Assembly (NCBI GenBank): GCA_001567365.1
Contig: JZEL01000016.1
Span: forward strand, 1-35,609
DNA: 35,609 nt
Source of the DNA: Parcubacteria bacterium OLB19
GTDB taxonomy: Bacteria > Patescibacteriota > Minisyncoccia > Phycocordibacterales > UBA918
Direction of reading: 5' to 3'
Positions 1 through 35,609 of the stretch are shown here, piece by piece. Position 1 is the stretch's first letter. Every line of letters starts with the position of its first letter. Below the pieces are notes generated by a model, which worked only from the letters and a program-made list of their open reading frames with translations, was not told the origin of the DNA and did not search any database. The position numbers and the translations under genes were made by a program.

Positions 1-30
1 AAAAAAGAGGTGTGAAGACACCTCTTTTTT
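1..30. terminator. Perfect hairpin, bidirectional terminator
   Basis: A 13-bp perfect stem with loop GAAG, A6 on the left and T6 on the right, so it can terminate transcription from either side. It probably closes a gene that ends left of the window. Confidence 0.8.
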
Positions 31-48
31 CCGCCTTGGGTTTTCTAC

Positions 49-57
49 TGTTATACT
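49..57 (+). promoter_or_regulatory. Extended -10 promoter of mgtE
   Basis: TGTTATACT lies 7 nt before the mgtE ATG at 65. Transcription would begin at or next to the start codon, implying a leaderless mRNA. No convincing -35 is visible. Confidence 0.55.
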
Positions 58-64
58 TTAGTCT

Positions 65-1324
65 ATGGAAAAAGACCTTGATCATGAAATAAAAATTATT
101 ACTCGCCAACCAGCTGAACGATTGAATCATATGCGAGCTTTGTCTTTGCCTGAACAAAGCGCTGTGTTTCAAGAATTATCACCGCATGTCCAACAGATGA
201 TTTTAAATGAATTTCGGTTGGGAGAGATTGTTGACATGCTTGATCATATGGATCCGCGGCAAGCAGAAAAGGTATTGTCGAGAATAAAAGATACAAAACG
301 TCGTTCTAAGATCGTCAAAAGAATAAAAACTGAAGTTAGAGATAAGATTGAATACTTCTTGCGTTTTCATCCTAAAGCCACTACCTCACTTATCAGTTTC
401 AATTATGTACTTTTATCAGATAAAGCTACTATCGGTGAAGCAGCTGATGCGATTGAAGAACATTATCATGATACTGGTAAGTTCCCTGAAGTTTTGGTTT
501 ATGATGAGAAAGGGGAATTGAAAGGTGAGGTTTCGATTTCTACTTTGGTTCGATATAGAAATAGTTTTGTACTAAAAAAAGTTTGCGTTACCAGTACAAA
601 CAATCACCTATCGGGCGGAAGTGGCAGAAATTATTGATACACTTACTTCATCAAAGCGAAAAAAAAGTCATCGTTCTCGATAATGATCATAGTGTGCTTG
701 GCGTTATTTATGCTGATGAAGCTTTAGCTTTGTTTGGTAAATTGCCGGCCGAGTCATTGTATGATGTTAGTGGTGTGGATGAAGATGAGCGACCTTTTGA
801 CCCATCGTGGAACAAATTTAAAAATCGTTATAAGTGGTTGATTCTAAACCTTGCTACCGCCTTTTTGGCTGGTTCTATGATTTTTATATTTGAGGATACA
901 TTGACGGCTTTAGTAATTTTGGCTATGTATATACCAATTGTGGCTGGTATGGGTGGTAATGCAGCTAGTCAAACTTTTGCTGTTATGCTTCGTGGTATCA
1001 CGCTCGGTACGATTTCTTTGCGTAATGGAATGCAAGCCATAAAACGGGAAGTAGGGGCAGGTCTACTTAATGGTATTTTAATCGGCTCAATTGTGGCTAT
1101 TATATCTGTGATTTGGAATCATAGCGCTCTTCTTGGTCTGGTAGTTGGTCTCAGTATGATTGGTGTGCACATTATCGCTGGATTTTTCGGTGCCTTTGTA
1201 CCACTTACTTTTGAAACATCTAGGTAAGGATCCAGCCGCTACTTCTACAATATTTATTAGTACGGCTACCGATGTCTTTGGTTTATTTTTCCTTTTGGGG
1301 TTAGGAACTTTGATTTTGATGTAG
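65..1324 (+). CDS. mgtE: Magnesium transporter MgtE, frame-disrupted in three places
   Basis: MgtE channels import Mg2+ (or Co2+) and are gated by cytoplasmic N and CBS domains. The order here is MgtE_N helical domain (residues about 15-115), CBS region (about 115-230), then a five-helix membrane domain with the family signature PIVAGMGGNAASQT and a C-terminal segment ending LGLGTLILM. The reading frame breaks three times: an A7 run at 574-580, an A8 run at 659-666 and TTTT at 1209-1212. Removing one base from each gives one continuous protein of about 417 residues with normal MgtE content, including TITYRAEVAEIIDTLTSSKR between the first two breaks. As written, only fragments would be made. 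The breaks may be read errors or real decay. The 3' end overlaps the convergent fur-family gene. Confidence 0.85.
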
Positions 1325-1682
1325 TGATTTTGTGATTATTTTCACAAGTGCCACGAACAATAATATCAACACTGCTAATAGTAAAATCAGGTATCTTAAT
1401 TTTGCTGATTATTTTTTCATCACTCAAGCTGAAGTGAATGACTTTCTCACAATTATCACAAATAGCATGATGATGGTGATTGTGTTGTTTTTCGTATAAT
1501 GTTTCTTGATTATCAAAGTGAAGTTTCTTTACTAAACCCTCAGTTACAAATTTATCCAAATTTCTATAGATAGTAACTAAGTTGATAGCAGGTAACAGCT
1601 CGTGTATCTGAGAAGCAGATAATGTGGTCTTACTTTTATCTAAAATTTTTAAAATTTCCTCGCGGTGTTTGGTGTTCCTCAT
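1266..1682 (-). CDS. Fur/Zur-family metal-responsive repressor
   Basis: A 138-residue Fur-superfamily regulator. It has an N-terminal winged helix (ASQIHELLPAINLVTIYRNLDKF, about residues 23-45), then the metal-sensing HNHHHHAICDNC segment with a CxxC pair (about residues 67-78) and a dimerisation strand region. Fur-family proteins bind DNA as metal-loaded dimers. It is divergent from a ZIP transporter and the shared intergenic DNA holds two perfect 7-1-7 palindromes, so zinc sensing (Zur-like) is the likeliest role; Fur, Mur or PerR specificity cannot be told from sequence. The tail after GTCENN is unusual for the family and overlaps the end of mgtE by 59 bp, so the true stop may lie earlier if a frame error is present. 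Start at ATG 1682. Confidence 0.85.
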   Translation of the reverse strand: MRNTKHREEILKILDKSKTTLSASQIHELLPAINLVTIYRNLDKFVTEGLVKKLHFDNQETLYEKQHNHHHHAICDNCEKVIHFSLSDEKIISKIKIPDFTISSVDIIVRGTCENNHKITTSKSKFLTPKGKINQRHR

Positions 1683-1701
1683 TGCTAAATATTAACATTT
1701 A

Positions 1702-1716
1702 TGCAAATCATTTGCA
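1702..1716. promoter_or_regulatory. Fur/Zur-type operator 1
   Basis: TGCAAATCATTTGCA is a perfect 7-1-7 inverted repeat, the classical geometry of Fur-family boxes. It covers the -35 element (TTGCAA, 1712-1717) of the ZIP gene and lies 19 bp upstream of the regulator's start on the other strand. Confidence 0.75.
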
Positions 1717-1740
1717 AAAGTTTCATAACTAAATTATAAT
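1712..1740 (+). promoter_or_regulatory. Promoter of the ZIP transporter gene
   Basis: -35 TTGCAA at 1712-1717, 17-bp spacer, consensus -10 TATAAT at 1735-1740. Both hexamers are touched by the two palindromic operators, a layout expected to give repression by occlusion. Confidence 0.75.
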
Positions 1741-1755
1741 GCAAATTATTTGCAT
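1739..1755. promoter_or_regulatory. Fur/Zur-type operator 2
   Basis: ATGCAAATTATTTGCAT is a perfect 8-1-8 palindrome containing the same 7-1-7 core as operator 1 apart from the central base. It begins at the end of the -10 box. The two centres are 38 bp apart. Confidence 0.75.
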
Positions 1756-1777
1756 ATTATTTAGTGATTAAAGATTT

Positions 1778-2575
1778 ATGGTTATAGAAGTTTGGTTAGC
1801 GGTTTTAGCGATAATGTTGGTTTCACTGGCTGGTGTTCTGTTTATTAATAAGTTCACCAAAGATTTTTTTGAGCAAAGATTACCATTTTTAGTATCTTTC
1901 TCTGCTGGAGTATTTTTGGTAACTGCTGGAGCTTTGATTTTTGAGGTCTTTGAGCTGTCGCCATCGGTAGCGGTGGGAGTGATGATGATTGTGGTTGGGT
2001 ATTTATTAGCTTGGTTGCTTCAACGTTTATTACCTGAAACACACCATCATCATGATAATGATTGTGTTATTCATAAAGGAGGAGCCAAAAAATTAATAAT
2101 CGGTGATGGTATTCATAATATAGCCGATGGTATTGTCTTAATCACAGCTTTCTCAGTCTCTTCGGTGTTGGGTTTTGCTATTACTGTGTCTATTATTATT
2201 CATGAAGCCTTGCAGGAAATCTCTGAATTTTTTGTTTTGCGTCAAGCTGGTTACTCTACCAAGCAAGCGTTACTAATTAATTTTGCTGTCTCTGGTACAA
2301 TCATTATCGGTGTAGTTTTGGGTTATTTTGCTTTAGCTTCAGAAAGTTTAGAGTTAGTTCTGTTAGCTGTTAGTGCTGGTTTCTTCATTCAGGTAGTTAT
2401 TCATGATCTTTTGCCAAAACGTTCACATCACGAAACTAAAAATGAGTTTTTTAAACATGTAATTTTGGTGGTGCTAGGTGTTATTACCATGGGTTATTTA
2501 GCCAACTCTTTAACTGAAGAACATGTTCACGGTGACGGAGAATCTCATCTGGAGGAAGGATTAGATTCTCACTAA
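1778..2575 (+). CDS. ZIP-family divalent metal (zinc) transporter
   Basis: A 265-residue polytopic membrane protein of the ZIP family, which moves Zn2+ or related ions into the cytoplasm. The two diagnostic metal-site helices are present: GDGIHNIADG (HN at 113-114, D117) and IHEALQEISEF (H142, E143, E147). A histidine loop (ETHHHHDND, about residues 87-95) and a His/Glu-rich C-terminus (HVHGDGESH) resemble the metal-gathering loops of the family. About eight hydrophobic segments are visible. The gene is transcribed from a promoter overlapped by two Fur/Zur-type palindromes and is divergent from the Fur-family gene, so metal-dependent repression is the natural inference. Start at ATG 1778, about 30 nt after the predicted transcription start. 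Confidence 0.9.
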   Translation: MVIEVWLAVLAIMLVSLAGVLFINKFTKDFFEQRLPFLVSFSAGVFLVTAGALIFEVFELSPSVAVGVMMIVVGYLLAWLLQRLLPETHHHHDNDCVIHKGGAKKLIIGDGIHNIADGIVLITAFSVSSVLGFAITVSIIIHEALQEISEFFVLRQAGYSTKQALLINFAVSGTIIIGVVLGYFALASESLELVLLAVSAGFFIQVVIHDLLPKRSHHETKNEFFKHVILVVLGVITMGYLANSLTEEHVHGDGESHLEEGLDSH

Positions 2576-2587
2576 TTTTTAGGTATC

Positions 2588-2596
2588 TGTTATAAT
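2588..2596 (+). promoter_or_regulatory. Extended -10 promoter of the DUF192 gene
   Basis: TGTTATAAT with a consensus -10, ending 8 nt before the ATG at 2605. A leaderless transcript is implied. Confidence 0.6.
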
Positions 2597-2604
2597 CATT
2601 CATT

Positions 2605-3232
2605 ATGTCGCGGATGGGTGTTTGGCCGATTTATGTTTTGCTTACTTTGCTCTTAATCATGGGTGGAGCTTTTGCTTACTTCACGGACAAAAATAACAAA
2701 CTCATTGCTGAAGAAAAACAAGCACTAGCTAAGGCAAAATTGGAAGAGAGTATTAAAGCAGGGAAAAAAAACTTCCGATTCAAATGTTGCTACAAATACC
2801 GTTTCTAATTCTAACGAATCTTCAGAAGAGCAGAATGTAACAAATCAGAATGATTGGCGTAGTATTTATCCAAAGACACAAGATTTAAAGATTGCAGATA
2901 TCCTAGTACAAGCTTCAGTAGCTAAAACTTGGGCAGAACGTATAAAAGGTTTGTCAGACACACCGTTTTTACCGGAGGAGGTGGTAAAACTTTTTATTTT
3001 TGACACCATGGGCGAACATTCAATTTGGATGAAAGACATGAATTACGCTATCGATATTATTTGGGTGGATAATCAAAATAAAATTGTGGACATCAAGAAA
3101 AACGCTACTCCGGAAAGCTATCCTGAATCTTTTTCACCAAAGACCGAAGCTTTGTATGTAATTGAAACGGCGTCTGGCTTTGTTGATAAACACAAAATAA
3201 AGATCGGTGACACTGTGACTTTACCAGAGTAG
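2605..3232 (+). CDS. Membrane-anchored DUF192 protein, one frameshift
   Basis: The N-terminus is a signal anchor (about residues 7-25, YVLLTLLLIMGGAFAYF), followed by a charged linker rich in Asn, Ser and Glu and a C-terminal DUF192 domain. The domain is recognisable from AERIKGLSDTPFL, the central GEHSIWMKDMNYAIDIIWVD, and the ending YVIETASGFVDKHKIKIGD. DUF192 proteins are small secreted or periplasmic beta-rich proteins of unknown biochemical role. The frame breaks at the A8 run 2764-2771; dropping one A joins AGKKTSDSNVA and gives about 208 residues. As written the C-terminal domain would not be linked to the anchor. Confidence 0.8.
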
Positions 3233-3249
3233 GTTTTTATGTCATTATT

Positions 3250-3604
3250 ATCATCGCATGATAATCGCTTTGTTCTTGTAACAAAGAGGAAAGTCCGAAC
3301 ACGCCCGTAGTAATACGGAGAACGGTAGCGGGTAACACCCGTCGTATCATTGATATAGAGGTGCGAGCAGAGACGTCGTGAGCGAAAGCAAGCGAATTCC
3401 CTCAGGGAATAGCCGGTCTGGTAACAGACTGGGTGAAACGGCAAAATCCTTACTTGCGTGCAAGGTCGTGCTCAGTAATGAGAGAACCGCATGAGGTAAG
3501 TGGTAACACTTATCCTAGGTATATGATTATCCAGAACGCCTTGGCTTAACGTTAGAAAATATTAGTGTTAAGCCAAGCGTTCTGACAGAATTCGGCTTAT
3601 ATGC
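3250..3604 (+). ncRNA. rnpB: RNase P RNA
   Basis: The catalytic RNA of RNase P, which trims tRNA 5' leaders. The universal 5' core AGAGGAAAGTCCGAACAC is at about 3286-3303 and the universal 3' core ACAGAATTCGGCTTAT at 3585-3600. Between them are GAACGGTAGCGGGTAA, GCGAGCAGAGACGTCGTGAG-like and GGTGAAACGGCAAAATCC segments typical of bacterial type A RNA. P2 can form between GATAATC (3260-3266) and GATTATC (3525-3531), and the P3-like hairpin is CTTTGTT/AACAAAG. P1 is hard to see (possibly GCAT/ATGC), so both ends are approximate. A long hairpin at 3533-3583 is inserted between the P2 3' strand and the 3' core, where most bacteria have only a few nucleotides. Confidence 0.92.
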
Positions 3605-3637
3605 ATACAAACACCCCAGTAATTGGGGTGTTTGTAT
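3605..3637 (+). terminator. Terminator after rnpB
   Basis: A 13-bp perfect stem (ATACAAACACCCC paired with GGGGTGTTTGTAT) with a 7-nt loop directly after the RNase P RNA. The T tract is interrupted (TTTGTATTTGTG). Confidence 0.75.
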
Positions 3638-3640
3638 TTG

Positions 3641-3649
3641 TGTTACAAT
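3641..3649 (+). promoter_or_regulatory. Extended -10 promoter
   Basis: TGTTACAAT, 20 nt upstream of the ATG at 3670, immediately after the rnpB terminator. Confidence 0.5.
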
Positions 3650-3669
3650 GCTAAGGATAATTTTATTGT

Positions 3670-6168
3670 ATGAAAGATAATATATTCTTACCTCGTTTTA
3701 ATAGTTTGGCTAAGGATAGCATTGGGGAGTGGTTACAAACTTTGGCCAGATTTTTCTTTATTTTAACCTTCTGTTTATTACCTGTGTTTTTTATACCAGG
3801 TGTTGAAATCGGTCTTGGTTTTGCAAAAACATATTTTGTGGTTGTTGGTACTTCTATAACATTAATTTTGCTCAGTCTGACCATTTTGAGACGTGGAGTG
3901 GTTAATTTTCATTTTCCTCTGCCTCTAGTTTTCTTTTTGGTTATTTGTGCTGTTGGCTTCAGCTTCAGCTTTGCTGTCTGGAGATAGACAAGATTCACTT
4001 TGGGGTAATAGTTTAGAGGTTCAAACGGTGGGATTTTTTGTGTTGATGGGTATGGTTATTACCGCCTCTCTAATGATAGGTAAATCAAAATTAGCCATAA
4101 CTAAGCTGTTTATATTTTCTGGTCTCGTTTCCTTGCTTTTGTTGGTAATACAGACACTTCGTTTGTTCTTAGGTCCGGAATTTTTATCTTTTAATCAATT
4201 TTTAGCTAGTACCAGTACGTATGTAGGTAGTTTCAATGATCTGGCTTTGTTTTCTGGTTTGGTTTTGTTGGTCTCAATGATTCTGATTCAGGGAGTAAGT
4301 TTCGGATGGTTGGGTAGAGTCGCCTTGTCTTTAACGACTATTCTGTCTCTTTTGATGTTGGCAATAGTAAATTTTTCCTTCGTTTGGTTGATAATAGGAA
4401 CCCTCAGTCTTTTAATGTTGTTGTATCTTTTATCAAAAGATACATGGTTGCGACTTGAAAATGAGGAAAGAAAAAACACTTCACCTTTTGCTGTAGCTAT
4501 GATTTTGTTGGTAGTGTTAACCTCTTTGGTTTTTGTGGTTGGTGGCAACAATCTCGGCTCGGCTATTAGTAAAATGACAGGCATTAGTTATCTTGAGGTT
4601 AGACCGTCTTTTGATGCAACTATGGATTTAGTGAGAGCAACTTATTCGAATAATGTTCTACTTGGTGTTGGTCCTAATCGTTTTGAAGATGCATGGCGAC
4701 AATACAAAGATCCAATTATAAATGAAACAAATTTCTGGTCGACTGATTTTACGGCTGGTAATGGTTTTATCCCTACGTTGTTTGTCACAACCGGTTTGGC
4801 TGGGGCTCTAGCAATTGTGGTTTTTCTTCTGGCTTTTATCTATGCAGCTATCGTACTCTTATCGCCACTAAACTTGAAGACGGTTGGCATTTGATTGGTG
4901 TTCTTACTTTTGTTTCAGCTTTGTATCTTTGGTTGATTGCTATTGTTTATGTACCGGGTAGTTTTATCATGTTAATGACTGCCTTAATGACTGGTCTGTC
5001 TCTTGCTGTATATAGTGCCAATAATTTGGCAAAGAATTTCAGTATCAATGTGGTTGAGAATCGTCAATATGGTTTATTACTAATCATCTTTGTTTTGTTT
5101 GTTATTGGTTTTGTGACTTTTGCTACTTACAATGTTAGTCGTCAGTTTTTGGCGCAAACAAATTATTTCAAGGTTGTGCAGGCTTTTTCACAAAATAAAC
5201 CTCTAGCAGAGATTGATGTTATGCTTCAAAGTTCAGAACAGCTATTTGGTCAGGATATGTATATAGCAGAACGAGCCAAATTGCGTTTGGATGAATTAAA
5301 TAGGTTGTTGGCCATTAGTGAACCAACAGTCGCTGATCAGCAGACATTTCAATCAGCTTTAATGGAAGGTATCGCTTTGTCTGAGAAGGCGATTAGTGTC
5401 GATTCAACAAACCCGTTAAATTATGCTCTTTTAGCCAGTTTTTATGGTTTGTTAGATCCATCACAATCTAATGAAGTAAAAGATCGTCGCGATGGTGCCA
5501 TGGAGAGAGTTAAGCAATTAGATCCTAAGAACCCTAGTTACTTATTATTGGCAGCACAATTTTCTGCTCGTCATGGTGATTTTGTTTCGGCGAGAAGTCA
5601 TTTAAATGAGGCTATCAAACTCAAGAATAATTATACTGACGCTTTGTTTATGTTGTCTCAAATAGACATTAGTGAAGGTAATACTGATTCGGCAATAAAA
5701 GTAACTAATTCTATGATTGCTATTGAGCCATTTAATCCAACCCGCTATTTCCAATTGGGTATTCTCTTAGCTACTGCAAAAGATTTGGAAGGTGCTGAAA
5801 AAGCCTTTAAAGAAGCAATTCGTCTTGATAATAATTATGCCAATGCGCGTTATTTCTTAGCTCTCACTTACTTGGATATGGATAGAAAAGATGAGGCTTT
5901 GACAGAGCTTAAATTCATAGAAAATACTAATCCTGATAATCAAGGATTAAAAGATCTTATTTTGGCGGTAGAAAGTGGTCAATTTACAAAACCAGAATCA
6001 GGATTTGAAGTTCCGGTAAATGATGGTAGTGTAGTAGAAACAGAAGAAGATGTTACTACAGCCACTGAGGTGCCAGATACAGAATTATTGAAACCTGTAA
6101 ATCAAGTGGAGGGTGGTAATGAAGAACTGAAAAAACAAGAAGATAATTCAAATGAAGTCGTCGAATAG
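3670..6168 (+). CDS. O-antigen ligase-like membrane protein with TPR tail, two frameshifts
   Basis: About 830 residues when joined. The N-terminal two thirds is a run of roughly 12 hydrophobic helices with a loop carrying SGDRQDSLWGNSLEVQT and, further on, LLGVGPNRFEDAWRQYKDP, the layout of Wzy/WaaL-type polysaccharide polymerase or ligase proteins. The C-terminal third (from about residue 540) holds tetratricopeptide repeats (for example FQLGILLATAKDLEGAEKAFKEAI, DNNYANARYFLALTYLDMDR) and ends in an acidic low-complexity tail. The frame breaks near 3944-3946 (one extra T; joined as VIVLLASASALLSGDR) and again between about 4834 and 4856 (one base missing), after which the frame reads YRTLIATKLEDGWHLIGVL. 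It precedes murJ by 8 nt, consistent with a cell-envelope polysaccharide operon. Substrate unknown. Confidence 0.75.
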
Positions 6169-6176
6169 TTTGTGAT

Positions 6177-7841
6177 ATGGTAAAGAGGGTGATAAAGCTT
6201 ATGTATAGTGAAATACGCGGTCTGCATCAGGCCGCGTATATTCTTGCGCTCTTTGCTTTTGGTTCTCAACTTCTGGCTTTGGTTCGAGATAGAATGTTGG
6301 CGCATACTTTTGGTGCTGGGAATGAGCTTGATTTGTACTATGCAGCTTTTAAAATCCCAGATTTACTATTTGCGCTTTTTGCTTCAGTTTTATCTGTTTA
6401 TGTTCTCTTGCCGTTTGTTACTAGAGCTAGAGAAAATGATAGTGCAAAATCTGGTGCCAACATTCTTGGTCAGATGTTTACCATCTTTTTGATAACGTAT
6501 GCTTTGGTAGCAACTTTGTTATTCATTTTTGCTCCGTATGTGATTAAGTTAGTTTTTCCAGGTTTGGTCGATGATAGCGAAACTCTAGTCACTCTTTTCC
6601 GAATCTTGTTACTCCAACCGTTATTTTTAGGTATATCAAGTTTGTTTGGTGTTGTAACACAACTCTCACAACGTTTTGTTTTATACGCTATCAGTCCACT
6701 TATATATAACATTGGTATTATTTTTGGTATTGCAGTTTTGTATCCGGTTTTAGGTTTGATTGGTTTGGTTGGGGGAGTAGTGGTTGGAGCAATTGGACAT
6801 ATGTTGGTACAATTACCACTTATTATAAAAAGTGAATTGAACTTTAGTTTGGTTAAGAGGTTTGATTTTAGTTTGCTACGTTCTATATTTTTTGTGGCTG
6901 TGCCACGTGCTATCACGCTTTCGATTCAACAGGTAGTATTGTTGGTTTTAATAAGTATGGCAACTTTGATGACGGCTGGATCAGTATCTATTTTTCAATT
7001 TGCCTATAACTTACAATCAGTACCATTAGCTATTATTGGTATGAGTTATTCTGTGGCTGCTTTTCCTGTTTTAGCCAACCTTATCGCTCAAAATAAACAG
7101 GATATTTTTAATATTCATGTTTATACTGCATTGCGACATATTATATTTTGGTCGTTTCCAATAATTGCTCTTATCGTCGTACTGCGGGCTCAGATAGTGC
7201 GTGTGGTGCTCGGTAGTGGTGCTTTTGATTGGAATGATACGCGTCTTACTGCGGCTATGTTGGCTCTATTTACGATTGCTCTTACGGCACAATCATTTAT
7301 GTTACTTTTGATTAGAGCCTTTTACGCTGGTGGTAATACGCGTCTACCATTAATCATTGCCTTAATTGGTGCTAGTGTCGCTATCTCTTCTGCTTATTTA
7401 TTTTTGCACTATTTTGCCACTTCTAATGCTTTTAGACACACGCTTGAAAGTTTGTTTCGTCTGGAAGGTGTGTCTGGAACAGAAGTGTTTATCCTTGCTT
7501 TAGCGTTTGTGACTGGAGTGATAGTTGAAATGCTTATCTTGATTGTGGTAGCGACCTCATTGTTTGGTATTAAATGGGATGGTATTTGGCGCCGTTTGTT
7601 CGAAGCTATCTCTGCGGCATTGGTAGCTGGTCTTTCTGCCTACGCTACGCTTATTTTTGTGGTAGATGGTATAAATCAGGAAACTTTTATTGGTATTTTG
7701 TTACAGGGTGTCGTAGCGGGAATTGTTGGTGTTGTTGGTGCTGTTGTAACTTATCGTTTGCTTAAATCTAAAGAATTAGAAGAAATCTCTAAGTCACTTC
7801 ATGCAAAATTCTTTAAAAAGGACGTTATTGGACCACAGTAA
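6177..7841 (+). CDS. murJ: Lipid II flippase MurJ
   Basis: A 554-residue member of the MVF/MurJ family of the MOP superfamily, which flips lipid-linked peptidoglycan precursor across the inner membrane. About 14 transmembrane segments are visible. The N-terminus carries the typical GSQLLALVRDRMLAHTFGAGNELDLYYAAFKIPDLL region (about residues 28-63) and the middle FIPRAITLSIQQ-like segment (VPRAITLSIQQV). The length is normal and the frame intact. It follows the O-antigen-ligase-like gene by 8 nt and likely shares its transcript. The start may be ATG 6177, or ATG 6201, which has the purine-rich AGAGGG 11 nt upstream and would remove eight residues. Confidence 0.9.
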   Translation: MVKRVIKLMYSEIRGLHQAAYILALFAFGSQLLALVRDRMLAHTFGAGNELDLYYAAFKIPDLLFALFASVLSVYVLLPFVTRARENDSAKSGANILGQMFTIFLITYALVATLLFIFAPYVIKLVFPGLVDDSETLVTLFRILLLQPLFLGISSLFGVVTQLSQRFVLYAISPLIYNIGIIFGIAVLYPVLGLIGLVGGVVVGAIGHMLVQLPLIIKSELNFSLVKRFDFSLLRSIFFVAVPRAITLSIQQVVLLVLISMATLMTAGSVSIFQFAYNLQSVPLAIIGMSYSVAAFPVLANLIAQNKQDIFNIHVYTALRHIIFWSFPIIALIVVLRAQIVRVVLGSGAFDWNDTRLTAAMLALFTIALTAQSFMLLLIRAFYAGGNTRLPLIIALIGASVAISSAYLFLHYFATSNAFRHTLESLFRLEGVSGTEVFILALAFVTGVIVEMLILIVVATSLFGIKWDGIWRRLFEAISAALVAGLSAYATLIFVVDGINQETFIGILLQGVVAGIVGVVGAVVTYRLLKSKELEEISKSLHAKFFKKDVIGPQ

Positions 7842-7891
7842 TTTTACCCCTAGTCTTTCGTTGCTAATTGCGGTAGAGTAGGCAAATATTT

Positions 7892-9685
7892 ATGGAAAAA
7901 CAAATACGTAATTTTAGTATTATTGCTCACATCGATCATGGAAAATCGACTTTGGCTGATCGTATGCTCGAAATTACCAAAACCGTTGAGGCCCGAAAAA
8001 TGAAAGAGCAAGTGCTTGATTCTATGGACTTGGAACGTGAACGTGGTATCACTATCAAAATGCAACCAGTTCGTATGAATTATCAATTGGCTGGACACAA
8101 TTATGAATTAAATTTAATTGATACGCCTGGGCATATTGATTTTTCCTATGAAGTATCTCGAGCTTTGAAAGCAGTTGAAGGAGTCTTGCTTTTAGTGGAC
8201 AGTACGCAAGGAGTACAGGCACAGACCTTAACAACCCTACAAATGGCAAAGGAACAAGGTTTAGCTATTATTCCAGTTTTGACCAAAATTGATGTACCAC
8301 ACTCGCGAATTGACGAGGTAAGTGATGAGGTGGTTACTCTCTTGTCTTGTGACCGAGATGATATCGTATTGGTGTCAGGTAAGACGGGAGCGGGGGTGGA
8401 TAAACTCCTCGAGCAAATTTGTCTGCGTATTCCAAAGCCACAACCAAGCACTTTAGATACTTACCGGGGTCTTATTTTTGATTTTCAATATTCAAACCAT
8501 CGAGGGATTATTGTCTTCATGCGTGTATTTGACGGTGAAGTAAAAAAAGGAGACATTCTTCGGTTTAATGCTAGTGGACGAACGTTTACGGCTCTTGAGG
8601 TTGGAGTGGTAACACCAGGTGAAACTTCAGTAGCATCACTTCGGGCTGGTGAGATTGGCTATATTGTTACTGGTATAAAAGAGCCGGGAGTGGCATCGGT
8701 CGGTGATACTTTAGTGTTAGATAAAAATCCAGTGGCATCACTTCCTGGTTATATGGAAGCTAGACCGGTGGTTTGGGCCTCGGTTTTCCCTGATGATCAA
8801 GATGATTTCACTATTCTTCGTCAATCACTTGAAAGATTAAAATTGTCTGACTCTTCTTTATCTTATGAAGAAGAATCTTCTGGTGTTTTAGGTCGAGGTT
8901 TTCGCTGTGGTTTTTTGGGAATGCTCCATATGGAAATTATCGCTGAAAGATTACGAAGAGAATTTTCGGTGGAACTTATTATCACCGCTCCTTCAATTGC
9001 TTATGAAGTGAAATATCTTGATGGTTCAATAGAAAATATTTATGCTGCTTCACGTTTTCCAGATCATGGTGAGAAAGTTACAATTCGCGAACCATGGATT
9101 TTGGGACAAATTATCTTACCGCCTACTTACATGGGGTCTGTACTCACTTTGCTTTATGAACACGAGGCTCAAGTGATAGACACAGAAGTGTTTGGTGATG
9201 GACGAAATATTGTGTCGATTGAAATGCCTCTACGTGAATTAATGCGCAACTTTTTTGATAAACTCAAAAATGTCACTAGCGGTTATGGGTCACTATCTTA
9301 TGAAATTGCTGAAATGAGACCAGCTGAAGTAGTGCGTCTTGATGTTTTAGTGGCAGAAGAGTTAATTCCGGCATTCTCTCGAGTGGTGGGTGAAAGACGA
9401 GCTGAATTTGATGCTCGAGCTGTAGTAGAAAAGCTTTATGATACTTTGCCACGACAACAGTTTGTGACCAAAATCCAAGCAAAAGTGCGAGGTAAGATTA
9501 TTGCTTCAAAAACTCTTTCAGCTCTAAAGAAAGATGTTACTGGACATCTGTATGGTGGAGATATTACACGCAAGATGAAACTACGCGAAAATCAAAAACG
9601 CGGTAAAAAGAAGATGTTGGAACGAGGGAAAGGAAAAGTCCATATCCCACAAGAAGTTTTTATGAAGATGGTGAAGTCTGAGTAG
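7892..9685 (+). CDS. lepA: Elongation factor 4 (LepA), translational GTPase
   Basis: 597 residues, full length for LepA (about 600). This ribosome-associated GTPase acts on stalled or mistranslocated ribosomes. G1 is AHIDHGKST (residues 12-20), the switch region RERGITIK, G3 DTPGH, G4 as TKID, then EF-G-like domains II, III and V, and the LepA-specific C-terminal domain ending in KMLERGKGKVHIPQEVF. The G4 motif reads TKID where NKID is usual, a known variant. The frame is intact. No clear Shine-Dalgarno precedes the ATG at 7892. Confidence 0.97.
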   Translation: MEKQIRNFSIIAHIDHGKSTLADRMLEITKTVEARKMKEQVLDSMDLERERGITIKMQPVRMNYQLAGHNYELNLIDTPGHIDFSYEVSRALKAVEGVLLLVDSTQGVQAQTLTTLQMAKEQGLAIIPVLTKIDVPHSRIDEVSDEVVTLLSCDRDDIVLVSGKTGAGVDKLLEQICLRIPKPQPSTLDTYRGLIFDFQYSNHRGIIVFMRVFDGEVKKGDILRFNASGRTFTALEVGVVTPGETSVASLRAGEIGYIVTGIKEPGVASVGDTLVLDKNPVASLPGYMEARPVVWASVFPDDQDDFTILRQSLERLKLSDSSLSYEEESSGVLGRGFRCGFLGMLHMEIIAERLRREFSVELIITAPSIAYEVKYLDGSIENIYAASRFPDHGEKVTIREPWILGQIILPPTYMGSVLTLLYEHEAQVIDTEVFGDGRNIVSIEMPLRELMRNFFDKLKNVTSGYGSLSYEIAEMRPAEVVRLDVLVAEELIPAFSRVVGERRAEFDARAVVEKLYDTLPRQQFVTKIQAKVRGKIIASKTLSALKKDVTGHLYGGDITRKMKLRENQKRGKKKMLERGKGKVHIPQEVFMKMVKSE

Positions 9686-9827
9686 TGGCCGGTGCACCAG
9701 TGTTTGGACTAAAAAGTTCCATGCTACCAGAGAAAGTGAAGATCATGCTTAAAACTAATAATATAGCAAAAATCATCCACACCCATTTAATAATACCCTT
9801 ACCACGCTTAGAATAAAGTATACTCAT
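9660..9827 (-). CDS. Small single-pass membrane protein, 55 residues
   Basis: A short reading frame that begins MSILYSKRGKGIIKWVWMIF and ends with a Thr/Pro/Ser tail. A basic N-terminus is followed by one strong hydrophobic helix (about residues 16-35) and a polar C-terminus. It fills the otherwise empty stretch between lepA and the FtsB-like gene and overlaps the lepA 3' end by 26 bp. It is divergent from the FtsB-like gene with only 19 bp between start codons. No family recognised; a positively charged N-terminus plus one helix suggests an inner-membrane protein with its tail outside. Confidence 0.55.
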   Translation of the reverse strand: MSILYSKRGKGIIKWVWMIFAILLVLSMIFTFSGSMELFSPNTGAPATTQTSPSS

Positions 9828-9829
9828 AA

Positions 9830-9838
9830 TGCTAGAAT
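9830..9838 (+). promoter_or_regulatory. Extended -10 promoter of the FtsB/DivIC-like gene
   Basis: TGCTAGAAT ends 8 nt before the ATG at 9847, the same spacing as upstream of several other genes here. A leaderless mRNA is implied. Confidence 0.55.
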
Positions 9839-9846
9839 ATTAGCAC

Positions 9847-10224
9847 ATGTTTGATTTTCATCAAAAACGCAAAATGCGTACTGTTTTTCATTCACGTATC
9901 ACTCAGGTCGTGTTATTGATTTTATCGATTTTGGTCCTTTGGAGTGCTTATGATCGTTATTTGGTAGCCAAAGAAATGTCAGAGAAACGTTTGGCGATTG
10001 AGGAGGAAATGGCAGAATTGCAAGCAAGAGAAGAAGCCTTAAAAAAGGAAGTTGATTATCTTTCCAGTGAAAGAGGGATTGAAGCGGAGATGCGGAGACA
10101 GTTTGATATTGTGCGTGAAGGGGAGCAGGTGGTAATTATACTGAATGACGATAAATCAACTACCACGGCAACAGTGACTCCAATATCAGAGGAAGAGGTT
10201 CGTCCTTGGTATAAATTTTGGTAA
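9847..10224 (+). CDS. Septum formation initiator (FtsB/DivIC-like)
   Basis: 125 residues with the standard bitopic layout: a short basic cytoplasmic N-terminus, one transmembrane helix (about residues 19-36, TQVVLLILSILVLWSAYDRY) and an extracytoplasmic coiled coil (about 40-75, rich in E, K, A and L), then RREFD-like residues (MRRQFDIVREGEQVVII) typical of the FtsB/DivIC family. These proteins join FtsL and FtsQ in the divisome. An unusual Thr-rich tail ends in WYKFW. The start codon is 8 nt after an extended -10 box. Confidence 0.85.
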   Translation: MFDFHQKRKMRTVFHSRITQVVLLILSILVLWSAYDRYLVAKEMSEKRLAIEEEMAELQAREEALKKEVDYLSSERGIEAEMRRQFDIVREGEQVVIILNDDKSTTTATVTPISEEEVRPWYKFW

Positions 10225-10228
10225 AAAA

Positions 10229-10237
10229 TGATACAAT
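10229..10237 (+). promoter_or_regulatory. Extended -10 promoter of the glutaredoxin gene
   Basis: TGATACAAT, 27 nt before the ATG at 10265. Confidence 0.45.
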
Positions 10238-10264
10238 AACGGAATTAAAAAATAATTAAATTGT

Positions 10265-10501
10265 ATGGAAAAAACAGTTACTATTTACAGCACACCAGTT
10301 TGTCACTTCTGTCACATGGCTAAAGATTTTTTTAAGGAAAATAATGTCAGCTTTACTGATTATGATGTAGCAGCTGATGCCGAGAAGCGTCAAGAAATGA
10401 TTGAAATGACCAATCAAATGGGGGTGCCAGTAATCCGTATTGGTGATGATGTGGTAATTGGCTTTGATGAAGGGAAGTTGCGAGAGTTGTTGGGATTGTA
10501 A
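10265..10501 (+). CDS. Glutaredoxin-family protein
   Basis: 78 residues, a complete thioredoxin-fold glutaredoxin. The active site is CHFC (Cys13 and Cys16), the cis-proline motif is GVPVIRIGDDVVIGFD (about residues 56-71), and the C-terminus is the usual helix. Glutaredoxins and NrdH-like proteins reduce protein disulfides in the cytoplasm; the CHFC site and short length fit the small Grx group found in many CPR genomes. It follows the divisome gene by 40 nt with its own -10 box, and a strong terminator lies just downstream. Confidence 0.9.
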   Translation: MEKTVTIYSTPVCHFCHMAKDFFKENNVSFTDYDVAADAEKRQEMIEMTNQMGVPVIRIGDDVVIGFDEGKLRELLGL

Positions 10502-10520
10502 TCAATATTGATAAAGATTT

Positions 10521-10554
10521 AAACCCCGCAAGTACGTTAGTACTTGCGGGGTTT
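10521..10554. terminator. Bidirectional terminator between convergent genes
   Basis: A 15-bp perfect stem (AAACCCCGCAAGTAC paired with GTACTTGCGGGGTTT) with a 4-nt loop between the glutaredoxin gene and the convergent gene ending at 10558. Confidence 0.85.
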
Positions 10555-10557
10555 ACA

Positions 10558-10857
10558 TTACCATTCGTTATCACTTCCTGTGGGTTCGGTTAAATCATTA
10601 AAATGAAAAGCTATTTCAGTTTTGGTAAGTTTAAGCCTACCAACTTCATCAGTCGTGACTGTTAATCCTCTAATGCAAGGCATAAGTGATCTACGTGCAT
10701 TAATTTCTGTGTCGTTTGGGTCAACTATACCTCCTCTTAAACATCGAAGTGCCTCTCTGCTTAAGAGTGGATCTTTTTTAAAACTCCAAAACATCTTAGC
10801 AGAAATAAGACTTAATAAAAATAAGATAAATCCAACAAAATGTATTGTTGCTTCCAT
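10558..10857 (-). CDS. Hypothetical membrane-anchored protein
   Basis: About 99 residues starting MEATIHFVGFILFLLSLISA, a single hydrophobic helix at the N-terminus followed by a soluble domain with RREALRCLRGG-like basic residues and an acidic end (EPTGSDNEW). The ATG at 10857 is preferred over the upstream in-frame ATG because GGAG sits 9 nt before it. No family recognised. A 16-bp palindrome containing a -10-like hexamer lies upstream at 10888-10903. It is convergent with the glutaredoxin gene. Confidence 0.6.
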   Translation of the reverse strand: MEATIHFVGFILFLLSLISAKMFWSFKKDPLLSREALRCLRGGIVDPNDTEINARRSLMPCIRGLTVTTDEVGRLKLTKTEIAFHFNDLTEPTGSDNEW

Positions 10858-10887
10858 AGCCGTTCTCCAGAATGTTAAGAAACAAAT

Positions 10888-10903
10888 CACTATATTTATA
10901 GTG
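10888..10903. promoter_or_regulatory. Palindrome at the promoter of the 10558-10857 gene
   Basis: CACTATATTTATAGTG, a perfect 7-2-7 inverted repeat 30 nt upstream of the start codon, containing TATAAA/TATAGT hexamers. It could be an operator over the -10 or a simple AT-rich palindrome. Confidence 0.35.
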
Positions 10904-10944
10904 AAACCCAACTAACTTTATCATAAAAGTAGATATTAAAAAAC

Positions 10945-10970
10945 AACCCTATCCAAATCGGATAGGGTTT
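10945..10970 (-). terminator. Terminator of the 10969-11376 gene
   Basis: AACCCTATCC pairs with GGATAGGGTT around a 5-nt loop. On the minus strand a T6 tract follows directly. The stem begins at the stop codon. Confidence 0.85.
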
Positions 10971-11376
10971 ACCAACCAAGTTCACTTTTTATAAAATTCC
11001 TCAGATATAAAATATTATTAGCTCTTTTCTCAGCATTTTGCTTTATTTTTTCTATCTCAATCATTTTACCGTAAACCAGAAATATGTCATTATGTCTGAT
11101 TAACCACCGTTTTGTAATTAATGAATTACATAGAATATCGCCTTCTTGTATGTCGTCTAATTCACGGAAAGCTTCTATTACATGAATATTTCCCAGTTTG
11201 GGAAAGGTTTGCTGTAAGTAAGACAAACACCCCCCTCTGGCTACTGTAAAATTATTCAGACATACGTTATATCCGGCAAGAAAAGATAAAAGATCGTAAG
11301 CCTCATCATCTAAAATACGATCATGAATAACACCTAACACAGACGTGTAATGAAAAAAATTTTTCTTTAACATCAT
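10969..11376 (-). CDS. Hypothetical protein
   Basis: About 135 residues starting MMLKKNFFHYTSVLGVIHDR. It is soluble, with three cysteines, a central region LLSFLAGYNVCLNNFTVARGG, and a basic helical C-terminus (EIEKIKQNAEKRANNILYLRNF). No family recognised. The start is placed at the ATG pair near 11376 because AAGAGGA lies just upstream; an in-frame ATG at 11397 is the alternative. It ends in a strong terminator, so it is probably monocistronic. Confidence 0.6.
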   Translation of the reverse strand: MMLKKNFFHYTSVLGVIHDRILDDEAYDLLSFLAGYNVCLNNFTVARGGCLSYLQQTFPKLGNIHVIEAFRELDDIQEGDILCNSLITKRWLIRHNDIFLVYGKMIEIEKIKQNAEKRANNILYLRNFIKSELGW

Positions 11377-11458
11377 AGTCCTCTTAATGGAATACAAAAA
11401 TCAAACCTCTCCACTGCCAATAATGCCACAGTTTTAATTTGAAGTCAAAAAATAACAC

Positions 11459-11479
11459 TTTGTGCCCTCGACAGGAATC
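11459..11479 (-). repeat. Second copy of the tRNA-Arg 3' end
   Basis: 21 bp identical to 11590-11610 (last 17 nt of tRNA-Arg plus 4 nt of flank), 131 bp downstream of the original in the tRNA's sense. The spacer also holds an inverted copy at 11527-11541. Confidence 0.85.
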
Positions 11480-11526
11480 TTCTTCGAGCTGGAATATTTG
11501 TCACACTAATGTGCATCCAAACACTC

Positions 11527-11541
11527 TTCGCTTCCTGTCGA
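11527..11541 (+). repeat. Inverted copy of the tRNA-Arg T-arm segment
   Basis: TTCGCTTCCTGTCGA on the plus strand matches TTCGATTCCTGTCGA of the minus-strand tRNA at 14 of 15 positions, in the opposite orientation, inside the spacer between the two direct copies. Confidence 0.7.
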
Positions 11542-11593
11542 AAGCAAAACTCTTTGCTTTCTTCTCGGTTACTACACTCATTTTATTCGTTTG

Positions 11594-11665
11594 TGCCCTC
11601 GACAGGAATCGAACCCATATCTCTTCCTTAGGACGGAATAGCTCTATCCATTGAGCTACGAGGGC
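11594..11665 (-). tRNA. tRNA-Arg(CCU)
   Basis: Complete cloverleaf: acceptor GCCCTCG with CGAGGGC, D-arm GCTCAATGGATAGAGC, anticodon loop GTCCTAA (anticodon CCT, reading AGG), T-loop TTCGATT, discriminator A. CCA is not encoded (ACAAA follows). The T-stem contains G-T pairs and the top anticodon-stem pair is A-G, both mild weaknesses. Confidence 0.92.
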
Positions 11666-11772
11666 TTGGTGTGTAGTACTTTATCATAGCTATTATGCGG
11701 TAGCTAGTGAAAAGGGAAATTAGAGTAGGTAAGTTGAAATAACCGCCCAAACAGGGTAGAATAGCGAAACTT

Positions 11773-11845
11773 GCTTGGGTAGCTCAGTTGGTAGAGCATT
11801 TCCCTGAAGAGGAAGGGGTCGGCGGTTCGAGCCCGCCCCCAAGCA
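11773..11845 (+). tRNA. tRNA-Phe(GAA)
   Basis: Acceptor GCTTGGG with CCCAAGC, D-arm AGCTCAGTTGGTAGAGC, anticodon loop CTGAAGA (anticodon GAA), T-arm GGCGGTTCGAGCCCGCC, discriminator A, no encoded CCA. Followed by a terminator hairpin. Confidence 0.95.
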
Positions 11846-11851
11846 CACTTT

Positions 11852-11874
11852 AAATCCCCGTTTTAGGGGATTTT
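11852..11874 (+). terminator. Terminator after tRNA-Phe
   Basis: AAATCCCC pairs with GGGGATTT, six-base loop, followed by T4. Confidence 0.7.
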
Positions 11875-11875
11875 G

Positions 11876-11924
11876 TGTGCTTGGGGGAGAAAGACATTAA
11901 TATGTCTTTCGTCGGGCTCGAACC
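11876..11924 (-). repeat. Inverted tRNA-Phe 3' end interrupted by a hairpin
   Basis: Read on the minus strand this is GGTTCGAGCCCG, then 25 nt, then CCCCCAAGCACA, i.e. the tRNA-Phe T-arm and acceptor 3' strand in opposite orientation, split by an insert. The insert (11889-11910) is itself a perfect 9-bp hairpin with loop TAAT. Confidence 0.8.
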
Positions 11925-12020
11925 AGCGGAGCGATGCTGTTTAGGCGAGTGAGCTGTGTCCCGCTGTACCACGTATTTTATGAGGTAACGAAATAAAATA
12001 CGTTAGTAACCGTCAGGATC

Positions 12021-12038
12021 AGCCCGCCCCCAAGCACA
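12021..12038 (+). repeat. Second direct copy of the tRNA-Phe 3' end
   Basis: AGCCCGCCCCCAAGCACA is identical to 11830-11847 (last 16 nt of tRNA-Phe plus CA), 191 bp downstream. The DNA from 11925 to 12020 between the copies has no gene; CAGCGG/CCGCTG can pair across part of it. A terminator follows at 12044. Confidence 0.85.
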
Positions 12039-12043
12039 AATAA

Positions 12044-12066
12044 AAGTCGCGTTAGCGACTTTTTTT
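12044..12066 (+). terminator. Terminator
   Basis: AAGTCGC, loop GTTA, GCGACTT, then a T run of seven. It closes the tRNA-Phe repeat region. Confidence 0.8.
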
Positions 12067-12163
12067 TCGTACTTAGTTCAATAGCTAATCACCGTTGACC
12101 ATCATTTAAATTTATGAAATATTGTGGTGGGTTTGTAAATTTATTTTTTGGAGAAACAGAAAA

Positions 12164-12583
12164 ATGTCAATCACAATAATTGAAATTGTTATTTTACTTT
12201 TAGTTGTCGCTTTCGTTATCTATCTTGTCACTCCTAGATCAAAATTTGGTAATTACACAGGACTTAAAGAACAAATATCAAGAGATGAATATCTTGATAT
12301 TATGGATTTGCTCAAGGAAGCTCAAAAAGTTGGTTTTAATCTTGACTGTAGCGATGTCTCACAAATTAATAATTTTTACCAAGGTTTAAATTCAAGAGAT
12401 TTTGAATTAGAGGTCAGTAGAGGTGTAATTTCTTTCTTCGAAGATAGATTTAATTCACCGCCTGAAAGCTTTTGGGGTTGTTTCTTTACTCCAATTAAAT
12501 ACAGAGCTATAAAGTTATTTTGCGACAGTATTCAGGAAAATAATCAAGAAAAAAAATTGATGTTATCAAACAATCTATTTTAG
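12164..12583 (+). CDS. Hypothetical single-pass membrane protein
   Basis: About 139 residues starting MSITIIEIVILLLVVAFVIY, a single N-terminal transmembrane helix followed by a soluble domain (DEYLDIMDLLKEAQKVGFNL, FYQGLNSRDFELEVSRGVIS) with little charge bias. The ATG at 12164 is chosen over an upstream in-frame ATG because GGAGAAA lies about 9 nt before it and the hydrophobic helix then begins at residue 3. No family recognised. It is downstream of the tRNA-Phe repeats, with a terminator on either side, so it is probably transcribed alone. Confidence 0.6.
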   Translation: MSITIIEIVILLLVVAFVIYLVTPRSKFGNYTGLKEQISRDEYLDIMDLLKEAQKVGFNLDCSDVSQINNFYQGLNSRDFELEVSRGVISFFEDRFNSPPESFWGCFFTPIKYRAIKLFCDSIQENNQEKKLMLSNNLF

Positions 12584-12632
12584 TGATTAGAAGAAGTCGG
12601 AGAGACACTGATTATCTATAACAAAAAACAAG

Positions 12633-12662
12633 ACCGTGTTGTACAAATAAGTACAACACGGT
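12633..12662. terminator. Bidirectional terminator between convergent genes
   Basis: ACCGTGTTGTAC pairs with GTACAACACGGT, 6-nt loop, TTTTATT on the plus side and A/T-rich flank on the minus side. Confidence 0.8.
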
Positions 12663-12673
12663 TTTATTGTGTG

Positions 12674-13198
12674 TTACTTCCCAGCATTTACATTCGATCT
12701 GACTTTGAGTTGGGTACTGCGATGTTTATCGAGTTTAGGCAAGCGGATTTCTAGCATACCGTGCTTCTCTTGAGCTTCAGCTTCATCTATTACCACTTCT
12801 TCGGGTAGGACTAGGGTGCGAGAAAAGCTACCCCAGAAAAGTTCGCGATGGAAATAGTTGTCGTCATTAGTTTCTTGGTATTCTTCACGCAAGCCACGAA
12901 TGGTGACCATGTCACGAGTGATTGAAATATCAAGGTCGGCTGGACTTACGCCTGCGACCAAAGCACGGATTATAATGGCGTCATTGGTTTGATACATATC
13001 GACCGGAAGCTCACCTTCTTGTGGAGTGGAGTTGTATGAATCCTGATCGTTCTGCCAGTTTTCGTCATTTTCATAGTTGTCTTCTTGAGTTTCTTCTTCG
13101 TCACCAAAATGATGATCTTCATCAAGAATGCGATCATAATCGCTGTTGTTATTTGTGGCGCTACCAGTGAGGCGTTCTAAAAAAGATGGTTTTTTCAT
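12674..13198 (-). CDS. Hsp20/alpha-crystallin family small heat-shock protein
   Basis: 174 residues. The N-terminal 70 residues are strongly acidic and disordered (runs of D, E, N and Q). An alpha-crystallin domain then spans about residues 70-170: ELPVDMYQTNDAIIIRALVAGV, DLDISITRDMVTIRGLREEY, and the GMLEIRLPKL strand, which is the classical GxLxxxLPK motif. sHSPs are ATP-independent holdases. It starts 2 nt after the PrsW-like gene ends, so the two are likely co-transcribed, pairing a chaperone with a membrane protease. Confidence 0.9.
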   Translation of the reverse strand: MKKPSFLERLTGSATNNNSDYDRILDEDHHFGDEEETQEDNYENDENWQNDQDSYNSTPQEGELPVDMYQTNDAIIIRALVAGVSPADLDISITRDMVTIRGLREEYQETNDDNYFHRELFWGSFSRTLVLPEEVVIDEAEAQEKHGMLEIRLPKLDKHRSTQLKVRSNVNAGK

Positions 13199-13200
13199 GT

Positions 13201-13901
13201 TTATTTTCGTGACGATGGTTTTTGTGAGGATTCGAGTAATTTGATCTTTTCGAATAGTAGGAATAGGACAATGATGCCCATCCAGACGAAGAGGAAGATG
13301 ATCAGTATTCCTTCGCCGGTTGCATCCATTATAAAAAAGTTAAACAAGGCATGCAATAAAATAGCAATGAATAACCCAAGGGTGCCATATATAAGTTTGG
13401 TCGTGGCGGAGCGATAAAAGGCGAGAGCAATCATGACGCCAATTGTGGCTGAAGCCAGTACATGTAGCAGAGTAGCACCTAAGAAGCGGAATGAGCCAGT
13501 AACCGCTGCGGTGGCGTATTCGCCAGCCGATAATGGGTTTAAGGTAAAAAGAGTATTCTCTAAAGTGGCAAAGCCTAAAGCAATAGCTATCATATAGATA
13601 ACATAATCAATGGGTTCATCGACGGCTTTGTTCCAGAGTATAACTATCAGAGCCACAAAATACTTTAAAGCTTCTTCTATAATCACCCACATTAGCATCA
13701 AATTACTATCGCTATATAAACCAATCACCGCTTCTTGGAGAGGTAGAGCCAGTGGTACTACAGCCATCCCAGCAATAAAAGAAACTAAAATTAAAAGATA
13801 AGGTTCAGGTTTTTTCTGATCCTCACGCAACCAAAACCATAGCCAAAATAAAGCTGGTATCAGACTAGCGAGAAAAGCGATAGCAAAATAGTGGATTCCA
13901 C
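13201..13901 (-). CDS. PrsW-family intramembrane metalloprotease, one frameshift near the start
   Basis: Polytopic protein with the PrsW motifs EEALKYF (EExxK), GFATLEN, LLHVLASATIG and LLHALFNFF, which supply the metal-site Glu and His residues. PrsW-type proteases cleave membrane-bound anti-sigma factors or related proteins; the substrate here is unknown. The open frame runs only to about 13830 if one insists on an ATG or GTG, but the upstream bases read in frame FAIAFLASLIPALFWLWFWLRE with no start. Adding one base to the run at 13884-13887 links this to a GTG at 13901 (reads ESTIFAIAFLA), giving about 233 residues. That GTG lies 7 nt after TGCTACAAT, matching the leaderless promoter pattern of this window. 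Followed by the Hsp20 gene. Confidence 0.8.
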
Positions 13902-13908
13902 AGCTTCT

Positions 13909-13917
13909 ATTGTAGCA
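13909..13917 (-). promoter_or_regulatory. Extended -10 promoter of the PrsW-like/Hsp20 operon
   Basis: On the minus strand TGCTACAAT, ending 7 nt before the GTG start. It supports the N-terminal extension of the PrsW-like gene. Confidence 0.55.
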
Positions 13918-13959
13918 GGTTGTTTGGGTATAAATTCGTACGGTGACTTAGGTGGTGGA

Positions 13960-16203
13960 TTATTGTTTTGGCCACTTTGCTACCAGTAATAACTCACTAT
14001 CTTTGTATGGTTTTGGTAATTCTTGCCAAATAGCTTCGGTAACAAACGGCATGAAGGGATGGAGTAATTTGAGAAGAGTGACTAAAATCTCTTTCAGTAC
14101 GTATTGGCGCGACTTAACTATTTGTGGATCAGTGCTTTGTAGAATCGGTTTTGATTCCTCAATAATTTCATCAGCAAAACGGTGCCAAGCGTATTGATAA
14201 ATAGTCTCACCCGCTAAGTCAACTCTATAGTTGGCAAAATGTGACTCAACTGCGCTTGTAAGGGCGTTTAATTCGCTCAAAATGGCTTTATCAGCCTCTT
14301 TTAATTCAATTGTAGTAGGAATATCAGTATTGTTTAGAGAAGTCAGGGTAAAGCGACTAATATTCCAGAGTTTGTTAGCGAAGTGTTTGTAGCCACGAAT
14401 TTTGTCTTCGGAAATCTTGCTATCAGTTCCGGGAGTCATACCCATCACTAATGAAATACGTACAGCGTCCATACCATATTTTTGAGCCATATCTACAGGG
14501 TCGATGTTATTACCAAGAGATTTAGAGATTTTTCGACCTTGACCATCACGTACTAGGCCGTGCATATAGACAGTCTTGAAGGGGACTTGTCCCAAAAAGA
14601 AACCACTCATCATAATCATACGTGCTACCCAAAAGAAAAGAATATCGTGACCTGTCTCGATGAGGGTGGTTGGATGGTAGGTTTTTAAATCAGTGGTTTG
14701 GTTTGGCCAACCAAGAGTAGTGAAAGTCCAAAGAGCTGATGAAAACCAAGTGTCGAGCACGTCAGGGTCTTGATACCAACCTTCACTTTGAGGAGCTTCT
14801 AAACCACAGTAGATTTCTTCTTTGCCTTCAGTATTTGTTTTGTACCAAACTGGAATACGATGTCCAAACCAAATCTGACGACTAATACACCATGGGCGGA
14901 GGTTTTTTGCCCAGTGGAGATAGGTTTTTTCGAAGCGTTCGGTAACAAAACTCACTCCGCCACCAGTAACAGCTTTTTCCATCAATTCTTTCAAACTAAT
15001 TTCTGAATTAGAATCAATACTAGGAATTTCAGAGTGAGGAACGGTGAATTTTTTGTCGACATCAATAAACCATTGCAATTTTGGTAATGGTTCCACTATA
15101 CCGCCAGTACGTTCAGCAGTGGAAACATTTTGATTGATCTCTTCTTCGTTAATTAAAAGGTTGTTTTCTTTGAGCCAATTAGCTACTTCTTCACGCGCAT
15201 CGGTGGTTTTTAGGTTGTTTAGCCTACCTGCAACTGTCATTTTGGCATATTCATTGATTACTTGTGGGCGGGGTAGGTTGTGTCTGTCGGCGATTTCCCA
15301 GTCAATCTGACTATGAGCAGGAGTAACGCCAAGGGCACCAGTACCAAAGTCTTTTTCGACACTTTCATCAGCTACGATTTTGATATGTATTGGTACATCA
15401 CAAAAAACCACATCATATTCTTGGCCGATGAATTGTTTGTAGCGTTCATCATCAGGATGTACAGCTACAGCCGTGTCACCAACTTTGGTCTCTAGGCGAG
15501 TGGTGGCAATGGCGATAGGGAAGTCCTGGCTATATTTAAAAGTGTATAGTTTAGCCTTTCTTTCTTCATACACAATTTCGTCATCAGAAATTGTGGTTTG
15601 ACCTTTTGGATCCCAATTTACGATTCGATTTCCGCGGTAGATTAAACCAGTATTATACATGCGCACAAAAGCTTCCATTACCGCTTGATAGCGCTCTTTG
15701 TCCATAGTGTAGGCGTAGCGACTCCAGTCGAGCGAGGCGCCGATTGAGCGCATTTGACTGAGTATGGTATTCTTTTTTTCTTCAACAAAAATATCAATAC
15801 GGCGCAAAAGTTCCTCTCGTCCCAAATCATGGCGAGTTTTCTTTTCATTTTTTTGAATGTCTTTTTCTACTCGTGCTTGAGTAGCGATGGCAGCTGAGTC
15901 AGTACCTGGAATCCATAGAGTTTTCTTTCCGTTCATACGGGCATGACGAACCATAATGTCTTCAATAGCAAGCATAAGAGCGCTACCCATGTGTAGTTCA
16001 CCGGTGACGTTTGGTGGTGGTAACACCAAAGAAAAAACCTCAGCATTTTCACTGGTAACACCTTTGTTTACACAAACATCAGGATTAAAAAAACCTGAAT
16101 TTTCCCACATTTTATAGAGTTTTACCTCGTGTTCGGCGGGGTCGTAGGGCTTTAGGAAAATTTCTGGGACATTTGGCTTGTTTTCGGTGTTGATTTCATT
16201 CAT
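13960..16203 (-). CDS. valS: Valyl-tRNA synthetase
   Basis: About 747 residues; charges tRNA-Val with valine. The class I HIGH motif appears as ELHMGSA (about residue 70) within PPPNVTGELHMGSALMLAIED, the valine-specific editing (CP1) domain follows, WYKTNTEG and DVLDTWFSSALW mark the synthetic core, and the second catalytic motif is GRKISKSLGNN (KISKS for KMSKS). An anticodon-binding domain ends the protein. It is about 200 residues shorter than the E. coli enzyme and lacks the C-terminal coiled coil. The frame is intact. ATG 16203 is preferred (GGAG just upstream); an in-frame TTG at 16227 is the alternative. Confidence 0.96.
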   Translation of the reverse strand: MNEINTENKPNVPEIFLKPYDPAEHEVKLYKMWENSGFFNPDVCVNKGVTSENAEVFSLVLPPPNVTGELHMGSALMLAIEDIMVRHARMNGKKTLWIPGTDSAAIATQARVEKDIQKNEKKTRHDLGREELLRRIDIFVEEKKNTILSQMRSIGASLDWSRYAYTMDKERYQAVMEAFVRMYNTGLIYRGNRIVNWDPKGQTTISDDEIVYEERKAKLYTFKYSQDFPIAIATTRLETKVGDTAVAVHPDDERYKQFIGQEYDVVFCDVPIHIKIVADESVEKDFGTGALGVTPAHSQIDWEIADRHNLPRPQVINEYAKMTVAGRLNNLKTTDAREEVANWLKENNLLINEEEINQNVSTAERTGGIVEPLPKLQWFIDVDKKFTVPHSEIPSIDSNSEISLKELMEKAVTGGGVSFVTERFEKTYLHWAKNLRPWCISRQIWFGHRIPVWYKTNTEGKEEIYCGLEAPQSEGWYQDPDVLDTWFSSALWTFTTLGWPNQTTDLKTYHPTTLIETGHDILFFWVARMIMMSGFFLGQVPFKTVYMHGLVRDGQGRKISKSLGNNIDPVDMAQKYGMDAVRISLVMGMTPGTDSKISEDKIRGYKHFANKLWNISRFTLTSLNNTDIPTTIELKEADKAILSELNALTSAVESHFANYRVDLAGETIYQYAWHRFADEIIEESKPILQSTDPQIVKSRQYVLKEILVTLLKLLHPFMPFVTEAIWQELPKPYKDSELLLVAKWPKQ

Positions 16204-16255
16204 AACTCCTTTGTTTATTAAAAACAAATATTAGCACAGAAAACTAAATTTAAAA

Positions 16256-19127
16256 CTAGTAGTCGATTTGTCGGTAAAGGAAGGCCGTTTCTGTTTTTTG
16301 GAATAGATAAATCCAATTACTAAGGCGAACATAGGAAATGTTGGAGTTAAGGGCGTTTTGTAGTAAGGGAGTTTGATAATTGTTGTCTAATTCTAAGGAG
16401 ATATCTTCGCTGTTTTCATTATTTTCGTTCACGATTTGGGTAGGATCGGGAATAGCTGAGAAAAGTAGCTCTTCGTTACTGTTATCTTTATGTAGTTTAA
16501 AGTGTTCAATTTCGGTTTTTTGCTCTTCGGTCAACGGGAATTCAATTTCACCTTCACACATTATTTCATTAATCTTCTTCTTGGTGGTGTAGTAAACATA
16601 ACCCGAGCTCACAGTCATATTCCAAGGGGTTAGTATATCTTCCTTGTATTGTTGTTGGAAGTTTTCAACGGCGATACGAGTTTTGTCATCAAAGATTCCC
16701 GTAGTCACAACTTCGCTAGACACATATTTTTTAAGAAATTCTTGTAGTTTTATAACCTCATCGGAATTATTGTCATAACCTTGTCGTAAATAGGTGTTTA
16801 GATAAGGTTCGCAATTAGGTACAATGTTGCTGTAATTGAGCATTTGACCTTCTGGTACCAAACCGACTGAAAGTTTATATTCAGCAACAACGCTTTCGTA
16901 AGGTTTTTTCTCCTTACTACTTTTATTTCCATGTAGACCGACGAGTTGTGCACTGTTGGTGTATATACCATCTTTAATATTTGTTGGTAAGTTTATGGAG
17001 TAGGTAATAGTAATAGTTTCACCGTTTTTAATGGTTTCTAGTGGCCAAGTTTGTTCGCTTAAGATATTGCCATTTTCATCTCTTAGGGTATCAATTAAGA
17101 GTGAGTCAAATACTGGTCCGCCATGACTGATTAGTTTTACGGTGTAATTCACTGTATCTCCAGCTTTAGCGAAGGCTTTATCGGCGGTTTTTTCTAGATT
17201 TACCTGAGCAGGGAAGGTTTTGCTGGAAGTTTCTTGCTTGTTATGGCTTTTACTGCAACATAGAGCATTAAAGTATCACTGTTGTCATTGTTGTTGCTAT
17301 CTGGCTGATCACTATAGACAGTAGAATGCAAAGGGAGAGGAAGTTGTGTATTGGTAGCAAAGGAAGGTAATATTTTTACCGGAACAGTAAACTCTTTGGT
17401 CTCACCAGCTTTAATATCACCTAAATTCCAAGTAGTTTTTCCATCCAAATTATCTTTATCAATTGGTCCTTTACTAAAATCTAGTGCAGAAAGAGGAAAA
17501 TTGTTTTCCAAAATTACGTTTTTTGCGGTCACATCACCACGATTAAAGATGGTATAGGTGTAAGACAAACCTTCGCCTGGGCGCATTACTTTCTTAGTAG
17601 TGTTTTGTATGCTTAATCCGAGCCATAAATCAGGTTGGCCAAAGGCAATGTCACCATTCCAGTTGCCATAAATATTGAAAATTAGATTAGCCCAGTTGCT
17701 ACCGATAATATTATTATTGGCAATATTAAAAATCGTACTATCGGCATAAGCGTTCCCTGTAGTGATTTCACCATTTCCATTGTTGATTTCGTTATTTCCG
17801 GTTAGAGCGTAGACTTGAACATTGTTAGCAATAGTAGCGTCATTAGTGATATTGGTAATGGCAGAGGAGTTGTTGTTACCTACTGTGTCTGGTGAATAAT
17901 AAAGCCTAATACCAGCACTGGTATTTTCCCATTGCATACCTTCAGGCAAGCCAAAGATTTTACCTGTCCAATCGCCTTGAACACGGATTAACATGCTAAA
18001 ATTATTGGTATTAAAGAAGTTTTGATTTATTTCATTGTGCAAATATGAGGTTGATACACTATTGCCAGTAGTAATATTACTTACTCCCTCACCAGTAATA
18101 GAATTATCGCCTGTACCTGCTGCTACAGTGACATTATTGTTAATATCAGCTGAATTGTTTGAATTTAGGAAACCAAACTGATTTGATTTTTGAGTAAAAT
18201 AAGACTGGAAAAAGTCACTGTTTGGTAACACTAAAGAACCCGCCATGTCAGCAAAATTGTTGAAAACCAATAACAAATAATTAGAGTCAACAATATTTGT
18301 GTTGGCTAGATTAACAATATTAGCGCTAGCGTAAGCATCACCTGTAGTAATGACACCAGATCCGTCAATGCTTATGTTATTACCTGTGTCTGCCACTACT
18401 GTGACATCATTATCTATATTGGCTTGGTTTACCATATCAATGAATACTGTGTTGGGATTGCAAATATCTTGACCACAAGTCGGTGTACTGATGGCTGTGG
18501 TCGGATCAAAAATATCAGAGAAAGTATCTCTCATATCAAAATTTTCATAACCGAGCACGTCTTGTACAAAATCAATTAGTCCTGTTGAATTAACAATGTT
18601 AGTATTTACTACATTCACAAGATCTACATAAGCAACAGCATCACCGGTTTCGGTAACAAAATTACCTGATTCGGTAGTATTGTTGCCGGTCATGGCGGTG
18701 CTGGTAGCTTCGCTGGTGCTAGTGGCAATATTTTCAGCTTCTATGTTGATTATGGGTGATGTCTCGACAATTGCTGGATTAGTGTCGGTTCCATTGCTGA
18801 TATTTTCTTCAGTTTCGCTATTTAAAGAGGTTTCAGAAAGGGATTGATTTTCGTTATTAGTATTTTCTTCGGTTGAAATTTCCTCATCTGATACAGATTC
18901 GGTAGTGATTATGTTGGTGTTAATATTAGATTCTTGAGAAACGGCTGATAGAGCATCGCCCGTTTCGGTGTGTGCTACATTTTCGTTTGGTGTGTCAGTG
19001 ATTTCGTCTGCAAAAACAAAGGATGGTGAGAAAGTATTAAAAACCAAGCAAAAGCCAATATTGATGACAAAAATATCCTTGTAGACTTATTTTTGCTAAT
19101 AATTTTGTTCAGCCAATAATTTTTCAT
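16256..19127 (-). CDS. Large secreted surface protein: TGDA repeats, DUF11, peptidoglycan-binding domain; two frameshifts
   Basis: About 955 residues when joined. It has a signal peptide (MKNYWLNKIISKNKSTRIFL, then SSILAFAWFFNTFSPSFVFA, cleavage before DE), an acidic Ser/Thr/Glu linker, and five or so repeats of the pattern TGNNxxxxGxGxITTGDAYAxAxIVNxxNTNIVxSN (up to about residue 480). A DUF11-type beta domain follows (PGEGLSYTYTIFNRGDVTAKN), then a second one (KAGDTVNYTVKLISHGGPVF), a peptidoglycan-binding-1 domain (DEVIKLQEFLKKY, TGIFDDKTRIAVENFQQQY) and a C-terminal tail. Two single-base losses break it: one at A5 19039-19043, which cuts off the signal peptide, and one at T4 17218-17221 between the DUF11 domains. 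The ATG at 19127 lies inside the preceding gene (32-bp overlap), implying coupling. Probable role: wall-anchored surface or adhesion protein. Confidence 0.75.
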
Positions 19128-19449
19128 AGTAAATTAACAACTTTTGTAGTTGATTCAGCAATATATTTAATTGAGTAATTCGACCTGACTCACTGCTGTT
19201 TGTGGATGACTGGGTGTGTATCAGCACTTCACCATCCTCACTTTGATAGTTTGATTCATAATGATATGAGGTGGTGGTAGATATATTAATATCTTCTATC
19301 ACTTCATCGTTATGTATGGTTTGAATCTTAGTGGTGCCAATACCACCATTGGCGGAAACAGAAACTGAGTTATTTATCACCGTCTCAGCCTTTAAATTAA
19401 AGGGAGTTAGTAAAACCAATAACATTAGACCACTAAAAATTTTGTTCAT
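19096..19449 (-). CDS. Small secreted protein of the surface locus
   Basis: 117 residues with a clear signal peptide (MNKIFSGLMLLVLLTPFNLKA, cleavage before ET). The mature part opens with NSVSVSANGGIGTTKIQT, beta-rich and related in flavour to the repeats of its neighbours, and ends in a leucine-rich helix (ITQLNILLNQLQKLLIYYEKLLAEQN) that could be an amphipathic or coiled-coil segment. GAGAGG lies 14 nt before the ATG. Its 3' end overlaps the start of the large surface protein. No family recognised. The shared operon and secretion signal suggest a partner or chaperone of the surface proteins. Confidence 0.65.
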   Translation of the reverse strand: MNKIFSGLMLLVLLTPFNLKAETVINNSVSVSANGGIGTTKIQTIHNDEVIEDINISTTTSYHYESNYQSEDGEVLIHTQSSTNSSESGRITQLNILLNQLQKLLIYYEKLLAEQNY

Positions 19450-19466
19450 AATATTTTTTACCTCTC

Positions 19467-19534
19467 ACCAAGATCTTGTCTTTGACCAGATCTTGGTAGA
19501 AGTAGGATCAGAGATCCTAACTTCCACATAAATC
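19467..19534 (-). promoter_or_regulatory. Tandem hairpins between surface genes
   Basis: Stem-loops in the 95-bp gap: ACCAAGATCT/AGATCTTGGT (19467-19497), a GGATC-AGA-GATCC hairpin (about 19503-19526) and a short AAATC/GATTT hairpin. None has a long T tract, so mRNA processing, stability or differential expression in the operon is more likely than full termination. Confidence 0.5.
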
Positions 19535-19544
19535 CTAGATTTAT

Positions 19545-20258
19545 TTAGCGAACACGAGTAAGGTTGCGATTTACAACGTTTACTACAACGCTGTCAGATA
19601 GAGCGTCACCAGTAACGATAGTACCTAGGTTGTTTGAAGTACCTGTGTTACCACCGTTTCCAGCTGTAGCGCTACTACCATGACCAGCCATGTGATGATT
19701 CCACTTTGACCATGAGTGAGCTGAAGCGTTTCCGCCATCACCTGCAGCACCTGAGGTACCACCAGCTACACCGTTGTAACCTGTGTTAGCGTTTACAGCT
19801 ACAGTATTACCAACTTTAGCTTTGCTTGAGTTGGTAACTTCAACATCACCACCCAATCTTCCTTGACAACCACAGTCGGTTGTAATTTTTGTGCGGTTAG
19901 TGTTGATTTTGTTAGTGATAGAGCTAAGAGCAGCTGCATCACCAGTTTGAATCAAACCATCATTATTTGATCCACCTGAAGTACCGCCGTTTCCAGCTGT
20001 CGCTCGTGAACCGTGAGCGTTTCCGCCATCACCACCAGCGCCGGTATTACCACCAACTACACTGTTTCCACCAGTATTTGAACCAACGCTCACAGTATTG
20101 TTTACATAAGCACTATTAGTGTTGTTTACAGTTGTGTCGTTGTCGTTGTGCATTGGGTAATAAGCTGCTGCTGGATTGGTAAGAGCTACCATGCTAAGAG
20201 CAACGATGCTACCTACGATTAACATTGACTTTGTATTGCTATAGGTTGTGTGTGTCAT
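19545..20258 (-). CDS. Secreted Gly/Asn-rich two-repeat surface protein
   Basis: 237 residues. The signal peptide is about residues 1-32 (SMLIVGSIVALSMVALTNPAAA, cleavage near AAA/YY). Two long repeats of about 95 residues follow. Each runs NxVxVxxNTGxNxVxGG, a Gly-rich core (GAGGDGGNAHGSRATAGNGG and GAAGDGGNASAHSW), then IQTGDAAA or IVTGDALS and a VVNxxNxN end. Two cysteines (DCGCQG) sit between the repeats. The TGDA/NxN pattern is the one seen in the large surface protein three genes on. It may be a structural surface or fibre-type protein. It is preceded by a structured leader of about 335 nt and a good promoter, which suggests high, regulated expression. No named family recognised. Confidence 0.7.
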   Translation of the reverse strand: MTHTTYSNTKSMLIVGSIVALSMVALTNPAAAYYPMHNDNDTTVNNTNSAYVNNTVSVGSNTGGNSVVGGNTGAGGDGGNAHGSRATAGNGGTSGGSNNDGLIQTGDAAALSSITNKINTNRTKITTDCGCQGRLGGDVEVTNSSKAKVGNTVAVNANTGYNGVAGGTSGAAGDGGNASAHSWSKWNHHMAGHGSSATAGNGGNTGTSNNLGTIVTGDALSDSVVVNVVNRNLTRVR

Positions 20259-20354
20259 AACTTCTACTTATTAATCTAGATAATAATTTAAACTTGAGTA
20301 TGACTTTGACGTGCGGTCGTAAATGGTTGTACGAACTGATGTCAAACTTAACTC

Positions 20355-20380
20355 GTGAACGGTACCGTAGTACTGTTCAC
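20355..20380 (-). promoter_or_regulatory. Leader hairpin upstream of the surface gene
   Basis: GTGAAC and GTAC pair with GTAC and GTTCAC around a 4-nt loop with one mismatch, within the untranslated leader of the gene starting at 20258. Confidence 0.4.
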
Positions 20381-20471
20381 ATAAAGATCTAGATATGTAA
20401 TACATAAGTGAGTATTAATCCTAACCTCTATGTAAACAGAACCAGACAACTTTACGTAAATTTATAGACAC

Positions 20472-20495
20472 AAAAAACTTGCGCTGGGACGCAAG
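20472..20495 (-). terminator. Intrinsic terminator inside the leader
   Basis: On the minus strand CTTGCG, a six-base loop, CGCAAG and then T6. It sits about 100 nt after the predicted start of transcription and 214 nt before the surface gene, so it either ends a short RNA or acts as an attenuator. Confidence 0.7.
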
Positions 20496-20594
20496 AAAAT
20501 ACGGTGGTGATGATTTTGGGACTGTGTTAATTGTTCATGTAAAGTTATCATAACAATCTCGTTTACAATCGGACCCCCACCAGAATGTTAACGT
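20474..20594 (-). ncRNA. Candidate ~120-nt leader RNA or attenuator
   Basis: Bounded by the promoter at 20601-20628 and the terminator at 20472-20495 with no reading frame of note. It contains a G-rich patch (TCTGGTGGGGGTCC) and later C/A-rich CATCACCACCG, which can pair in part. No known RNA family recognised. The partial likeness of its G-rich patch to one arm of the long stem at 20710-20782 is noted. Confidence 0.35.
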
Positions 20595-20600
20595 AAGGTA

Positions 20601-20628
20601 ATTTTATACCCGTGGTGGTAGCTGTCAA
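20601..20628 (-). promoter_or_regulatory. Promoter of the surface-protein leader
   Basis: Perfect -35 TTGACA (20623-20628), 16-bp spacer, -10 TAAAAT (20601-20606) on the minus strand. This is one of the few promoters here with a consensus -35. Confidence 0.65.
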
Positions 20629-20709
20629 TTTTTTACTGTTGTTCTTTTTAAGTGCAGAACAGAGAATTTTGTTTGTCAAAGGTGTTATGCTTTAAATGTC
20701 AATATAAAA

Positions 20710-20782
20710 CAGCCCCCACAGAAGGTTGGCGTACGGGGGAAAGACAATGAAGTCTTAGTACGCCAACCTTCTGTGGGGGCTG
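20710..20782. repeat. 25-bp perfect inverted repeat / long stem-loop
   Basis: Arms 20710-20734 and 20758-20782 are exact reverse complements (starting CAGCCCCCACAGAAGGTTGG). The 23-nt centre holds a further 5-bp hairpin (AAGAC/GTCTT). It is G+C-rich within an AT-rich gap and lies after the tsaD terminator, with TTTTATATT following on the minus strand. It could be a transcribed structured RNA or a small palindromic element. Confidence 0.7.
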
Positions 20783-20809
20783 AAATAAAAACAGGACTAT
20801 AAGTCCTGT
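20783..20809 (-). terminator. Terminator of tsaD
   Basis: ACAGGACT, loop TAT, AGTCCTGT, then TTTTTATTT on the minus strand, 41 nt after the tsaD stop. Confidence 0.8.
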
Positions 20810-20849
20810 AGCTGGTCATTTTATATACCGAAATGAATGATAATGCAAC

Positions 20850-22019
20850 TTAAGCCAAAGATTTGTTACCGTCAGCTTTTATGGTGTTAGCGAATTCTTG
20901 TGGTGATAATGATTCCAACATTTTTGCGTGTCCAGCTAAGGCAATCATAATACTGTTGTCGGTTGATAACTTAGGATCTGGTATATACGTGTGTAGGTGA
21001 GGGAAGTGTGAAGGTGAGCTAAGTGATACCACTGCTTGTCGTAATTTTTTATTAGCAGAAACTCCACCACCGAGTATGACAGAGTTGACCGAAAATTCAG
21101 TAATAGCTTTGCTGAGTTTTTTAATTAAAACTTCAACTACTGCATCCTCAAAATCACGAGCTAGTGCTTGTTTATCTTTTTCATTTAAAACCTTGTCTTT
21201 AGTTGCATATAAAACGGCAGTTTTAAGACCAGAAAAAGAGAAGTCTAAATCACCAGAATTGAGCATTGGTCTAGGTAGGTCTGCAAATGGTGGCAGGTTC
21301 TCCGTTCTGGCAATCTCGGCTAGGCGATGTATCTCTGGACCACCAGGGTAAGGTAGTCCGATCAGTCTTGCTACCTTGTCAAAGGCTTCGCCAACTGCAT
21401 CATCGCGAGTTTGGCCAACTTTTTTATACTGACCCCAATTTTCCATAAGAATCAGTTCCGTGTGTCCGCCAGAAACTAATAATGCTAAGCTTGGAAATTG
21501 CAAATCGGCTAATTTATAACCATCAAAAATTGAAGCCAAAATATGTCCTTCCATATGATCAATAGACACTATCTTTGTATCCCAAAGATAAGCCAGTGCC
21601 TTAGCAAAATTTATTCCCACCCAAAGTGCTGGTTCCAAGCCTGGTCCAGTGGTAACCGCTATGAGATCAATTGGTTGCCGACCGTAGGTTTTATGAAAGT
21701 CTATAAGTTGATGAGCTAGACCATCTTCTCGACTTAACAGTTTATGTATTTGAGAAGTTTCCTTGTCGGTAAGGGTGGGTGTGAAATCTTTAGGTAATTT
21801 AGCTTCATTAACAGCCTTTTCAAGCATGGGTAAGATGGTGACTATATGTTCACGTTTAGCTAAAGCAGGAAAGACACCCCCATACTCTTTGTGAGTCTCA
21901 ATTTGCGAAAAGAGAGCGTTACCCAAAATTTCATATTTAGCAAAAGGAAAATCACCATCGGCTTCGATGATGCTGATAGCGGTTTCGTCACAGCTGGTTT
22001 CAATAGATAGAATTAGCAT
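20850..22019 (-). CDS. tsaD: tRNA N6-adenosine threonylcarbamoyltransferase TsaD
   Basis: 389 residues. TsaD transfers the threonylcarbamoyl group to A37 of ANN-decoding tRNAs, working with TsaB and TsaE. It opens LILSIETSCDETA, carries the metal-binding HMEGH (155-159), the LLVSGGHTEL phosphate loop, the GEAFDKVARLIGLPYPGGP segment and the closing VILGGGVSANKKLRQ. It is about 45 residues longer than the usual 340; the extra length falls mainly at residues 75-112 (a charged insert). The frame is intact and it is monocistronic with its own terminator. Start at ATG 22019. Confidence 0.96.
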   Translation of the reverse strand: MLILSIETSCDETAISIIEADGDFPFAKYEILGNALFSQIETHKEYGGVFPALAKREHIVTILPMLEKAVNEAKLPKDFTPTLTDKETSQIHKLLSREDGLAHQLIDFHKTYGRQPIDLIAVTTGPGLEPALWVGINFAKALAYLWDTKIVSIDHMEGHILASIFDGYKLADLQFPSLALLVSGGHTELILMENWGQYKKVGQTRDDAVGEAFDKVARLIGLPYPGGPEIHRLAEIARTENLPPFADLPRPMLNSGDLDFSFSGLKTAVLYATKDKVLNEKDKQALARDFEDAVVEVLIKKLSKAITEFSVNSVILGGGVSANKKLRQAVVSLSSPSHFPHLHTYIPDPKLSTDNSIMIALAGHAKMLESLSPQEFANTIKADGNKSLA

Positions 22020-22085
22020 ATGAATATAACAAAACTATACAAGATATCGGCTGTAGTGCAAAGGTGCATTTGTAATCATTAATCT

Positions 22086-22139
22086 TTAGACACAAAATTT
22101 CTCGTGCCTCGAATTTTTGTGTCCGATACAGGACTTGAA
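22086..22139 (-). repeat. Second copy of the tRNA-Val 3' end plus flank
   Basis: 54 bp identical to 22216-22269, which comprises the last 20 nt of tRNA-Val and 34 nt of its 3' flank. Offset 130 bp. The T-stem is not completed upstream, so this is not a functional tRNA. Confidence 0.9.
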
Positions 22140-22206
22140 ACTTACAGTTTCAGTACAGGTTGTCGATATTTTTCTCCAAGTATTCAAAAAATATCTGACT
22201 AACCTT

Positions 22207-22217
22207 TTCAAGTCCTT
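22207..22217 (+). repeat. Inverted copy of the tRNA-Val T-loop segment
   Basis: TTCAAGTCCTT on the plus strand matches the T-arm TTCAAGTCCTG of the minus-strand tRNA in opposite orientation, abutting the inner edge of the tRNA-proximal direct repeat. Confidence 0.6.
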
Positions 22218-22269
22218 AGACACAAAATTTCTCGTGCCTCGAATTTTTGTGTCCGATACAGGACTTGAA
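22216..22269 (-). repeat. tRNA-proximal 54-bp repeat unit
   Basis: Original copy of the 54-bp direct repeat: 3' third of tRNA-Val plus downstream DNA that itself contains the inverted pair ACACAAAATTT / AATTTTTGTGT. Confidence 0.9.
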
Positions 22270-22322
22270 CCTGTGACCTCTACAATGTCAATGTAGCGCT
22301 CTACCAGCTGAGCTAACCGGAC
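22250..22322 (-). tRNA. tRNA-Val(GAC)
   Basis: Acceptor GTCCGGT with ATCGGAC, D-arm GCTCAGCTGGTAGAGC, anticodon stem CTACA/TGTAG with loop TTGACAT (anticodon GAC), T-arm ACAGGTTCAAGTCCTGT, discriminator A, no encoded CCA. Confidence 0.95.
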
Positions 22323-22388
22323 AGTGGATTGAGTATACAATATTATTACTTTTTTAAAAGCTTAATCTTCAGTGTAACCAAAATGATG

Positions 22389-22408
22389 ACGATATAGTAT
22401 TATATCGT
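22389..22408. promoter_or_regulatory. Palindrome upstream of glmS
   Basis: ACGATATAGTATTATATCGT, an 8-4-8 perfect inverted repeat 30 nt before the glmS ATG, containing a TATTAT-like -10. It could be an operator or a 5' UTR hairpin. No glmS ribozyme motif is recognisable. Confidence 0.45.
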
Positions 22409-22437
22409 ACAAATTTATTAATTTAGGATTTACGATC

Positions 22438-24252
22438 ATGTGTGGAATATTTGGTTATGTGGGTAGTAACAGAGCGACGCCGATTTTGATCAATGGTTTA
22501 AAAGCACTTGAATATCGTGGTTATGATTCGGCAGGCATATTTGTTAGCGATTGCGGATCGGTAAAAGCAGTTGGTCCGGTGGTAAACCTTGAGAGTAAAA
22601 TACCACAAGGAATGAATGGTAGTACTGGTATTGCCCATACCCGTTGGGCAACCCATGGTGTACCGTCTGAAGCCAATGCCCATCCTCATCATGATAAAAG
22701 TGAATCAATTTGGTTGGTGCATAATGGCATTATTGAAAACTACAATGAGCTTAAATCAGAAATGCAAGCTAAAGGTATTAATTTTTACTCCGAAACCGAT
22801 ACTGAGGTTTTAGCTAAATTGATAGGTACATATTTTGATGGAGATTTAAAACAAGCGGTATTATCAGCTTTGAAACAAGTTCGTGGTACTTACGGTGTAG
22901 CGGTAATGCATGATCAAGATGCTAGTCAGGTGGTGGTGGCGAGAATGGGTAGCCCGATCGTAATTGGGGTGGGTTATGATGGAAATTACATATCATCCGA
23001 TCCTTCTGCGCTTTTGGCTTACACTAAAGAAGTGGTTTATTTGGAGGATGGTGAAGTGGCGGTGGTGACCGGTAGTGCTTGCGAGGTTGAAAGTATAAAA
23101 GGGGATAAAATTGAAAAAACAACTGAAATTATTGATTGGGACCATACTGCTATTCAAAAAAATGGTTACGCTCATTTTATGTTGAAAGAGATTTTTGAGG
23201 CTCCTAAAGTGATAGAAGATACAATAAGAGGACGAGTAAGTGCTAATGGTTCAGTAAAGTTGGGTGGAGTAGAAGCGGTCCTACCAAAACTAAAAGACTT
23301 AGAACGACTGCAGATTGTTGGTTGTGGTTCAGCTTTTTATGCTGGTTCGGTTGGTAAGTATATGCTTAAAGAGTATGCGAATTTGCCAGTTGAGGTAGAG
23401 TTGGCTAGTGAATATCGTTATACCAAGCAGATTTTTGATAAAAACACCGCTCTTCTAGCTGTTACTCAATCAGGGGAGACGGCTGATACTTTGGCTTCAT
23501 TACGTTTAGGTAAAGAACATAAAGTTTTGACTTTAGGTGTGGTTAACGCTGTTGGTTCTACCATTGCTAGAGAAACTGACGCCGGTGTTTATAACCATGC
23601 TGGTCCAGAGATAGCTGTGGCCTCTACCAAAGCCTTCATTTCACAACTTACAGTCTTTGCTCTTCTAACACTACTTTTAGGTAAAGAGCGAGGGGTGCTG
23701 AATGAGAAGGAGTCGCGTGATATCGCAGAATCAATTGTAAACTTGCCAAAGGTACTAAAATCAGTGCTTGATGAATCTGCTTTTATAGAAGAAGTGGCGA
23801 AAAAATACGCTAAGTATGACAATATGATGCTTATTGGTCGTAAATTACACGCGCCCATTGCTTCTGAAGGAGCTTTAAAGATTAAAGAAGTGTCATATAT
23901 ACACGCCGAAGGATATGCTGGTGGTGAGTTGAAGCATGGTCCGATCGCGCTTTTACACGATGGTTTGCCAGTTATTGCTTTATTGCCTCAGGATGATGTT
24001 TACGAAAAAATGTATTCAAACGTTGAAGAAGTAAAGGCGAGAAGGGCACCAGTTTTAGCTATTGCCAATATTGGAGATGAAAAGATAGGAAAATTGGCCG
24101 ATGATGTGATTTTCACACCCAAAACCCATCCTATACTTCAGCCAATCGTCACCTCGGTTGTGTTGCAACTTCTATCTTATTACACCGGAGTCGGTAAGGG
24201 GTATGATGTTGATCGTCCACGCAATTTAGCTAAAAGTGTGACAGTGGAGTAA
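22438..24252 (+). CDS. glmS: Glutamine-fructose-6-phosphate aminotransferase (isomerizing)
   Basis: 604 residues, full length. It makes glucosamine-6-phosphate, the first committed step to UDP-GlcNAc and peptidoglycan. The N-terminal glutaminase domain starts MCGIFGYVG with Cys2 as nucleophile, then HTRWATHG and the HNGIIENY substrate motif. Two SIS isomerase domains follow (GCGSAFYAGSVGKYM and TQSGETADTLASLRLGKEH; then LIGRKLHAPIASEGALKIKEVSYIHAE), and it closes with DVDRPRNLAKSVTVE as in nearly all GlmS. The frame is intact. It supports an authentic peptidoglycan pathway together with murJ. Confidence 0.97.
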   Translation: MCGIFGYVGSNRATPILINGLKALEYRGYDSAGIFVSDCGSVKAVGPVVNLESKIPQGMNGSTGIAHTRWATHGVPSEANAHPHHDKSESIWLVHNGIIENYNELKSEMQAKGINFYSETDTEVLAKLIGTYFDGDLKQAVLSALKQVRGTYGVAVMHDQDASQVVVARMGSPIVIGVGYDGNYISSDPSALLAYTKEVVYLEDGEVAVVTGSACEVESIKGDKIEKTTEIIDWDHTAIQKNGYAHFMLKEIFEAPKVIEDTIRGRVSANGSVKLGGVEAVLPKLKDLERLQIVGCGSAFYAGSVGKYMLKEYANLPVEVELASEYRYTKQIFDKNTALLAVTQSGETADTLASLRLGKEHKVLTLGVVNAVGSTIARETDAGVYNHAGPEIAVASTKAFISQLTVFALLTLLLGKERGVLNEKESRDIAESIVNLPKVLKSVLDESAFIEEVAKKYAKYDNMMLIGRKLHAPIASEGALKIKEVSYIHAEGYAGGELKHGPIALLHDGLPVIALLPQDDVYEKMYSNVEEVKARRAPVLAIANIGDEKIGKLADDVIFTPKTHPILQPIVTSVVLQLLSYYTGVGKGYDVDRPRNLAKSVTVE

Positions 24253-24351
24253 AATATAAAAATACCTTTTGACTTAACTGTTAATTCATTATAGATTTAA
24301 TCTAGAAGTTTTTCTTGTAATTTAACATTTTAGAGCAAAAAGGAGCTAATA

Positions 24352-25009
24352 ATGATAGCTGCGGTCACAAACCCTCAACCTATTATTTTTCGTTTTTCTG
24401 GATTACCAGAAGGTGATAAAGAATCACAGCATATTACCAGTCTCTCAGATAAGTACTTAGGCGTTTATCTCCATTATGGCGCAGTGACTCGTATATTAAA
24501 TCGTGATTCAATTCTTATTGGTGTTTTCTATAATACAGAAAATAATTCTGTAATGATGCGACATTCTACAAATATTAGTGAACTTGGAAAAGCTGTCTCC
24601 ATGTTTGCTACTAGTCGCACAGAATTGGATGGTGGTTTTGGTATTGTGATCAGTATTCCATTTCTTCATTACGAAGTTTTACCAAAAGATCAAGAAGAGG
24701 AATCTGAATCAGATGATAACGATATTCAAAGTATAGTTTTAAGTCGGGCTAGGTATGGGTTTGGTGGATGGTTATATACAAAAATTCTAACTATTTCAAA
24801 CTTTTCAACGCAAGACCTGCAAATAAGTGATTCAAATCTAGTTATTGTTATAGCTGAAGGTGAGGGGATGATTTATTTGAATGATTCTCCTGTTTCTTTT
24901 AGTGCTGGAGATGTGATTAGGTTAAAAAAAGGATGACACTTATCAATTACAAGCTCTGGGTGAGACTCTAACTTGTTTGATGATAGGAGTTGCGTTTCCT
25001 GAACTTTAA
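24352..25009 (+). CDS. Hypothetical protein with cupin-like C-terminus, one frameshift
   Basis: About 218 residues once one base is removed from the A7/GG run at 24924-24932; the joined end reads AGDVIRLKKDDTYQLQALGE and stops at 25009. As written it stops early at 24936, cutting the cupin barrel. The last 60 residues (LQISDSNLVIVIAEGEGM, YLNDSPVSFSAGDVI) have the GEGxxxxx...AGDxIxLxxxxxHxL rhythm of a cupin fold without the metal-binding histidines (Tyr-Gln where His is usual). The N-terminal part is unrecognised. A strong AAAGGAG precedes the ATG by 8 nt and a terminator follows. Function unknown. Confidence 0.6.
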
Positions 25010-25018
25010 TTTTTTTTC

Positions 25019-25056
25019 AAAAAAACGGCTGATATGCATAAAATCAGCCGTTTTTT
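25019..25056. terminator. Bidirectional terminator
   Basis: AAAAAACGGCTGAT paired with ATCAGCCGTTTTTT, 9-nt loop, between convergent genes. Confidence 0.9.
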
Positions 25057-25092
25057 CATTTATCACGTAAGTAAAACTGTTTACTTACTCAC

Positions 25093-25662
25093 TCACTTAT
25101 TCGTTCCACTCCTGCGGAAACGATGAGACAGATTGTTTATAGTTCGCTTGCTAAATTTCTCTCGATACAAATTTTCTGTATGTTTATTATTCAAGCAAAA
25201 AATGACATGATTCAGAACTGTTGGTTTGAATTTTTTTAAAGCCCCACTAATGTAATTAAAAGTCTGATCAATAGGTATTTTGTTTATTCCGATTCCGATA
25301 GCAGGGAAAGCGATGGTTGTACATTGTTGTTCATCTGCAACAATTAGAGCATTAATATAACACTCTTCAAGTAATTCAACTGGATCAATGAAATATTTTG
25401 GAGGAACTACATGAATAATCATCTTACAGTTTAAGTTGTGAGAATCTGTTGCAACCGCACTACCGCAAGGTACAGAGCCATTAAATTCAACTTGGCAAAT
25501 TTTTCGTGTGGTCATCTCAAGCATTTCTTTACCTGCTTTTCTATAAATAGTGCCACATAGTCCACTACCAGAAAGTAGCCACTTATTATTAGGATTAACT
25601 ATAGCATCTACAAAGAGTTCAGTGATGTCTCCATGCATTATTTCAATGGTTACGCTGGTCAT
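25093..25662 (-). CDS. Macro-domain (ADP-ribose-binding) protein
   Basis: 189 residues, essentially one macro domain. GDITELFVDAIVNPNN (about residues 10-25) carries the Asp and Asn of the adenine/ribose site, SGSGLCGTIYRKAG the glycine loop, and TIAFPAIGIGINKIP the second phosphate loop. Macro domains bind or hydrolyse ADP-ribose, O-acetyl-ADP-ribose or ADP-ribosylated targets, and several act in phage defence or as antitoxins. The last residues (HRFRRSGTNK) are encoded by DNA matching the 3' end of tRNA-Ser, as if the gene end was made by an integration event. A 17-bp palindrome is 2 bp upstream of the ATG. Confidence 0.9.
   Translation of the reverse strand: MTSVTIEIMHGDITELFVDAIVNPNNKWLLSGSGLCGTIYRKAGKEMLEMTTRKICQVEFNGSVPCGSAVATDSHNLNCKMIIHVVPPKYFIDPVELLEECYINALIVADEQQCTTIAFPAIGIGINKIPIDQTFNYISGALKKFKPTVLNHVIFCLNNKHTENLYREKFSKRTINNLSHRFRRSGTNK
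25103..25122 (-). repeat. Distal near-copy of the tRNA-Ser 3' end (candidate att site)
   Basis: 20 bp matching 28090-28109 at 18 positions, including 13 identical in a row (CACTCCTGCGGAA). The DNA between the copies is the macro/HEPN/membrane-gene segment. Confidence 0.5.
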
Positions 25663-25664
25663 AT

Positions 25665-25681
25665 ATGATAAAGTTTATCAT
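25665..25681. promoter_or_regulatory. Palindrome over the macro-gene promoter
   Basis: ATGATAAAGTTTATCAT, perfect 8-1-8 inverted repeat ending 2 bp from the start codon and including a TATCAT -10-like hexamer on the minus strand. Operator-like. Confidence 0.5.
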
Positions 25682-25745
25682 TTAGTTTTAAACGAGACCA
25701 AGGTAGTGTGTCAGAGATTAGTATAGTTTGTCGTTGCTATTATGA

Positions 25746-25910
25746 TTTACAGTATGGACAATTATAACCACAGAAGATTTTACAAAAATTGAAAATGCTG
25801 AGAATGTTAAAACTTCCTTATTTGTAGTCCTTTCAGACTTATTCAAACATCTCCCGAATCCTGAAAAATACGCAAGTTTGATTGAGTACCAACAAGATTT
25901 GTCTAATTAG
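25746..25910 (+). pseudogene. Truncated reading frame, 54 codons, no start
   Basis: Open from 25746 with coding-like composition: TTEDFTKIENAENVKTSLFV, then SDLFKHLPNPEKYASLIEY and the end QQDLSN. It looks like the C-terminal part of a small helical protein. There is no start codon in frame (TGA just upstream); an ATG in another frame at 25754 suggests a frameshifted or truncated gene. It ends 8 bp into the convergent HEPN-like gene. Family not recognised. Confidence 0.35.
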
Positions 25911-26448
25911 ATTTTAATATAGTCTCTACAACCTGTTTCGCCTGAAATAAAATTTTGTCGTACGAAACAGTTTTGTCGTAATTTGAGACCTCACAAAAAA
26001 CCTCTTTCAAATCTTCGGTAATCGCCATATACTCGTTTAATGTTGTTTTATCTGCGAGATAAGCACGAACAAAATCTGCGTGTGCAAAATTACTGTCGTT
26101 ATGTGCGATTACTTTATTTCTGAGAGAAATTGGAAATACTAAATTCATCTGTTTAGTCAGGTCTATAATTTTCTTATTTATAACCAGACCAGAACCTCTC
26201 ATGAACTCTAAGTCTTTCTGTGCAATGTAATTTGCAATAGTTATCTCATTGCGTTTTTTGGATAAAAGAAGATTATGCAAACTCATAACACCTTTAGAGA
26301 AGGTGAGATTATAAAAGAATGGTAAAAAATCATCCCCTCTACCAGCAGGGGTAGGGGACGATTTACATATTAGAAAACAAGTTTCAGCAACTAGGATTTG
26401 GTTTATTATTTCATTTTCTATGTCCGAAATACTCCTTTTCATATACAT
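25903..26448 (-). CDS. HEPN-like protein (AbiU2-like)
   Basis: About 181 residues from ATG 26448 (MYMKRSISDIENEIINQ). All-helical and soluble, with FPISLRNKVIAHNDSNF near residue 125: the R-x5-H pattern (RNKVIAH) resembles the catalytic Rx4-6H motif of HEPN ribonucleases, and the layout recalls AbiU2-type proteins. The start codon overlaps the upstream gene region tightly (TAG-G-ATG), so it is translationally coupled to the membrane protein ending at 26450. Such coupling of a HEPN protein with membrane proteins would fit an abortive-infection or stress module, but this is inference; no catalytic proof is possible from sequence. Confidence 0.5.
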   Translation of the reverse strand: MYMKRSISDIENEIINQILVAETCFLICKSSPTPAGRGDDFLPFFYNLTFSKGVMSLHNLLLSKKRNEITIANYIAQKDLEFMRGSGLVINKKIIDLTKQMNLVFPISLRNKVIAHNDSNFAHADFVRAYLADKTTLNEYMAITEDLKEVFCEVSNYDKTVSYDKILFQAKQVVETILKSN

Positions 26449-26449
26449 C

Positions 26450-27148
26450 CTACGAACCCAGCATAATCCATATACAGCCTCCCACAAGTAGATAAATAAT
26501 TGAATAGTAAACACTCTTTGCTTTTGTGTCTTTATTTTGGACACCCGATTCTAAAAGCTTAGTGCCATGAATTATATACAAAGCTAGCCAAATTAGAACA
26601 TGATATAGAACAACACCTGCTGCAAACACAGTTGACATGGCTACGAAGGTATAGAAAAAGTAGTCAATTTTTTCGAATACACCGTCATTAAATGCTGTTA
26701 CTGCAAACACGCCAATCGTTAACAAAATAGTTAATTTATAAATTACATCAGCAAACCTCGCCAGTCGGCTTTTTTGGATTAAATCTGACCACACCTTTTC
26801 ATAAACGTTTATCTTCTGACTGAGAGTCAACATATTGTCTTTTGTGGAAGTTACAATCAAGAGCCTATACTTTTTTCGTATATAGTAGGCCGCAAAAAGG
26901 AAAGCTGGCCAAATTCCAGAAATATAACTAAGAAAGAGAAAAGGGTGTCCAAGTACTTCAAATCCAGCGTTAGCAAAATCAATGTAAATTAAAGTTAAAA
27001 AATCAATTTTAAAACCATAATTGATGATCTCAGGTTGTGTTTGAACAGACAACTCTTTAATTAGAGGAGTGGAAACGAAATTAAGAAAAGTAACAATACC
27101 AAGAAAAAATAGTACGATGTAATATATTTGTACTTTTTTGTTTATCAT
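26450..27148 (-). CDS. Hypothetical polytopic membrane protein
   Basis: 232 residues with about five hydrophobic helices: residues 8-24, about 50-92 (probably two), about 135-160, 165-195 and 212-230, and a basic cytoplasmic loop at about 90-130 (IRKKYRLLIVTSTKDNMLTL). No family recognised. It is the third gene of a minus-strand set (27598 to 25903) with short or overlapping junctions and is directly coupled to the HEPN-like gene. Base composition is very AT-rich. Confidence 0.6.
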   Translation of the reverse strand: MINKKVQIYYIVLFFLGIVTFLNFVSTPLIKELSVQTQPEIINYGFKIDFLTLIYIDFANAGFEVLGHPFLFLSYISGIWPAFLFAAYYIRKKYRLLIVTSTKDNMLTLSQKINVYEKVWSDLIQKSRLARFADVIYKLTILLTIGVFAVTAFNDGVFEKIDYFFYTFVAMSTVFAAGVVLYHVLIWLALYIIHGTKLLESGVQNKDTKAKSVYYSIIYLLVGGCIWIMLGS

Positions 27149-27177
27149 AATTTGATTTTATTTATCCTAGTAAATAA

Positions 27178-27474
27178 TTAGTTTAGGTAATTCAAAACGT
27201 ACCAAAGCAAAGGAAATGTCGCTAATGTGACTAAAAGTGTTAAAGAATAAATAGCTGGCATTTTTTTGATGTTCTCTTTTCCGTATTTTATTTCCCAAAT
27301 TAGGTCAGGGTATCGTGCCAACATAATTAAAAGTGCTACAGCTACAACCCCTATATTCCAAAAATAATACAGGAGTGCAATATAAATTATAATTAAGACT
27401 AATGATAAAAAATTTGTTTTTCTTTCTAATTTAGAATCATAAAATCCGCTGACAATTTTTTTTGAACGTGTCAT
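27178..27474 (-). CDS. Small hypothetical membrane protein
   Basis: 98 residues. A basic N-terminus (MTRSKKIVSGFYDSKLERK) is followed by two or three transmembrane segments (about 21-38, 40-55 and 74-96). No family recognised. Its start lies inside the preceding 53-residue gene, implying coupling, with GGAAGG just upstream. Confidence 0.55.
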   Translation of the reverse strand: MTRSKKIVSGFYDSKLERKTNFLSLVLIIIYIALLYYFWNIGVVAVALLIMLARYPDLIWEIKYGKENIKKMPAIYSLTLLVTLATFPLLWYVLNYLN

Positions 27475-27598
27475 CTCCTTCCGAGATTTGTTTTTCTACA
27501 TCACTGACTAAAACCAAGCCTCTGACTAACATTCCAATCAAATTAATACTTATATATAAAAGCATAAGCCAACCAACAAACGTAAATAATAAATCCAT
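27437..27598 (-). CDS. Very small membrane protein, 53 residues
   Basis: Reads MDLLFTFVGWLMLLYISINL and so on: one hydrophobic helix (about residues 3-31) then a charged tail (DVEKQISEGDDTFKKNCQ). Its 3' end overlaps the start of the next gene by 38 bp in another frame, a typical coupled arrangement. No family recognised. It is probably the first intact gene of this four-gene set. Confidence 0.5.
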   Translation of the reverse strand: MDLLFTFVGWLMLLYISINLIGMLVRGLVLVSDVEKQISEGDDTFKKNCQRIL

Positions 27599-27600
27599 AA

Positions 27601-27720
27601 TCAAAAGTTAGAAATAAAGTAGTTAATATACCTCTTATACAGCTTGGTAAAATCTCTCAACTCAATAGCTTCAATTTTTTGTTCATTCCGCTCTATTTTT
27701 TGAAATATGCGATGTGGCTT
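27601..27720 (-). pseudogene. Gene remnant ending just before the 53-residue gene
   Basis: A 39-codon open stretch with coding-like sequence (RIFQKIERNEQKIEAIELRD, FTKLYKRYINYF) and stop TGA 2 bp before the next ATG. No start codon in frame; likely the C-terminal end of a truncated or frame-broken protein. Confidence 0.35.
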
Positions 27721-27787
27721 TTAGTTTCTTACTTCTTATTTGTCTCTACTTATGTAAAACCGCACTTTAAACGAGCTGTACGGAGTT

Positions 27788-27810
27788 CGGAGAGTAATTC
27801 TCCGCTTTTT
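27788..27810 (+). terminator. Terminator-like hairpin in a gene-poor stretch
   Basis: CGGAGA/TCTCCG with a five-base loop followed by C and T5 on the plus strand. No plus-strand gene is evident before it; the surrounding 27721-28090 holds no gene I can support. Confidence 0.5.
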
Positions 27811-28089
27811 CGTGAATACATTTCGCCATAGATATAGTAGCAAAATATAATACATTGTAGAATATACCAGTATAGGATATTACAAATAGTACGACAAACC
27901 AAACCTTTTTCTCTTTTAAAACGGGAAGGTGTTGGATAAGAATGAGAAAATTGGAAGATTTTTTGGTTTTGAAAACAAACGTCAGCTTGTTTTATGATGT
28001 GTTTGCCAGCATTATTACACGAGAGTAGTTTAAGGTTACTAAGTGCGTCATGTGTCCATTATACGTGCTTTCTCTCTTCCAAATCACAA

Positions 28090-28109
28090 GTTTCACTCCT
28101 GCGGAAGCG
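28090..28109 (-). repeat. tRNA-Ser-proximal repeat (candidate att site)
   Basis: Acceptor 3' strand of tRNA-Ser plus its flank; partner of the copy at 25103-25122. Confidence 0.5.
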
Positions 28110-28186
28110 GAGGGGTTCGACCTCGAACGAGTTTCCTCGTTGCCGGTTTTCGAGACCGGTACCTTCAACCAGCTCAGCCACGCTCC
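28102..28186 (-). tRNA. tRNA-Ser(CGA), three bases short of a normal fold
   Basis: The D-arm, anticodon arm (CCGGT-CTCGAAA-ACCGG, anticodon CGA), long variable arm AACGAG-GAAA-CTCGTT and discriminator G all identify tRNA-Ser. The acceptor 5' strand is GGAGCG where CGCTTCC on the 3' side requires GGAAGCG, and the T-arm reads GAGG-TCGAAC where CCCTC requires GAGGG-TTCGAAC. So three single-base contractions in runs of two or three (AA, GGG, TT) would have to be restored. Either these are read errors or the gene is decayed. Confidence 0.8.
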
Positions 28187-28216
28187 ATAAAGCAATGCTA
28201 TACTAGCACAACGATA

Positions 28217-28768
28217 ATGAGTCGTCAGTGCATGTTGATTAAAAATAAGAAATTTTTTAGCTTCATTTCCTTGGTCATTTTAACTTTAGGATATTTGTCT
28301 GTGTCTATTCTTGAGAATCCAGAAGAGGCTATGGTTGAGCTTAAGAATATTGTGGATGTAGAATTGCCTGCTAATGAAGTAGAAGATACGTCTTTGGTCG
28401 CTACAGAAACTTTTTTGGTAACAAAAGTAATCGATGGGGACACTATTGTTGTTGATATGGATGGAAAAGAAAAGCGGGTACGATATATTGGTATAGATAC
28501 GCCCGAGACCGGAAAATCATCTAGACCGGCTGAATGTTATGGAAAGGAAGCAACTGATCGTAATAGGGAATTAGTAGAAGGTAAAAGAGTGAGGTTGGAA
28601 AAAGATGTAAGTGAAACTGATAAGTATGGACGCTTGTTGCGTTACGTATATGTCGAGGATGAATTTATAAATAAGAAGTTGATAGAGGACGGTTTTGCTG
28701 ATGTAGCCACTTATCCGCCGGATGTGAAATATGCCGAGGTTTTCAAAACGGCCAAAAAGATTATCTAA
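28217..28768 (+). CDS. Secreted/membrane-anchored thermonuclease-like (SNase) protein
   Basis: About 183 residues from ATG 28217 (28232 is an alternative start). The N-terminal hydrophobic segment (FFSFISLVILTLGYLSVSI) acts as signal or anchor; a Ca2+-dependent staphylococcal nuclease domain follows from about residue 65: VIDGDTIVVDMDGKEKRVRYIGIDTPE with the metal-binding Asp and catalytic Arg, then KDVSETDKYGRLLRYVYVED containing the second Glu/Arg cluster. Such nucleases degrade external DNA or RNA and would suit a host-dependent CPR cell scavenging nucleotides. It is divergent from tRNA-Ser, 30 bp away. Confidence 0.9.
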   Translation: MSRQCMLIKNKKFFSFISLVILTLGYLSVSILENPEEAMVELKNIVDVELPANEVEDTSLVATETFLVTKVIDGDTIVVDMDGKEKRVRYIGIDTPETGKSSRPAECYGKEATDRNRELVEGKRVRLEKDVSETDKYGRLLRYVYVEDEFINKKLIEDGFADVATYPPDVKYAEVFKTAKKII

Positions 28769-28898
28769 AGAGGAGAGTAGAGGACTGTGGGGTGGGTGTT
28801 TTGATGGTTGAATTTAATTCACAGTGTTTCTTTCAAAATTTCCCAAAATAGTATATTCTAGAAAAGGAACCAATGAAGCTCCTTTTAGATGTTAATTC

Positions 28899-28929
28899 GT
28901 CCCGCTAGAAGTTTTAGCGGGACATTTTT
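28899..28929. terminator. Terminator between nuclease and PLD genes
   Basis: GTCCCGCTA paired with TAGCGGGAC, 7-nt loop, then ATTTTT on the plus strand. A second weaker hairpin (AAAAGGA/TCCTTTT, 28862-28886) precedes it. Confidence 0.75.
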
Positions 28930-30385
28930 AATAACTACTTAGGCCAGTGAATTCTGTTATTAAGTATAGAATCTTTCTGCTCAAACTATCATCTTGATAG
29001 GTTTTATACTCTGTGGTGTATGTTCTTTCATATTTATTTCCCCAAAGTTCGTTAAAGAAATTTTGTGCATCACTGATAGCGGTAGTAGAAGCTGTCCCCG
29101 AAACGAAAACATCAGTTTCCAAATTGAAATTTTCTAAGTTGCGTCTTGTGAAATTTGCTGATCCTTGAATTAAGGAGTGATTATCACTTTGTTTGATAAT
29201 CATAAGTTTGTTGTGACATTGTTCACCGTGGGTGTCACACCAACGAATTTCGGTATTACCCTTAGTGTTATTTATTAACTCACTGGCTACTTGTCTATTA
29301 GGTATGCCGTTTTTTTCTCTACCAAAAGCGTCTTTGTTGGGGTCAAAGATTAGCTTGATTTTTACACCTCTTTCATCGGCTTTTTTTAAGGCCTTAACAA
29401 TGTCACGGTCGGAAATGTAAAACATAGTCATGCTTAGGGTATCATTTTCCTGTAAAGAGTTTATCATTTCCAACACTTTTATTTTAATGGCTTTTTCGGT
29501 CAAAAGTTGAACTTTAGTATTGATTATTTCATCTTTATTGTCGTCTTTTATTAAATTTAATTTTGGTTCAATAAAGGTTGAGTCAGAAAAATGGGCTACT
29601 GTAGATTCGCTTTTTAGTACATCTTGCCATAGATGTTTATTGATCCTAATAGCGGTGTTGCTGTGTGCGCTGGAGCCGTCGTGTGGGTTGGCTGATGTGA
29701 TAAGTACGGCCAGACCAGTTTTCTCTCCTTCAGAATAATCGGTTAGTATAAGCTTTCGATGGTTAGCCTTAAAATTAAGAGAATTTAGGTAAGAAACAAG
29801 ACTGATGTTTGGTTGATTTGCATCGAAGAGATTGGGAAGATGTTCACTTTTGTTTTCAGGTAGCCATTGGAAGATAGTGCGCCAGAGTCCGCTATATAAA
29901 GGATTGCTGTCACGAAGAGCGGTTAGGTCGGTAAGAATAACCGGAATATTATTTTCGCTTAGGTTTTTAAAATGTTGTGATTCATAACCCCCGTAAATAT
30001 TATTGATAGGGTCAGAAATAACTTGAATAATTATTTCTGGCTGTTGTTTTTTCTTGTCCATCAGTGCTTGGGTTAATTCGTTGGCGAGTTGGCGATGTGA
30101 AGTTGTAGCAGTACCTAAAAAGCTATTATATAGAAACATATCAATTAGAATATAGTGATTAGCTCCTTTAATCATTGCAAGAACCTCATCAAAAATCTGT
30201 TGTTCGGAAATTCTTTCACCGTTTTTATTTAAATAGGTTCTGTCAGCCAAAAACTGCACATCTTTGTCGTTTACTTCATAGACGGTACTGGTTTGATTTA
30301 ACCCTTCCGGAATAGCTTTTATAAGACCATACAAACTAATAACAAGACAAAGGAGAATCAGCCAAGATATAACTTTTTTAAACAT
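28928..30385 (-). CDS. Phospholipase D-family protein (cardiolipin synthase-like)
   Basis: 485 residues with an N-terminal transmembrane anchor (VISWLILLCLVISLYGLI, about 5-22) and two PLD catalytic repeats. The first HxK is in ANHRKLILTD (H209, K211), followed by SANPHDGSSAHSN; the second is QCHNKLMIIKQ (H391, K393), followed by GSANFTRRNLENFN. Two HxK motifs mark the PLD superfamily (cardiolipin synthases, phospholipases, some nucleases). No close match to a named enzyme can be assigned by eye. The start codon follows a TAGAAT hexamer by 6 nt. The frame is intact. Confidence 0.85.
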   Translation of the reverse strand: MFKKVISWLILLCLVISLYGLIKAIPEGLNQTSTVYEVNDKDVQFLADRTYLNKNGERISEQQIFDEVLAMIKGANHYILIDMFLYNSFLGTATTSHRQLANELTQALMDKKKQQPEIIIQVISDPINNIYGGYESQHFKNLSENNIPVILTDLTALRDSNPLYSGLWRTIFQWLPENKSEHLPNLFDANQPNISLVSYLNSLNFKANHRKLILTDYSEGEKTGLAVLITSANPHDGSSAHSNTAIRINKHLWQDVLKSESTVAHFSDSTFIEPKLNLIKDDNKDEIINTKVQLLTEKAIKIKVLEMINSLQENDTLSMTMFYISDRDIVKALKKADERGVKIKLIFDPNKDAFGREKNGIPNRQVASELINNTKGNTEIRWCDTHGEQCHNKLMIIKQSDNHSLIQGSANFTRRNLENFNLETDVFVSGTASTTAISDAQNFFNELWGNKYERTYTTEYKTYQDDSLSRKILYLITEFTGLSSY

Positions 30386-30391
30386 ACTCTT

Positions 30392-30397
30392 ATTCTA
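30392..30397 (-). promoter_or_regulatory. -10 box of the PLD gene
   Basis: TAGAAT on the minus strand ending 6 nt before the ATG at 30385; leaderless-type spacing. Confidence 0.45.
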
Positions 30398-30440
30398 CTA
30401 CAGGGTAAGATGTGAGGTTGTCACAACACCCAGTTTTTGG

Positions 30441-30449
30441 TGCTATAAT
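30441..30449 (+). promoter_or_regulatory. Extended -10 promoter of the LRR gene
   Basis: TGCTATAAT ending 6 nt before the ATG at 30456, divergent from the PLD promoter. Confidence 0.6.
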
Positions 30450-30455
30450 GGCTCC

Positions 30456-31031
30456 ATGATACAGATAATAATTGTTTGTGCTTTATTAGCTTTGGCAGTG
30501 GGTTTTTTCTATACTTCATCACAAAAAGATGGAGGTGGCAATGTTAATCTTGATCAAGGTAATGAAGCTATAGAACAAGCTAAAAACCTAAATTTAGACC
30601 GAGAGGTAGATGTAGAAAATTTGACTATTAAGGAAAAGAAGGCGGAGGAGACTAAATTAGTGGTGTTAGATTTGAGTGGGCAAGGTCTGACTAAGGTTCC
30701 TGACTACGTATTTAACAAGACAAATACTGAAGAATTAAACTTATCTAATAATAAATTGAGTGGAGCCTTGCAAGCTGAGGTGCGACATCTGACAAATTTG
30801 CGGGTTCTTAATCTCAGTAATAATAAATTTACTGGTGTACCGGCCGAGGTAGGGCAATTGAAAAAGTTGGAAGTATTAGATTTATCTAACAACAATCTAA
30901 CTGGTTTACCTTACGAGCTCGGTAATCTATCAAACCTAAAAGTGTTAAATTTACGTGGTAATAACTACGCTAAAGCTGATCTTGAGATCATAAAAAAGAC
31001 TCTAACGAATACCGATATACAAGTCGATTAA
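30456..31031 (+). CDS. Membrane-anchored leucine-rich repeat protein
   Basis: 191 residues. Signal anchor at the N-terminus (IQIIIVCALLALAVGFFY), a charged spacer, then about five LRRs from about residue 70 with the pattern LxxLxLSxNxLxxLP: LVVLDLSGQGLTKVP, LRVLNLSNNKFTGVP, LEVLDLSNNNLTGLP, LKVLNLRGNN. LRRs form a curved protein-binding surface; outside the membrane of a CPR cell, host or neighbour contact is a reasonable guess. It ends 3 bp from the convergent cohesin-dockerin gene with no terminator between. Confidence 0.8.
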   Translation: MIQIIIVCALLALAVGFFYTSSQKDGGGNVNLDQGNEAIEQAKNLNLDREVDVENLTIKEKKAEETKLVVLDLSGQGLTKVPDYVFNKTNTEELNLSNNKLSGALQAEVRHLTNLRVLNLSNNKFTGVPAEVGQLKKLEVLDLSNNNLTGLPYELGNLSNLKVLNLRGNNYAKADLEIIKKTLTNTDIQVD

Positions 31032-31034
31032 AAG

Positions 31035-31705
31035 TTAATTTCCTAATAGACGACTGAAGAATAAGCTGATGTCGGTAAGGTTGAATTTACCATCACCATT
31101 TAAGTCTGTTCCGTATTTTGTGGACGGACTTTCTGTTTCTTCTGTGTTGTGACCGCTGATGAGTTCTGGATTACGGATTTTGTAATCAGTACTAACAATT
31201 CTGGCATTAGCATTGGTACCACTACCATCGTGTTTTAAGACTGAAGAGTTGAGAATTTCAATTACACCCTCGCCACTTTCCTTAGCTTTTAGAGTAAGAG
31301 TGAGGATTCCTTCTTGTCCAGTAAAGCCATTTGGTCTGGTAATACCACCGGCAAAGACAATTGCTCCTTTTTCGCTCTTATAATTTGGCTCATGCACCCA
31401 AAGGTTTAGGACTGAATTATTGTAATCAATATTTATAATTTCAATTAAATTAGGGTCAATTTTTATTTCTGCCTGCACAGCATTGACAGGTGTCGATGAT
31501 TCTAAAAGTAGTTGAGTAGTGAAAGTGTCACCTTTGGTGAGAGAAAGGGTGGTTGGTTCTAATATAAGTCTGACATCTTCTTTGTCGTTTAAAGCTAGAC
31601 CAAAAATACTAGCTAAAGCCAAAAAAAAGACTGGCAACCAAAGCAACACCAGACATTGAGGTAAAACCTCGACGTCGACTTTTTTTCTGAATCAGGATCG
31701 GTCAT
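31035..31705 (-). CDS. Membrane-anchored cohesin-dockerin protein, one frameshift near the start
   Basis: A cohesin-type beta sandwich (LEPTTLSLTKGDTFTTQLLL, VNAVQAEIKIDPNLIEI, LTLTLKAKESGEGVIEI) is followed by a single type I dockerin-like repeat with the Ca2+ loop DLNGDGKFNLTDISLFFSRL at the very C-terminus. The visible open frame begins with a GTG/hydrophobic segment at about 31649; upstream bases read MTDPDSEKK, and restoring one base in the T7 run 31680-31686 joins them as EKKVDVEVLPQCLVLLWLPV, giving about 223 residues with a cytoplasmic N-terminus and one helix. Having both halves of a cohesin-dockerin pair in one protein suggests self-association or docking of partners. Confidence 0.7.
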
Positions 31706-31745
31706 TAGTAAAATTATACACTAATTTTAAGCTGGTAAGGTATTT

Positions 31746-31754
31746 TGTTATAGT
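31746..31754 (+). promoter_or_regulatory. Extended -10 promoter of the FAD monooxygenase gene
   Basis: TGTTATAGT ending 8 nt before the ATG at 31763. Confidence 0.55.
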
Positions 31755-31762
31755 ATTCAAAA

Positions 31763-33213
31763 ATGAAAATAAACACTGACAAAAATCCATATTGGACAAT
31801 TTGTCTCTCGTGTCATGGACAGGGTAAAATCATGAGAGGACCTTCTAGAAAAAGACGGCGCCTTTTTGAAAATGAACTACACGAATATGAAATTAGCAGT
31901 GATGCAAGTGTGGCTCCAAAACCTCCTACTGCAAATATGGATGTGTGTCCCTTGTGTGTCGGCTCTGGATTACAGAGCGCTGAAAAAGCTGTACCAGTAG
32001 ATTTTAAGAAATATCCGAATGTGGCAATTATTGGTGGTGGTATCGGCGGAGTGGCTTTAGCGGTAGCTTGTTTACATAGAGGAATTCCTTTTACTTTGTA
32101 TGAGCGAGACGAAAGTTTCAGCTCACGTTCTCAAGGATATGGATTAACCCTGCAACAAGCCAGTAAAGCGGTGGAGGGTTTGGGAATTTTTTCACTAGAG
32201 GGTGGACTTACTTCGACTCGACACGTGGTTTATAATCCAGAGGGAAAAATTATTGGTGAATGGGGACTCCGAAAGTGGGGAAAAACTTTTTTGGAACAAA
32301 CCTCGAGACGGAAAAATGTGCATATCGCTAGGCAGACTTTTCGCTCATTACTCTTACAGCAATTGGGCAATAGCGAGCCGTTGCGGTGGGGACATAAATT
32401 GACAAAACTCTCAAGTAATCAAAATGGCACTGTCGATTTGACTTTCCAAGTCGGAGAAAAACAAGAAAACGCACAGGCTGATTTGGTGGTAGGAGCCGAC
32501 GGTATTAGGAGTGTAGTCCGTGAATTATTAATTGGCGAACAAAAAAGTCCACTGCAATATTTGGGTTGTATTGTCGTACTGGGTATTTGTCCGCTGAAAG
32601 CCCTGGGTGATACTGCTAGCCTCTACTTGATTCGGCTACGGTGTTTCAAACAGTAAATGGCCATGAAAGGATATATATGATGCCTTACGATGCAAAGACG
32701 ATTATGTGGCAATTCAGTTTCCCTTTGTCTCTGAGTGAAGCTAAGGAATTAAGCGCGAAGGGAGCAAAAGCGATGAAGGAAGAAGCTTGTCGACGTCTTA
32801 AGTGGCATGATCCTATACCGCAGATTTTAGCGGCCACTTTAGAAGCCGATATCACTGGCTATCCAGTTTATGACAGAAAATTATTTGACCCAATCTTACT
32901 GCAAGAAAAAGAAAATATAACTTTGATCGGAGATGCAGCCCATCCAATGAGTCCTTTTAAAGGGCAGGGTGCCAATCAAGCTATTCTTGATGCGCTAGCT
33001 CTAGCTAGAAAAATTTCCGTGACTTGTGATAAAAATCCCAATTGGCGAGAAAGCGGAGTCAGAAAAAGTATACTGAATAAATTTGAAGAAGAAATGGCCA
33101 AACGCTCAGCTACTAAAGTGATAGATTCAGCCAAAGCTGCACAACTACTTCATTCCAAAGTGGTGCTTCATGAGGGGAATGAGCCTAGGGGGAGGTGGTT
33201 GAGTGGTTTTTAA
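31763..33213 (+). CDS. FAD-dependent monooxygenase with N-terminal zinc-ribbon-like domain, one frameshift
   Basis: About 484 residues when joined. Residues 1-75 carry two CxxCxGxG-type knuckles (CLSCHGQGK and CPLCVGSG), like half of a DnaJ zinc finger. A group A flavoprotein hydroxylase follows: Rossmann GGGIGGVALA (about 93-102), YERDE, the DG motif as VVGADGIRSVVR, and the FAD-ribityl motif LIGDAAHPMSPFKGQGANQAILDA. The frame is broken between about 32610 and 32628, where one base is missing; after it the frame reads PLLDSATVFQTVNGHERIYM. The substrate is unknown. The fusion is unusual and the gene sits at the edge of the remnant-rich right end, so recent acquisition is possible. Confidence 0.8.
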
Positions 33214-33223
33214 TCAGGATTAA

Positions 33224-33352
33224 TTTATAGAAAAATTTAAATTAATCTCGATTTGTGACCCATTAGCGTGGCTTTCAGAACTTTCAAAACAGAGAGAATA
33301 TATAAAGTCTTCAATTTCTGCACTTTCAGAGTTTGCTCGCCAAGTAAGGTAA
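33224..33352 (+). pseudogene. C-terminal gene remnant, 42 codons
   Basis: Open stretch ending at TAA 33350-33352 with coding-like sequence (CDPLAWLSELSKQREYIKSS, ISALSEFARQVR) but no start codon. Probably the tail of a lost gene, convergent with the HEPN-like gene 8 bp away. Confidence 0.3.
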
Positions 33353-33360
33353 TAACACCT

Positions 33361-33756
33361 TTAGTTAGCTAGTATCGTAACAATCCTATCGGCATCGATA
33401 ATTGCACTTTGCAAAAGTGAGGGCGTGTTTTTTACGTCACTGTCGTAATCACATTCCTTCCTAGCTTTGTGTAATCTGAAAAGTATCTGTCTTATTTCTT
33501 GATGGTCAACATTACCAAACCTCTTACGGTATTCTTCTCTCAAGTTTGCGTGAAATTGGTTACCACCCTCATTCTTTTTAGGTGTATAACCAAAATTGGC
33601 AATCGCATAGTCTTCAGCTATATGGTAGACACTGTAATAAGCCCTACTTACTCCAGACCTTTGTTTTGCCTCAATTTCTGTACTTGCGACCTGCCCAGTG
33701 GTTTCTGCCTGAAGTTCCTTCGCAAGTGATAAGTAACCATTCCAATCAAATGCCAT
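33361..33756 (-). CDS. HEPN-like helical protein (last gene of TIGR04255 operon)
   Basis: 131 residues, all helical. RSGVSRAYYSVYHIAEDYA (about residues 34-52) and LHKARKECDYD (about 94-104) match the pattern of the HEPN / UPF0332-type family that often pairs with nucleotidyltransferases or other partners. The canonical Rx4-6H catalytic pair is not obvious (the motif is R-K-E-C-D-Y-D), so it may be a non-catalytic or differently acting member. It starts 3 bp after the end of the gene before it, in a tight three-gene operon. Confidence 0.6.
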   Translation of the reverse strand: MAFDWNGYLSLAKELQAETTGQVASTEIEAKQRSGVSRAYYSVYHIAEDYAIANFGYTPKKNEGGNQFHANLREEYRKRFGNVDHQEIRQILFRLHKARKECDYDSDVKNTPSLLQSAIIDADRIVTILAN

Positions 33757-33759
33757 ATG

Positions 33760-34230
33760 CTATACAAACTTTAGGGTAAAGTTTATTTTCATCAAATCAG
33801 CCTCTCCAGAGGAAAGCACCCATTCTCTATTGAGTAAACTCAACTGTCTAGTGGCATCTTCTGCAGATAGTGCGGTCTGTATTTCAAGATACATTTCAGG
33901 TGCTTCTACTGTGTCAGGGTCACTGAACATTCCGATTTCCATTTCAGTATCACCAAAATACTCTGCAACTTTACTTGGTACTTCATAGAGGTGAGTAACT
34001 ACACCCAAGTTGTTCGCTAGGTAATCCTCGAGTAAAAGTCTGTCATATATAGTAACATTCTTCGATTGTAAAACTGAAATGGCTGTATCAATGCGTGTTG
34101 AAAGAGATTTGCTACTTGGTGCAAAAGTACTTGTCAGCGACCTGTTCCATACACGCTCAAATACCGAAGGGGCTTGGATGCTCTCCAACTGGATATAGTT
34201 TGTGTAATTGTCCATTGCAAGTGTTGTCAT
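33760..34230 (-). CDS. Hypothetical protein (middle gene of TIGR04255 operon)
   Basis: 156 residues, soluble, no signal peptide. An N-terminal stretch (ERVWNRSLTSTFAPSSKSLS) is followed by a helical segment (TRIDTAISVLQSKNVTIYDR), then an alternating beta-rich C-terminal half ending in EADLMKINFTLKFV, suggestive of a beta sandwich or barrel. No family recognised. Spacing is 3 bp to each neighbour, so it is almost certainly a functional unit with the TIGR04255 protein and the HEPN-like protein. Confidence 0.6.
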   Translation of the reverse strand: MTTLAMDNYTNYIQLESIQAPSVFERVWNRSLTSTFAPSSKSLSTRIDTAISVLQSKNVTIYDRLLLEDYLANNLGVVTHLYEVPSKVAEYFGDTEMEIGMFSDPDTVEAPEMYLEIQTALSAEDATRQLSLLNREWVLSSGEADLMKINFTLKFV

Positions 34231-34233
34231 AGT

Positions 34234-34983
34234 TTATTTATCAAAAACCGCCTTGGCTTTTTCAGTTAGCACACCCTCAAATACTGTCTCAAGATTTGTA
34301 TGCGCTTCTCCAAGCCATTGGTCGAGGTCTGCAAGAGGAATAACAGGCTTTGCAAGAAAGTAATCTAAATCAAGGATGAAAGCCCTTATATCTTGGTTTC
34401 CTTGTTGCTTATCAGCAAACTGTACTTTTATAGCATCACGACTTTCGTTTTGTTCATAAAGTGCTCCAAGAAATATAGACTGACGGCTGTTTTCTTCGAG
34501 AGAAGGGACAGATGCCTGAAGAGCAAAGTAATCAGAAAAATTGAAACCTGAAGAAGGTAAAATGATTTCGTTTATATAACGAATACCTATTCTTGCGACA
34601 CCTGTAGGATGGAAATGGGTTGTATAAGCATTATGGACAAGCTGTATAAGAGGTAAGAAATCAGTCCACGATTTATATGGTTTTATTCTATGTATGGAAA
34701 CTCGTCCGCCATCTAGTTGTACAGAATACTTCTCATCATCAGAGAAGTATTGCTCAAACTCATAGTAATCCTGATTTATGTTCTTTTTGTTTTCTTCTGG
34801 AGTTTTTTCTGCGTCAATATGAAACTCAAGTTTATTCATCTTGCCTTTCTTTTGTTTTGGAAATGAGGTTTGGATAGCAGTATAAAAAGCACCGATATTT
34901 TCAGTAGATAAATCTCCCTTCACAACAAAACGAAACTCACAAACCGCCTCAAGTAGAGGTGGGTTTTTGTATGTTTTTGACAT
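34234..34983 (-). CDS. TIGR04255-family protein
   Basis: 249 residues. The N-terminal NPPLLEAVCEFRF and the central GVARIGIRYINEIILP are the two hallmarks of the TIGR04255 family, described as sporadically distributed and of unknown function, usually beside a small variable gene. Other conserved bits are DYYEFEQYFSDDEKYSVQLD and FILDLDYFLAKP. The frame is intact. An extended -10 TGGTATTAT is upstream, with AGGTAAGG before the ATG. It heads a compact operon with an unknown protein and a HEPN-like protein, lying between gene remnants, which points to mobile or defence-type cargo. Confidence 0.8.
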   Translation of the reverse strand: MSKTYKNPPLLEAVCEFRFVVKGDLSTENIGAFYTAIQTSFPKQKKGKMNKLEFHIDAEKTPEENKKNINQDYYEFEQYFSDDEKYSVQLDGGRVSIHRIKPYKSWTDFLPLIQLVHNAYTTHFHPTGVARIGIRYINEIILPSSGFNFSDYFALQASVPSLEENSRQSIFLGALYEQNESRDAIKVQFADKQQGNQDIRAFILDLDYFLAKPVIPLADLDQWLGEAHTNLETVFEGVLTEKAKAVFDK

Positions 34984-34996
34984 AACCTTACCTATG

Positions 34997-35005
34997 ATAA
35001 TACCA
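34997..35005 (-). promoter_or_regulatory. Extended -10 promoter of the TIGR04255 operon
   Basis: TGGTATTAT on the minus strand, 13 nt before the ATG at 34983, with a purine-rich AGGTAAGG between. Unlike the leaderless genes, this one has a Shine-Dalgarno-like leader. Confidence 0.5.
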
Positions 35006-35014
35006 CGATTTTCT

Positions 35015-35175
35015 TTATTTTCTAGGCTTTTCTACACCCGACACTGTACTTATGTATAAGTCTGGATTTTGCTTCCTATCTTCTTTTAGTAGCCACTCAA
35101 AAACTGCAACAATGCGGTCACAACATATACTTGAAACTTGAAATTTTTAGAGTCATCGGATTTGGCATTTTGGAA
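35015..35175 (-). pseudogene. C-terminal gene fragment, frame-broken
   Basis: The two reading frames together look coding: NAKSDDSKNFKFQVYVV in one frame, continued near 35120 by CDRIVAVFEWLLKEDRKQNP and DLYISTVSGVEKPRK to the stop at 35015. No start codon; family not recognised. Confidence 0.35.
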
Positions 35176-35181
35176 CTCTAT

Positions 35182-35484
35182 TTATTTCCATCCATGAAAA
35201 ATAGTTTTTATTCGAAGAGTAAACAGGTTTTTTAGAAAATACAAAATGGTATCCACAATTTTTAACCTCCACTTCCGATTATCAACACAGGTTATTTTTA
35301 AGTCTTTGATCTTAAATCCTTTCTTCTCGGCATAGAGAAGTAATGCCGTATCAAAGAACCAACCCCTATAGTTTTTTACATTCTCAGAAATACGGGCGAA
35401 TGCCTTTTTTGTTATTGATTTGTGTCCAGCTTGAGCATCAGTGAACTGGTGTACAAAAAGTAAGTATATGAGTATATTCCAAAA
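35182..35484 (-). pseudogene. Truncated family 2 glycosyltransferase (C-terminal part)
   Basis: About 100 codons with no start. It reads WNILIYLLFVHQFTDAQAGH, KSITKKAFARISENVKNYRG, WFFDTALLLYAEKKGFKIKD and ends TIFHGWK. The DxQxGxK-type segment (TDAQAGHK) and the later WFFDTALLLYAEKKG block are those of GT2 enzymes of the dolichyl-phosphate-mannose-synthase/polyprenol glycosyltransferase group. The N-terminal nucleotide-sugar half is missing; a TAA and a strong terminator hairpin stand where it should continue. Confidence 0.65.
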
Positions 35485-35515
35485 AAATTACCCCGCATGC
35501 TTGCATCGGGGTAAA
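35482..35515 (-). terminator. Strong terminator at the break in the GT2 fragment
   Basis: TTACCCCG pairs with CGGGGTAA, with an inner ATGC/GCAT, then T7 on the minus strand. It would terminate a minus-strand gene entering from the right; the last 90 bp of the window (35520-35609) hold no gene I can support. Confidence 0.85.
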
Positions 35516-35609
35516 CTCTGTTATGCTAGGAGGTAATGTCAGGCAAACCACAACACATAATTAAACCACATAACAAAACTCTCTTTATCTACCACCTAGT
35601 CTGTCCAGT

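Follow-up and report, generated by a model that had tools for sequence, protein, structure and literature searches.

The question raised by this locus is what three closely packed genes, taken in a sequence-only reading for a toxin-antitoxin or defence module of undescribed type, do together in Parcubacteria bacterium OLB19. The window, that is the whole 35,609-nucleotide stretch that was analysed, is the entire contig C16, and the right flank of the trio therefore ends at the contig end. All three genes lie on the minus strand in the order T-M-H: T (34234–34983, 249 amino acids) encodes a TIGR04255 family protein, M (33760–34230, 156 amino acids) a middle protein without a named family, and H (33361–33756, 131 amino acids) a HEPN protein predicted to be a metal-independent RNase. 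Both intergenic gaps are 3 bp, and the coordinates, strand and spacing read earlier from the sequence are exact.

The operon had also been placed under one promoter. An extended −10 promoter-like site is present on the minus strand at 34997–35024, 14 bp before the start of T, and matches the consensus at 9 of 12 positions. Five such sites were observed in the region against a mean of 6.8 in shuffled sequences, and since they are no commoner than in the shuffles, the site before T is a candidate promoter at most. Frames without an intact gene flank the trio on both sides (33223–33360 and about 35100–35470), in line with the truncated genes expected there, although the GT2 identity given to one of them found no confirmation in family searches. 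The G+C content of the trio (38.5%) does not differ from that of the contig (37.7%).

To the left of the trio, a gene for an FAD-dependent monooxygenase (31763–33213) is split over two frames, its copy in a congener being intact with 555 amino acids; the split gene is either a pseudogene or the product of an assembly error. Elsewhere in the window, at 65–1227 and 3670–4894, adjacent frames resemble single frameshift-broken genes, judged by eye to encode an MgtE-like transporter and a membrane protein, which suggests indel errors in the contig. A 39-bp stretch at 33252–33289 is 95% identical to a stretch of congener G291 (L081:7185–7223), the flanking gene being only about 65% identical, and represents either a conserved remnant or a small element.

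The same three families occur in the same order in 18 loci besides the window: on a Thermus plasmid, in Planctomycetota, in Chloroflexota, in the WOR-3/Stahlbacteria phylum and in one archaeon. In full, these loci belong to Thermus brockianus plasmid pTB1, Thermogutta, Methanomassiliicoccus, WOR-3, Stahlbacteria, Thermoflexales, seven further Chloroflexota and five further members of the WOR-3 phylum, with M homologues between T and H. Reading the neighbourhoods of TIGR04255 homologues, which had been proposed as the check, thus recovers the trio. The opposite outcome, an unconserved trio or an H of unrelated function, did not materialize: the trio recurs across phyla of bacteria and in one archaeon, and H has the alternative RNase residues of a known HEPN defence effector. 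On pTB1, T and H are both matched by tblastn 0.6 kb apart, with a diverged M gene in between. The Thermus M and the proteins that precede a HEPN in Gloeothece match mutually (E about 1e-6), and the M of the window has a weak match (0.003) to one of the Gloeothece proteins.

A scan with T of the genomes of 84,980 species found five close relatives, and all five have the trio. T-M-H is directly visible at four of them, in the archaeon Methanomassiliicoccus, WOR-3, Stahlbacteria and Thermoflexales; the Thermogutta trio is split, the end of the T-bearing contig overlapping the start of the M-H-bearing contig of the same genome. A profile of M was positive in 17 of 301 Chloroflexota genomes, eight with T-M-H (including Thermoflexales), six with M-H but without T, and three with a weak match or without H. 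In the WOR-3/Stahlbacteria phylum 12 of 147 genomes were positive, seven of them with T-M-H, including two already known. Across 16 trio loci, the window included, the normalised distances of the three proteins correlate with each other (Mantel r 0.66, 0.72 and 0.71; p 5e-5), as expected if all three genes travel together.

The trio is nearly absent from the group of the host: T was found in two of the phylum's 380 genomes (in the second one in another context), M in one of 287, and H in one of 38 genomes of the genus. The trio was therefore most likely acquired horizontally. The flanking monooxygenase counts as chromosomal for the genus to the extent that it is present in one congener with 64% identity. 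No clean empty site was found, and G291, in which that gene is intact, shares no gene order with the window beyond it. A single-sequence search with M of plasmids and viral contigs gave no match, nor did a tblastn search with H of phage records. One viral contig (L025:1114–3562) carries an unnamed 116-amino-acid protein, an M-H pair and then a protein with HEPN/RES N-terminal and RES domains, possibly a double toxin locus in a virus or prophage. In other viral contigs (L046–L060), related HEPN genes of many prophages lie between tail genes directly 3′ of a conserved 257-amino-acid partner of no known family, likely as a separate two-gene module.

The score of H as a single protein against PF05168 (20 bits) is just under the gathering score of 22, and H matches phrog_5176 at 5e-11. 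The profile of its family (A4) matches the solved HEPN structures 9xbd (E 3.6e-8) and 9xbc (E 3.3e-7) and, weakly and through its N-terminal part, the HEPN of retron-Kva2 (36ht, E 0.0013). The third gene is thus HEPN-like, as had been read. The classical R-X4-6-H motif is missing from H, its place in the alignment being taken by R-[NK]-x-[CA]-D-Y, and the HepT motif RX4HXY is absent as well (alignment A7). Residues E29, R33, R38, Y40, H69, R99, D103 and Y104 are invariant in 14 of 14 aligned sequences.

The HEPN of retron-Kva2 likewise has no RX4-6H motif; its site consists of H64, R122 and Y40-42, and the substitutions H64A, R122A and Y40-42A abolish defence (PMC13405049). The effector leads to tRNA cleavage (PMC13405049). 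In H, the predicted catalytic histidine outside RX4-6H, H69 (minus-strand codon 33550–33552), is the counterpart of H64, and the predicted catalytic arginine of R-[NK]-x-[CA]-D-Y, R99 (33460–33462, minus strand), that of R122. Tyrosines Y40-Y41 (33634–33639, minus strand), of which Y41 is nearly invariant, belong to the motif R38-A-Y-Y and are equivalent to Y40-42, while D103-Y104 (33445–33450, minus strand) stand at the place of the usual HEPN histidine. Anantharaman et al. predicted that HEPNs of this group with an aspartate for that histidine use a second conserved histidine (PMC3710099), and H has both the aspartate D103 and the distant H69. As all of the alternative His, Arg and Tyr residues are carried by H, an RNase is its likely activity, and comparison of the sequences makes H a likely HEPN ribonuclease with an alternative active site. 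Between 9xbd and 9xbc, the closest solved relatives, the R-N-x-x-D-Y motif differs by a Tyr-to-Phe change, from which it seems that someone tested that tyrosine.

M gave no match above cut-off in family, PADLOC and phrog searches. Residues 1–38 (34117–34230, minus strand) form a variable, poorly predicted N-terminal extension (pLDDT under 50). The conserved core, residues 39–156 (33763–34116, minus strand; pLDDT about 80–92, alignment A2), is modelled from residue 39 on as helices, a two-stranded hairpin around a DP[DE] motif, a long helix and a last strand. Foldseek found no match to the model under E 0.001, and the fold candidates returned by VIA-align, the ribosomal S3-type KH domain, PrgH and 1ylq, were tied at Z 5–6 and are not trusted.

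M accompanies H both in loci that have T and in loci that lack it. One Chloroflexota locus (L072) has M fused to an Xre-type HTH domain (PF01381, 50 bits) directly before H, which by analogy is the build of many antitoxins. Given this fusion and the M-H pairs that lack T, M is more likely than T to be the direct antitoxin, and T would be an additional layer. Loci with T tend to have an M with a longer N-terminal extension than loci lacking it (median 77 versus 36.5 residues, one-sided p 0.014, 19 versus 8 loci), a weak statistic that comes from small numbers and depends on start-codon calls. In another locus (L071:1450–3234) the end of a long frame directly before H is M-like, and the first part of this frame has a sub-threshold similarity (18 bits) to MmeI-type DNA methyltransferases.

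The assignment of the first gene to TIGR04255 is firm: T scores 118 bits against the NCBIfam model TIGR04255.1 (cut-off 30), over model positions 2–248 of 252. The NCBI model gives no function for this family, no paper naming TIGR04255 was found in the literature searched, and PADLOC has no model for T. The AlphaFold2 model of T (pLDDT 78, pTM 0.76) has in its first half (residues 10–124; 34612–34956, minus strand) a strand, a helix, four strands and a helix, which is the order of a TBP repeat as compared by eye, and a similar order of elements in its second half (residues 128–238; 34270–34602, minus strand). TBP is the top Foldseek match (E 7e-4), and viral TBP/TFIID proteins are matched too. 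T is thus predicted from the model to be a duplicated TBP-like fold, which might possibly bind nucleic acid. VIA-align returned phosphagen kinases with Z up to 9.2 and an rmsd of about 4 over some 180–190 residues (4.2 over 194 aligned residues); T as a kinase was not accepted, since few of its arginines are conserved and TBP proteins head the Foldseek lists.

TIGR04255 proteins had been described as usually accompanied by a small partner, which turns out to be too simple. The family occurs in 30 of 301 Chloroflexota genomes, where its genes are mostly the first of three; only eight of the 30 loci read have M and H, and most others head operons with other pairs. The types seen (L082–L111) include an HTH middle protein with a 'QDCD' protein, a small middle protein with an 'SCDLE' protein related to 'QDCD', and a 'DWDSYGA' middle protein with an 'RRI' protein that is PDC-M32-like. 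Further types have a different middle protein with a HEPN and, in one case, a PIN-like third gene (named by eye only).

For most protein families of these other operons, neither Pfam nor NCBIfam has a name. The two downstream proteins of L102 match the PADLOC phage-defence candidates PDC-M32A and PDC-M32B (1e-8 and 2e-6), and the component models of PDC-M32 gave no match to M and H of the window. On the tree of T, the M-H label needs 4 changes versus 14.0 in shuffles, so that the pairing of T with M-H is stable, with few exchanges. It is tentatively proposed that TIGR04255 might be the common TBP-like sensor of new modular three-gene immune systems, in which a variable middle adaptor or antitoxin is combined with an exchangeable effector (HEPN RNase, PDC-M32-like, 'QDCD' or PIN-like).

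Neighbouring defence genes were looked at in a few loci, one at a time, and stand as single observations rather than as an enrichment over a genome-wide background rate. In Thermogutta, one strand carries the trio preceded by an N6/N4 DNA methyltransferase gene and followed by that of a BPTD_3080 restriction endonuclease (L010:943–4741, L023:1–2025), with T-M-H enclosed by a restriction-modification operon. The Stahlbacteria trio has a divergent gene for an Avs2-like protein (328 bits) upstream. A type ISP restriction C-terminal domain adjoins H in L069, a type I S subunit lies upstream of the M-H pair in L063, and a DNA methylase, VapBC, Argonaute and Cas6 lie within 8 kb of the Thermus copy. 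Beside the copy in the window no defence gene was seen within the contig, whose end cuts the right side. A gene for a 119-amino-acid protein lies immediately upstream of the trio in Stahlbacteria (L013:3050–3860), between the copies of an imperfect direct repeat of about 100 bp; together they perhaps make up a mobile element.

The trio is probably a mobile tripartite module of the toxin-antitoxin or abortive-infection-like kind, composed of the HEPN protein H, a restraining M and a sensor T. The toxin-antitoxin or defence reading made from the sequence is thereby upheld in part: the conserved trio, the residues of H and the defence neighbours make it the best-supported one. H would be a dimeric HEPN ribonuclease with His69 and Arg99 in its site and Y40-Y41 as substrate tyrosines, and its RNA cleavage would bring growth to a halt, the target most likely being tRNA by analogy with retron-Kva2. 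M would be the immediate partner that restrains H, an antitoxin role suggested by its constant place next to H and by the natural Xre HTH fusion rather than proved by a fold or family match. T may be a sensor or third regulator, a part suggested by its predicted fold, and might bind nucleic acid or a phage protein; more speculatively still, it could act by way of the variable region at the N-terminus of M. H would then be set free once an attack alters T or M. Toxicity of H, its neutralisation by M or T, and protection against phage would all follow from this scheme.

The HEPN of the type IX retron (retron-Kva2) resembles H in the missing RX4-6H motif, in a catalytic His and Arg that come from distant parts of the chain, and in the motifs R-x-Y-Y and R-x-x-x-D-Y (PMC13405049). 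It is also held inside a multi-protein complex (PMC13405049), which is counted as a likeness to the trio. Its partners are a reverse transcriptase, msDNA and a winged-helix protein, whereas those in the window are TIGR04255 and M, and no sequence relation between the two sets was found. The reverse transcriptase and winged-helix genes of type IX retrons are absent here, the two partner genes of H matching TIGR04255 and no family.

The HEPN/MNT systems (type VII) are similar to the trio in that a small HEPN is encoded directly beside a small partner, in their mobility, and in their occurrence in both bacteria and archaea. They differ in that M has no MNT match, RX4HXY is replaced in H and a third gene, T, is present. 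In TAC systems, a third component is common to different toxin-antitoxin cassettes. TAC, including CmdTAC, shares with the trio the number of three genes, and T likewise heads several different cassettes, but T is a TIGR04255 protein, predicted to be TBP-like, with no SecB sequence match (the folds listed by the searches being TBP and phosphagen kinases), and the cassettes differ. PADLOC PDC-M32 is related through the two downstream genes of the T-headed L102, which match PDC-M32A/B as M and H of the window do not. The parts are of known kinds, a HEPN effector and three-part toxin-antitoxin logic, while the combination and the head protein T are undescribed in the literature and databases searched.

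The same observations can be read in other ways. The trio might serve only as an addiction module of mobile DNA and have no part in phage defence: M would neutralise H, T would assist M in the manner of a TAC chaperone, and plasmids or islands would be stabilised. The copies on plasmids, the M-H pairs without T, the HTH-fused M and the very scattered distribution would fit, and the longer M extension in the presence of T recalls the extension that makes TAC antitoxins chaperone-dependent (PMC6377645). This explanation is nevertheless unlikely, since copies lie within a restriction-modification operon or next to Avs2-like, type ISP and type I genes, another T-headed operon type matches a phage-defence candidate, and the extension statistics are weak and start-codon dependent.

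The other two alternatives concern single proteins. It appears improbable that H is a HEPN subunit without RNase activity that binds RNA or nucleotides, the trio then forming a complex with a role in regulation or nucleic-acid processing: the classical motif is replaced by R-[NK]-x-[CA]-D-Y and non-catalytic HEPN proteins are discussed by Anantharaman et al. (PMC3710099), but the invariant H69 and R99 match residues required in retron-Kva2. It is very improbable that M is a diverged minimal nucleotidyltransferase, which would make M-H a type VII (HEPN/MNT) pair with M modifying Y104 of H. M does occupy the place of the MNT beside a HEPN, Y104 is invariant, and the tied structural matches include the putative nucleotidyltransferase 1ylq (Z 5.7, rmsd 3.1, 71 aligned residues). 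Unrelated ribosomal proteins, however, reach the same Z, no MNT family match was found, no G-S...D-x-D motif is visible in the M alignment, and H lacks the HepT motif RX4HXY.

Added defence genes are costly to Patescibacteria with small genomes, and to our knowledge few defence genes are known in members with genomes as small as the 0.9 Mb of the present host, in which this module sits. If the tripartite module is what the trio represents, a function would be provided for TIGR04255, a curated family without a named role, and a HEPN effector with the alternative active site would be found outside retrons. T heads several gene pairs, so its trigger would bear on a whole group of three-gene operons.
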